From Dacryopinax spathularia (taxonomy: Eukaryota; Basidiomycota; Dacrymycetes; Dacrymycetales; Dacrymycetaceae), in assembly GCA_037974965.1 (NCBI GenBank), contig JBBPFI010000004.1:186001-250000 (forward strand): 64,000 nt of DNA. The letters run 5' to 3'. How positions within the stretch are numbered: position 1 is the stretch's first letter; each line of letters begins with the position of its first letter. The position numbers were made by a program, and so were the translations under genes. Below, in pieces: positions 1 through 64,000 of this stretch. The notes under the pieces are model-generated. The model made no database searches. It saw nothing but the letters and a program-made list of their open reading frames with translations, and was not told the DNA's origin.

Positions 1-2
1 TG

Positions 3-958
3 TCCGCCCTCGTCCTCCTCTGCAGACACTACCACCTAGATCCAGACAACATCACCTCGCCCCTCGCCGCCTGCCTGGGCGACCTTCTAACTCTCTCCCT
101 ACTCGCCCTCATCTCCACCCTCCTCCTCCCCATCATCGCCTCCCCCCTCCCCGCCCTCCTCTCCAGCGCATTCGCACTCCTCGCCGTCTATTCCCTCCTC
201 CGCGTCCGGAGGAACGTGGATGTAAGAGGACTGGTGAATGAGGGATGGTCGGTTTTGTTCGGGGCGATGCTTATTTCGGCGATGGCGGGGATGGTACTGG
301 ACTGGTTCGTGAGGGATTATCAGGGGTTCGGGATGATGGCGATCGTCATCGGCGGGTTACCGGGAAGCGTGGGGAGCGTGTTCGCCTCGCGTATCTCGAC
401 AGCGCTTCACGCGGCGGCAGAAGCGGTCGCAGCGGACAATGAGGGGACCGTCTCAGACAGCACGGAGGACTCGAGCAGTGCAGGAACGGGGTACGCAAGG
501 TTAGGACCGAAAGAGGAAAGGGAGAGAGAGCGACCGCTCGTGGTGGGGTTTACGCTCCTGGCGGTGAGCTTACCGGTCGCGCTGCTGTATCTGATGTTCG
601 TGTGGGCTGTGGGGTGGATGAGTCTTCCGGCGGTGTTTGTGGTGTTTTTCGTTGTGGGGTTCATCCTTACGGTACGTCCCTCTATCCTCCGCTTCACCTA
701 CTCTCCCGCTCTCCTCCTTCCCGCTCTCCCCTGCAGTGGAGAAGATGCTGACACACCGAGCAGACAGCCCTCTCCCTCCTAACAGCCTACCACCTCACCC
801 ACCTCTTCTGGCGCCACTCGCTCGACCCAGATACGTACTGCCTCCCTCTGCAGAGCAGTATTGTCGACCTCCTCGGCCCTGCTATTTTGGTGCTGTGTTA
901 TGAGCTGGCGGAGTGGTGTGGGGCGGAGGTTATGGTTGGGGGGAGACATCGGCAATGA
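3..958 (+). CDS. SLC41/MgtE-type divalent cation transporter, C-terminal part (5' truncated by window edge)
   Basis: This is the end of a multi-pass plasma-membrane Mg2+/divalent cation transporter of the SLC41 family. The frame is open from base 3 to a GT-AG intron at 673-763 and finishes in a second exon at 764-958. The family signature around CRHYHLDPDNI followed by ACLGDLLTLSLL lies near the start, as in the second MgtE half of SLC41 proteins. Later segments include GFGMMAIVIGGLPGSVGS and a final helix with DPDTYCLPLQSSIVDLLG. The same blocks, and an intron at the same place, occur in the complete paralog at 11354-13028, which fixes the acceptor choice here. The acceptor after an earlier CTGCAG would give an immediate stop. 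The N-terminal half lies outside the window. Substrate is inferred from the family. Confidence 0.85.
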
Positions 959-1267
959 TGTGTGTTTGCTGTGCTGTTGTTTTCGTTTTAGTGCTGCTTT
1001 TCTCTTGTCTCTCTTCTCTTTTCTTTTTTTACTTTCCGAGTCGATGTGTGTATAACGCGCTGAGTGCGGGTGTGATACTGTATGTCCGATGTAGCATTAA
1101 GTAGACCACAAATGTATGTAACGTATCTCCTCCCCTCCCTCGAACAGGCAATGTGCCGCACCAACCCGCAAGATCACTTCTAGCAAGCACCACCGCAGCC
1201 GAGTACCACGCCAGAGGCCCGTGGCCCCGCATGTAGTACAGCACAGCACAGCACTGGAGCACTGGAC
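959..1267. other. Convergent intergenic region
   Basis: This lies between the 3' ends of the SLC41-type gene (+) and the A34.5-like gene (-). It holds T-rich stretches near 1010-1030 that could belong to the 3' UTR. No gene is seen. Confidence 0.5.
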
Positions 1268-3026
1268 TCAGGCAGCCTCCCGCTTAGGCTTCTTAACCTT
1301 CCCCACCTCGCCCTCCTCAAGCTTCCGTTTCTTCGACTTCTTCCCCTCCGACCCCATCATCGCAGAAGGTGTAGACTGACCCTCAGCCACCGGGAGGAGG
1401 CTGTCGCGTTTCTTCTTTTTCTTTTTCTCGCTCTCGCCTGTTTGGGGGGCTTGAGTTTGTGCTGTTGGTGCCGGGACAGCTGCGGCTGGAGTGGAGATGG
1501 GAGTAGAGATAGGTATGGGTTGTGAGGGTGCGGCGTCAAAGTGACGTTTCTTCTTCTTTTTCTTCTCGCTCTCCGCTTGATGAGGTGTCGCTGCCGGTGC
1601 GACTTGGGACGTCGTCGTTGGATGAGCAGGCGTCTCAGCAGCAGATTCGGAATGCCGCTTCTTCTTTTTCTTCTTCTCCCCTTCTTCTCCCCTGTCGTTC
1701 GGTGTCGCAGGCGTACCATTCACTTGAGTCGCAGGTGCAGAGGCAGGGGGAGGAGGGAGGTCGCTCTTCCGCTTCTTCTTCTTCTCCTTTTTCGCCTCTC
1801 CTTCCCCGTCCACTGGCGGAGCACGGACATCCTGCATCTCCACATCCCCTTCCCTTTCTCGCTTGCCCTTCTCCTCCGGAGAGAAAGATGGAGAGGAAGA
1901 AGGAGAAGCAGCCCTAAGCTTGTCAAGCAGCGACACCCTCTTCTCCCATGTCCCTACAGGTGCCAACCGGTACTTGAACTCCGCTGGCTGGGCCTTGGAG
2001 GGAGGACGCATAGAGGCGATCGTATAGTCTGGCGGGGGCTGGGCGGGCTGGGCGCTCTCCGTGGCGTTGGTCGAGTGGGCGGCGGCGGTGGTGGTGGCGG
2101 CGTCGGTGGTAGAGGAGAAGGCGGTGGTGGTGGGAGCGGCGGCGGTGGGGAGGGAAAGGGATTGGGTGATTACGAGATGGCGTTCGACTGGTTTGGGTGC
2201 TACATGGCCGCGTCAGCTTGGGACTCCCGGTCGGAAGAAGAAGAAACGTAGGAATAGTCGGGTAGAGGGTCAAGAGAAGAGACGGAAAGGGCGAAAGGAA
2301 GACGAAAGCGTACCAATCCTATGCGTCCCCCTCCCCCCCTCCTCATCCCTCAGCAACACCGTCAACCCCTTCATCTCCCCCGCCACCCCGGCCAAATCCG
2401 CATCCTTCACCTCCCACACCTCTCCCTTCCGCTCAAACTTCCCCAGTACACCCCCGGCCTCTTCAGGGGGGTTCAGGTCTAGTGAGAGACCGTCCAGGTG
2501 TTTTGCTTTTAAGGAGGAGGGGAGACGGATGAGGTAGAGCGAGAGGTCGGGGTTGGTGGAGATGGTTTGGTAGCTGAACTCTGGCGGGCCGGGGTCGGTA
2601 TAGAGTTCGAGGCCGGGAAAGGGCGGGAGGTCATCGCTGCTGGAAGTATTAACCTTCTGTCTACCGTCCTCTCGCCGGTATGCATACGTACAGCTCTTTT
2701 TGTGATACTCCTGTCCGAGGGATATCATCGTCTTCATCCGTGTCGTCATCATCGTCCTCGCTGTCCCCCTCACTCGGCTCGTCAATTTGAGGCTGAGCAG
2801 GATCACTCGGCACATCCTCGTCCTCCTGATCCATCATATCCTCATCCAGCTCCTCGACAATCTCTCGGCTCTTAAACTCCTTCCCACTCTTGCCACTCTT
2901 GCCCTTACTCGTGCTCTTCCCCTTCAATTTGCTAGACCCTGGCAGGGGCCCAGGTCCGAGCAGGCCAGCCGCGAGCTCCGCCTGGGATTTTTGGAACGCA
3001 GTCGGTGAAGACGGTGGGTGGGCCAT
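1268..3026 (-). CDS. RNA polymerase I subunit A34.5-like protein
   Basis: Probable nucleolar RNA polymerase I subunit of the A34.5/PAF49 family, which with A49 forms a TFIIF-like module. Three exons were joined: 3026-2709, 2656-2314 and 2199-1268, giving about 530 residues. The N-terminal third is low complexity with an acidic run (SEDDDDDTDEDDD). The middle reads GPPEFSYQTI...PDLSLYLIRLPSSLKAKHLDGLSL, matching the family's dimerisation core. After the second intron KPVERHLVITQSL is followed by an Ala/Thr-rich linker and FKYRLAPVGT. The C-terminal tail carries four to five KKKKKKR-type blocks separated by Pro/Ala spacers, like the basic tails of A34.5. The first donor (GTATCA, 2708) was preferred over GTATGC because the latter gives a 31-nt intron. 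The family call rests on the core motif plus overall architecture and has not been searched. Confidence 0.6.
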
Positions 3027-3803
3027 TTTGCTGTCGTGCTGAACGGAAGGGGTATAAAGTGTCTACCTCTGTTGCACCAAGCAGTCAGTTCAGGCGCGGC
3101 GTCAGACAGACACAGGCAACTTTTGGTCAGGGTCCCTCACGGCCAAATTTGGCAGAGGTCGGAGCCGAAGATCTCCCGCTTATTATTGTCAGCTTGGCGC
3201 TATGCCAGCGCACCGATTTTCGTCTTGCCCGTTCGACGAGAGACACGGCACGATGACTTGTAGATCCTTCCTCACTCTGTTGTCCGTGTTGGGAAAATTG
3301 GGCTCGGCAAGTTGCGCAAATCTGGTAATTACAGGAATTTCTGGATATTCTGGGGAGACCGGGATTGGGGCGCCCATCAGTGATACCGCGGACCTCCATC
3401 CATCCTCTCCAAAGCAGGACACAGCCAGAATAAAATCCATCATTCTAGTCTCCTTTGACCGGAGTGGAGTCCAACCCAGGTCGTATTAGCACTACCGTAC
3501 TCACCTTTCGTCATCCCACCCATTTCCGAGCCCCAGCCCACACGGAAGCTAATCCCCATCAACGCTGCAGTTTTCCCTCACAGCCGCTGACCGCCGCGCA
3601 CGACCCGCACTCACACAGAGAGAAGCGGTAGCCGCCCATACCGTCCGTCCACGGCACCTCGAGGCAGTCACTCGCAGTACATACTGGTGCACTACTTGCA
3701 CGCATACCACCACCATCATCTGCATCATCCTTTCAGCCTCGGCTTCAGTCCGTATTTCCCTTCCTTTCTGCACGCATATATCTCGTTTCGGGAAAACTAG
3801 AAA
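3027..3803. promoter_or_regulatory. Divergent promoter region between the A34.5-like gene and eRF1
   Basis: 777 bp between two start codons on opposite strands. It contains pyrimidine-rich leader sequence just before the eRF1 ATG. No convincing gene or named motif was recognised. Small open frames here have no coding character. Confidence 0.4.
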
Positions 3804-5458
3804 ATGAGTAGTCAACAGGATATTGCTGAGCAGAACATCCAGGTGCGCTTGCTTCCTCTGGGTTGAGAGAAGGAGAGGTTGATGAGGGCTTGTAGGTATG
3901 GAAGATCAAGAAACTTATCAAGAGTCTGGACAGTGCTAGGGGGTGAGTCTTGGGACAGGTTCGGTTGAGAAAGCGTGTGTTGACGTGGGGACAGAGCTGG
4001 CACGTCCATGATCAGTTTGATCATCCCGCCCAAGGTGCGTCTCTTTCTCTCGAGCTAAGGAGGGACAGAGCTGATGACCATGCATCTCAGGACCAAATCT
4101 CCCGTGTCAACGCCATGCTTACCCAAGAGTATGGTACAGCATCGAACATCAAGTCACGCGTGAACAGGCTGTCCGTCCTAGCGGCCATCACCTCCACCCA
4201 ACAGCGACTCAAGCTGTACAACCGTGTTCCGCCCAACGGACTCGTCCTGTTCGTGGGGACGATCCTGACTGACGAAGGGAAGGAGAAGAAGGTGTCGTTT
4301 GATTTTGAGCCGCATAAGCCTATCAATACGTGCGTCCTGTCCTGTGATGACTGAATCTGGGGCTGATGGTTGATTTGGGGGTAGTTCTCTCTACCTCTGC
4401 GACAACAAGTTCCACACCGAGGCCCTGTCGGAGCTGCTCGAGTCCGACTCCAAGTTCGGGTTTATCGTCATGGACGGCAACGGCACTCTGTTCGGCACTT
4501 TGGCCGGAAACACCCGCGAGGTGATCCACAAGTTCACCGTCGACCTGCCCAAGAAACACGGTCGTGGTGGTCAGTCCGCCCTTCGGTTCTCTCGCCTGAG
4601 GGACGAAAAGCGACACAACTACGTGCGGAAAGTGGCCGAGCTCGCCGTGCAGCACTTTATCACCAACGATAAAGTGAACGTTGCTGGGCTCGTCCTGGCC
4701 GGTTCGGCAGACTTTAAGACCGAACTTAGTCAGAGTGACATGTTCGACCCGCGCCTCGCGGCAAAAGTGATCAAGGTCGTCGACGTCTCCTACGGCGGGG
4801 AGAACGGATTCAACCAAGCGATCGAGCTCGCCGCCGAGTCCCTCGCGAACGTCAAGTTCGTCCAGGAGAAGAAGCTCATCCAGAAGTACTTTGATGAGAT
4901 CTCGCAGGACACGGGCAAATACTGTTTTGGCGTGGACGACACGCTCAAGGCGCTCGAGATGGGCGCGGTCGAGACGCTGATCGTCTGGGAGAACCTGGAC
5001 ATCACGCGCTATGTGCTGAGGAACGCTGCTGGCGGTGAGTCACCATGATTTGCCAGGTGGAAGGCGACATGGGATCTGACACGCTGTGTAGAGGAAGTGA
5101 TCGTCCATGCGCGCAAGGACCAGGAGAAAGACCGCGAAAAGTTCATCGACAAGAGCACCGGGCTCGAGATGGAGCAAGCTGCCGAGCCTCAGTCCCTGCT
5201 CGAATGGTTCGCCGAGCGGTACAAAGATTTTGGTGCCGATCTCGAGGTTCGTCCCTTCTCCCCTCCTCACACTCTTACAGTATTCTGACATGCTGCTCTC
5301 GCACGTAGTTCGTCACCGATCGCTCGCAGGAAGGAGCCCAGTTCGTCAAGGGCTTCGGAGGCATCGGCGGTATCCTCCGGTACAAAGTCGATTTCACGAA
5401 CATGGCGAGCGTGGACGACGACTCGGACGAGTTCTACAGCGACGACGAGCCGATGTGA
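3804..5458 (+). CDS. SUP45: Eukaryotic peptide chain release factor subunit 1
   Basis: eRF1 decodes all three stop codons in the ribosomal A site and triggers peptidyl-tRNA hydrolysis with eRF3. The start [13 protein letters not shown] is followed by short exons giving [16 protein letters not shown] and [12 protein letters not shown], then the large exons. All hallmark motifs are present: TASNIKS and YLCDNKF in the stop-recognition N domain, GRGGQ in the catalytic M domain, and the C-domain block [16 protein letters not shown]. The C terminus is acidic ([11 protein letters not shown]). Introns start at 3843, 3943 and further positions, several interrupting the first 50 codons. The stop is TGA followed by C, a context known to be leaky in eukaryotes. 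The same frame stays open for 121 more codons (see the next entry). Identity is near certain. Confidence 0.97.
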
Positions 5459-5824
5459 CTCGTGCCAGTGCGCGCGGCCTCGAGTGCCATTCTGAGTGAG
5501 AGGGAGGGTGAGAGGGTGGGGAAGGAGGAGAAGACGGAGGGGGGAAAGGCGGTTGAGGGGACGATGATGACCGCACCGACGGTGGAGGCTGCGCTGGATC
5601 ACGCAGAGGTGCAAAACATCAAGGACAAACACGACGGATCTATCGCGATGGACAAGGTGGCCAGCGACCGTCTTCTGCTGGAGTATCCCCAGCAGACGGT
5701 CGGCACGCTGGTGCGCGTCCTGCGACGGAACGCCGGCTACGCTCTGGGATCGGCGAGCAGCACGACCCAGTGGTCAGAGGCGTGCGCTGCCGGTCTCGCG
5801 GAAAGGATGAGCGTGCGAGGCTAG
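5459..5824 (+). other. In-frame open extension after the eRF1 stop (possible readthrough tail or 3' UTR)
   Basis: Directly after the eRF1 TGA (5456-5458) the same reading frame stays open for 121 codons to a TAG at 5822-5824. The stretch contains an acidic/basic segment (EGERVGKEEKTEGGKAVEG) and then a more ordinary-looking part ending GLAERMSVRG. It does not end in a peroxisomal SKL-type tripeptide. It may simply be GC-rich 3' UTR, where long chance frames are common. Alternatively it is translated by stop-codon readthrough. No homology was recognised. Confidence 0.35.
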
Positions 5825-5890
5825 GGGTTGTTGTAGGTTAGAAAATGTCTGTGCGAATCGTTGACCGTGTGTTTGTGTGTTAGAATGGTA

Positions 5891-7140
5891 CTACATCTGC
5901 TGCAATCTGGTTTCGGTGGCCGTCATAGGACGGTCAAACGTTGCTCTATGAAGCGGAAATGGTTTCGTCAAACTCGGCTTGCTGAGTGGTCTTGTCAAAC
6001 CGTTCTGGAGACAAATCGGGGAATTCGAGGTATTGTCACGTTTCGGAATTTGCCCAGTAACCTGCCCTCTTGCCTTCGGCCTTTCCGAACTAAGACGGAA
6101 GTGCTGGACAACGTGCATGCCTCTGTCGTACTTCCTCTGCATCTTCCCCCGTATCCTTCCTGGTGGAATACTGCGAAGCTTCTTCATACCTCATCCGGTC
6201 TTCGCCGTGTTTTCCGAGATTGCCGTATGTCGTGGATACTGTAGTTCTTGCGCACAACGAGCCATGTCCTCGTGGGCGGTCAACGTGACAAGTCGTTCGG
6301 ACCTGAATCCTTTTTGCGACGGCTTCAGCATGCCGGCCTTGCCCAGAATGGCGAACGTCAAGGTAAAGTCGCTCAAATCTTGCACGTAGTAGCTGGCCTG
6401 TTTACACGTAGACCTGCCGGCTTGAAATGAACAGCTCAGCTGACTTTCGAAGTCGCCCATTCGCCTGAAGAAAGAGCCATGCGGAGCTTCACCTATCGAC
6501 TGCATTCGTGAGTCCTTGCTGGACGTACATGAGCATGAGGACGGCCCAACGAAGCAGTCCTGCCCGCGCCAGTCTGCGGCCCAACATGATATGTAATGCA
6601 GCCGATGATCACAAGAGGTTCTGGATTTCTCTCACATGCATCTTTCGCTTCCACCAAAACGGCAATGGCGTTTTCCAGCGGGTTCCGCCTTTCGTGTGCT
6701 TCAGGCTGTTGCTCCTCTTTGAAGTGGTGAAGGTAGAGTCGGGAGAACACAAACGTGCAGCGTGCAACGCCAGGTGAGTCGCAACAGCGGCAGATTGGGC
6801 TTGCTAGTATACGAGGTTGGCTTGAACCGGGTTGTAATGCCAAGCGAGTGACCTCGCTTTCCACCGGAACAGCTGAGTGTCTCAAGTCGGACCGGATCCA
6901 GCTTGTTGGCTTTCTGCAATGCGTCTGTGGTGCCGTCAAACCGCATCTCCTTCAGCAGACGATACCACTTCATTTGCAACAGTTCAAGGTGTATTTTTGG
7001 AGCTCTTGCGTCCGCAAGGACGTCCCCTGCAGCCCTCAGGGCTTTGTCGAGAAAGGAAGTGCGTTCGTGGAGAAAGCTGTCTTGGAATCGGGCAATGCCC
7101 CGATTGCCGATAAGAGAACCCCGTCGAATGGTCTATCGTG
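5891..7140 (-). pseudogene. Decayed NLR/TPR gene fragment, tandem relic of the adjacent NLR
   Basis: Minus-strand pieces in more than one frame resemble, in the same order, the C-terminal half of the intact NLR just upstream on that strand. Examples are FLDKALRAAGDV then LQMKWYRLLKEMRFDG (intact copy: FRMKWQLLLGRQLYEDG), LQKANKLDP (LQEANSLDT), PGVARC (EGVARC) and EDMARCAQEL (ENMATCAERL). The matching frame changes between blocks and no P-loop or start region is left. It therefore looks like a truncated, frameshifted duplicate of the helical TPR region. A gene with several unrecognised introns cannot be wholly excluded. Alignment was by eye only. Confidence 0.5.
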
Positions 7141-7162
7141 GCGTAGTACCTTTGTCTTCAGT

Positions 7163-9943
7163 CTACTCGGCTCGCACGGAGACTGCGCAGCCCGCCCGGG
7201 ACCCTTCCATTCGAGACTGACGCAAATTATCCGCCCGCTCCGTCATACCATTAGTCGTATAATAATCCAACGCTTCCTCGTACATCTTCTGCTCTTCGTC
7301 GTGTTCCCCCAGGTGACAGTACAGCATCGCGAGTCTTTCGGCGCACGTCGCCATATTTTCAGGTCTGTTGAGAGCCTTCAGCTCGATTCGTGCAGCGAGT
7401 AGTTCGCCGACAGCTTCAGCTTGTCTGCCTTGCATGGTGTAGCAATGTGAGAGCGCCATGCGGGATGCCGCGCCCTGCAAAGGTTGGCCACCTTTCCCCC
7501 TGCAGATAGCGCCAACTTCAGCAAACATCGCAGTCGCCTCGGCATAATTGTTCTGTGCCACCCGTATAGATGCCATGATCGCCATGCAGCTTGCGACGTC
7601 TTGCAGGCGGCCGAGCTGAGCAGACATAGCTCTTGCTTGAAGCATCAGCTCGTAGCCTTCTTCCAACTCGCCTTGGTTGTAGCGCACCCTACCCAAGGCC
7701 TGCAAGCAGCGTGCCACGCCCTCTGCACTCCCAAGATTCTGCCAGGCGGTTTTGCCCTGCTCCCACTTGGAGCATGCTTCATGCAGTTTATTTTGCATTT
7801 CGAAAGCCCGCCCCTCCGATTCAAGCAAGATAGGAAGTGGAAGACTACGCGTATCCAGTGAGTTGGCTTCCTGCAAAGCAGCTTGCCCATCCTCATATAG
7901 TTGGCGGCCGAGGAGGAGCTGCCACTTCATACGAAAGAACCCGATTGCCAAGGGTAGGTAACGACCGGTCATACTGCGGCAAGCGGCGAGAGCTTTCTCA
8001 ATCAGCGGGAGGCAATCTTCATTCAGAAAGAGCGCTTGGTATTGGCACAGGCCGGCGATAGCCAATTGCAGGCCTGAGGCAAAGTGTTGTTCGTGTATGG
8101 CATGCATCACAACAGCCAGGAGATTGCCGTAAGCCCGAGCGAATCGGTCGACTTGTATTCGAGGCTCTGACAGAGTATCTCTGTCGAGAAACGAGCTGCA
8201 GATGTTGTAATAATAGCCGCGTACAGCAAGTAGGTTGGATCCTGAAGGTGGGCACGCGGAAAGAATGAAGGCACGGATAGGAGCCAGGGCTTTCCAGGTA
8301 CCGTTGTTCCGGGCCATGAGCGCAACGTCCTCAAGCACTCGCAGTGCACGACTTAGCCCATGCACGCGCGGCAAGATCTGGTCCACATCTTCGTCCCGAA
8401 TGCCATCTGGTAACAAGGACGCGAGGCGTAACACTTCCATAGCTTCGGGTGCATCCTTCATGGTCTCGGAATGGAGGGTGACAGTGATGGATACGTTCAG
8501 GCTGCTGAGTCGGCTCCTTCGTCCACGGTTGAGCAAGGAGGTATGTTCTTCTTCGTAAGCTTGGATGAGCTCCTTAGGCAAGCGGTTCTGGCCTTGGTAT
8601 GCCATGAGCACGTTGGCTAGAGGTAAGCCGTCCAGCATTTTGAGCAGCATGTCTAGTCCCTCTCCATCTTGTCCACCGTTATCGGTGTAGATATTGCGGG
8701 ATGTCGTGAGGTTGACAGCTTCAAGCGATGAAAGAAGGGGCTGAGACCAGCTCACGCCGCCTGGGCGTTGGCTGCCTCGCATGGTAATCAGCAGTGAGAG
8801 ATTCGTTACGCCGTCCAAATGTCCAAGGAGTTCCTCTACGGCATCTTGCTCTTCGGTATCCCAGGGCGTCTCGAAGTTGTCTAGAACGAGAAGGATGGGG
8901 GCTTGCTTCTGGGCCAGATGCAGGACCAGCAGTCTAGCCAGGTCATCATCTTGAGTCCGTGAGACGCGGAAGGCGGCGACTAAAGCCGAAAGTACGGCTT
9001 GTGCAGATAACAGCGACTCGCAGCCGATGAAATATCGTTCGACCCCGAATTTGGCAATGATGTCGCAATCGTGAAGGACTGATACGGCCGTGCTTGTCTT
9101 TCCAATACCACCCGTGCCCAGAATGGCGATGCGAGCACCCTCTGATTTCATAAGGCTGTCCCTGATGAGGTGGACGGTCGAGTCCCTGCCATGAAAGATT
9201 CGGGAATTTGGGGGTAAGCGGTTGATAGGAGCCACAGCATGCCTGTTGAAACGTCAAAACCCACGTTTTGGCCATCGAAGAAAATGTGCACGTACCGGAG
9301 TCGTTCGAGTGGTCCGTCAATGGTGCCTTGCCCTTGGCCTCGAGCAGAGATCATCTGATTCAGCTGGGAAGATAGCTTCATGTTGATTTTGCTCTACAAT
9401 GGAAGCATAGTGTTATTGAGGTCGATCTCATGACGATTTCTCGGCACATGCTTACATTCATGAGAAGGATTTCTTCTGTGAGTCGATCATTCAGCCGATT
9501 AACTTGCTTTTCGGTGTCCTCATTGCTCTTGAGGAGCTCCAACGCTTTCGACATGTGCAACGGTTGCCACCGGACGAGGGAGTCGTGTATTTCGTCGATC
9601 ACACTAAATCAGCACGGTAGAATCGGTGCAGAAGGCAGCGAGATCAAACATGAACTAACCTGTGGAGCGGACCGAGCTCTTCGGCATAGGATTGAGCGAT
9701 TTCGGGTGATACCGCTGCATGTTGAATCACGTCCTGCGTGATACGCGCTACTCTGGCTGCAAGAGATGTGCGGGAGGAGTTGGTACCATCTACAAGGTCC
9801 TGAATGTCCAGCACCTCGGTCGCCTTGTCGAGAAGCTTGTTCAAAACAGGATTGAGCTTGCTGCCCAGCGAGCTGATGCTCTTGGGTAGCCGGAGGATGG
9901 CAGGTCGCTTGCTCGTGCCTGGGGCATCCTGGGAGGCCATCAC
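7163..9943 (-). CDS. Fungal NLR-like STAND ATPase (NB-ARC/TPR)
   Basis: Probable cytosolic signal-transducing ATPase of the fungal NLR group, which mediates self/non-self or intruder sensing. Four exons (9943-9660, 9603-9456, 9393-9296, 9242-7163) give about 869 residues. The first ~180 residues are helical with no domain I can name. The nucleotide-binding domain has the Walker A motif GTGGIGKT (about residue 219), Walker B ILLVLDNFE (about 293), LLITMRG in the sensor position and a GLPLA motif. The second half is a run of TPR-like helical hairpins (for example GVARCLQALGRVRYNQGELEEGYEL and NMATCAERLAMLYCHLGEHDEEQKMYEEAL region) and would be the ligand sensor. It is a distant paralog of the gene at 35070-37745. 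A relic of its TPR half lies immediately downstream. The ligand and the N-terminal effector role are unknown. Confidence 0.85.
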
Positions 9944-10380
9944 GAGGGTCGAAACATAGAGCGCTGCTTCCGCACACTCCGAGAAGAACTAGCGTAGCAC
10001 AGTAGACAGCGCAAGCAGGGTACACATCTGCCAGCGAGGGCTATCAGCGTCCTCGGAAGGCACGATCGAGTCAGGAAGACGAAAGGAGAACGCCCGCATC
10101 GCATTAGATGATAGGACAGCCTGAGACCGGCGTATTATCCGATCGCGCTGATGTTGAGCACAACAGAAGATGAGAAGAGCCCTCGAAGCTATAGGAAGAA
10201 GATCTGTTCAATCGAGTTGCCAATTGACCTGCACTTGATGGATGACGACCCGCAAGTTCAACTTGCAGCGAAAACGCGCCAAAGACGCGTCGCGCACAGG
10301 GAACGACATCCCTTTCGCCGAAGCTGCTTCATTGCCCAATTTCAGTTTCTACAACATTTCTGCTCGGCACATAGGCTCAT
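9944..10380. promoter_or_regulatory. Divergent promoter region, NLR / POP7
   Basis: 437 bp between two opposite start codons. No named element was recognised. Confidence 0.35.
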
Positions 10381-11202
10381 ATGGGAGTCAAACGAAAGGC
10401 GGACGATACACCTGCTTTGGAACAGGTTACTGCGGTGAAAAGGGCGAAGATCGACGATTTGCCGACGGCAGACATACCGCACGGGAAGGGAGACCTGCTT
10501 CCAACCGATCCACCTGCACCTACAAGTCCTCCAATCGATAACCCCACCATACCCAGCAGGCCCACCCCAAAACCCCAGTCCAAGCGCAAGCGCACGCCCA
10601 AATCCAAGCCCCCAGCACCCGAACAAACCAAATCATCTGGACCCCTCGCCCCCGCCGCCCGGATATCCAAGCTCGCCCCTCCCCGGCCCCGGATCCAAGA
10701 AGGGGACGAGACGGTCGTATGCGTGACGCGTAAGACGAAGCTTGGGGCGTATTTGAGGAGGTGTCGGCAGCTGTTTGATGCTGGGTGCGTTTTCTGCTTT
10801 CTCTGCTGCGTTGATAAGGGTGAGGCAGGGACCGGGCGCTGATGGGCTTGGGGTAGGCATGAGAAGATCACCCTGCATGCTATGGGAGCTGCGATCCCTC
10901 ATCTTGCGCTGCTGGCTACGTCGTTGCCCCTCGCTTTGCCAGGAGGGGTGATAAGGCAGGAGGCGATGACACGGAGCGTGACATGCGTGGATGAGGTCGA
11001 GCCGGAAGACGATGACGTAGAAGGCGGGTTGAGGACGAGGGAGAAAGCGGCGTTGACGGTTGTGATGTGGATACGGGAGGTGGAAGCGAGGGCAGTGCCG
11101 GGGGGAAGAGCTGGGAGGGGAAGGGGGAAAGATGGGAGAGGGAGAGGGCGAGGGAAGAGGGGACGAGGTTCAGCGAGGGGTGGGACTGCGAACGTCTCTT
11201 GA
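10381..11202 (+). CDS. POP7: RNase P/RNase MRP protein subunit POP7 (Rpp20-like, Alba fold)
   Basis: Component of RNase P and RNase MRP, acting in tRNA 5' and rRNA processing as a heterodimer with POP6/Rpp25. Two exons (10381-10784 and 10857-11202) give about 249 residues. The N-terminal ~110 residues are a Lys/Pro-rich tail with nuclear-localisation-like clusters (KRKRTPKSK). The Alba-like core reads TRKTKLGAYLRRCRQLFDAG, then after the intron HEKITLHAMGAAIPHLALL and later VTCVDEVEPED, the characteristic Rpp20 signature. The C terminus is an RG-rich tail (GRGRGKDGRGRGRGKRG), typical of RNA-binding proteins and longer than in yeast Pop7. The short acidic insert between core and tail is unremarkable. 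Confidence 0.85.
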
Positions 11203-11353
11203 CCCTAGGGCGTGGTGGTAGCCTGTATTATTTCTGGTGTTTATCCGCTCGACAGTGATCAACTGGTATGGCATGTACGGTATCGAATGCTCTAATGTAC
11301 AATTGCAATGCAATGCTCTCCATCTCCTTCCGATCACAGCGTTCGCGCAGCGA

Positions 11354-13028
11354 TCATCCAGCTCCTATAGCCGCAGCGGGCATCCCCACCTTTGCACCCA
11401 TCAACCCGGCAAGCTCATAACACGCAACAAGCAAGCTCTGTCCGATTAAGTCGATGAGGGAGGACTGGATCGGCAGGCAGTATATATCCGGGTCGAGGCC
11501 GTTCCTCCAGAAGAGGTTTGTTAGGATGTAACCTAGGCCGAGGGATATAGCCGACTGGAGCGATATTAGCTTCTACATGAAGAGAGCGGAGCGCGAGGCG
11601 ACGTACGGTAATGCAGAGGAAGATGGCGAAGAGGATTACGAAGGTTAGCGGGAGCTCCAGCCATCCTGCTAGCCAGACGAATAGGAGGTATGAAACGGCG
11701 ACGGGGAGGGAGACGGCCAGGAGCGTGGCAGACACCAAGACGGGTCTCTCGGGTACGGGAGGCACAGCACCTTTCGAAGCGGCAAAGTCGTGTGCCGCGT
11801 GCAGGGCCGTCGAGAGGCGGCAAACGAAGATACTCCCTATCCCGCCTGGTAGACCGCCGATCACGATAGCCAACATGCCGAATCCCTCGTATCGATCTAC
11901 GAAGCCTTCGAGCACAAGACCTGCGCCGGTGCTAATTATCATCGCTCCTAGTAGGGGACTCCATCCTTGCCAGAGGAGGTCGCGGACGTGCTGGTTTCGG
12001 CGGGTGAAGAAGACTGCGATGCCGAGTAGCAGGACGAAGAGGACCGTGAGGACGATGGGCATGATCGTGCGTATCCAGGAGATGATGACGGTGGAGGTTA
12101 GACCGAGGAGCGCCATCGTCAGGAGATCGCCAAGACAGGCAGCGATGGGAGATGAGATATTGTCTGGTTTCCTGTCAGGCTAGTTTCGGAAGACAGAGTG
12201 CACGCATAAACGTACCGGGGTTCAGTCGGAACCACCGACAAACAAGAATGAGGGAGCACATAAAGCTCCCGAGGATGGCGCCGCTCAGTGATGCAGCCGA
12301 CATCGAAGCTGACATGACCATCATGAACCTGATGGGAAATCAGCGCCATTTTTTGCGATATTAAGCGCATACACATACTCCATGAATCCACTTTTTGGTC
12401 TAACACCCGCTACCTCTCGCTCAGGCAGTATGATACCGAGCACGAAGCTGACGCCAGCAGCGACCGCACTCACTGCCAATGCTTGCACCTGCAGGATACA
12501 CAAGCTCCCGACGATGATGCCCTTCCTCGTGCTCCTCGGATCCAGCATGCCCGTATTCGCTGCTGTGGACAGCCGCGCAGACAGGTTCATCTCCACATTG
12601 CCCTTCAGGTTGTCCAGCACAGGGACGAGGATGAGCAGCTCGGGAACCCGTGCAAATGCAGACCACGCAGCGATCCGCACCAGCAACTCGCCGGAAAAGA
12701 CCATGCCGATTATCGTGAACAACAGCGTTGGGAGCGTCTCCAGCAGGATGGACCGGATGAGCTCGAAAGCGGTTTGCTCGCGACGTTTTTCGTGCGATAT
12801 ATGCGCATTTTCGTGGTGCAGGAGATATTGGTGGGCATCGGCGTCGCCAGTGACGACGATGTCGTCCTCGTCCTCGTCTTGGATTTTTGTAGAGCTGCTG
12901 CCGGAGGATTGACGCTGCAGCTCGATCTCGTCATGTCGTTCTTCGCTGGCTGGCCGATCATGGCTTCGCCTTTGCAATCCATTCATGGCGTGGTACTCAA
13001 CGTCATGCGTGGACATGGTTGTCCACAA
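11354..13028 (-). CDS. SLC41/MgtE-type divalent cation transporter
   Basis: Complete SLC41-family Mg2+/divalent cation transporter. Exons 13028-12379, 12328-12216, 12163-11607 and 11554-11354 give about 506 residues. The N terminus is a cytosolic, Ser/Asp-rich region (IQDEDEDDIVV). The first MgtE half contains ILVPVLDNLKGNVEMNLSAR and LSTAANTGMLD, the SLC41 pore signature. The second half has SPIAACLGDLLTMALLG and GGLPGGIGSIFVCRLSTALHA. The last exon ends with YELAGLMGAKVGMPAAA. The C-terminal half matches the partial gene at 3-958 block for block, including the position of the final intron, so the two are paralogs about 10 kb apart in opposite orientation. An in-frame second Met lies four codons after the chosen start. 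Confidence 0.9.
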
Positions 13029-13394
13029 GCGTTCATATATCGAACGACGATCATATGGAGTGGGCGAGGTGGACGGACCGACGAGAGCAAGAACAACAGC
13101 CTGAGCTCAAGCCGCGCTACTCGGAGGCGGCCCTCGCCGGCCCCGTCATCCTGCGCCAAGGCTAAACGTAAGTGGCTGTGCAAGGGACTTCCCCCTCATT
13201 CCGATTGGGGACGGTGGCGACGCGGGATCAGATTTCCATTGTCATCACACGCCGACCACCGTCCGCCGTCCCTGGCCACACACACCGCTCAAGCCGCTCA
13301 GACGGTAGACGCGCATACACTCGGTCTCGAGCTTGACTACTCACTTGGTGTTATAACGGCTTGTTATCTGGTACTTTGAGCTGAGGGTGACAAG
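13029..13394. promoter_or_regulatory. Divergent promoter region, SLC41-type gene / ADA3
   Basis: 366 bp between opposite start codons, containing short direct copies of cgctcaag near 13285-13335. No named motif. Confidence 0.35.
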
Positions 13395-15448
13395 ATGCCG
13401 CCTCCGGCTCCGGCGCACTCGCCGCCCTTCTCCGCATACCCCATCGCGCCCTCCGTCCCTGTCTATCCTCAGGCGACAGACCCAATCCCGGGTTTGGAAG
13501 ATATCGTCATTCTCGAAGAACAGCTCAGGCAGAGAAAGGAGATCGCACATTCTAATTATGAGAAGACGATTCGGGATCTGACGACGCTCCAGCGGATAAT
13601 GGAGAAGGTAGAGCGGAATAGAGAGAAGAAGACGGGAGAGACGAAGTTGGAGGAGAAGGAGGTTAGGTTGGGGAGCGCTAAGCCGCCTGTATCAGGCCTT
13701 GCGCGTACGTGCTCTCCGGATATGTAGGAGTGAACCGCATCTGATGATGGTGCACTAGCTCCGGAACGAGATACTCTGTCGAAGGACCCGTCGTCTACAC
13801 CGCGATCCAGCGTCCCGCCGCGGAAAGTGTACGTACCTTCTTTCTGGGCATGTATTGTGGGCCCTAGCTAATTTCAAAATGTAGTGTACCGAAAGCATCT
13901 AACAAGAACAAGCGGAAACGCGTCGATAGCGACGATGACGATTCCTATGCTCGTATGTCCCTGCTCATGTGCCTCTGAGATATGCGAACTAACGCGATGC
14001 CAGCCGATCGCCGCGGCTCCCCACCCTCCCCACCACCCTCCTTCCCCAAGCACAAGCATCCTCCACATACCTCCTCTAGCTCGGCACTATCCAAGAAGAT
14101 ACCGCGCGAGCCAGTAGTAAACATGAACGACGACGCGTACTGGCGCTTACCCGAGCGTCCCTCGCTCGTCCCTCCACACCCACCACCGCCTGACCCTCCA
14201 GTTCCCGGGCCCTTACATCAACAAGATGTCGACCTTGACCTATCCGACGCGAAACCACCAGCATCGCAGATCACAGCGGACACATTTTGGAAGAGCGTCG
14301 AGCCGTGGATACGCGATCTGGGGGAAGAAGACGTAGCCGCTATGAGCTATATCGACGACGATCCCGAACCGTTCGTCGTCCCTCCGCTCGGAAAACCCTA
14401 CCACGAACGCTGGGCAGAAGAAGACGCGGCTATCTACACCTCCAATGGCCAACAGCGGGGAGAAGGGAAGACGTCGACCGCCTTTCCCCCTACGCAGGGG
14501 TTCGACCCTACAGAGCTGAGCGAGCAAGACTGGCAAACTGAAGAGAAGTCTCTCGGACCAGTAGCAGAACGGCTCGTCTCTGCTCTTCAGCCGAAACGGG
14601 ATCCGTTGCCGCCGACGAACGGTGCAGCAAAGGACGAGAAAGACGAGAAGAGGGAACTGATCGAGGCGATTGCCGAGGAGCTCCAGGTGGAGGACGCGCT
14701 TTCTGCAGGTCCGCTGGGTGATCTGAGGGTCAGTGCGGAGGAGCTTGATGTGAGGATCAAGCGGCAGCTGAAGGAGCTGGGATTGTGGTCTGAGCCAGAG
14801 GTACATTTTCCTCATCGCCCTCAAAACACGAATCTGGCTAATGTGTGTGCACAGCCCGACTTCTCTGCTCCGGAAGACGACTCCCTCCTTGCCGAACTCC
14901 GGACCTGCCAACGACTGCTGAAAGACCAAATGGCACTCAACGCCGCTCGCAAGTACCGACTCCTAAAGCGGTGCGAAGACCGCCTGGCGTACCAAGATTA
15001 CGTGCACCAGCTCGAGCGAATGGACGAGCAGATCCTGTCCGAGTACCAGAAGCTAACCAAGAAAGCCGCTCAAGAGGCGAAGAAACACGCGCGGCAAGCG
15101 AGCACCGCTAGCAGTTCCGGTGCAGGGCTGAACAAAGCCCACCCAAATGGAAGGGACAAGGACCGAGCTAAATCGTCCTCGTTCTCTCATTCTCCGTCTG
15201 TGGACCCGAGGAGTAGCTCCATGGCTCCGGAGCCGAAGAAACCTGCTGTTCCTGCTGAGCTGCTGCATGCGGTGAGGATCCGACAGAGGCTGGTCGATGA
15301 GCTCGGGAAGATCTTTGAGCAGGGGGAGAAAGAATGTCCCGGCCGGTTCTGGGGCTTGCCGGAGGTGAGCTTGTATAAGGGTATTACGGTTGATGAGGGG
15401 AGGAACGTCTTGAGGCGGGTGAATGTGGGTCATCCGGCGCTGCTTTGA
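13395..15448 (+). CDS. NGG1: SAGA/ADA histone acetyltransferase complex subunit Ada3 (Ngg1-like)
   Basis: Nuclear scaffold linking Gcn5-Ada2 in the SAGA coactivator complex. Five exons (13395-13704, 13759-13828, 13885-13952, 14004-14800, 14855-15448) give about 612 residues. The N terminus contains a predicted coiled coil (IVILEEQLRQRKEIAHSNYE region), then a basic NLS-like KNKRKRVDSDDDD. A conserved block reads ADTFWKSVEPWIRDLGEED followed by DDPEPFVVPPLGKPYHERW, diagnostic for the Ada3/Ngg1 family. The C-terminal part (LLAELRTCQRLLKDQMALN to YQKLTKKAAQEAKKHA) is a long helical/coiled-coil region. The final helix HAVRIRQRLVDELGKIFEQ resembles the conserved Ada3 C-terminal segment. Introns are all near 50 nt. 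Confidence 0.85.
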
Positions 15449-15831
15449 GCCACCGACTCAGGCTGCAGAGGATGGACGGGGGTTATCGCCGCTGGCTGTG
15501 GGCGCGATGTTCGGTTTTTAGTCATCATTGCATCGATACTTGGGGAACTTTGTGTAGCTATATCTGTATCTTCTGGCGCACTGTATGATACCTCGCAATA
15601 ATGACTTGTGTCCCCTGCTCGAATCACGATTACGCCCTACCGCCGTAACGAAGACTCAACCAAAGGAGTCGACCTCCTAGTTACGCGGGATCAAATCCCC
15701 GAATTGCTGATTGGAAATTCAGGGACGAACGGCGTGGAGAGTTGCAATACTTTGGGAAGAGAGAGAAGATCAGAAGTCCCGAGTCACGCAACTCCGAATC
15801 ACAGCCGAAATAAGTATATTACACAACCACG
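15449..15831. other. Intergenic region, ADA3 3' end to TrpRS start
   Basis: 383 bp. It serves as 3' UTR and promoter. A tRNA-like look near 15660-15710 was examined and rejected. Nothing else is seen. Confidence 0.4.
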
Positions 15832-17734
15832 ATGCCTCTCCTCCCACCGTCAGCAGACCACACGCCTCTCCCCTCCGTTCCTCCGTCCCCGAACACACTT
15901 GCAACCCGTCTATCGAGCATGGACCTCCCACCTCCCTCAAGCGTGACAGCGCTCGACCCTACATCCAGCGCGCACGCGCCCAGCTCGGGGAAAGAGGAGA
16001 CGCCCGCCCAGTTGGCGGAGAAGATTGCCCAGCTTAATTTACCTGAGCCGGAGGAGATCAGGAACCAGGCGAGGGTCAAGCTGCAGAGACGGAATACGGA
16101 GGATGTTAATAGGGAGATTGCGAATATGCCGTTGCCGGATCCGGAATGGGCGAGCAAGCAGCAGGCGGACGGCAAGGAGGGGTGAGTCGTGCTTTCCTCT
16201 ACTGCTTGCACCTGGGCTGAAGAAGTGACAGAGCACCAAAAGTCGAAGTCACAGTACCGGGTGACGTCCCACCTTCCCAACCAACTCCGCAGCCCAAGAC
16301 GGTCGAAGTGCCCGGAGAAACAGAGCAGGTCGTCACGCCCTGGGACGTGCACGGAGGTGTTACGGCGGACGGGAAGCAGCAGGCGATCAACTATGACAAG
16401 CTGATTGATCAGTTTGGCACTCGCCGAGTGGACAAGGCTCTGCTGGATCGGTTTGAGAAGCTTACGGGTCGGAAACCGCATTTGCTGCTTCGAAGGGGGA
16501 CGTTCTTCTCCCATCGGTGCGCATCCATATGTCTGTACAAGAAGGACGAGAATTTAACTCTATAACAGTGACCTGAACGGCATCCTCGACCGCTACGAGA
16601 AGGGAAAGCCCTTCTTCCTCTACACCGGCCGCGGCCCAAGCAGCGACAGCATGCACCTGGGGCACATGATTCCCTTCGTCTTCACCAAATGGCTTCAAGA
16701 CGTATTCGACTGCCCGCTTGTGGTCCAGCTGACGGACGACGAGAAGTTCCTGTTTAAGAACGAGCTCAAGATCGAGCAGGTCGAGGGGTTCTCGAGGACG
16801 AATGCGAGGGATATCATAGCTTGCGGGTTTAATCTGGAGAAGACGTTTATCTTCAGCAATTTGGCGTTTGTTGGGTGCGTGTGACTCCATGCTGTCTGGT
16901 AGCATACAGCTGACGAGCCTCGCAGCGGTGCTTTCTACAAGAACGTCGTCCGCATCGCTCGCTACATTACGCTGAACCAGGCCCGTGCCGCCTTCGGCTT
17001 TAGCGACATGTGCGTCCCTCACTCCCGTACCTCAGTATACAACGCGTTGACTGACGTCCCTTCACAGGGACAACATCGGCAAGATCCACTTCTGTTCGAT
17101 CCAAGCCGCTCCTTCCTTCTCCAACTCCTTCCCCCAGATTTTCGGGACGAAATCCGACATCCCCTGCCTGATCCCGTGCGCGATCGACCAAGACCCGTAC
17201 TTCCGTCTGACGCGGGACACGGCCGCGCGGCTGAAATACCCCAAGCCGGCGCTGTTGCACTCCAAGTTCTTCCCCGCGCTCCAGGGGCCGCAGACGAAGA
17301 TGTCGGCTAGCGACCCGAATAGCAGCGTCTATATGAACGATACGCCGAACCAGATCAAGAATAAGATTAGGAAGCATGCGTTTAGCGGCGGGAAGGAGAC
17401 GGTTGAGGAGCACCGCGAGCTGGGGGGGAACCCGGATGTCGATGTTGCTTATCAGTACCTTGGGTTCTTTATGGATGATGATGTTGAGTATGCGCGGATT
17501 GCCGAGGTACGCACAGTTGAAGACAGGTTGTTATTGAAAGGCTCACACGTCCTGTAGGAATATCGGGCGGGACGATTGCTCACGTCAGAACTGAAGGATA
17601 TGTGCATCGAGCTGCTGCAGAAGTTTGTCAAGGACTTCCAGGAGCGGAGAAGCAAGGTTACGGATGCTCAGATTGATGCGTTCATGGATGCCACGCGCAA
17701 GATTGATCCTACGCCTGGGAAGGCTGCAGCATAG
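15832..17734 (+). CDS. WRS1: Cytosolic tryptophanyl-tRNA synthetase with novel N-terminal module
   Basis: Class I aminoacyl-tRNA synthetase charging tRNA-Trp. Six exons (15832-16181, 16232-16516, 16569-16874, 16926-17009, 17068-17506, 17558-17734) give 546 residues. The catalytic part begins at [13 protein letters not shown]. It has the HIGH-type motif HLGH in [12 protein letters not shown] (about residue 240) and the KMSAS loop (about 418), plus the eukaryotic signatures [13 protein letters not shown] and [11 protein letters not shown]. In front lies an extension of about 150 residues that the yeast enzyme lacks. It contains two copies of an LAxRLxxxDLPPP-like motif (residues 21-37 and 58-75) and RRNTEDV (86-92). 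Exon 1 ends GKEGG/A in phase 2, and its donor GTGAGT overlaps an in-frame TGA (16183-16185). The extension is homologous to the separate gene at 23003-23497. Fusion is supported by clean splicing and frame. Confidence 0.93.
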
Positions 17735-17857
17735 AGTCATGGTTCTCACTTGTATCTCATTCTCGTATCCGGCAGACTATAGCATACATAGCAAAGCGGG
17801 TCTCGGGCAGTCATTCATGCGGTCATCAGTGCTTAGCAGACGATCTTCAGCGTCCAT

Positions 17858-20800
17858 CTATTTGAACAGAGTCGCAGGCCATTTCCTTTCCAGGCGGTTA
17901 CTCTCGTGTGTCTTCAGAGTCTCCTTCAATGCTGCTGTCAACGCAGCGTTCTTCTTGCGGAGCCCGGCATGGGCCTGGTCGAGACCCTCGATGTTCTTCA
18001 GGTAATCCGTCTCGACCAACAAAACCTTCTCAAGTTGACCTCGCCTGCCATCATGTCAGTCTCGCATCTTCTCGTTCGGATCAGACACCTACTTTTGCGT
18101 GAACATCACGGTCTGATCAGCCTTCGCGTGCGCGACAATCTTTTCGCAGGCGAGTTGAGCATCGTTCTTAACGTATGCGACCTTGGTGACGATAGCCGAG
18201 TGTACAATCTGCTTAAGATCAGCGCCGTCAACCTCTAGATATTCCAATATAGCCCTACTTGTGCGAAGGCTCCCAGGATCTGGTTAGGACAGTGAGTATC
18301 CTACATTACTGCTGACTCGCTTGACTTACACGGCTGATCTCAGCAAGGGGTGATTTGTCGTCTGCAGTAGGAGCGATATCCTCTTCATCGTCAGTCGTCA
18401 CGAGAGCACTCTCTTCCGTCACGTTCCGGCGACGAGAAGTGAGCAGAGGACTTCGAATGCTGTCAACTTGCTTCTGGCGTATACGTTCTGTGGCTAGTGA
18501 AGAAGTTAGCATCATAAGGGCCGAAGGCGAATGACGTACCATATTTGTTCCTCACGGCATTCTTACCAGCCGTAGACAGGGCTTCTGAGCTCATGTCGAC
18601 TTTAGAAGAGAGCCCACCTGGCGCATGTGGAGGGCGCGCGAAGGCTTGACCTGGTAGCGCTGACCCGGAGCTTGCCTGCTTCACAAGAGGTGCTTTCACA
18701 GGTTTGGGCGCGACCTGCCTCTGCCGTCCAGCTCTTGCGGACCTTGTGGTAGACATTTCAATGTCGAACGATGGAAGGTCGAAAAGAGGCTGGAGTTCCT
18801 TCCTGGAGCTCTGTGCACCGAGGCCGATAGTATTCGCGCTAAGCTCAGCGGGCTTGTTCTTGAGGAGACTGGAGAACGCGCCCTTCTGGTCCGTGAGCGC
18901 CTGAACTGACGTAAGGGAGGGTCGGCAAGACCAAGGGTCATGACAACACACCGTGCCTGTGTCGCTGGGGGTGACCCTGTTTTTCATGGCGCTTCGCAAG
19001 TTTGAAGGAGCCTGTGCTGGGGGCTCATCCGCATCGGAATCCGACGAAACCTGTTCAGGGTCGGTATACGCTGGCAGGGAATTGAGCATCAAAGCTTACA
19101 TATGAACTGAGGCTGGCTTTTTTGATGGTCGAGCCTGCGGATAAGCCTTGCTTGTGACTAGCCTTGAGTGGAGACAATTGCGCAGTAACGGGCTCCGCCT
19201 CGGGCGTACTCTCCGGCAAAGAAATTTTACCTCCAATGCGGGCCGGTGCAGGATCGATAGAAGGTCCGTCTTTGGCCTTCGCGATGCGTTTGCTTTCATG
19301 TTCTCCCGCGTTGAAGTCCTTCGATTCCCATGGGGCTTTCTGTTTCCTCCCCGAACGCGTCCCCCCGCGTTTATTGTGAGGGTCAGCCGTGGTCGCGGGC
19401 TAGCAGCCTAGTTAGTTACGTCAAATCTTACATTGGTAACCGAACTGTGATACCTGGGAGGGCGGCGTGGTCTTGTGAATCTCTCGTACGAGCGGTGGAG
19501 ATACCACTTGGACTTCAGAACCGGAACGTGGGAAGTCAATGAGGTCGGCAGTGTTGCCCAAAGTACGTCCAGCCGTAGGTGTCTGCTCGTTGTCCTCAGC
19601 TTGTCGGGATTTCCGAGACGAAGCGGCAGCAAGGATCTTGCCAGGACCTCGGCTGGTACGGCCATTGATGATTTCTGAGTACTGCAGGTTCTGCACGGTC
19701 GACATATTCTGATCAATCTCAATGCTGACGGACGGTCTCGATCCCTCCCAGTGAGCAGTGACTGAAGAGGTGGGCAGGGTACGAGTGTTATCCATTGCGA
19801 GTATAGTTTTGGCCTTCCGCTCCGTCGTCGTACTGTAGCTCGTCACTTTAGCTTTCTTAGGTGGAGAAGGAGTTTCCGGCATATCAACTTCGATATCTCG
19901 GGCGGTCTCTGAGTCATCCAGTTTGCGCTTCGCTCCGACCAACGTATTTGATGTAGGTAAGTGTTCAGCGTCTTCATCCGCGGACCGAGTCGGGTCACCT
20001 GCTCCAGCTCGTTCCGCAACGCGCCTACTATTGCGCTTGTCCATCACGCTGACGATCCAGCTGTCATTTGAAGAGCTTACGGCCATGTCTTCATCGGGCG
20101 ACGTAATTGCTTTCACAGGTGAGAGACGAATCGATTGGGTGTTTGCGGAGATGGGAATATGAGCAGGTTCCTGTTCCGTAGACAAAGGAACCTTCGCGGC
20201 TAGCTGCTGAGAAGATGTTGACTGCTGCTCTGCGATGCGAGATTTCGCCTGCACAGCTGCTTTCCTGGGCTGTCGAGCTCGTAGAACGGTTCCCTGATCG
20301 TCATCGGGAGTAGTCCCGACGGGAGTGTCCTGCAGAGATGATTCGGCGATAACTGACTTCTTGCCTTTGGTATTGCGAGAGCCAGACTGTTTCGTTGTTT
20401 CATTGGCTTTACGCCCTACAGACTTGCGACGCGGTTTCGGAGCCGCAGCGCCCCGTGCTTTTCTCGACGCAGTCTCCAGGAGGGGCCGTTCTGATATGGC
20501 TTCGTCGTCGGATAACTCGCTTGCAGCACGGTCCTCCATATTCTCCAGCTGATCGTCGACATCTCGGACGGCGGCTTTGCCTTTCCCTTTTGCCTTGCTG
20601 TAAGTAATTTTGGACTTCGAGCTTTTCTGCTGCGACTTCTTAGGAGCAGGCGTCTCGTCTTGCTCTTCCTCAACCCACTGATCGTCTTTGGGGATCGGGT
20701 CGCTTGCCGCCGCAGCCTCTGCAAGAAGGGCATTCGCATTCGAGTTGACTATGGACGCATGGCTGGTGGATGTCGGTCCAGCCTCGGTCACTTCGTTCGC

Positions 20801-22611
20801 GCCCGCTGCTTGCTTGGGAACATATACTGCCTCTCCTGCCACGGACATATTGCGGGTTTGGAGGAACCTCTTCTTCAGCTGTCGGCACTGCTGAGACATT
20901 GGATTTGCAGAAACGTATGCACGGGCTCACCTCCCGTCGGCCCTCTATAGCGTTCTTAAAACGAGGAGCGACTTCCGCCGCGATGTCAAAAGTTATGATT
21001 TTGAGTGTATCAGGGACGCCATCGAGATCGAACAGGACTCTATCGGTCGAAGTTGGAGGTGCCGTGGTCTTGAACTCCACGCGGTGGACTCCTGGGTAGG
21101 GTCAGCAACATTTCGGGCAACAAGCCGACTTCCGACCTTCTTTACTCTCCAGGATCTTGATGTAATGTATCGTTGTAAACCTGATCTCTGCGGGACAAAG
21201 TTCATCCTTTAAACGAATAAGCGATCTGAACCCGCCTCAGCAACCAGGGCTGCGGCTTACGTTATCCTTGATGTCAATCAAGAACGCATCCGAATCAACG
21301 TATATGGGCTGTTCGACTTCGAGCGTCTTCATCCACGCCCTGATACCTTCGACCCTGATCGGTTGCGGACTAGACGTCTTTTAGAGAAGAAAAAATGTCG
21401 CTCGAGCTAGAGTTCATTACCGATTGATGTCGCCCTCAGCCATGATCTCTATCAGCTTCCTGGCCGACTATATTCACATATATCTTAGCACACGCAGTGA
21501 GAAAGGACGGGAGACATACCGACGCCCAGTCAGTTAGGTCGACTTTCAACATTGCTTTGATAAGCCGGGTGCATTGGTCATCGCCTAATACTCTGCGCAG
21601 CTTCCCGGAACCAAGGCATCTCTTGAGCAAGCCTGGTTCGAGCTTCGGATTCTTGACGGTAGGCCTGATCCTTACGGCCATTTCGAGAAGAGGCTCCAAC
21701 AGAGCATATGCTGGAAGGGTGAAGTTGGCCTCGGCCACAGAAGGAAGAGAGCATCGACGCACTATTGGTATCAGCTATTACTTCACCGATCCTCGCCCTG
21801 AGAGCACATAAGCACAATCAGTAGGGTGTTGAACCGAACAACTTACCCTCCAAATATGTCGTCCCTCAGCAACAGCGCGGCACAGGTCACATTGCGCGCA
21901 GTATCGCATAGTAGTCCAGTGACCTACGGCATAGATCAGATATCAAGAGAGCCAGAAAGCATGGCGACTCTCGCCTCTTTGCGGAGCGCCACAGACACCA
22001 TCGTGCACTTGTCATCAATGATGACTTTTGTAAGAGCTGGATACAGAAGCTTCGCGATCTCTCCGTCCGCTGATCAGTGCAGGCGTTAGCGGGAACATGA
22101 AGGGGACTGAGTGATCGAATTACCTAGCTTTTCTGGATGCTTGTCATAAAAATCCTGGGTTGAGATAAATATATGCGCATACATCTGCCGCTGGCCACTC
22201 ACCTGAAGTCCTGCAACGATGCCCTTCTCAAAGAAATGCTCCCATAGCTCCTTTTGCTCGCGAACGGCCCCACTACCCTCAGCGTTGCCCAGACATGGCC
22301 GCAGGCGAGTATCCCACACTTCGATGGCGAGCTCTGCAGCAACCGCAAAGGCCGGTTTACCGAACTTGTCGTAGAGCTTGGGCAGATGGACGGCAACAAG
22401 GGACTGCAGACGGTCCACAGTCGTCTTGGATGTGTCCTGCTGTAGAGGGATCAAATGAGAACGACCAAGAAAGCTGCATATATGCACACTTACGAAGGCC
22501 TCGGTCATCGCAGCTTGCAGCGTATCGGCGAACTTCGCCGTCTGCTGTTTCTCCTTCGCCACGCCAGTCTTGCCGAGCGCCACGATCGCGTTTTTGAGAC
22601 GAGTCAAAACC
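17858..22611 (-). CDS. Large multidomain protein, candidate meiotic chromosome-axis protein (SYCP2/Red1-like)
   Basis: About 1,350 residues joined across some 17 exons from ATG 22611 to TAG 17858. The N-terminal ~290 residues are helical and look like an ARM-type repeat domain (RLKNAIVALGKTGVAKEK, LLCDTARNVTCAALLLRDD, AYALLEPLLEMAVRI). A compact beta-rich domain follows (IRFTTIHYIKIL, VHRVEFKTTAPPTSTDRVLF, DTLKIITFDIA), which could be a PH/Spt16-like fold. A long disordered Lys/Ser/Pro-rich middle of about 750 residues comes next. The C-terminal ~130 residues are helical/coiled coil (ILEYLEVDGADLKQIV to LRKKNAALTAALKETLKTH). ARM plus PH-like plus linker plus terminal coiled coil is the architecture described for SYCP2/Red1 axis cores. 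That match is architectural only. Some junctions use unusual sites (a GTCGGA donor near 21150), so exon limits are provisional, and two genes cannot be fully excluded. Confidence 0.4.
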
Positions 22612-23002
22612 ATCTCACTGTTGGTTGGGAATGGATGATGTAGGTAAGGAGAAAGGAGGAGGCCGAACGGCCGGTCCACGCGAGAGGAGTACTTTAGCCC
22701 GTGATCCGAACTTTTTGGAAGTCCGGTGTCACGTGCGTTCTAAGAAATGGCAGGAGCGGGAGATGCCGTAAGTGGCTCTACCGTGGGCAGGGCGCATCAG
22801 CCTGAGAGGCAGAGATCTGGCAGAAACTGTTGTTCTATTAGGCAAGTCGTTCTATGGGGGACGTACAAAGCAGAAAAGACCGGAAGTTGGTAAACGGGGA
22901 TCAACGTCGATTGTTCATGGGGGTATCGCAGACTATAGGAAGGAGGCTCCGTACTGGCCGAGTCATGAAGCTGGAAGAAGCGCTAAATCGGAATATGCAT
23001 CT
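22612..23002. other. Intergenic region between two minus-strand genes
   Basis: 391 bp holding the 3' end of the TrpRS-module gene and the promoter of the axis-like gene. A plus-strand open frame at 22772-23122 has no recognisable content and lies antisense to an exon. Confidence 0.4.
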
Positions 23003-23497
23003 TCAAGCATCTACACCATTCCTCGTCGGGGTGATTGGCGAAGGCTCCGCTTCTGGAAGAGGCAGAAGCTTGTCGTCAACTTGGAGGGTGGTGTGCGGAA
23101 TCTCCGGCCTACGGTATATTAGCCCATTATTAGAACAGGAAGCTAGCCTGACTCACTCTTTCTTTTCCCCGCGCCTTTTGCCCATGCTCGGGTGCCTTCC
23201 CAGCTTGATGCCCTCGGGTATGCCGAAATCCATCTTAGCGATCTCTTCCGTAACATCGTCCGTATTCCTCCTTGCCCGACCGGTCTTCTCTTCCTTTCTT
23301 ATTGCCTCAGGCGGAGGTAGATTGAGCTGGCTGAGGCGTTCAGCGATATTGTCGCTTTGAGTCCCGGGGCTGGTGACGGTGCCGTTCAGAGCAGATGGCG
23401 GTGGAAGGTCAAACTCGGCCAGACGATTCGCGAGGGTGTTTGGGGACGGAGGAACCGATTGGTCAGGTGAAGTCGCAGTGGGGACGCTGAGAGACAT
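23003..23497 (-). CDS. Stand-alone paralog of the TrpRS N-terminal module
   Basis: Small protein of unknown function, 148 residues, from two exons (23497-23157 and 23108-23003) around a 48-nt intron with a CTAAT-type branch sequence. It aligns along its length with the extension of the tryptophanyl-tRNA synthetase at 15832. Shared blocks are [13 protein letters not shown], DLPPPSA, QLNLPxPExIR, RRNT(D/E)DV and EIAxM. The repeated motif occurs at residues 21-36 and 50-65. The intron is in the same phase (2) and place as TrpRS intron 1. After it, the tail (EPEIPHTTLQVDDKLLPLPE) is Pro/acid-rich and ends before any synthetase domain. If the intron is retained, translation stops at the TGA inside GTGAGT, giving 114 residues. 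No transmembrane or catalytic motif is seen. Confidence 0.65.
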
Positions 23498-23839
23498 ATT
23501 GCCACGGTCGACCGTCTATGAAGAGGCACTTCGCTAGAGGTGCAAAGGACTGAAACGGACGGGCAGGAGGAGGGTTTAACAACGAACGCCGGGGGGCGTC
23601 ACGGCCGCCAAGGGAAGGGACCCTCAACCATTCGCTCATAGAGTTGATCCCGCACACATAGCCACAGCCTATTCAGACGACCGGTCAGTTCAGTTGATGA
23701 ACGTGCTTCAGCCTGAACTGGACCGAGGCAGATGAAATCGATGGAAAAGCTCTGACATGCGTTTCCAATGCTGATTGACTTAAGCACGAGATCTACATTT
23801 GAAGCAATCGTCTAAATGCGTTCTACACAACCACCTCGA
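23498..23839. other. Intergenic region between the TrpRS-module gene and the LOG gene
   Basis: 342 bp between two minus-strand genes. No feature recognised. Confidence 0.35.
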
Positions 23840-24684
23840 TCATGGTTCAATCTTTTGGCCCACAGCCTCAGCCTTCTGCTCCACCGTCCAGTCGAAGTTA
23901 CGTGGACCTTTCACGTGTTTCCACTCTTCAAGTGCTTCCAATGCTGCCTTTCCCCAGTCAAACTCACCAGGATCTACGTCCTCTGGACAGTCGACGAAAA
24001 CAGCTAGCGCAATGTTGCCAGGAGGAATGAAGCCGGAGTCCACGGCATCCCTGATCATTTGGCGGAGTGGCGAGTAGAAGTTGAAGACGTTGAGGAGAAC
24101 GACGGCTGTCCGGGTGTTAGTGAAAGCCCGAGATTCATAGAATAGATAAATGCGCACGCTTTTGGTGAATTCCCAGCTGCGTCCATGTGATCATTTCCAT
24201 CACCTCCTCTAACGTCCCGTAACCACCGGGGAGGGCGACGAAGCCGGCTTCTGCTCGACTAGCCATGATTTGCTTACGCTCGTGCATGGTCTTGGAAACC
24301 ACAACTTCCATTCCGCTGCCGTCCCAGCCAGGAATGGTACCGTAGCCTTCTCCGCCGGTAGCCACCTAGAAACACCGTTAACAGCAACACTGCTTTCGGT
24401 AGGATATGAGCCCGTACCATAGCGTAGGGAATGACGCCTACCACGCTCCCTCCTGCTTCGACGCACGCGTGCGCTGTGGCACCCATCAACCCCTTCATTC
24501 CTCCTCCATAGACGAGCTTTCGGCCAGACCCAGCGATCGCTCTGCCCAGAGCTGGGGAGTTAAGGCTACAATCAATACAGTAGTAATGAATGGGGTCGCA
24601 CGACGTACAGGAGGCAGCCGCAAGATACGCAGGACGCGTACCCAGTGATGAGGCGCAGAATACGCAGACCGCTGGCTTGGACAT
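23840..24684 (-). CDS. LOG family protein (cytokinin riboside 5'-monophosphate phosphoribohydrolase-like)
   Basis: Soluble Rossmann-type enzyme of the LOG family, which cleaves nucleoside 5'-monophosphates to free base and ribose 5-phosphate. In plants and some fungi this activates cytokinins. Four exons were joined; introns begin after AYLAAAS, PYAM and GIHQK. Family motifs are present: [15 protein letters not shown] at the N terminus, [16 protein letters not shown] for phosphate binding, and the diagnostic [13 protein letters not shown] preceded by HERKQIM. The C terminus ([11 protein letters not shown]) is an ordinary helical tail. Length is normal for fungal LOG proteins. The natural substrate in this fungus cannot be read from sequence. 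Confidence 0.85.
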
Positions 24685-25002
24685 AGCTAGCTCGTTGAGG
24701 CTTGCGGGAGATGCTGGTACGGACGGGCACCAGGACTGGACTCTATTTAAGCTGATGCGACATCAGTGACACGCATCCGAGGCGCGACGCGCCAGGGGAT
24801 AGGTGACTCGACGACAGTCACGTAGCAGTGAGGTCGGGGGACTGCAAACAGACTACATCAACGTGTCGATCGCCGGCCTGCATACGGCGATGATATTCGT
24901 TGATTAGATCAGATGCCATGGTCCCATAGTACAACGATACGAGTATACATATAGGGACAAGGGATGCGCAGAAATGCTCGTCCAAAGCCCAGGAGCAAGC
25001 CG
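24685..25002. other. Intergenic region, LOG upstream / PLC-like 3' end
   Basis: 318 bp. It includes the LOG promoter, with an AT-rich TATA-like ATTTAA near 24740. No gene. Confidence 0.35.
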
Positions 25003-26776
25003 CTACAGCGTGCCAATGCGGCTCAGCCTTTTACTTCGGAAGTTCAGCTCCACCATTAAGGGAACAATCCCTGCGTCCAGCAGAGGCCACTCGTAGAAAT
25101 CTAGTAATGTCCAGCCGCTCAACCGTTCTTCAGCGGCTTTCTGTTCGTTTCCGGTCTTATCCTCCGGCTCCGACATTAAGGGACATACGCTGCTGCCCGC
25201 TAATTTGTCTAATAGCCAGCGGCCCAATCGAACGTTCACACCCTCGACCCCAAGATTCCATTGCGGCCATCCAAACCCCAGAGCGACTGTCTGCGGGAGT
25301 GCCAAGGGGAAGGTTGCCGCAGAGAAGAAGGTGATGGACAAAGTGTGCGGGAAGTCGCCCGTCGATTTCTCCGGATCCGCGGCATATCGGGCAGAGGAAG
25401 TCTCGCTGAAGGAGCTATTCCGCCTACTCGACCTCGGCAGATATACCGGCGCAGCCGAATGACGACTTTCAGGCTGCTTCGGAGGCTCCAAGAGTCGGAC
25501 CGCTCGCTCGAACTTTTCAGGAATGGACAGAAAGGTTGGAATGGCATACCTAAAATGCCAACGGCACGGCACGTCAGCTCATATCGACGGAAAGGTTGAA
25601 TTGTCCACATTACGTACCAATCTTGTGTGCGGACCAGGGTATCCTTAAGAATCCATGAGAACCCCTCTTTCTCACTGTTCGGCCAAGTGTAAGGGTGGAT
25701 GCCCATTCCTTCTGTCCCTCCCTCCCAGACCGTCCCGTTGTCACCGAATCGGCTAAGAAGGATAGCTTTCCCGCGTACTTCGCCGAGTGTTGGCACTCGG
25801 TTCTCCAAGAACCAAGTGTCTCGTATGGCTGGGTTGGTGATTCCTGCATGCACCAAATGGGAGAAGAGCTGAAACCGGCCCTGACCTCCGTCCTCCTGTT
25901 TAATCGAGCAGATCACCGTCTCCGATTTGCCGGCCTCTGAGCGAAGAAAGTCAGCCAATATACGAAGAACTTTCAGGTATGGCGTGAATTGGGGCGACGC
26001 TCCGTGATATGCAATGAGCACGCCGTCGATAATTGAGAAGCGGAAGTCGAAGACGCGAATTCCTGATTGCAGCTGGACCTCGAGCGGCGTGGAGGGAGAC
26101 TGACACTGTGAGACAGGATATCCATAGAATGCGAGTGTGTCATGTGTTCCTGTGAACGGCATGGTCAGAAGAACTCCAGGTCTTGCCGTGAATCTCGGAG
26201 TAACCTGGGAGGAGGAGATCGGATAACGGGGTATATGACGGTATATCTCTGAGAAAACTTGCAAGATTTCGATACGGGAGAATAACAAGCCGGTGATGGT
26301 TCCGATTGACCTGCGAAAGTATGAGTGCCACGTTGGGCGATAGCATCGATCGAACCGATTCCACGGACCTTCAATCGGTACAATCGCCAAGGCGCTTTGA
26401 GAGCGGTATCACCAGTCACTGGGAGACCCTCCCATGCCATCTCACCTCGCCATGTCGAGGAGGAATGAGTGTTGGGAAGCTTGAAACCCCACACGGCACC
26501 ATCTCCGGGGTCCGAAAGGTAAGCCATGCCAGTCCCAGTAAGAACTTGGTAGTCCTGTCGAGAGCATGTGGAGTGCGCAGATAGGCGTATAATCGGCTTT
26601 GGATCAGCTCCTTGATCGTTCCCGATGACATTGGATCCACTTTGTACCAGCCCTTCTTGGCATTCTTCCCGAGCCTTCCACAAAGGCGGCACAGTGACAG
26701 ACAAAAAGACATCGTTTTCTGTCAGATTGACAATGTCTAGGGTCTTCCTGGAGCTGCTGCACCATCTGGGTTGCAT
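25003..26776 (-). CDS. PI-PLC X-box-like phosphodiesterase
   Basis: Member of the PLC-like phosphodiesterase superfamily with a TIM-barrel X-box, of the bacterial/fungal short type. The chosen start MQPRWCSSSRKTLDIVNLTEN opens a ~200-residue N-terminal region of unclear fold (beta-rich, DPGDGAVWGFKLP). The catalytic part begins near LLTMPFTGTHDTLAFYGY, where GTHD carries the first catalytic His. It continues with GIRVFDFRFSIIDGVLIAYHG, whose His is the probable second catalytic residue, and ETVICSIKQED. The second clear exon starts YAIPTFLSIPEKFERAV and ends ERLSGWTLLDFYEWPLLD. The junction between the N-terminal exon and the catalytic exon (near 26190-26330) is not resolved: no standard donor is obvious. 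Secretion signal is not evident. Substrate unknown. Confidence 0.7.
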
Positions 26777-28798
26777 GTCTCGGCTTGCGGGTGTATTATG
26801 ACCGGTTTGAATTGAGTGCATCCGCTGGACATTGAAGAAGAGATGGTGCAGTGATGGACGGCACGTCAACAATACCCTGTCCAGGCGGCCAAGTGCGCCA
26901 CACCCCAGGGACGGTAACGGGTCTCGCGCCGCGGCACGTTCGGCACCGGGCATGAAGTGCTAGTCCGGGGCGTTGTTGACCATGCCCACGCCGGATGACC
27001 TCGCTCCAGTTCCTTGGATTGCCCCCTCCGCTTGCAAGCACTATCGCAGAAAATTCTGCCTTCTGATCAGAAATAAGGGAAGCAATGGAGGTATGTGCAT
27101 ATTAGTTGTTCCTCCTATCTCTAACATTCTCCATCAGGGTTATCCCCTCCTGGCTGCCCAAGCCTTAAAGGAAGATTATCCAATCCCCTTTCAAGTTAGG
27201 CATTCGGTCTGTATTCGCGAACGATGGTGAGCGATTTACATCGACATGTCAGCTGGAGTGAATATCAGTGGAGGTTACTTTTCCTTTTTTCGTAATTCCA
27301 AATTTGGAATGTCCAAAGTAGATTCAATCCACATGTCGCCTCTTCCATTCTACGATATTCTGGCTCTCGTGTGGATTCTTATTGCAACTATGCCCCACCT
27401 GGAAAGCAGTTCTTCCATCATGAGAGCAAATCAACGAATTCAAGTACAAGTTGACTTGCAAACTGGAAGACCGGGTATCAGCCCATGTATCATGTCCAAT
27501 GCCTGTAGGGAGATTGTAGAATTAAAATAGTAGGCATTGATATGCTTGGCAAGAGGGCTCCCGACATGGCGAAAATGCCGGCCTTACCTCAGGGGTGGGA
27601 CATGTGTGCAGGATCAATGAATTTCCCAACTCAATGATCTCATCGATGACGGACACGGCATGCTGGGCACGCGCAGCCGATTGCAACGATTTTCGTCCAG
27701 AATCCATTGTCACACGCATGGTGTTACAACGATATCCGGTAACGCAATATTCCCGGAGACCCTGCACAGGGACAAGCCGAATGATAGACTGGAACATCTG
27801 CTCGAACATTGAGTAATGTGTCCATTTACACGTAATGGGCTGGATTTGGCTTGTAAGTGTTCAACCGATTCCCGTAGGGTGGGAGAACAGAAGGGATGTT
27901 GACAGGGAAGAACTCCCGTGCAGATCGACAAGATCGATATCATGCCAAAGCACTGGCGGATGCGGCGACAATGGGACCAAGCCGCTGTGAGGGCTGAATC
28001 TCCCGGACGACGGAAGCCCGAGGAGCGGATCGCGGAAGCCGACCAAGTGGAGACAGTCGAGGCGTAAGTTGCTTCTGTAACCCAGTTTGGCAAGACGTGA
28101 GGGCATGCGCTGGAGAGGTGAAGAGGCTAAATTGCTCCAATCACGCCGTGATCGCATTGATAGACCCTACACGGTTCCTTTGCATCGCGCGGTCGCGCCG
28201 CATGAGAATGCAGTCTTCCGCCGACTGGCGGGTCCCTTCGCGTCTTCGAAGAAGAGCTGTCTGCTGGCTTGCTGCCGTTGGACAGTTGATACTCGCTTCC
28301 GCTGATGACCATCGTGCGGCGGGCGGATAAGCCGTGCTGGGGAGGGGTTCCTGGCCGTATTGAATGGAGGACCCACATTTTCGAACAACATCTGAGGAGC
28401 GTGAACAATGCCGAATATCTCTTTGCACCCTTTCTTCCCTTACTTCTTCGCATGGGTCACCGATCTGTTGAACCCTTTGGTCCGTAAACTGTATACGGAA
28501 AGTTGGTGGGAAAACACAGAGCAAGATATCTTTGCTGGAGGGAGAGACCCGAAATGGCACCGGGCGACCCATTTTGGTTCCACCGCGTTACATCATGGCC
28601 GCTCAGCTCTAGACCAGACGGCTGAGACAGACCATCCCTTTCGCAACCTATATAACCCCCCCGTGAGTTTCCCCCTCCTAACCCTGCCCCATCCTCAGCC
28701 AACTAACCAACTCGTCTTCTATCTGTACATCGTGTACATCAGGTTCGCGTTCAGGCCCTCAAGCACCCGTAACATCTCACTAATAATAGCGTACCATC
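26777..28798. other. 2-kb divergent intergenic region without a confident gene
   Basis: This lies between the starts of the PLC-like gene (-) and cyclophilin (+). Bases about 27060-27540 look more AT-rich than neighbours and include a perfect 16-bp palindrome at 27295-27310. A plus-strand stretch at about 27922-28305 has coding-like composition (IDIMPKHWRMRRQWDQ, then RREGMRWRGEEAKLLQ). On the minus strand 27810-27490 another possible spliced frame is seen. Neither has recognisable homology or a clear start. The last ~150 bp is the cyclophilin promoter. Confidence 0.4.
28649..28655 (+). promoter_or_regulatory. TATA box of the cyclophilin gene
   Basis: TATATAA lies about 145 bp upstream of the cyclophilin ATG, followed by a C-rich initiator-like tract. 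The position suits a basidiomycete core promoter with a short leader. Confidence 0.5.
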
Positions 28799-29635
28799 AT
28801 GGCTTCAGCAGCTCGCAAGATCATGTCGTAAGTTTTCTTCCTCGTCGTCCTACCCGCATACAGAGCTGACAATGGTCTCGTAGTAACGTCTTCGTAAGTA
28901 TATGCGCGTCCTATGAGGCTATCCCGGCACTCATATATTGGGCCCTCGTCATAGTTTGATGTCACCATCGGCGGCAAGCCTGCAGGCCGCATTGTTTTCA
29001 AGCTCTACGATGATGTTGTCCCCCTGACAGCCCGCAACTTCCGCGAACTCGCTACTGGTCAAAATGGGTTCGGTTACAAGGGCACCGTATTCCATCGTGT
29101 CATTCCTAATGTGCGTGTGTACTCTGTCTTTGTGCTTTCAGTCCCTGACCCAATGTCTAGTTCATGCTCCAAGGCGGCGACTTCACGCGTGGTGATGGTC
29201 GTGGGGGGTACTCCATCTACGGTGAGAAGTTCAAGGATGAGAACTTCCAGGTACGCAAATGTCTCTTGACGCCCGAACGGCAAGGCTGATGTTTTCTCAG
29301 TTCAAGCACACCAAGCCTGGCCTGGTACGTTTTGCCGCTCTCCAGCGCTGGCTCAGGACCTTACTGTCTGAATAGCTTTCCATGGCAAACAGCGGAAAGA
29401 ACACGAACGGCTCCCAGGTGAGCATCACAGTGTGCCCATGCGTATACGCAGCGGGCTGACGTCCTATCAGTTCTTCATCACTACCGTGCCTACTCCCTGG
29501 CTCGACGGGAAGCACGTCGTCTTCGGAGAGGTCATTCAGGGCATGGATGTGGTCAAGGCGGTCGAGGCTCAGGGATCGGATAGTGGCGCGACGAAGCAGA
29601 AGATCGCCATCGCGGACAGCGGTGTTGTCAACTAG
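28799..29635 (+). CDS. CPR1: Cyclophilin A-type peptidyl-prolyl cis-trans isomerase
   Basis: Cytosolic proline isomerase and cyclosporin A target. Exons join to [13 protein letters not shown], then [20 protein letters not shown] and onward. Active-site residues are visible in VFHRVIPN (Arg), [13 protein letters not shown] (Gln), [14 protein letters not shown] and [19 protein letters not shown] (Trp and His). Length is about 170 residues, a single-domain cyclophilin with no targeting peptide beyond a short Ala-rich start. The gene is unusually fragmented: a 10-nt micro-exon (28884-28893) supplies part of SNVF, and another exon encodes only FKHTKPGL. Promoter has a TATA box. Confidence 0.95.
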
Positions 29636-30651
29636 GAAGTCGGCTCATGACCCGGGGCGCCGGAAGCGGCAAGAGGTGACAGCGAACGTAGGATAAAAGA
29701 CCCACGGCCTAGATCTTACTGCTGCTGCCTCTTGCGGGTGCCAGCGTGACCTAGCCGGGTTGTGCTCTGTGCTGTTTCAATGTGTGTGCCGAAATCAAAC
29801 AACGTGTCTGGTATTTTGGCAAGCGTGGATGCCGTGCTCCCAGCATGATCACTCGAGTTGAATAGCAGCATTGGTAGGACATACTGTGCGTCTGAAGCTT
29901 GCAACCACCGCAAGCCGTCCCACAAAGGGCAGATCCCATGGCTCAGATGGCATATCAGTCCAATATGAAGGAACCTCAATCAGGTCTTGCTATCTTCCCT
30001 TCCAGGAGTAAGATCGCAACACCTGACCGGATTGAGAGTCAGTCTGTCTGCACGGGGACTTTTTGAGTTGTGGCAATTCCATCATCGCGTATAACCACCG
30101 ATCGGCATCACCGTCTCTCATGCAAACGTTATTGACATCATGATTGTCATCGTTTTGATGTCTAAAATTACTAGCATTAACTCCGATCAAATTTTCTACC
30201 ATGGTCAATGGAAAGTGGCGGAAGGTTCCACGTATTAATCACGTGACCTGTACGCCTCCCGCTGCGGAGTATCTGTTAGCCAGCCTGAGAAAGGGATTGC
30301 GGGCCAAAGAAGTGACTCCATCGATGTCCTTCCGCCCAAGGGACTGCCAGAGTGTCTTCATCTGGAAGAGAAAGCGAGTTTCCCACCCACATTGCCTGCA
30401 TTATTGCCATCCGCCATTCTCAAACGATGATGGTTTAAAGAGAGCACATAAAACGCAAGCGAGCGGGAGCAAACAGCGGAACCAGTTTGGGTATATAAGA
30501 AGGGGGTATCCCGCCGACCTCTCGCGCGCAAACCCCACGGACCCCAGACACTCCGTAGCACTTCACTCCTATCCACCATCTTCATCCTACTCAGCCTAGT
30601 ATCGCATCGTCAAGGTCGCATTCACTTGTAGACACCTTTTCCTTCACAACG
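29636..30651. promoter_or_regulatory. Intergenic region, cyclophilin 3' end and TBP promoter
   Basis: 1,016 bp between two plus-strand genes. A TATA box sits near the right end. The open frames here are short and on mixed strands. No gene recognised. Confidence 0.45.
30492..30498 (+). promoter_or_regulatory. TATA box in the TBP gene's own promoter
   Basis: TATATAA lies about 154 bp upstream of the TBP ATG, flanked by GGG on the left and AGAAGGGGG on the right. A canonical TATA box here would allow TBP to act on its own gene. Confidence 0.55.
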
Positions 30652-31678
30652 ATGTCGTATCATGGACTTTCTCTACCATCAGCTGGCCCGTCCATGACCC
30701 AGCAACGCCCCCCAATGCCGTCTATGCCCATGCAGCAGCTCACGCCGCCCGAGACGGAAGGCGCTAAGACGCCAGCTGCCCCTCCTACGCTGGAGCAACA
30801 GCACATCACTGCTGTAGACGGCATTGTTCCAACACTTCAGTAAGTATCAATCTCTTTTCCTTTCTTGGATGGCGCCGCGGGGCAAGGGAGGTTGGACGTG
30901 TGAGGCTGGAACGCGGGGTTGTCCATGAGATAGCGTTGAGAGTCGTGCTTTTATTGGTTTGTACCTCAAATCCAGTGAACACGTTACTCACCTGTGCTCC
31001 CTCCCTCCTCTCCTTCCTTGCCCTGCGCCATCCACCATTGCACGCTCACATAGAAACATCGTCGCAACCGTCAACCTGGATTGCCGGCTGGATCTGAAGA
31101 CGATAGCCCTCCACGCTCGAAACGCCGAGTACAACCCTAAGGTACGCCCATCCGACTTCCCCTGCTATCGTGCATATACTGATTGTAGCTTGCAGCGTTT
31201 TGCAGCCGTTATCATGCGTATCCGAGAGCCCAAAACCACCGCCCTCATCTTCGCTTCTGGGAAGATGGTGGTCACGGGTGCCAAGTCGGAGGATGATTCC
31301 CGACTAGCGTCTCGCAAGTATGCGCGCATCGTGCAGAAGCTTGGGTTCGACACTCGGTTCGTCGACTTCAAAATCCAGAACATCGTAGGCTCCTGCGACG
31401 TGAAATTCCCAATTCGCTTGGAAGGGTTGGCTTATTCGCACGGACAGTTCAGCAGTTACGAACCAGAGGTGAGTCATAGGGAAACTTAATCGCGATCTCT
31501 TTCGCTAACCTCGTCTTAGCTTTTCCCGGGTCTCATCTACCGGATGCTCAAGCCGAAGGTCGTACTGCTGATCTTCGTTTCCGGGAAGATCGTCCTTACC
31601 GGCGCGAAGGTCAGAGAGGAGATCTACACCGCCTTCAATACCATCTACACCGTGCTTCAAGAGTTCAAGAAGCCTTGA
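30652..31678 (+). CDS. SPT15: TATA-binding protein
   Basis: General transcription factor that nucleates TFIID/TFIIIB assembly for all three nuclear polymerases. Exon 1 encodes a Pro/Gln/Met-rich N-terminal tail of about 63 residues. An intron longer than 200 nt follows. The saddle core has both direct repeats: [20 protein letters not shown] with [18 protein letters not shown] and [12 protein letters not shown], then [18 protein letters not shown] with [19 protein letters not shown] and [14 protein letters not shown]. It ends LQEFKKP. The phenylalanine-bearing DNA-insertion stretches are intact. Four exons. The long first intron may hold regulatory sequence. Confidence 0.97.
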
Positions 31679-32422
31679 ACTCGTTCTCCGTCGTGCTGGT
31701 CACCGGTGCTACTGTATCACGTATGACTGCTCCATTCTCCTTCGTCTGTTGCATGCATTCTCGACCTTGCCGCTCCCTTCCCATTCCCCCTCCTTTCCAA
31801 CACCGCAGTCTCCACACGAGCAAGCAATTCGCCTCAACTCGATTGGACTTTCTCTACACATGCGCTACCGATTTCGTTTCCTCTCTGCGGGTATATTAGG
31901 TTTTGTACGATTACAATCCCCTGGTCTGAGTGTTCGGGCCACCGGCCGCCTCGGTATGACTGTTTGATGTCAACAACGATTGACGATGAGTTGCGCCGGG
32001 ATAGGTACCACACGCAGCCCAGAGTAGTAACTGTACATAGGTTGCTAGCAATGAAACAGTAATGCACAAGATTATTGACTGGCACTTTTGATTGATAGGG
32101 ACCATAATGAACCAGGCCCAGGCATATCCCCGTGGGCCGGTACTGGTGGATGAGACAGGCTGGACCCTTATTCCGTCCGCTTCCAGAAGCAGATGGTTGC
32201 ATTCCTTGAAACGCCCGTTACCCCGCTAGACCCGGCCGAGAAAGGCAGGTCGACCTTCTCTTTCAGGCAAAAGTGATCTTCTCCAGGCGAAAACTCCCAG
32301 CATCAGCCGCTGTCATACTCTCTCAAATTGCTTCTCCTATTGATTATTGGATCTCCTGTGCTCGCAAGCTCAAGTCTATGTCTCTGCTGGACTTCCAATA
32401 ACTCGCACCGCTTCGCCCGGAA
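31679..32422. other. Intergenic region, TBP 3' end to glycosyltransferase start
   Basis: 744 bp. Pyrimidine-rich sequence at 31740-31830 probably belongs to the TBP 3' UTR. No gene or RNA recognised. Confidence 0.4.
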
Positions 32423-34532
32423 ATGGCAGGCGACGAGTACCGGTACTTGCGAAAGAGCAGTGATGAGCGGGAATTGCCGATTGTGAATGGCAGCCCGAAA
32501 CCGCCGCAATGGACACGCCGACACACGTTGTTCTGCTTCTCCCGTTGGCGCACTGTCACCGGGATGGTACTCTTGTTACTTCTGGTGGTATTCCTATATC
32601 CGCCAGCGCCGCCAAGGCACCCTCCCCCACCCGAAGCCTGGATCGATCCAATATCGCCTGTCACTCGAATACGAAATGGAGGACCGGGGAGAAGAGAGGA
32701 TGGCGTAGTGTGCGGGGTTCGGGCTCGAATGGCTGCTGAAGGAGGAGGGTGGACAATGGACCGGATCAGGGAGATGGTCGCGGAAACTGAAGGGTTCTTC
32801 GTGAGGGACTGGAGTCTTCATTTGGGATGGAATAATGTGCGTGTCTGTGCCAGCACCTCTCGAAGCACATGCTGACAAGCTTTGCAGATGAGATACATCA
32901 TCGAGTCAGGTGTCAATCAAGCTTACATCCTGAATCGGACACTGGTGCTCCCCACATACGTCTATGCCAGGAACTGCGAGCTTCCACGGTGCGTTTGTAC
33001 TCGCGCACAATCTTGCAAAGCTGAACGAGCTACAGAGACGTCTGTGCATCGTATGGGGACGTGATCGATCGCACAACTTGGGGTGTCACCTCGCATTTGC
33101 CCACTGGCGAGACCGCCTCGTATCGAATGCCGTTAGGTGTCATGCTGGACCTCGAAACATTGCGGGCTCATCGAAATGTTATCTTGATGTCCGAATATCT
33201 TGCTCTCCAAGGCCTTCCGCAGTCAATGGAGCCCGTAACGGGCCGGTTCTCTGAAGAACTCGTGCCTTCTGGCACCACGCTGCAGCACCTTGCCGCGTGG
33301 TGGTATGATGGCGATGTAGTCCGAGTCGACCGTGCACCGCGACCCATCCCCGATTCTGGTCGATGGACGTACAATCCTGAAGTGGCCGAGCGTTTGAAGG
33401 AGCACACACACAAGGGCATGTTCATGCAGTGGGAGAACGGCTGGGAAGTCGTCCGCGAGGGCAAAGGCCTGGGCTTTACCGAAGGAGACGCCGAGGAGGT
33501 GTTGTCGCTCTATGGGTATTCGGTGATACACTCTTACACTGGGGAGTAAGCCGAGTCCGCCGTCAGAGCGCCTCTCTAAAGATGCTGATGATCGCGCAGA
33601 CGAGTTGAGCACTTGAAGTTTGTTGGATTTCCGGTCAAGTTCATCTGCATCACCGAGCGCATCCATGGTTGGTACGACGAGTGGTCGCTCTCGACCGCGG
33701 ACATCTTCTGGCTTCAGGGGGAGATCCACGTGAACCGGCGACCGGTAAGTTCCGTGCTCCAGCCTCTCTTATCAGGTGCTGAACGTCTTTTAGGGAGACA
33801 TGTGGTTTTCGACCCCGGCCGCCAGAGACGAGTATACCGAGTTCGTCTTGTACACCATGCGACGACCAGCAAACATCCTCAGGATCGCTAGCCGGGTGGA
33901 TAGACGCATGCGGGAGATCGTTGGTGGCCGGATGTGGATGGCCGTCCATATGCGACGTGGTGACTGTACTTGCACACTTGCATTGCGACTGTGGTATGTA
34001 TGGCTGATTGGATTGCGCAGTTACCACCGTCGATTGGGTACGCGTCGGCTCTATACAGGAGCAGTGGAATCGGGTGGCCGGTCGGCTACGAGAAGGGCGT
34101 GAGATCCTTCGGAAGATAAGGAAGAAGCGTAGGCAGACGTACGAAGTACCGGCAGCCCACCCATACGAAGGCTGGATGAGAGCTGGCCCTCCCGCAGACA
34201 ATGATCCGTACGTATTCCTGATGCTTGATCGCGCTTGCCTGCTGACCGAAGGGCGCAACAGATTCTTCCTTGCGACAGACGAACGAGATCCTGAAAATAT
34301 TGCCTTCCTGCGCAATCAGAGCGCGATCCTCATCAACGATCTTCTCACGCCCGAGGATAGGCAGGACCTTGGTTGGCCAATTGTCATGACCGATTTTCTA
34401 GGGTTGCTGGAACAAACCGTGCTGGCCCGGAGTGCCTATTTCGTGGGCAGAATGGAGAGTAGCGTAAGTGGTGGAGCGCTGAACATGCGAGCCGCATGGG
34501 GTATGGATCCGCGAACGATGAGCTTTGAGTAG
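32423..34532 (+). CDS. Golgi-type membrane protein with O-fucosyltransferase-like fold
   Basis: Type II membrane protein. A basic cytosolic tail (KPPQWTRRHTLF) is followed by a single anchor (GMVLLLLLVVFLYPP, about residues 47-62), a Pro-rich stem and a lumenal catalytic region. The exon after the first intron starts MRYIIESGVNQAYILNRTLVLPTYVY, a typical N-terminal GT-B segment of GDP-fucose O-fucosyltransferase-like proteins. The sequence MWMAVHMRRGDC matches the HxRRGD motif that binds the nucleotide sugar in fucosyltransferases. Near the end, NRFFLATDERDPENI and SAYFVGRMESSVS correspond to conserved donor-site segments. Several ~55-nt introns interrupt the gene. Acceptor and product are unknown; family membership is inferred from motif order. 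Confidence 0.7.
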
Positions 34533-35069
34533 TGGTAAAAGGGAAGGTTTACACCGAGCACTGGTTTGGGCCCTTTCTTCTGGTTTAATCTTGCCCATCT
34601 TTCGGGACCTCGGTCGGTTTATTTCTTCTACATCTTTTGGGACTTCGGTCTGTGAGAGCGGAGACAGTCACAGTACGTTACCTGGATTGCGGTCTTTTCT
34701 TATTAGGGTGGATGGTACTTGCTGCTTGTAATGTTATCTTATCTAGGATTTACATACCCTTTCTACCTGGGAGAAAGGCTGAGCTGGTCGAGGAGTGCAT
34801 TCCCCTGTTCAGTGTTGCGGCCGAGACCACCAGTGGAATGCTGCGGGTACTGCCTCCGGCCCTTCCCCGCCGACGTGGACGGGCCACACAAACCCTTTGT
34901 GGAGGACCTCCAACCAGAACTGTCGTGCGACGCACCTGCATCCAAATAGTGCACGTCATAATGCGGCTTACTCCCATCTGTCTTACTGTACGGGACATGT
35001 GCATCCTGGGTCGACGCTCTTCAGCTCTCGACTCGCTCGTGGTCACTTCACCAACAACAGGTCGCCGCA
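34533..35069. other. Intergenic region, glycosyltransferase 3' end and NLR promoter
   Basis: 537 bp between plus-strand genes. It has imperfect direct repeats of GGGAC(C/T)TCGGTC near 34602 and 34649. No gene. Confidence 0.4.
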
Positions 35070-37745
35070 ATGGCGGCTAGCGAAAGCGCGCCTGTGGATG
35101 TCCTAACTCCATCAACACCAAGTGGCAGCAAGACGTCCAATACGGTTGACTCCGCCGTGGATGTTCTTCTAGAGCTCTCTCTACAAAGGAGCTTGCGAGG
35201 TATCCGGATGAAGTACGCTTCTACGGTCCAGCTACCAGCCGAACTACCTATGCTCCACATTCCTCGGAAACCGAACATCCTGTTGGGAAGGAATGAGGTT
35301 GTTGAGGGCATCGTCAGCAGGCTCGTTGAAACAGAGGCGACGCCTGCAATCATTTGTGGAGGACCTGGGATGGGCAAGACGAGCGTGGCAGCGGGCGTGT
35401 GGCACGACGAGCGAGTCGAGGGGAGGTTTGGAACGGGACGGGTTTGGATCAGCTGCGACGGTCTGTTGTCGTCCGAAGGTCTCATTCCCGCTCTTGCGTC
35501 GATGCTGGGCGTTCAGGATCGACAAGAAGGACCTCTTCGCAACCAGCTCCTTCAGGAGTTGCAGGCTCGGGAGAAACCGACCTTCCTTGTGCTCGACAAC
35601 GTCAACTCCAAGCTCTTCAACACCGAGTCCTCGCAGACACATTCCTTCTTGGTCGAGCTCGCGCATCTACCGTACCTTCAATTGCTGCTGCTAAGCAAGG
35701 ATGGCGATGTGCTGAATCTCGGCGATCCGGGAGAGTCGTTTTCGCTGCGGGTCGAAAAGTTGGACCTTTCGGCGCTACGTACGATTTACGCGGCGAACGA
35801 TGGCCCACTCTCGGACGGGCTGGACGAGCTGCTGGAGCTTGTGGATGGCTGCCCACTAGCAGCCGTTCTCCTAGCAAGGCACTGCTCCATCCTTCCTACG
35901 GCTGAGATTATTCCGATATTGGACCAAGCGAAGACGACAGGCTTCCGTGGACTCGACCTATGCCTCCATCTCCTTCTCAACTCCTCCCCCATCCGCGAGA
36001 TTCCGACCACGATCGACAGCCTGAGTATACTGTCGTTGTTCCCTGACGGCATCGACCTCGAACAACTTCCGAAAGCTTTCCCCATCCTGGGAAATCTGAC
36101 CGCGTCTTTAACAGCACTCGAGCGACTCGGTCTCATCTCAAGACGAGGCAGTCGGGTCAAGGTGCTTTCGAGTATCCGTCCACATGTTCTTGAAAAGCAT
36201 CCACCTCGAACCGACCACGTCAAATCTCTGATACAGTCCTTCCTCTCTTTTCTTGACCCGCTGGATATCACCGAGCCGGATGTAACAACCATGGAGCGGA
36301 TTACGAAAGAGTTTGGAAACATCACTTCAGTCCTTCTGGCATCATTCAAGCACTTCGACTTGGACGACAGGGCCATGCATCCCTTACTGCAGTTATGCGT
36401 TTTCCGGATACATGCGAGATATGGGGACTGTTATCCCGTAATCAAGCTCGCTTTCGACAGAATCGAACATCAACCAACTTCGAATTCCAATATGGCCGTC
36501 TCCTTATCTCTTGTTCTCGCTTGCTGTCTCCTAGTCGATCAAGAGTTGAGTGAGGCTGCAACCCTGCTAGAAAAAGTGGCGTCGATGTCCTCCGAGCCTC
36601 AGTCACAGGACGCACGACTGGTTCTTTATGCGACTCTTCATCTAACACAACATCGCTACAAGGACGCGCAAGACTTGCTCCTGCAACTACCGCAAGTGAG
36701 AGAACACGAGGAACGAGTATCACATGCATTTGCTCAAGAGCTTCTAGCGATGATCCTATTACGGATGGGTGACCTCGATCAAGCCGCATCTCGATGCGCG
36801 GCGGCAGGCGCTGCTTACGCCGCACTAGAGCACTTTGTTGGACTACATCGATGTCAAGAGATCCGCGCTGCAATATTGGCGGAACGTGGGCAGTTTGCTG
36901 ATGCGTTCCATTCATTATTCGAGCTCTCACAAACGTATACGACAGCCGAGTTCGACTATGCGAAGTCAAGAGTACGACGAGCAATGTACCGTATTCACGC
37001 TCTGGAGGGTCGCTACGAGGCCGCTCTTACAGGATATGCGGACGCGAAGCGGAGAGCGGAAAAGGCGCACGATCGGTTCACTATCGCCGATTGCGAGCAC
37101 GGATCAGCCAAAGTATATGAGCTTATGCAACAACCGGCTGCAGCGCTGGAACTATATAAACTCGCCATTTCGATATTCCGAGAACTGAACGAAGTCGTCG
37201 AAGTCGCCTTTACTAGGTTGGATCTGGGTCGCTGCATGTGCGATGCCAAGCTGTCGGCGGAAGGTCTTTCACAAATGTCTGCAGCAATGGCGGCTTTCGA
37301 CTACTGTGGTCTGCCATATCCGTCCGCCAAATGCAAGCAGTACATCGGCAAAGTGCTTGCCTCCCTCAAGGCCGTCAATGAAGGCTTGTCTCATTTGCGA
37401 TCCGCCCTGTCTACTTTCATGGAGCTGAATCGAAAGATCGATGCAGCCGACTGCTATATTCTCATTGGCGGCATCTGTTATCCAGGTCGACTTGACGAAG
37501 CGGAGGAGGCGACGAAGTCCGCCATGCGGCTCTACGACGAATTGGGCAGGGCCGAATCCAAGGTCAATTGCATGGTTATTCTCGCCAGCTGCTACAGGCA
37601 CCGAGGCGCACTTTCGGAGATGATCCGAGTGGCTCAGGAAGGACTTGGAACTCTGGCGGGGCTGGAGGATCGGTCGAAGGCGGACGAGGGTATCATACAA
37701 ATGCTAAAAGGATTCCTGGGTCATCCACAAGAGCCGGATGATTAA
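35070..37745 (+). CDS. Fungal NLR-like STAND ATPase (NB-ARC/TPR), intronless
   Basis: 891-residue single-exon protein of the fungal NLR group. A ~75-residue N-terminal region without a known domain is followed by the NTPase: LLGRNEVVEGI just before Walker A GGPGMGKT (97-104), Walker B FLVLDN (172-177), LLLLSKDGD in the sensor position and a DGCPLA motif near 255-260. A winged-helix-like segment (SILSLFPDGIDLEQLPKAF, LERLGLISRRGSRVKVLSSIRPHV) follows. From about residue 470 come helical TPR-type repeats (LLLQLPQVREHEERV, YEAALTGYADAKRRAEKAHD, LDEAEEATKSAMRLYDELG). It is a distant paralog of the four-exon NLR at 7163-9943. Absence of introns in a region where nearly every gene has several is notable and could reflect retroposition or intron loss. 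Confidence 0.88.
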   Translation: MAASESAPVDVLTPSTPSGSKTSNTVDSAVDVLLELSLQRSLRGIRMKYASTVQLPAELPMLHIPRKPNILLGRNEVVEGIVSRLVETEATPAIICGGPGMGKTSVAAGVWHDERVEGRFGTGRVWISCDGLLSSEGLIPALASMLGVQDRQEGPLRNQLLQELQAREKPTFLVLDNVNSKLFNTESSQTHSFLVELAHLPYLQLLLLSKDGDVLNLGDPGESFSLRVEKLDLSALRTIYAANDGPLSDGLDELLELVDGCPLAAVLLARHCSILPTAEIIPILDQAKTTGFRGLDLCLHLLLNSSPIREIPTTIDSLSILSLFPDGIDLEQLPKAFPILGNLTASLTALERLGLISRRGSRVKVLSSIRPHVLEKHPPRTDHVKSLIQSFLSFLDPLDITEPDVTTMERITKEFGNITSVLLASFKHFDLDDRAMHPLLQLCVFRIHARYGDCYPVIKLAFDRIEHQPTSNSNMAVSLSLVLACCLLVDQELSEAATLLEKVASMSSEPQSQDARLVLYATLHLTQHRYKDAQDLLLQLPQVREHEERVSHAFAQELLAMILLRMGDLDQAASRCAAAGAAYAALEHFVGLHRCQEIRAAILAERGQFADAFHSLFELSQTYTTAEFDYAKSRVRRAMYRIHALEGRYEAALTGYADAKRRAEKAHDRFTIADCEHGSAKVYELMQQPAAALELYKLAISIFRELNEVVEVAFTRLDLGRCMCDAKLSAEGLSQMSAAMAAFDYCGLPYPSAKCKQYIGKVLASLKAVNEGLSHLRSALSTFMELNRKIDAADCYILIGGICYPGRLDEAEEATKSAMRLYDELGRAESKVNCMVILASCYRHRGALSEMIRVAQEGLGTLAGLEDRSKADEGIIQMLKGFLGHPQEPDD

Positions 37746-38469
37746 AGCCCCGCTGTACTGAGATAGACACATAGCTTCAACGAGAGCCATTACCTCGCTG
37801 TCTAAGGTGCCTGTTAAGGACGTATAGGGTCGTGTAGGCGTTACTACCGGGCATACGCGTCTGAGAAACGTCTGGCCTTGAACCGGGACGGCCGCTCTTT
37901 GGCCTTGGTCTCGCATGTCTTTTGTTCGACCAGGGGGACCTCACGGCCTTAGACGGGATCCAAAGCGCGCTTTTATAGGCTTCGATTTCGGTTCCTGAGC
38001 TGAGTCAAGTGGAGAAACATCGCAAAAAGCAGAAGAGAGGGAGTCTTAAAATGACTGCAACGAGAGGTACCGTTTGCGACAAGCGGAACATGCAGATGCC
38101 AATAATGCTTGACCTGATTCATGCCACGATGTGTACGTACATACATTGCCTCGGACAATGAAGCTATACGCAACTGGTCGGCTGCTCGATTGTCCTCACA
38201 GTGTTCGTGTCCTACGCCGCCACGACGACCAGCGAATGTCCTCTCTTTATCTGCGCATATAACCCCTCTCCTGCGTCTCTTCCCCCGCATACAATAGGCG
38301 GAACAGCGTACGTTGCGTTATCCCCGCTTATGGCCATGTTGAGCCAAGAGATGCGAGCTCATCTGGGGCATAAAAGCGGCCGTCGAAGGAGCGAGCCGCC
38401 CCCAAACTTCTCCTGCATATTCGTATCAATCAATCGCACCCCCCACTTCGCCCTACGCAGAACGCAAGT
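37746..38469. promoter_or_regulatory. Intergenic region and promoter of the H3-variant gene
   Basis: 724 bp. TATA-like sites occur at 38256-38262 (CATATAA) and 38369-38376 (CATAAAAG), about 210 and 97 bp before the H3-variant ATG. Nothing else recognised. Confidence 0.45.
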
Positions 38470-39154
38470 ATGGCACGCACCAAGGTGAGGAAATGGCCTG
38501 ACGTGTCGAACCCATGTACTGATGCTGGCTAAGCAAACTGCCCGCAAGTCCACTGGAGGTATGGCGAAGGCTTTGACCCCACACACTTGTAGCTGACAGC
38601 CAGAGTAGGTAAAGCGCCTCGTAAACAGATGGCCGCTAAGCGTGCAAGGGAGGCTGCCAAAGACCGACGTAATGTTGGGCCCAGAGACCCAGACGATGAC
38701 CGTGACAATCGAGGAACGGGCAAGGGCAGGAAGCCGCGTCGTTACCGACCCGGCACGGCTGCTTTGCGCGAGATTCGGCGATATCAGAAGGGAACCGAGT
38801 TGCTGATTCGCAAGCTGCCTTTCCAGCGGCTGGTCCGCGAGGTCTCGCAGGAGTACAAGGTCGGACTACGGTTTCAGAGTTCCGCAGTACAAGCATTGCA
38901 GGAAGCGGCAGAAAGTGCGCAGATCTGGCTCATCCAGCAGAGACGAACTGATCAGATCAAACGTGGACAGCATATCTTGTGGGCCTATTCGAAGACACGC
39001 TTCGTTGCGCCTTACACGCAAAGCGAGTCACCATCCAGGTATGCAACACCCCTCGAGCCAGGATACGAGTTGACAGTTCGTGCAGCCAAAAGACATGCGG
39101 CTTGCCCGGCGAATCCGCAACGACAATAACTTGGATAAAGAGAGGCGAGAATGA
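38470..39154 (+). CDS. Histone H3 variant, candidate centromeric CENP-A
   Basis: Nucleosomal histone of the H3 family, about 160 residues, in five exons (38470-38484, 38534-38558, 38609-38914, 38971-39038, 39086-39154). The tip [20 protein letters not shown] is identical to canonical H3. The rest of the tail diverges: [20 protein letters not shown] replaces the K27 region, with an acidic insertion of about a dozen residues. The fold then resumes: [85 protein letters not shown]. The C terminus is extended ([11 protein letters not shown]). Loop 1 (QEYKVGLRF) has canonical H3 length, without the extra residues of yeast or human CENP-A. A divergent tail plus longer C terminus favours a variant. 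Calling it CENP-A is inference. Confidence 0.8.
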
Positions 39155-39659
39155 TAGCTGCTGGTCAGCTGTTCAACGACGACGGAAAGAGCGTGGATTG
39201 TCAATGTACAGTATTGTATAGTTACGGATGTTATGATGTATTGAAGCGTCCTCTTGCAAGTCGTCCGCTGACAGAGTCTCGTAGAGCGGAGTAGTGGAAA
39301 GGTGGAACAACGGTCGGCAGCCTGGCAAGGTGGCTTGTCGTCCCGATTTTTCGGGACTTGGCGGGACGGGCCGAGCCAGACAGAAGCACGTCGCCATCCA
39401 CAGCGCAGCATCCGGGAAATAAAACAGACCAAGACAATGCCGTTTGAGTCGGAGTATGCCGTTATGAAGACCTAATTTTGTAGTTGGATGAGTAAAATGG
39501 GCTAAGTCGCGGGCGTGTAACGGAGAAGAGTTGCGAGGGGACTTGAAGGATACGGGCTTCGCGAACTGATGAGGCGGAGCATCCGTGCGACATATCGCAT
39601 ACCGCTCGCACCGCTCATCGACGGGACACCTAAAATATGTGAATAAACAACTGGCAGTG
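39155..39659. other. Intergenic region, H3 variant 3' end to PL14-like start
   Basis: 505 bp holding the hairpin listed separately. No gene recognised. Confidence 0.4.
39340..39357. repeat. Perfect hairpin (7-bp stem, TTTT loop) downstream of the H3 variant
   Basis: GTCCCGA - TTTT - TCGGGAC is a perfect inverted repeat about 190 nt after the H3-variant stop. It could form an RNA stem-loop in the 3' UTR or downstream. Function unknown. Confidence 0.6.
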
Positions 39660-40936
39660 ATGCCATCTCTTTCCTTCCTACTTTCTTGCTGTCGTCGACG
39701 ACGCGCTCGCTTCCAAAATCGCCGCTCCCACCGGCAGCTCACCATGAAGCCCTGGGATCAGCAGCACGCACCCGCTCGCTCACGGTTCCACGCATGCGTC
39801 GGACTCGCCCTCCTCGTCCTCCTCGCACTTGTGCTTCTACATCCCTTTTCCAACATGACTATGCCTGATCTATTAACATACGAGAGCGCGTCAGCGTTCT
39901 TGAGGGGCATCAAGTCGCCGGCCTTCCTGTCCCGCTCCCTATTCCCCGTACAACCGCTTCGAACCGGCTGGTCGACCAGCGTGCCCTTCCCAAATGCACC
40001 GGAGAACATTAGCTTCTTAGAGCTGAGCGATGAGAGTCTAGGTAGCGTCAAGATTGCAAGCTCGACGCTACGGCACACCCTTGTTCCAGCACCACCTGGG
40101 TTGAGCAAGGAGGAACATGCCTTCCGAGCGGATTACCCCAAAGGCAGCATCAACCCTTCGGGTCCGGTGAAGGGCGGCTTCTCCTTCTACGCTCCTGGAC
40201 CGATGAAGAGAGAGCTTGAAGGAGCGAAAGAGGTCATATTCAGCTATGCGGTCATGTTCCAGGATGGATTCATGTTCCGAAGAGGGGGAAAGCTACCTGG
40301 TCTCTGTACGCCCGGCCCATATAACAGCTTTTATGCATTGGCTAATCTGCTCCGCATAGACGGTGGAACGTCAGCGGAGACAGCCTATGCCTGCTCAGGA
40401 GGACGAACAAATGCCCGCTCAGAATGCTTCGATCTCCGTCTCATGTGGCGGTCACACGGCGCTGGCGAGCTGTATGCCTACCTCCCGCCTGCACCGCATA
40501 ACGAGCACTTGTGCCACCAGGGATTCCAAAGCGAGTGTGACTGGTATGGTATTAGTATTGGGAGGGGTAATTGGTGGTTTGAGCCCGGCCAATGGACCAT
40601 TGTGAGCGAGAGGGTGAGGCTGAATGACGTGGGCGAGGGAAATGGTAAGCAATGTTTGTATTGTTGCTTTGATTTTGCCTAACAATATCTGCAGGTGAAG
40701 TACAGATCTTCGTCAACGGTGAAAGTGTCATCCACAGCACCGGCATTGTCATTTGTAAGACTGGCGAATGCGTATTCCGCGGTGCGCACATGCAGGTTAG
40801 TCCATGTTCCTAAGCCGATTCGCAACCCTTTCTCATGCTACGACAGACGTTCTTCGGCGGTTCCAACTCCGGCTGGGCAAGCCCACAAGACCAAAGCGCG
40901 TACTTCTCAGCCTTCTCGCTCTCGATCATCGAGTAG
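39660..40936 (+). CDS. Polysaccharide lyase 14-like membrane-anchored protein
   Basis: Type II membrane or signal-anchored protein with a jelly-roll domain of the PL14-like group found widely in basidiomycetes. The chosen start MPSLSFLLSCCRRRRARF gives a basic tail. A hydrophobic anchor (ACVGLALLVLLALVLLHPF) follows. The lectin-like domain includes VIFSYAVMFQDGFMFRRGGKLPG, DLRLMWRSHGAGELYAYLPP, RGNWWFEPGQWTIVSERV and, after two introns, EVQIFVNGESVI and TFFGGSNSGWASPQDQSAYF, the usual family C-terminal signature. An upstream in-frame Met at 39585 is possible but less likely. Substrate is unknown; activity on glucuronans is known for some relatives. Confidence 0.75.
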
Positions 40937-41265
40937 ACAGCGGCGGCATAAAGTAATTTCCCAGCTTGGGGGGCCCTTCGCCTGCTGTCGTAACACATCT
41001 ATATCGGTAGATCCCTCCGTCCGGACTAGACCCAAGCACTGTAGCATACCTCGACATTACTGTATACCATATTCTTTTGTACTATCGATCCAGATGTATA
41101 ATGAAGTTGCTATTGATAGAGCAAGTGGTGGCCCTCTAACGTGATTCCGGTCCGGGACGCGTCCTACATAGCAGCGCGTCGCGCGTCGCGTGCCTGTCCA
41201 CATACCCAGCATTCGCCCTTCTGCTGCTTCGCATAGATATCTCTTCCCCTTCCAGCTATTTAGCT
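40937..41265. other. Intergenic region before POL12
   Basis: 329 bp. It contains a CG-rich direct repeat near 41176-41192 (GCGCGTCGCGCGTCGCG) close to a position where DNA-replication genes often carry MluI-type boxes; an exact ACGCGT is not present. A related GGGACGCGTCC palindrome lies at 41154-41164. Confidence 0.4.
41154..41164. promoter_or_regulatory. ACGCGT (MCB-like) site upstream of POL12
   Basis: The bases GGGACGCGTCC hold ACGCGT, the MluI cell-cycle box bound by MBF in yeasts, about 105 bp before the ATG of DNA polymerase alpha subunit B. DNA-replication genes are classical MBF targets in ascomycete yeasts. Function in this fungus is inferred. Confidence 0.45.
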
Positions 41266-43314
41266 ATGGACGAAGCAACACTACGAAAAGAATTGACTCA
41301 GCAGTTTGGTGCGGACGTACGGGATGAGGAGGTTATGCAAGAATGTGCGTAGCCTAGTCCCTCACCCCGTTTTCCGTCGCTGACAACTGCTCAGGTATAA
41401 CGCTCTGCAAGCTATTCATGATGCCACCAGAAGATCTGTTCATCGCTTGGGAGGCCTTCGACTCGAGCAACTCGCTATCCTCATCCACCTCAACCGTGAG
41501 AGCGAAGACGGGCCGTACGCAACTCACCGTTCCTCTTCTTCGGGATCTCAAGGCGGACATACATCGGAAACGAGAGCTGAAAGCGGAGAGTGCGGCACAT
41601 CACCGGCCTGTGCAAGCCGCAGCGAGGAGGAGCTTACCGGGCTTGGGAGGAAGAGTGAGCCTGGGCGGGGCTGGTGGTTCAGCTGAGAGGCAGAGGGAGC
41701 CCATTGTCGTGAAGCCGAGGGTGGAAGTGCGGGAAGTGAGCGAGGGTAAACGTGAGTTTGTGCGCTCTTATACTGTAGAGCAACCTCTGATGTCTTTTCC
41801 AGGGAATTACCGTTATATGTATGGAAAGATCTCTCAAAGGGCTGAGAGTAGGTTGTTTTATCTTGTCAGGAAGGCAAGCGCTAATCTCGCCCAGTACTCG
41901 ACGACATCATCGACGATATGTCCGAACTCGTGAGAGCACACTACGACCTCGAAGAGATTGGAGACCCAGCAGCCGTCACGGAGGAGGAAGTCGTCGTTGT
42001 CGGCAGGATATGCTCCGACGCCGACACTGGGGCAAAATTGACCGAGTCCTCCATCCTCCTGGAAGCGTCACGGATGACTGGATCAGGCGCAAGGACGCCG
42101 TTGAAGTTCGAGCCTGGTTTCTCCGTCAGGGGACGAAGTGATAATGGTTTAGGCATGTTTCCTGGGCAGCTCGTGGCGCTCAAAGGCAAGAACGGTGGAG
42201 GCGGGTGGTTCTCTGCTTCAGAAGCACTGGAGGTACGGTATCTCTCTTCTTGTTTCCAGACAATGAACTGATCAAGGGGCAGCTACCAGCACTAGCCGAA
42301 CCACCTCTTCCACCTACGTCCGCTTCTACCACCGCATTTAGCGTCATCGTCGCATGCGGTCCCTTCACACCAGATAGTGACCTCCTCTACCGGCCATTCG
42401 ACCAGCTACTCTCCGAGGTAGCACGGACGAAACCGGGTGTGCTTCTCCTGCTTGGGCCCTTCATCGACTCAAATCACCCTCTCATCCGGAAAGGCGAGGT
42501 GGAGCATACGCCGCTGGAGATCTTCCGCCATCGCATCGGTCTCCCCTTGCGCAGATGTATGGATGCCAATCCAGGCATGAGCTTGGTTGTCGTTCCTGGT
42601 GTGAGGGATCTCGTCAGCTTCCATGCTGCGTTCCCGCAGCCTGCCCTCAGCGACACGGAAGAACTCGCTTTGCCAAAGGTAAGCAATCTGGCTTTGTATC
42701 GGCCTCCTGGCTGACGAGAGCAACAGGCTACCATCCACTTGCCAAACCCGTCCACAATGGTCATGAATGGTGTCACATTGGCAGCGAGCAGCGTGGATGT
42801 CCTCTTCCATCTTAGGAAAGAAGAGTTTGTCAAGCGGATTGAGGGTACAACCCCGCTGGATCCGATGGCTTCGCTTTCCAGTCATGTCCTATCACAACGA
42901 AGGTCTGCCTGTGCCGCTCCGAACGGAGGCTTGTGCTTACGCTTGCTTGGACAGTTTCTATCCCATCTTACCACCACCAAAAGATGTCTCCTCAGATGTC
43001 AACCTGGACATTCTACACTATGAATTCCTACGGTTGGGTCCATCAGCCCCTGCGGTCCTCGTCCTTCCGAGCGTCCTCAAGCAGTTCCACAAGGTCTGTT
43101 CTTCTCAGTGAAGGTTCCTCCTATATGTGCTGAATGATCCTCCAAGATCGTGAACAATACACTAGTTATCAACCCCTCCTTCCTCAACCGGGGTAACTAT
43201 GCGTGGGTGGAATGCCCGGACGCGACTTTCGCCCAGGCCACAGGAGGAAAGAGTGCGTGGGAGGTGTTCTGGAAGAACGCGACAGTGGATTTGCGGCGAT
43301 TGCCGACGCAATAG
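41266..43314 (+). CDS. POL12: DNA polymerase alpha subunit B
   Basis: Regulatory B subunit of the polymerase alpha-primase complex, which starts DNA synthesis at origins and lagging strands. The start MDEATLRKELTQQFGADVRDE leads into the N-terminal helical domain found in Pol12. A disordered Ala/Gly/Arg linker follows. The OB fold part contains EEEVVVVGRICSDADTGAKL and MFPGQLVALKGKNGGG. The inactive calcineurin-like phosphoesterase domain includes FSVIVACGPFTPDSDLLY, VLLLLGPFIDSNHPLI, GMSLVVVPGVRDLVSFHA and later NNTLVINPSFLNRGNYAWV, all characteristic of the subunit B family. It ends VDLRRLPTQ. About nine exons with ~50-nt introns. A possible MCB site lies in its promoter. Confidence 0.93.
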
Positions 43315-43591
43315 ATCAGGACCACCGCTTCATGCTTAGTTTATGTAGTGACTCATGTGCTTGTTTGGATTATGCCATTCATCTTTGGCGATGGGTGTGG
43401 GATCCTGCGTCCAATCGCATATTCCTCGGAAAGGTCATAACTTCCCCATAGTTTTCGCGTGCAACTCCGAGGACGCGTCGTGACGCTTCTCAAGTCGGCG
43501 CGCTCTGACCGTCGCGGATTTGCATCAAGCTTGGAATATTCGAGGCACGCAGCGCGTGTCGACTACCTATGCATCTTCTCCAGATACGACC

Positions 43592-44972
43592 ATGTCCCAG
43601 CCTCCCAGGAAAGAGGTCGGTATCCTCGCGCACCTCAGGACCATCACTCAAAGCACCCCAGGTCCTCGTAGCTGCCATACAGGATGTGCGCCCATTGGCT
43701 AGCATACTGCGAGGCGTGGCCCTCACTCCAGATCCCGCTACCGAAAGAAAGGGTGGTCCAGTGAGTAAACCCACCGAAAGTCACATATACGCGCTTAATG
43801 ACGCCTGTCCAGCGTGCCATGATCGACATCTCGGAGGCTGGGCTCATGGTGACTGTGGAATACAAGCGCACTCTTCTCGGTGCGTCTGAGCCGTCGTCGT
43901 GTATTGTACTTGGACTAATGTGGACGCAGCCTCTGCCTACCTATATGCGCAGATGTTCAACGAATACACCTATAACAAACCGGATGCTGTCGAAGGCCAA
44001 GGAGAAGAAGACGATCATGTGTTGGAAATCAAGCTCGGGCTCTTTCTTAGTGCTCTGGATGTCTTTGGTGGTGCTGGGATGGGCATTGTCCCTTTGGCCG
44101 ATAGCGACAAGGGAGGTAAGGGGAGAGGCAGGAGGGACGAGTGGGATGCAGACCGTGTGGATCCTGACGAGAAGAAGAAGTCTACCGCTATGAGGTTGAC
44201 GTGGCTGGGGGAAGGACATCGGCTGAACGTGCATCTGTACGTCTGGTTTTCCGCGCATATACGTACCTCCACTGACATCGAATGTTCAGATCCGACTCGC
44301 CGAATGTCAGCACTGTCTGCGAGCTATCCACCTTCCAGCCTGAGCCCATGATCGACCTGCCCTTCAATTCCGAGGAAATGCTTGCCAAGATCATCATGAG
44401 GTCGAGCTGGCTGCGCGAAGCCCTGTCAGAGGTCGATCCGAAGAGCCAGAAAATTACGTTTATTTGCACTCCCCCGGCAGCTCAGGGGACGGGTCGTAAG
44501 CGTAAGCCAACCTTCAGGCTGAGAGTCAGTGGAAATTGGGAAACAAGCACTGTATGCCACTTTCCTCCCTACGCTCGTAAGGTAACTTAACCTGCATCCC
44601 AGATGAACTATCCCGACGAAAAGGAAGTGCTGGAAGTTGCTGAGTTCGGGATAGAAGAGCCGATCTCTTTCACGTGAGCATCCTCAACCCCCGTCCACGA
44701 CCTGGTCTGATGTCCAGTAGCTATCGCTTTGAGAACATAGCCAAAAGCATGCATGCCCTCCGCAGCTCCCTCAAAACATCGCTGCGCATCGACTCGGAAG
44801 GCATCCTCAGCCTGCAATTCATGATACCTTTCAGGCGTCCTAAGGTTGGACGCAACGATGGGCCGTCTCCCTCCGAGAACTTCATCGAGTTCAGGGTATG
44901 ACGGACGATCTTGCCTTCTCTCGGTGGTACTGACGTTGTTCTCAGTGTGCTGCTCTTTTGGACGACGCCTAA
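43592..44972 (+). CDS. RAD1: DNA damage checkpoint clamp subunit Rad1 (9-1-1 complex)
   Basis: PCNA-like subunit of the Rad9-Rad1-Hus1 clamp that activates the ATR pathway at damaged DNA (Ustilago Rec1 family). Exons join to MSQPPRKEVLVAAIQDVRPLASILRGV, RAMIDISEAGLMVTVEYKRTL, ASAYLYAQMFNEYTYN, FLSALDVFGGAGMGIVP, and later ISFTSYRFENIAKSMHALRSSL with TSLRIDSEGILSLQFMI, the family's best conserved block. It ends with a short last exon CAALLDDA. A Lys/Asp-rich insertion (KGGKGRGRRDEWDADRVDPDEKKK) sits in the first half, longer than in human RAD1. It lies 277 bp downstream of POL12 on the same strand. Confidence 0.85.
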
Positions 44973-45133
44973 AGGAGATGTGCATGTATCGCTCTGGTCT
45001 TCCAAGATATACGGACTGCTTTTCTCATCGGGTCTCATGCTGTCATCGACAATTGTACTGCTGTATCACGCATCGCACTTATTCCTCCAATGTCTCCGAT
45101 AGTAATAGTAATTAGCATTAGTGTCTTATGAAC

Positions 45134-46305
45134 CTAATACAGCCCGTCTAAATCGTCTGTGCGGCGCTTGACCGGGGGCACAACACTAACAGTGACCTGC
45201 TCCACCACCGGCGGGATCTCAGGCAGCGTTGGCAGGGGCGCCGGTCTTTTAGGGAGGTAGTCGTCAATGATGGAGTCAAAAGTGGACTTGGCTGCACAAC
45301 GTGGTCAGCACCCTCAACGTCGCGATCAAGGTCAAATATACTCACGTTGTACGGGTGGTAAGACGGCAGGCTTGCTCAGACTCGCTAGTCCTTGCGCCAA
45401 GAATGCGCGCAAAGCCGGCCCATCTAGCGGCTTTACATCCTTCTTAGTCTCCTTCGGCGGGATAGCCTGTGCCGTCGGCTTCTCAGCAATGTGCGCCTTG
45501 ACCTCGTCCTTGAACGTCCCGAATGGATTGCTAGCCTTGCCGAGGAAAGCGAGCACATCGCCCTTCGTCAACATGCCCCTCACACCAGTGCCCTTGATCT
45601 GCGAGGCATCATGGATGTTGTTCTCCTCCAGCAGGCGGATGACAGAGGGGAAAAGCGGGTGTGAACTCTTGATATCGATGTGATGGGCTGGTTGAGGTGC
45701 AGGAGTGGAGGGTGGAGACTGGGATGCTGGTGAGGGGGAGGCGCCGGAGTCAGTGGGCTGCTTTTCGCTGGCCTTGGGTTGTTCCTTGGGAGGTGCGGGT
45801 GACGGTGCGGAGGACTCTTTCGGTGCTTCCAGGTTCGAGATGTCATCTCCTTCCTCCGCGAGGAGGGCGATCACTTTTCCAACCTGGACGTTCTTGCTTC
45901 CATCGGGAACCTTTGCATCACCGTCAACATGTGAAGAGGAGAATGGGCAAGATGCACGCACAATGATCTTCCCCATCACACCATCATCCTGAGCCTCCAC
46001 ATCCATCGTGGCCTTGTCCGTCTCCTACACAGCGCATCAGCATCCTTGCACCTTCCGATTGCAATTCACGCACAATCTCAAGCAGCACATCTCCAGCCGA
46101 GAAATGTGATCCCTCCTTGACCTTCCAAGCTGCAATCCCGCCCTCTGTCATAGTAGGCGACATCGCCGGCATCTGGAACTCCGTAATAGCGAGCCGTCGT
46201 GCCGATGTATGCAGCGCTGTCCACCACACCACATCAGCATATTCACACACCATTCAATCGTTCAAACACACCTCTTGAGCGCAATAGCACTCTTGCGAGC
46301 GACAT
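45134..46305 (-). CDS. PDX1: Pyruvate dehydrogenase complex protein X-like component
   Basis: Mitochondrial E3-binding protein that anchors dihydrolipoamide dehydrogenase in the pyruvate dehydrogenase complex. The start MSLARVLLRSRALHTSARRL resembles a matrix-targeting peptide. The lipoyl domain follows: FQMPAMSPTMTEGGIAAWKV with the lipoylated Lys in ETDKATMDVEAQDDG. A Pro/Ser/Ala-rich linker leads to the peripheral-subunit-binding domain (HPLFPSVIRLLEENNI, GTGVRGMLTKGDVLAFLG). The protein then ends in a Pro-rich tail after about 310 residues, with no acyltransferase domain and no HHxxxDG motif. That separates it from E2 and matches fungal Pdx1. Four exons; the intron between VLLEI and ETDKA is phase 0. 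Confidence 0.88.
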
Positions 46306-46632
46306 TTTGGGTGTGCAGCAAAGCAGAGTGTGCAGCGCTGACAATGAATGTAGGAATGCTTGGCCGGCTTACTGCAGTTGTCGGTTCCCTTACGCTCGTG
46401 CCGTGCCGTGCCCTTCCGATTGGGTCCGTTTCCGCTGGGCTGCGGCCTAATTCTCCCCAACATCGGCCGAATGCGATAAATATTTACAGCTCAAACTATG
46501 CAGATGTATCATCGTAACTATTTCCACGGCTGTTAGGTGAAGAAAAAAGAAACAGACTTTCACACTGAGACGAAGCATAAGGTGAGGTTCGGGGCTTACG
46601 CAGAAATCCTGTCGAAAAGTCAAGGCGTTTTA
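46306..46632. other. Intergenic region, PDX1 promoter and tRNA downstream flank
   Basis: 327 bp between two minus-strand features. AT-rich near 46480-46560. It holds the tRNA terminator listed separately. Confidence 0.4.
46615..46618 (-). terminator. RNA polymerase III terminator of tRNA-Leu
   Basis: On the minus strand a TTTT run lies 15-18 nt past the tRNA 3' end, the minimal Pol III stop signal in fungi. Confidence 0.5.
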
Positions 46633-46714
46633 TGGGAGCGATGGGGTTCGAACCCATGCGCATTTCTGCATTGCATCTTAAGGGCAACGTCTTAGACCAC
46701 TCGACCACACTCCC
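46633..46714 (-). tRNA. tRNA-Leu (anticodon UAA)
   Basis: 82-nt class II tRNA. The acceptor stem GGGAGTG pairs with CGCTCCC with one G-U pair, and A is the discriminator. The D arm region reads TGGTCGAGTGGTCTAAGAC (A box). The anticodon loop CTTAAGA places TAA at positions 34-36. A long variable arm (GCA-GAAA-TGC) is typical of leucine/serine tRNAs. The T arm ATGGG-TTCGAAC-CCCAT is perfect. No intron. One C-T mismatch occurs at the base next to the anticodon loop. Confidence 0.9.
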
Positions 46715-47064
46715 AAAAACCTCTGAGGAACCCGACCCGAAGGTACATATACCTACAACATGCCCATTGCCGATCAATTGTCAAGTCCAACGCTTGCATT
46801 AATGCATTGGCCCTGCCACCTATACGGCTTTGTCGGACTATTCAATAGGCTCGTTGAATTATTGGAAGCCTGAAAGCCGCGACATCCAGCGTATGAATTG
46901 ATGGCTTTTAAAGGTTTGATGCGGTTGCTGGACACGCGTAAGGTTCGGAGATCATGGCGCTCTCGCATTCCAGTAGCCTATCATCTCTACACCATCCTAT
47001 CCTTGCCGCCTCAAGCGACATGCGTTTTGTCAACCCCACGCTGATTACCCTCTCCACCTACACT
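46715..47064. other. Intergenic region, tRNA upstream / OST48 3' end
   Basis: 350 bp. No further gene seen. Confidence 0.4.
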
Positions 47065-48626
47065 CTACTGCGTCTTCTTCTTCTTCGACTCCTCGTCACC
47101 GCCCAGTAACCACAGCGCGCAGAATAAGACGAACGCTGCGCTCGTGCTCAGCGCACCGAGGTAGTAAGGCCATGCAGAGCTGAGGAAGCGCGGGTACTCG
47201 TTATGCCTGAAAGGCACGACCGATACTGTTGTGCTGCTGTGGAGCGGCGTGTACCTATCCAACGGTGTCAGTTCAGCTTGAGATCTTAAAGCCAGCAGGT
47301 AGAGGAGAATGACACACCCCTTCCTCCTCCAGTCCACGATGAACTTGAACACCCCATGCCTATCCGGCGCCCTAAACCTCGCCTCATACCACCCCTCCTC
47401 CCCCTTCGCCGGCACGAGCGCAGTCCGGATATGCGGATCGAGCATCGTGAACTCCAGCTGCATATCCTCGATCTCGCTCGTCGGCAGCCAAGAGCCAGTG
47501 GAGGGATCGTATTTTGAAATGTGAATGCGGTAGATCAGGTCGTCTTTGATCCGGTATTGTTCGCGAGGGGAAGACTCGGAGATCCGGCGGTGCTCGACGG
47601 CGTCGATACGCAGGACGGAGGTCTCTTGGAATGTCCAGCCGGCGAGGGCGAGAGCGTATTCCTTGTTCGCGGTGGATTCGCCGCTATACGCTTTGATTAG
47701 CCACAACAGCGGTATGTAGGATGACGCGGACGTACTTGACAGATAGAGCAGCATCTTTGAACATATCCAGGCTGCCAACCCACATCGCACGTCCGCCTCC
47801 TCTCAGCACCTCGAACCCAGTAACGAGGCCCATCCTCCCACCAGCCCAAAGGCCCTCCCCACCGCTCGCCGCAGCCTCTACGATCGCGTCCGCCGGCTCG
47901 AGCGGGTCTGCGGAGTAGCTCGTCGGAGGCGCATTGAGGAACTCGACCAAAAGGGGGTTGCTTGACCTGAGATGGGAGATGCCGGAGTAGAACACCTTGC
48001 CGCCTTCATAACCTGCTGTATGCGGTGAGACGGGCGGGCTGAGGAGGAGGGAGGTCGCGTTGGATGGGGAGATGGCGCTAAAGTAGTCGATCAAGGGAGT
48101 GGCGGGAGGAGGGAAGGAGATACCGAATTCGCGTCCGAGGTCCCGCAGTGGTGATGAAGGGGTAGAGGGCTGCAACACGAAGAGGATGTTTGTGGGCTGG
48201 AGTGGGTCGGAAAGGAGGTGAACGAAGGATTGAGGGGAGAGGTCTTTCGGGTATGCTAATCGAGTCCATTAGCAAGTATCAAGCTAAAAAGGGAATGGTG
48301 CTCACTCTTTGCGGATGGCGCAAATACGATGATGTGGGAGAAAGAGGGGACTTCGAACAAGGATGTAGCAGGGGCATCCTCAGATGTTTTGCGGAAGGTC
48401 AGATCATATCCTCGTTCTGAATTGCGGTCAGAACACCCATTCGCGGCACTGGTACTGGACTATATGCGCACCTCGTAAACCCTCCCAGAACTGCGAGTAC
48501 TCTGAAGTCTCGAGCTTCGCGTCCGTAACGACAAGGACCTTGTCGCCCGTTGACGATTTTGCCAATACCGGCGCTGCCAGCAATGTGAAGGCAATGCCCA
48601 GCCATGATAGTAATCTGTGCTGCATG
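47065..48626 (-). CDS. WBP1: Oligosaccharyltransferase 48-kDa subunit (OST48/Wbp1)
   Basis: ER-membrane subunit of the oligosaccharyltransferase that transfers the N-glycan to nascent proteins. The start MQHRLLSWLGIAFTLLAAPVLAK is a clear signal peptide. The lumenal part includes GDKVLVVTDAKLETSEYSQF, an FAPSAK segment at about 48310, EFGISFPPPATPLIDYFS, EGGKVFYSGISHLRSSNPLL and GRAMWVGSLDMF. The second half has YRIKDDLIYRIHISKYD and GVFKFIVDWRRKG, then YTPLHSSTTVSVVPFRHNEY. A single C-terminal TM helix (YLGALSTSAAFVLFCALWLLG) precedes a short tail ending KKTQ, a dilysine ER-retrieval signal. Several introns. Divergently transcribed from adenylate kinase. Confidence 0.92.
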
Positions 48627-48947
48627 TTGCAGCACTTTTGTAGCACGACAAGCACGATGAAGAGCGAGCTTGCTGCGGCTTGTAGTGTCACGAACTATTT
48701 CAGGTCGACTACGTGTCTGTGCTCTGAGTGTGGGAATAATTCACGTGATACCCCAGCGCGGCATTGCAGTTCTCTCCGGCTCACCCCGGTCCCAAGCCTC
48801 ACCACCAAAGTTCCACGAGTTCGCTTCCGCATTCGGGCATCATCCGTCCAGCATCACCGTCCCAACAACTTCTCATCGCTCCCTCCTCTTCCTCGGACAC
48901 CTTCCTCTCATCCCTTTCTTCCTCGTTGTGGGACTCAGGCATACGGG
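48627..48947. promoter_or_regulatory. Divergent promoter region, OST48 / adenylate kinase
   Basis: 321 bp, pyrimidine-rich toward the adenylate kinase start (TCATCGCTCCCTCCTCTTCC near 48870). No named motif. Confidence 0.35.
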
Positions 48948-49942
<995 letters not shown>

Positions 49943-50328
49943 GCGCTGGAAAGCGATCGTCTTGTACATCTCGTAGTACACCAAAAGAACGGACAGTTCC
50001 TGAACCAAATATTGCGTGTTCCTCGTTACCTTCCACCATGGTCCGTACATAGACAGGTTGCAAGCGTCTTGTGTGCTGCTCGAGTCGCTCAATTGTTCGC
50101 TTTACATGAACAGAAGACGTGATATAGAACAAGCCAGGACGTAAGAGAAACCTAGGGACATGCAAATGGAATGCGCCACGGTACTGTGCTGCCTACGACG
50201 CTACCGAACCGGCCTACAAGCTCTCGCTAGTTGCTCCACCAAAAGAAGGCACTGCAAGCAGGTGAAAGGCAATACGGGGTGTAATGGAGGCCACGATCCG
50301 AGGAATAAGGATATCGGAAGTGCTGGCT
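49943..50328. other. Convergent intergenic region, adenylate kinase / CDC42
   Basis: 386 bp of 3' flanks. Nothing recognised. Confidence 0.4.
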
Positions 50329-51135
<807 letters not shown>

Positions 51136-52127
51136 TTTCGATCTTCTACGGTTCGGGGATGTTTGACAGGTTCGAGACGGGGTTTCAGGAGGTTATGGGA
51201 AGTCAGACCAGCTGGGAAGGATGCGTCAGGCGCGATTCGATGCCGCAGTGCACAGGACACACCGGTTGAGAGATAGGAGCCCGGAGCGCCACTCGTCGCC
51301 AACGGCGGACCCTGTATAATCAACTGAGCTATGTCTGGTGAAGTCTGATAGATCGGCTAGACATACGAGGAGAAGCAAGGGAAGGGAGTTACGGGAGAGA
51401 GGGAAAAGGGAGAAGTGGAGGCAATGTATGTGAGAGTTGGGGGATGTGTACTGTGAACTGAAGGTGTGTGTGTCCCTCGACCTTGCGACTGTGTGCGTGA
51501 GACTGAGTGCGGCAGCGAAGGCCGTGTGCCCAGGGCCAAAATGATCCCGGTGGAACCCCTGATCCTCCGTTATGGGGTCTTCCTTTCGCCCTTGTTGCCG
51601 TCACTCTGGTAAATACCATTTTAGCTCATAACCGCTGATGGTGCTAAGGACAATACTGCCATCAACATCGACCCTGCACCTTTGCTGTCGCTGAACGAGC
51701 TCCTACTCCGTACCGACCCCAATGGCCTGTCACAAGCTACCTGATTGCTCTTCCCTGTAATCTGAATCATGTCGAACTCTCTGGTGCTCTGGCAATCCAT
51801 ATACCTTTCTCCATATCTGGTGTTTCGCTGCTCTGCTGCTGGGCGTTCCATCACTCTGTACGACATCTTTGGGAATGGATGCTGAATTACAGGGGATGCA
51901 AGGGAAACTGAATTATGTGGCTTGGCCTAACATTGCTTGTTGGACCATCTGGCCTTGTATCGGCATACTCGTCTCATTATTAGGCATGTGTCTGGTTCAT
52001 ATGGGGAGCTATCTTGCTACAATTGGTCGTGAAAAGAATGTGGAAGAGTTGCTGGTATACCGGAATCTAGGACATCATCACATCATGGCAATTTCGCTCT
52101 GCTCTCGCGCTTCCAGCTGTCGACAGT
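51136..52127. promoter_or_regulatory. CDC42 promoter region and CAX 3' flank
   Basis: 992 bp. From about 51365 to 51425 the plus strand is almost purely purine, so the CDC42 strand carries a pyrimidine tract as in many fungal promoters. No gene. Confidence 0.45.
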
Positions 52128-54202
52128 TCAGTGACACGTGATGCCGATACTGGAGGCGGCATTGTAGCCAGGCTGCTTGGCCATCAGTCATTGTACATGC
52201 ATTTAACGGGAGCGACTTACGTGGTACCAGAAGGTCACGGCCAGGATGACGTAGAACACTGTAAGAAAGGTAAATCATATTCCACCCCGCAGTTTTGGGC
52301 TTGACTTACGCATCAACAGCATTCCCTCCATCCAGTTGCTCTTTGCATCGGCCATGGTATAGTTCACCAGGAGCACAGTGAACAGGAGGACCTGAATTGC
52401 ATGTAAGTTCGTGCATGGCTCAGAGATCCAGTGACTTACGACGGCCAAAACAGGATCAAACAGCATAGACAGCTCCTTCCCCCAAGGCCAAGCGATGATC
52501 ACCATAAGCGGAATGACCAAATGCGAGATCTGAATCGCCGACCCGACAGCAACAGCGATCGACATGTCCAGCTTGTCCTTCCATGCTACGGTGACGGCGG
52601 TGACGTGTTCGACAGCGTTGCCGACAATTGGGAGCAGGATCAGGCCAATGAACTGCTTGCTGATCGCACCGGATGCGGTTACGCCGTTGATGGAGTCGAC
52701 CAGAAATTCAGAGCTGATACCGACGAGCTAAAACGAGTCAATCACTACTTGTTTAGCGATAAGAAGTGATAAGTGACTTACAACAGTGAGTACAGCCAAC
52801 ATTAGTATGTCCATAAAGCGCTTCATCTTCGGCACAGGTGTTTCTTGCTCCGGAGGGGTTGATGCCACCTCGATTGTCTCTTGCTCAATGACCGGTGTTT
52901 CCACCCCTGGACTCTCTGGCAGGATTCGAGGACCTTTGACCTCCCTCTCTGGGCTCGATGACAAGTCCTGAAGAACAATGACCGGGTTCTCGCCTTCCTC
53001 TTCATCTGGTGTTCTCCTCCCTCGCACGGAGCTCAGCCGACGATGCAGCGTCGCACCAACCGAATGGACTCCGGATGCTATGGCCGTGATAGGACGCGGG
53101 ACTTCGGGGCCGTATGGCTCTGATGCTGGTGACTGAGCATTGACGAGCTTCGCATGTGATCCGAGCTGGAAGTACATGTGCAGCGCATATAGTATGAACA
53201 GCACAATGGCGATCTGAGTCACGTGTGAGTCAACAATAAGAAAGGGACGCGAGAGGCGCGCTTACCGCTCTGCTGACAGCAAGAATTCCACTGCTTGCGG
53301 TCGACTTCCAGTCCTCAGCAGCATCAACTCCGAGGGTGGCCGAAAGCGCGTAAACCGAAGCATGATATATGCTGGGAACGAGGATGGTGACAGCGGTCAG
53401 CATGAGCATCTCGCTGTTCAGCTGGGATGATGTGACTTGGAAGCCTTGTTCAGAAAAACGGAGTCCGCCAGCAAAGACTGAAGATTGCGTGAGTCTATCC
53501 GCGTGACTCGTCAGAAGAAATGACTCACAGCACATTCCTAGCACGAGGAGGAGATTGCTCAGGATGGATCCAATCACTGCCATGTAACTCAGCATGATCA
53601 TGGCGAGCGAACAGCGCCCGACTTACGCGATGCTTGTACGACTTCGATCTGGCATTGGGCGAGGGCGATAATGGCAACAATGAGTTCAACTGTATCAAGA
53701 GTCAGAAGGCATCATCATCAATTCCTAGTCATGAGATGCATACCGGCGTTCCCGAAGGCGGCATTGAGGAGGCCTGCCCCCACCCCTCTGGAAACGACAA
53801 GAATGAGTCACTGCGACGCGTCGGACGAGTCTGTATTCAAGTCACATACCCCAACCAGTCTTCCATCTGTTCTGTCTTCCAGCTCATTAGAGCGGCCAAG
53901 GGGATTAAACCGATAAAGTTGCCTAAGGTGAGAGACATAAGTTAGAGTTTCGTGATAACGTCAGTAGAAAACACGTACAGATGAATACCGCGACATCCGG
54001 GATGCTATTACCACGCACCGCTTGGAGGAAATGGACGATCCACCCGACAACGAGTACGATGAGCAGAACGTTCAGCCCTAGTGTGGAGTTAGAGGCGACA
54101 ATCCATCCCGGGATGAGCATTCTCACAGCTGGAAGTAATCGCAGTGCGAACTTCCTGAGCCAAGTGATGACCAAAGCTCTGGAAGAAGGCGGAGAGTATC
54201 AT
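52128..54202 (-). CDS. Vacuolar Ca2+/H+ antiporter, CAX family (copy A)
   Basis: Multi-pass vacuolar exchanger that moves Ca2+ into the vacuole against protons (Vcx1-like). The start MILSAFFQSFGHHLAQEV is followed by SSWLNVLLIVLVVGWIVHFL. The first repeat ends in segments with GSILSNLLLVLGMC and FSEQGFQVTSSQLNSEMLML. A long acidic/Ser-rich cytosolic loop (DEEEGENPVIVLQDLSSSPE) joins the halves. The second repeat holds the signature GNAVEHVTAVTVAWKDKLDM (GNAxEH, ion-binding Glu) and SIAVAVGSAIQISHLVIPLM. The final exons read LFYVILAVTFWYH and PGYNAASSIGITCH. The last junction was chosen because the neighbouring copy ends the same way. A TATA box lies about 100 bp upstream. Tandem paralog of the next gene. 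Confidence 0.88.
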
Positions 54203-55227
54203 CTTGAGGTGTATGGGGAGTGTAGTCGAGGGGAGAGAGGGAGAGGGTAAAGAGTAACGTAGGCCGATTTGAAGGCGGAGCGGCGGTTAGGCACGATCTT
54301 TTATACGGCGAAGCCTCGAAGGTGCAAATCCGCCGGAAAAGCGGAAGGATTTGCGGTGTGTGTGGGAAGAGTCTTTATGTACAATAGTGTATGTGGCGAG
54401 ACGTTGGTTGCGGCCTTGCAGGTGTGTTTGCGGCGACTGGTCGAAGGTCAGAGGCGAGGAACGTTCTCACTGTAGCCGTCTCCCCTCCTCCTGCTTTCGA
54501 GCTTTGAACCACCCAGTTGAGCAGCCAGAGGCGTTTCAACGAAAACAACGGCATGTATGCGCGTCCAGTCCGCTGAGCGGCATTAGAGGCTCTTCCCCGC
54601 CTGGACAAAAATCAAGTCAACGACAGGTAGCTTGGCCTTCCAACGCGCCAGGCTTCCTAGGACGTCAGGGGGAGATAACTCCGCGTTTCTTAGAGCCAGC
54701 GATCGGATCGCTAGTAAGTCTAAAGATGTGCGCGTTGATTGATGGACGTTGGACGTGTCACGTTAAGCTGGAAATCTACAAGCCTTGGTCGTGTCAACCC
54801 ATGGTCTGACTACCCACAGCCACTAATGGCATCGAAATGGACCTCATGCCGAAGGTGAGGCTCTCGGGGCAGGGACCAGGGGGGTTGGCGAATCTGCCTT
54901 TTGTCTGCGGATGCTAGCGAACATCCCTCAGCGTCACCGACACCTCGAGACACAGAACGCGACTGAGAGGAAGAACGAGCGCGTATCACGTGCTAATTCT
55001 TCCTCCTACTTGGGTCGATCTCCCTACAACCGGGTTTCGGAAGCCCTTAAAACTGCTTCCTTCCCGGATATGACCGCACGGATGTCATTCATTTCCCTCA
55101 ACCTGTATGCACGTGAAATAGGTATGCCAACGCCGGGCGAAGGGAGCGGGAATTGCTTATATGATTATCATAGTGCGAGGGGGCTACATGCAAGTGAGGG
55201 TATAGAATTGACTTATCAAAAGACCAA
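54203..55227. other. Intergenic region between the two CAX copies
   Basis: 1,025 bp between two minus-strand genes. Apart from the TATA box near its left edge, no gene or repeat is recognised. Confidence 0.4.
54298..54305 (-). promoter_or_regulatory. TATA box of CAX copy A
   Basis: TATAAAAG on the minus strand, about 97 bp before the chosen ATG at 54202. It supports that start over the alternative frame beginning MVITWLRK. Confidence 0.5.
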
Positions 55228-57531
55228 TTAGCAGCCGAGCTGAAGCGTGCTAGAAGCATCATATCCAGGCTAGCGGAAATGAGATGAGCATATCCCTTTT
55301 GCAATCTATCGAAACTCACATAGAACCAGAACGAAACCGCGACGATGACGTAGAGCACTACGAAGGGTCATTAGCGTCCGTAGATTTGAGGCAGGTCACT
55401 GCCGAACTCACTCATAAGAACCATGCCCTCCAACCAATTACTCTTTGCGTCCTGAGTGGTATAGTTGACAGTCAATACGGTGAGGAACAGAACCTGCAGC
55501 GAATAAGGAACAACATTCACAACATGGTCGGATATGGACTTACAACGCTCTCGAATGGATCGAACAGCATTGTCAACGGTTTCCCCATAATCCAGCTAAG
55601 TACGACCATAAACGGAACGACGAAAAGAGCGATTTGAATGCTAGATCCGACAGCGACGCCAATGGAAAGATCGAGTTTATCCTTGACCGCTACCGTGACA
55701 GCAGTGACATGCTCCGCTGCATTGCCGACAATGGGAAGGAGAATCAGCCCGACCCATTCTTCGCTGATGTGCCCGGTTGCGGTAACGCCATCAATCGAGT
55801 CGACCAAGAATTCCGCCGTTACACCGACAAGCTAATGGGACATAAGGGTAGTCCGTCTAGAGCGAGTCAAGACTGGACTTACAACCGTGACAATGATCAA
55901 CAATCCGGTGGTTACAGGAACATTCATGTGTACCTCCTGCACCGATGCGACGCTCTGCACCTCGTCGTTTTGGCCGCTAACGTGATGGTCCACCGCAGTC
56001 TCCGCAGAATGGTTCTCCTGATGCGACGGATCAGCACTGACAAGCTGATGCGGCCGCTCGCGGTTCGGCTCTGAAGACGACATCACCTCTGCAGCACCCT
56101 CTTCTTCAACGACCTCTTCAGCAGGTGGATGAAGCTTGAAAGGATGTCGTCGGCCAAGAGAACTTCCATTCCAGCGCTTCTCCGCGTCTTGCATCATTGC
56201 TTTCGGGCCGTAGAAGTCAGGCGCGTACTCGCTAGAATCTTCGCCTTTCGCATTCATGAGAGACGCATGGGACCATAGCGTGAAAATGAGGTAGCAGATG
56301 TAGATGAACAGGAGGATGACCGCAACCTGTTGCAATATCAGCCGACTTGTCTGCGATGTCTTCCGAGTCCCTCACCCCATGGCTCATCTTCAGAATATCA
56401 GGACCAAGGACGCTAGTCGGGACGTCATCCGCCGAGTTGTTGTCGCTCGCGTTGCTGCTCCGGATGGCGAAGTTGAAAGCACCTGGGAGTAAGATGCCAA
56501 CTACGCTGAGAAACAGGAGTTCGCTGTTGATCTGAGATGGGGCGGACAGAAATCCTTGTTCGGAGTATTTGAGCCCTCCAGCGAAGACTTAAGGATGTGA
56601 GCTAATGAGAAAGATGGAGAGCGAAACATGTACATACAGCACATTCCGAGCACAAGTAGGAGGTTACTCAGGATAGATCCAACCACTGACGGAGGTAAGT
56701 CAGAGGTGACGCTTGAAGAGGCCGGATTGAACATACGCGATGATTGAACGACGGTCAGCTTGCATTGGGCCAATGCGATAATGGAAACGATCAGCTCAAC
56801 TTCGACGGCCAATCAATTCATGTCGAAAGGCCTTAACAAGGAGTCTCGCACCGGCGTTTCCGAGCGTGGCATTGAGCAAACCGCCCAGGGTTTCTCTGCA
56901 TGACAATACCCAGTGAGACTTGGTTTCTGTGGGAAAGCGCATCCATACCCGACGCGAATAGCCAGCTCTTCGGTCGCGAAGGCAAGCAAACCTGCCAGGG
57001 GTATGATAGCGAGAAATGTGGCTGAGGGGCAATGAGAAACACCTTCGGTAACCGGACGATTCGGTGCTTACTAACGAATACCGCGATTGGAGTGGCGTTG
57101 ATGAAGTGTAGTGCCCATCCGACGGGTATGAAGACAAGTAAGACATTGAGCCCTATGAGCCAAGTTAGCAGCAGACGTGGGAAGTAGACCCTCAACAACG
57201 TACAGCTCGATTTCACGATTGTCATGATGCTGTCCCATGTTTTAGGCACGTTTGGGCTGAGACGTTTTGATGGCTCCAGATGTGCCTTGCGAAACCGCGT
57301 GATGGCTTGAGCGACGTTCAACGACACTAGCAATTTCCGCCAAGACGCAGAGCTCTGCTTGTCTGCCGTCGCGGGCGACGGCAACGACACAGATCTCCTA
57401 TTTGATGATTCTTTGTCCCGTACTGAGGACGCTGGCTCAGTTTGCCTTCGTCTGCCATTTGATCTAGCTGCTCGTAAGGGTATAAGCGTCAGTGGCCTGT
57501 TGGCTTGATCAGAGAGCATACGTTGAGCCAT
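55228..57531 (-). CDS. Vacuolar Ca2+/H+ antiporter, CAX family (copy B)
   Basis: Second CAX exchanger, same orientation as copy A. The chosen start MAQRMLSDQANRPLTLIPLR gives a longer cytosolic N terminus rich in Ser/Arg (DKESSNRRSVSLPSP), a possible regulatory tail. The membrane part starts KSSWLNVLLVFIPVGWALHF across an intron whose position is shared with copy A. Later segments include VGSILSNLLLVLGMCC, the acidic central loop (FKLHPPAEEVVEEEGAAEV), VDSIDGVTATGHISEEWVG, GNAAEHVTAVTVAVKDKLDL and SIGVAVGSSIQIALFVVPFM. It ends SNWLEGMVLM, LYVIVAVSFWFY and PGYDASSTLQLGC. Introns match copy A closely, showing gene duplication after intron gain. An upstream in-frame Met at 57765 would add 78 low-quality residues. 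Confidence 0.87.
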
Positions 57532-57951
57532 CGTCGAAATCGAATCTCTTTGAAAGGAGTAAAAACAGCAGTTGAAGGGGGTTTGAGGTATCAAGAGAGA
57601 GTGGGGCGATTGCACAGGGTATAAGGCCGCAAGAGAGTGATCGCCAGCAAGCAAACGGCCCCCCTCTCGGACCCTACCTCGGGCAGTGACGTCCAGTGCG
57701 TACGAGGCGGGGTTGAACTCGGACCATGATGTACACACGGGGCAAGGCTTCTTTATTCTTGGCAAACGACGCTAACAACCGCAAGAAGGGCGGATACTGG
57801 CCACCGCTGATGCTTTCCCTTACGAGCGTTTATTGCTTTAATCCGTTCGGCTGTGCGACAAGCAACAAACTCGGCAAACAGTCAGATCTTCGCATGGCGA
57901 ATACCTATGAAGTCGGCCGACTCGAAGTCATGCTCAGTCAGTCGTCATCCT
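57532..57951. other. Intergenic region, CAX copy B promoter
   Basis: 420 bp. No named element recognised. Confidence 0.35.
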
Positions 57952-58549
57952 TCATGATGGTGACGGCGTCTCGGTTGAGGGCGCCGCCGCGGCCGCCTTA
58001 GCTTCCTCATTGGCCTTCGCTATTGCTTCCCTCTGCTCCACCCTCCACTTCATGATATTCGACTCGGTGGCGATCAAGCCTTTCTTTGCCAACTCGTAGC
58101 GTGCTTGTCTGCGAAGCTCGTTCTCCTCGGCACGCTGCTTCGCCTCGAATGCTTGCAGGTAAGTCTCAGCGCCGACAACGAGACCGAAGATAGTCGCTGC
58201 GCGGATTTCAGCACGAATAAATAAAAGGGACGGGTGCGTTTACGCACAGCAGGAGACGAGGAAGCCCTTGATTGCAAGTGTTTGCCTCCTAGAACCGCTG
58301 TAAGCTGGCAAATTCAAAGAAACTGAGCTGGTCAGGCGTACCTAAAGACAGGGATGGTGAAGTGTGCAATCGTAACTGCAAAGAGACCATAGCCAGTCCA
58401 CCGGAGGCCTCCCTACAGCCCAGCAATGGCAACATTGAGACTGGTACGGCAGTCGAATCCGGACTCGCACTCACCAGAATGCCGCCCTTGGTCTGCAGCC
58501 AGAGCGCCTCATCGGCGTCCCTCCTCGTTTTCTCAGCGGCAGCAGACAT
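57952..58549 (-). CDS. Small membrane protein, possibly Rcf2-like mitochondrial factor
   Basis: About 145 residues from four exons. The start MSAAAEKTRRDADEALWLQT leads to KGGILGGLRWTGYGLFAVTI with one TM helix, a short loop (SGSRRQTLAIKG), a second helix (FLVSCSTIFGLVVGAETYL) and a long charged helix (QAFEAKQRAEENELRRQARY), ending in an Ala/Pro tail. The layout KGGxxG, two helices, TLxxKxx and AExxxxAFE resembles the N-terminal half of yeast Rcf2, a respiratory supercomplex factor. That is a by-eye comparison and the C-terminal HIG1 domain of Rcf2 is not seen. Otherwise it would be an uncharacterised conserved membrane protein. A TATA box lies 83 bp upstream. Confidence 0.6.
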
Positions 58550-59311
58550 GTATTGTTAAGTGTTGTTGTAAAGGTCGTCAACGATGTGCTTTTGCGGGTG
58601 TCAGACGATCTCTGAAGGAAAGAGCGAATGACCTTTATAACCGGGGTCATCCGAGGTGAAGGGTCGGTCATCCGCGTTAGTTATGCGGGCCGAAGGGGTC
58701 CATCCGGGTCATTCCCTCCGGAAGGAAATCCCCGATTCATTCCGATCTGTCCTTCTTCATAGCCACCGAAACCAGTTGGACTGGATCCTTATGCTGCCTT
58801 CGTGTGTTCTGCAATTGTCACTCGGGTATGCTCAGGCTGTTATCGCAGCAGCTGGAAACGGACGCGACTCTGATTAGACTGCTATGCCTCTTTAGTGGCC
58901 TCGCGACTTCTTGGCAAAATAATATGGTTAACCACGTGAGCAGTTCGGCTTGTGAGACTGTGGGACTTGCCTTATGATGTCCTGCAACGTCTCAGAATGG
59001 CAACGTCGGGGTTTACAACTTCTGTGCCTGAGGATATAGCAGAAGGCGGCTTTGATATAGTCTGAACAATGCTGCACTGTGCCGCTGCAGCTGTCTTTCA
59101 AGGCTTGCGGAGCACGCTCCCCTCGACAGCTAGCTTATCTGCCAGCCGTTATCTTCTCCACCCTAACACCCTTCTCATGGCTATCCTTCTGGCGTCTTCC
59201 CTCCATATAACTGTCGAAATCCTTATCAAGGAGGATATTCGACACCGTCAAGGCCGCGCTCTTCTCTGAGCCAGCTGTGCCGCTCTTGCATTCAGCATAC
59301 ACTGTTCAGCC
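58550..59311. other. Divergent intergenic region before the permease
   Basis: 762 bp. Bases 58645-58712 contain three spaced copies of GGTCATCCG or GGTCATTCC-like sequence. No gene. Confidence 0.4.
58632..58639 (-). promoter_or_regulatory. TATA box of the small membrane protein gene
   Basis: TATAAAGG on the minus strand, about 83 bp before the ATG at 58549. Confidence 0.45.
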
Positions 59312-61296
59312 ATGGACCACCACGACAAACATGGGGATTCAAAAGCCATACACACGGCAGCTCAGCTGCATGTCACTACCGTCTTGGCGGACGACGACAT
59401 ACCAGTCGTGATGGACCACGTTATGGATGCCGACGAGGAGGTGCTCGTTGCTCTGGGCTACAAGCAAGAGTTCCGGAGGGAGTTCTCCTTGTTGTCGAGC
59501 TTCAGCGTCTCGTTCTCTGTGCTAGGTCTCCTCCCGTCTGTCGCCTCGACTTTGGGTTACAACATGGGGTATGCCGGCCCAGTCGGAATGGTTTGGGGAT
59601 GGGTGGTAGCTGCCACCCTTATTCAATTTGTGGTTCTCAGTATGGCCGAGCTTTGCTCATCTATGGTGAGACCGTCGCATACAGCCAGGCGCAGTCGCTA
59701 ACTTGCCTTTGCAGCCGACTTCTGGTGGACTGTACTATGCATCTGCTGTGCTGGCGCCTGACGGATGGGGCCCTCTCGCAGCTTGGATCACTGGCTGGGT
59801 ATGTCTGATAGCATGAAGCTCCAGCTTTGGTCTGAGCTGTCTGCAGTCGAACTTTATCGGTCAAGCGACCGGCCCAGCGTCCGTTGATTACTCCTTAGCC
59901 GCCATGATCATGGCTGCCGTAGCGATGGGTGCGTCGCCAAGCCCGCTTCAATCTCCTCAGTACCATGTTAATGGATGGGCATAGCGAACGATAGCTTCGT
60001 ACCTACCGTCTGGCAAACTTACCTGCTCTTCCTGCTTCTGCTCTTCATACATGGAAGTGTCACCTCCCTGAGCACCAAACTACTCGCAAGAATCAACGTC
60101 TTCTCAGCCACGTTCAACTTCGTCGCGCTTGTGGTGGCCCTCGTAGTCATCCCGGCGGCGAGCATACTTACGCCGAAGGTCAACTCGGCTCAGTATGTCT
60201 TCACGACTTTTGTGAATGGTACGGGATGGCCGGACGGATTTGCATTCTTGATGAGCTGGCTGGCCGTTATATGGACCATGTCTGGTTATGATGCACCATT
60301 CCATCTGGTCAGTATGATCGAGTTCATCATTGTTGTTCTAGCTAATTCCTTCCTAGGCTGAAGAAGCGTCGAACGCAAACATCGCCGCTCCGCGCGCCAT
60401 CGTGATGACCGGCGCCTCCGGCGCTATTCTCGGTTGGTTCTTAAACCTGGTACTGGCATACGTCGTCTCCGATATCGGAGCGGTCATGGCGTCGCCGGTC
60501 GGTCAACCGATGGGCTCGTTGCTCTTGCAGGTTTTGGGTCCGTCCGGAGGTGTGGGAATGTTCTCCCTTGTTATCATCTGTCAGATGTGCATGGGACAGT
60601 CGGTACAAAAATTTCCTCCACGCGATAGACGGTTTCTGAATGCTGTACAGTGCCTGACTGCTGCATCCCGCGTTGTGTACGCATACAGCCGAGATGGCGC
60701 TCTTCCCGGCAGCCGAATCTGGGCACAAGTGAACCCATATACGAAAACGCCAGTGAATGCCGTCTGGTTCGTCATCGGCATCGCTGCTCTCCTGGGCTTG
60801 CTCGCCTTCGCATCTCCCGCCGCCATCGGTGCAATCTTCGCCATTGGAGCTGTTGCGCAGTACATCGCCTTCATCGTCCCTATCTTCTTGCGTGTGTTTG
60901 TGGTAGGGAACCGCTTCCGGCCCGGTCCTTGGAATTTGGGACGCTGGAGTCGCCCGATCGGGTTTGTCGCGTGCTGCTACGTCGCCCTCATCACTCCGAT
61001 TCTCTTCTTCCCTTCGGCTCCAATGCCCATCCTTACCGCTATGAACTGGTGAGCAAACCAAACAACTTGCCGAAATCCATATTGATCCTGTGACCAGGGC
61101 TGCTGCCGTTTACGGTGGTGCCATGGGATTGGCCCTCATCTGGTACGCAGTCGCAGCAAGAAAGTGGTTCCGTGGTCCAAGAGTCAACATCGAGCATCGG
61201 ATGTACGGGAGGAACGAGAGCGCTGGTGTGGGCCAGGATAAGTCGGAGTCATACGAAGATGTGCTTGTTGGTGGAAGTAGCGAAAAGGGGGAGTAA
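59312..61296 (+). CDS. APC-superfamily amino acid/GABA permease
   Basis: Twelve-helix plasma-membrane permease of the fungal amino acid/choline/GABA group. The N-terminal cytosolic tail ends DEEVLVALGYKQEFRREFS, where LGYKQEFRR is the family motif before helix 1. Next come SVSFSVLGLLPSVASTLGYN, the substrate-site segment PTSGGLYYASAVLAP (after intron 1) and NFIGQATGPASVDYSLAAMI. FAFLMSWLAVIWTMSGYDAPFHL and, after an intron, AEEASNANIAAPRAIV match the conserved EE(x)xN/APR region. Later, SRVVYAYSRDGALPGSRIWAQ is the usual cytoplasmic loop. The C terminus is hydrophilic and Ser/Glu-rich (SESYEDVLVGGSSEKGE). Substrate cannot be assigned. Seven or so exons. Confidence 0.88.
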
Positions 61297-61723
61297 GGAC
61301 GAACGCCTCCTTAAGGTCGACATCTACCCTCATCCGACGGCCTTCCTGTCTTGGCACGTCAGAATCCCCCGGGAAACGGATCTGAGGTCGGATAATAGAG
61401 ACTGTGTACGTGTAATCCGGTAAATCGATAGAGGACAATGAGAGATCGTAGGACGCCCGATGTGTTGCCGAAATAAGGGAAACTTCAGATGTGATTCTGC
61501 ATCGCCACCAAGGGGTTGCCAGGACGGAAGCTCCCGCGGCCTTTTGTTTGTCGTACGCGCAGTGCTACTCTTTGGGCCAATTAGCGCCTTTTGTCAGTAC
61601 TGAGGATACGCACAGAACCATGTCGTGGCCAGTATTCTCTTCTATCCCGCCTTGTGAGCGCCCTAGACTTGGGAGATTCTGTTGCACTCCTTTCCCATCT
61701 CCGTTTGCTTTCCCAGGACCAGG
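61297..61723. other. Intergenic region, permease 3' end to Cys-rich gene start
   Basis: 427 bp between plus-strand genes. Nothing recognised. Confidence 0.35.
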
Positions 61724-64000
61724 ATGATGCTGGCTGTCTTCCTCAATGCCTTCGTTTTTACCTCTTTCGTTTTCGGTGCGTCCTTCAGTCTCTGTGCATG
61801 TCATCTCAGCTCACAGCAACCAAAGCCGGGAATGCGACTGTTCTTGATGCGATATGCGTTGCTGGCCAATGTATACAAGGAAGCCTCAATATATCGATCG
61901 GCGCAACCCTCCCTGGTCCATCCGGTTCGAGCATAGTCCTGCTGCCGGATGACTACACCTCCGGCAACACACCCGAGATAGTCAAGTCAGCACTCAGAAG
62001 CGAATTCCCGACACCCGTACCTGGCTTTAACCTCACTAACGCAACGTCGCTGCCTTTCGCGGTCGGCGCGAATGTCGCCATGATTGCCTACGGTGCCGCT
62101 CACTTCCAAGATCGATTGACATCTATGAATCCTATCGCACCTTCTCCTAATACTACCTTCGATGTCCCCAACGCGACTCGAATAAGCATTGGCTCTGTCG
62201 TAATGGGATCTGGTGCTTGGGCGGCCTTCTCTTCCCAGGTCGGCGACTTGAATCAACGCACAATCATATGGGAGACTGCTGCGGACTTGGGAGAGCTTCC
62301 GTCGAACGCGATAGGACAAGCCTTGAGCCTGCTTGATTTGGAGTATGGTGAGTGTTTCTGCATCCTCTGCTTTGAATTTTCCCTGAAGCTTCATCAGCGA
62401 CGTGTTCCCCTGCTTGTTCTGGTGCCGGTGTCTGCACTTCCAGCGGAGTTTGTGCTTGTCCGAGAGGATTTACAGGGGCTAGCTGCGAAACATGCGCACC
62501 GGGTTTCTTTGGCCCAAACTGTCAAGCATGTCCCTCTGGTTGTAGCACCTGCGACGATGGCATGACTGGTTCCGGAAAGTGCCTGAGCGCTCCAACGGCC
62601 AATTCATCTGCATGTAAGTGCTGCTCAGACTGATCGGAACCATCATAACTGACGGCATCCATAGCTTGTAACTGTCTCAACGGAGTCTGCTCATCAACGG
62701 GACAATGCACTTGCAACGCAGGATGGACGACTGGCCTCAACGGAACGGCATGCGCCGCCTGTGCGCCGGGGTACTTCCTGGATGCTGCCGGTAGGTGCGA
62801 AGTCTGCGCTATCGGCTGCGAGGCTTGCGCTTCGGGCACCGGCATCTGTACGACATGCCAGCCCGGATACTCGGTCAGCACCACCGACAATACGCAATGT
62901 GTGCCCAGCACGCAGCTTGCAGCGGCCACGACATGTCCCGACGGTCAATATTGGAGTGGTTCAGGATGCGCAGCGTACGTCGTTGGGATCCCGTAAACGG
63001 GCTACATACTCACCCTTTGCAGCTGCTCTCCTGTTTGCATAACATGCACTGGGCCACTTGGTACCGACTGTGTAGTGTGCGGCGTGAACAAGTACTCATT
63101 GAACGGCACCTGCGTCGCCATCGCATCGGACGGGACCTGCAGTCAGTCGACCTCCTCGGATCCTACAACCTTGGTGGCAAATAATGCCAAACATAAATGC
63201 GACAGTTAGTCGCAAATCTCTATCTTGTGCTGTGCTTCTGCTAATCGTGTCTTATCAGCCTGTCCTCCTAAGTGCACGAAATGCGGAATTCCGGAGTTCA
63301 ACATCGTGTCGCCATTCACCTCTGTTCAGTGTACGGGCTGCCTTCCCGGATACGTGCTGTCGCAAGGTCAATGTGTAACTCAATGTCCGCCGGGGACGTT
63401 CGTGTCTCCTACCGACAATCTTACATGTATCGGTACGCGTTCCTATGAGTTATGTCGACATCTAGCACTAACGCTCTGCAGCCTGCGATGCGAGTTGTTC
63501 TACCTGCGCCGGGTCGGCCACGACCTGCCTCAAATGCTCTCAACCGTCTCAATATGCGTTGAATGGCGTTTGCACATCAACATGTCCTCCAGGCACCTTC
63601 GCTTCCTCCGGCTCTTGCCTCTCATGCCATTCAGACTGCGCGACCTGCAGCGGATCAAGCTTCTCGCAGTGCACGTCATGTCCGTCCACGCGGCCCGTTA
63701 TGTCATCGCAAGGCAGATGCCTTCCAACATGCGGACAGTCGCAATATTACGATTCGACAACTTCATCCTGCCAATCATGTGATTCATCCTGCTCGAGCTG
63801 CTCGGGATCAGGCGCTTCGTCATGCTTGGCATGTGCAGACAAGTCCAAGGTCTTGAAAGCGGGAAGCTGCGTTGCTGCAACCTGCACATCCAACAGCACA
63901 GTCGTCGCCGCGCTCGGTATCTGCCTTTCAGACCTAGTCACTGCCCCGCCGTCCAACAGCAGCAATCCAATCAACACCCCTCAAGTGAGCGCTAATCCAG
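61724..64000 (+). CDS. Secreted/surface cysteine-rich protein with EGF- and furin-like repeats (3' truncated by window)
   Basis: The start [18 protein letters not shown] is a signal peptide joined over an intron to [19 protein letters not shown]. About 180 residues of a small-residue-rich extracellular domain ([36 protein letters not shown]) follow. From 62390 onward a long run of Cys-rich modules begins: laminin/EGF-like [39 protein letters not shown], then furin/growth-factor-receptor type units such as [49 protein letters not shown] and [19 protein letters not shown]. Each module block is framed by a short intron, mostly phase 1, so exon shuffling or internal duplication is likely. The end beyond 64000 would be expected to hold a TM helix, not visible here. 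Role unknown; a wall or receptor-like function is inferred. Confidence 0.8.

What the first reader, a model, noticed from the sequence alone, without database searches (positions are those of the whole stretch)
15832..23497. Tryptophanyl-tRNA synthetase carries an N-terminal module that also exists as a separate gene 5 kb away
TrpRS (15832-17734) has about 150 extra residues before EQVVTPWDV, absent from the yeast enzyme. The small gene at 23003-23497 encodes the same module: [13 protein letters not shown], DLPPPS, QLNLPxPE, RRNT(E/D)DV and EIAxM occur in the same order and spacing. Both have an intron at the same place in the same phase (2), and in both the second exon begins a Pro-rich segment. 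The stand-alone copy then stops. Shared intron phase shows homologous gene structure rather than convergence. Either a free regulatory protein was captured by a synthetase or the synthetase head was copied off as a free protein. Free and fused forms might bind the same partner or each other.
Basis: partly seen in the sequence, partly recalled or inferred. Interest (0 to 1): 0.75.

Follow-up and report, generated by a model that had tools for sequence, protein, structure and literature searches.

The report
Detached copy of a synthetase's arm
In what is likely a jelly fungus, the gene for the enzyme that loads tryptophan onto its tRNA carries an extra front arm, and a second small gene 5 kb away encodes the same arm on its own; the small gene is likely a copied-off piece of the enzyme gene and would bind whatever partner the arm binds.

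Summary
Observation confirmed. TrpRS (15832-17734) has 147 residues before its core; the small minus-strand gene (23497-23003) encodes the same module (alignment score 212; maximum 110 in 2000 block shuffles), and both have a phase-2 intron at its end. Two queries found no third copy in this 29 Mb genome. Both forms recur in Dacrymycetes.

A profile search found two fragments from unnamed organisms in which the module runs into the TrpRS core without interruption, so fusion likely predates Dacrymycetes; free copies were found only in Dacrymycetes. I infer copying-off from the synthetase, not capture; the tree is unrooted.

New: the module is a tandem repeat of about 31 residues (predicted short helix, LPxPE turn, second helix), clear in four unnamed relatives (0 of 1000 shuffles each), degenerate here. 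No convincing Pfam, PDB or Foldseek relative. A separate mitochondrial-type TrpRS exists in this genome, so the head is not needed for mitochondrial supply. Structure models are weak (free, mean pLDDT 59) or failed (TrpRS, 44).

Best reading: TrpRS carries a multivalent docking arm and the free protein is a selected trans copy likely sharing its partner. Partner and function are untested.

The parts
15832..16181 (+). TrpRS exon 1: N-terminal module, residues 1-116 and two bases of the next codon
15898..15945 (+). fused module, repeat unit 1 ([16 protein letters not shown], residues 23-38)
   Evidence: pattern, alignment
16012..16059 (+). fused module, repeat unit 2 ([16 protein letters not shown], residues 61-76)
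16105..16152 (+). fused module, repeat unit 3 ([16 protein letters not shown], residues 92-107)
16182..16231 (+). TrpRS intron 1, 50 bp, phase 2, GTGAGTC...ACAG
16232..16516 (+). TrpRS exon 2: Pro-rich linker, then core from EQVVTPWDV
16569..17734 (+). rest of TrpRS core: exons 16569-16874, 16926-17009, 17068-17506, 17558-17734
   Evidence: PF00579; PDB TrpRS matches
23157..23497 (-). free gene exon 1: the same module, residues 1-113 and two bases of the next codon
23387..23434 (-). free module, repeat unit 1 (LANRLAEFDLPPPSAL, residues 22-37)
23300..23347 (-). free module, repeat unit 2 (IAERLSQLNLPPPEAI, residues 51-66)
23207..23254 (-). free module, repeat unit 3 (VTEEIAKMDFGIPEGI, residues 82-97)
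23171..23203 (-). free-form-specific basic segment LGRHPSMGKRR (residues 99-109), present in 3 of 3 free proteins and 0 of 3 Dacrymycete fused ones
   Evidence: alignment
23109..23156 (-). free gene intron, 48 bp, phase 2, GTGAGTC...GTAG
23003..23108 (-). free gene exon 2 and stop (tail PEIPHTTLQVDDKLLPLPEAEPSP...)
   Evidence: conserved in P0001 and P0002

Best explanation
The small gene is likely a detached, selectively kept copy of the first exon and first intron of the tryptophanyl-tRNA synthetase gene, and its protein would act in trans as a soluble copy of the synthetase's docking arm. Shown: the two genes encode homologous modules with the same intron phase; both forms are conserved in other Dacrymycetes; in two unnamed fragments the module precedes the TrpRS core in one open frame. 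Shown by sequence: the module is a degenerate tandem repeat of about 31 residues whose core is L-x-x-[LMF]-x-L-x-x-P-[ES]. Inferred: TrpRS had the arm first; a partial 5' duplication in a Dacrymycete ancestor made the free gene, which then gained a basic segment (LGRHPSMGKRR) and its own tail. Predicted, not tested: each unit is a short helix, an LPxPE turn and a second helix, a multivalent peptide ligand that tethers cytosolic TrpRS to a partner; the free protein would compete for or bridge that partner, perhaps switched by a basophilic-kinase-type site (R-x-R-R-N-T) that all three free proteins keep. Within the confidence given, origin by copying is about 0.8 and the shared-partner mechanism about 0.4.
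For: Homology far above shuffles, E 3e-15 in own genome, same intron phase. Free orthologues in Calocera viscosa and Dacryopinax primogenitus, fused ones in C. cornea and D. primogenitus. Profile search: 9 of 6639 candidates at E<=10; P0005 and P0006 (5.1e-9, 1.6e-8) hold module and TrpRS core in one frame, with the same intron after FFSHR as the window gene, judging by the read-through. Tree: unnamed rows against Dacrymycete rows 100/100, free clade 99/100. Constraint: free module 50 of 66 residues identical between window and Dacryopinax against 48 of 71 for the fused module and 362 of 399 for the core; between the paralogues 67 of 106 codons differ at position 3 against 40 and 38 at positions 1 and 2. 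31-residue period: 0 of 1000 shuffles in each of P0005-P0008. Unit 2 to unit 3 spacing is 31 in 10 of 13 sequences.
Against: The tree is unrooted and 3 of 13 module sequences (P0009-P0011) were left out; the root could lie on the long free branch (1.48 changes per column). The unnamed sequences have no organism, and P0005 and P0006 are 94% alike in the module, so they count as one. One search, with the window TrpRS head alone, found only 2 Dacrymycete proteins among 526 candidates, so wide occurrence rests on unnamed fragments. The 31-residue period is weak in the window itself: the free module peaks at 31 but 47 of 1000 shuffles do as well, and the fused one peaks at 38. Structure models are weak (free P0001: pLDDT 59.4, pTM 0.18) or failed (P0003: 43.7). 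No partner is known and no expression data were seen. The kinase-type site is degraded in fused Dacryopinax (TKGT).
Confidence: 0.6

Rival explanations
1. Capture: a free repeat protein came first and was fused to TrpRS in an early basidiomycete; only Dacrymycetes still keep the free form.
For: The tree is unrooted and allows it; the free form evolves a little more slowly than the fused one.
Against: No free form was found outside Dacrymycetes among 6639 profile candidates, although P0007-P0011 are single ORFs that could be read either as exon 1 of TrpRS or as free proteins. It needs more losses.
Confidence: 0.15
2. The free protein acts on TrpRS itself: its units bind the TrpRS surface that the fused arm also touches, in cis or in trans, and tune activity.
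For: Same module and conserved spacing; the genes lie close together here, and in Dacryopinax both lie on a contig of the same length, 2036205.
Against: No structural support: the TrpRS model failed. The linker between arm and core is long and poorly conserved (14 of 38 to 24 of 39 identical), which suits a flexible tether better than a docked part.
Confidence: 0.15
3. The head is an organelle-targeting extension as in dual-localised Cryptococcus TrpRS, and the free gene is a by-product.
For: Cryptococcus TrpRS is single-copy and dual-localised through two AUGs (PMC7049704, passages). The window gene has a second in-frame AUG at residue 30 with A at -3 and G at +4, where both database orthologues start.
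Against: This genome has a separate bacterial-type TrpRS on the same contig whose open frame starts with an Arg-rich stretch (no predictor was run). The head has D+E over K+R (16 to 11), unlike a presequence. The module lies downstream of the second AUG.
Confidence: 0.05
4. The free gene is a functionless relic or is kept by drift.
For: No known domain; no expression data.
Against: 114-117 of 147-148 residues identical among three species with intact frames; mostly third-position differences between paralogues.
Confidence: 0.05

Closest known systems
Free-standing copies of synthetase domains (AlaXp, ProXp-ala, YbaK; plant aaRS fragments; PMC7564348 and PMC4394549, passages)
   Same: A part of a synthetase also exists as a gene of its own and may act in trans.
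   Different: Those named are editing domains, scaffolds or catalytic fragments. This is a non-catalytic repeat arm with its own basic segment and tail. The plant fragments were reported as not conserved between Arabidopsis and rice; this one is conserved across three Dacrymycete species.
WHEP domains of animal TrpRS, HisRS and GluProRS (PMC4394549, passages)
   Same: Helical appended segment, in GluProRS repeated three times; TrpRS also carries one at its N-terminus.
   Different: About 50 residues per unit against about 31; no Pfam WHEP hit at E<=10 in 13 sequences.
Arc1p with the N-terminal arms of MetRS and GluRS in yeast (PMC4394549, passages)
   Same: Works like: N-terminal arms of synthetases dock onto a partner.
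   Different: GST-like folds there; here a low-confidence, mostly extended model with short helices.
fars-3 duplicates that became toxins in Caenorhabditis tropicalis (PMC12680543, abstract and passages)
   Same: Partial or changed duplicates of a synthetase gene evolve a new role.
   Different: No toxin or antidote feature was looked for or seen here; the free copy is conserved rather than recent.

Membership tests
cytosolic eukaryotic TrpRS | class I W/Y catalytic domain and close match to solved TrpRS | tested here: met
   PF00579 E 2.6e-21, above cut-off; 2ip1 E 2.1e-171
free-standing paralogue of a synthetase domain | homologous to a synthetase part, separate gene, lacks the catalytic core | tested here: met
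   conserved in two other species
free-standing paralogue of a synthetase domain | acts in trans on the synthetase, its tRNA or its partner | not testable with these tools
   needs binding assays
WHEP domain | match to the WHEP profile | tested here: not met
   not among the 5 Pfam families at E<=10 in 13 sequences
mitochondrial targeting extension of a dual-localised TrpRS | no separate mitochondrial TrpRS | tested here: not met
   bacterial-type TrpRS exons in the same genome: TIGR00233 E 9.7e-16 and 2.9e-23 for two exon ORFs, each below the whole-protein cut-off because partial
mitochondrial targeting extension of a dual-localised TrpRS | basic, amphipathic presequence | tested here: inconclusive
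   composition only: 11 K+R, 16 D+E in the 116-residue exon-1 product; no targeting predictor available
any described repeat or domain family | profile or fold match | tested here: not met
   Pfam best non-TrpRS E 0.024; PDB sequences best 6.6, 0.8 and 0.9; Foldseek best E 6.1, on a low-confidence model

The most novel reading that the evidence does not exclude
Basidiomycete TrpRS carries an undescribed docking arm built of 31-residue helix-LPxPE repeats, and Dacrymycetes have split off a free copy that works as a built-in competitor or bridge, setting how much TrpRS is docked and how much is free.
Probability: 0.3. Interest if true: 0.65.

Novelty: new variant of a known kind. Interest (0 to 1): 0.47.

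Why it matters
Synthetases often carry extra arms whose roles are unknown. Here one arm exists fused and free in the same genome, so its binding can be studied without disturbing charging of tRNA: delete the free gene, or add the free protein, and see what changes for TrpRS. The 31-residue repeat gives a profile for finding the arm in other fungi. If the free copy competes with the fused one, a piece of a housekeeping enzyme has become its regulator by simple partial duplication.

Tried and rejected
Chance or low-complexity resemblance: rejected by shuffles. Shared promoter: 600 bp upstream of each gene share nothing beyond an 11-base match, E 0.12. Shared intron sequence: weak (47 of 1000 shuffles as high). 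Mitochondrial targeting: set aside because a separate mitochondrial-type TrpRS exists. Known domains: none in Pfam, PDB sequences or Foldseek. Structure: the TrpRS model (P0003 with 7 rows) failed, mean pLDDT 43.7, and nothing was read from it; the free model (P0001 with 7 rows) has mean pLDDT 59.4 and is used only for where helices may lie. More genomic copies: scans of viral contigs and of prokaryote genome contigs confirmed no relative, as expected for a fungal gene. Literature: searches (TrpRS with basidiomycete, Dacrymycetes with synthetase, TrpRS with Dacryopinax, TrpRS with Basidiomycota) returned 0 papers; searches gave the papers cited, none of whose passages that I saw describes this module. 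A resemblance of the unit to actin-binding RPEL repeats (helix, turn, helix, in tandem) is recalled only; no RPEL match appeared in Pfam.

Full report
What is there. The plus strand at 15832-17734 holds a six-exon gene for a cytosolic-type tryptophanyl-tRNA synthetase of 546 residues. Its core matches solved TrpRS chains from query residue 138 on (2ip1, E 2.1e-171) and Pfam PF00579. Before the core lie 147 residues without a Pfam match. On the minus strand, 23497-23003 encodes a two-exon protein of 148 residues, also without a Pfam match. The window lies in a 29.2 Mb genome of 24 contigs. The closest relatives of both proteins are from Calocera and Dacryopinax, so the organism is likely a Dacrymycete.

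The two heads align from their first methionine ([27 protein letters not shown] and [26 protein letters not shown]) through three blocks, with a local score of 212 against at most 84 in 2000 plain shuffles and 110 in 2000 block shuffles. In the whole genome the free protein finds itself and the TrpRS head (E 3e-15) and no third place at E<=10. A search with the module of P0005 found the same two places and no other. Both first introns are phase 2 and begin GTGAGTC. The introns themselves are only weakly alike (47 of 1000 shuffles as high), and 600 bp upstream of each share nothing of note. Between the paralogues 40, 38 and 67 of 106 aligned codons differ at positions 1, 2 and 3, as coding sequence under constraint does.

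Both forms are kept. Free orthologues: P0001 (C. viscosa) and P0002 (D. primogenitus), the only two proteins at E<=0.01 among 69 candidates. Fused orthologues: P0003 (C. cornea) and P0004 (D. primogenitus), the only two at E<=1 among 526. In D. primogenitus both proteins list a longest contig of 2036205 bases, so they are probably linked there too. For the one pair of species with both forms (window and Dacryopinax), identity is 50 of 66 in the free module, 48 of 71 in the fused module, 17 of 41 in the fused linker and 362 of 399 in the core. The free protein is thus at least as constrained as the arm it resembles. All three free proteins share a basic segment LGRHPSMGKRR and a site R-A-R-R-N-T that the fused forms lack or have in weaker form; that this fits basophilic kinases is recalled, not tested.

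Direction. A profile of the six Dacrymycete modules (A3) found 9 proteins at E<=10 among 6639 candidates: the two known free ones and seven unnamed ones with E 5.1e-9, 1.6e-8, 3.6e-6, 5.7e-6, 6.9e-3, 2.0e-2 and 0.91. The first two, P0005 and P0006, run from the module through a linker into DQVVTPWDV...FFSHR (P0006 DQIVTPWDV) in one open frame. P0005 shares 46 of 64 core residues with the window and 35 of 64 with the PDB TrpRS stretch. P0006 continues after FFSHR with CVCK, as the window frame does with CASI, which fits an intron at the same place and phase. In a tree of 10 of the 13 modules (P0009-P0011 left out) the unnamed rows separate from the Dacrymycete rows with 100/100 and the free proteins form a clade with 99/100; the fused Dacrymycete rows are not a clade of their own in the best tree (one group in 3% of 200 bootstrap trees), the free clade joining two of them with support 81/81, which is too weak to lean on. 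The tree is unrooted. Fusion outside Dacrymycetes and free copies only within them make copying-off the simpler history, and the shared extension [10 protein letters not shown], absent from the unnamed rows, agrees with it. PMC4301749 (passages) lists a single TrpRS of 641 residues in Cryptococcus neoformans against 433 and 424 for the larger TrpRS of Aspergillus niger and Candida albicans, so a long form exists in another basidiomycete; I did not see its sequence.

What the module is. Each module holds two or three matches to a hand-made pattern (hydrophobic, three residues, hydrophobic, two residues, hydrophobic, x, L/F/M, two residues, P, E or S), 13 of 13 sequences, with at most 0.004 expected per shuffled sequence. 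The pattern was written after reading the sequences, so this count describes and does not test. The independent test is the self-offset score: in P0005, P0006, P0007 and P0008 the best offset between 15 and 49 is 31 residues, which 0 of 1000 shuffles reach in each (P0005 and P0006 are near copies). In the window the signal has decayed: the free module still peaks at 31 but 47 of 1000 shuffles do as well, and the fused one peaks at 38 (2 of 1000), because its first spacer is longer. Unit 2 to unit 3 is 31 residues in 10 of 13 sequences, 33 in P0010 and 35 in P0009 and P0011. The AlphaFold model of P0001 puts helices at 19-28, 34-38, 51-57 and 63-88, with mean pLDDT 59.4 and pTM 0.18: short helices joined by LPxPE turns, no stable fold as a whole. 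No related fold or family was found.

How it most likely works. A flexible, poorly conserved linker joins the arm to a conserved core, the arm repeats a short helix-LPxPE unit, and the arm is dispensable for mitochondrial supply because a bacterial-type TrpRS lies on the same contig. This is the anatomy of a multivalent docking arm. The free protein keeps the units, drops the enzyme and adds a basic segment and a tail. It would therefore reach the same partner without bringing TrpRS, as competitor or bridge. Every step in this paragraph beyond the anatomy is inference; no partner was identified. A direct action on TrpRS is the main rival and could not be tested because the TrpRS model failed.

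Comparison. Free-standing synthetase domains are well known (AlaXp, ProXp-ala, YbaK; PMC7564348 and PMC4394549, passages), and synthetase duplicates can take on new roles, as fars-3 duplicates did in a nematode (PMC12680543, abstract and passages). In Cryptococcus the TrpRS N-terminus serves dual localisation (PMC7049704, passages). The present case belongs to the first kind in its layout. The arm itself matched no family searched, and four searches that paired TrpRS or synthetases with this fungal group returned no paper. I therefore call it a new variant of a known kind.

Limits.

Noticed in passing
15919 (TrpRS residue 30): A second in-frame AUG with A at -3 and G at +4; both database orthologues (P0003, P0004) are annotated as starting there. 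Two isoforms by leaky scanning are possible, the short one lacking the first helix.
   Followed up: partly
G000:C4:116323-117359 (about 70 kb upstream of the window start on the same contig), L005: Bacterial-type TrpRS exons with an Arg-rich N-terminal open frame, likely the mitochondrial enzyme.
   Followed up: partly
about 17860-22620, minus strand: Between the two genes lie open frames of what looks like one or more large multi-exon genes; four of these frames had no Pfam hit at E<=0.01 (19424-20926, 22089-22739, 21439-21774, 18466-19095).
   Followed up: no
13979-15448, plus strand: Ada3-family histone acetyltransferase subunit upstream of TrpRS (PF10198 E 1.3e-22).
   Followed up: no
23840-24762, minus strand: Possible lysine decarboxylase/SLOG-type gene next to the free gene (PF03641 and PF18306).
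   Followed up: no
window TrpRS exon 2 end, 16516: The intron after FFSHR seems to be shared in place and phase with the unnamed fragment P0006, judging by its read-through residues.
   Followed up: partly
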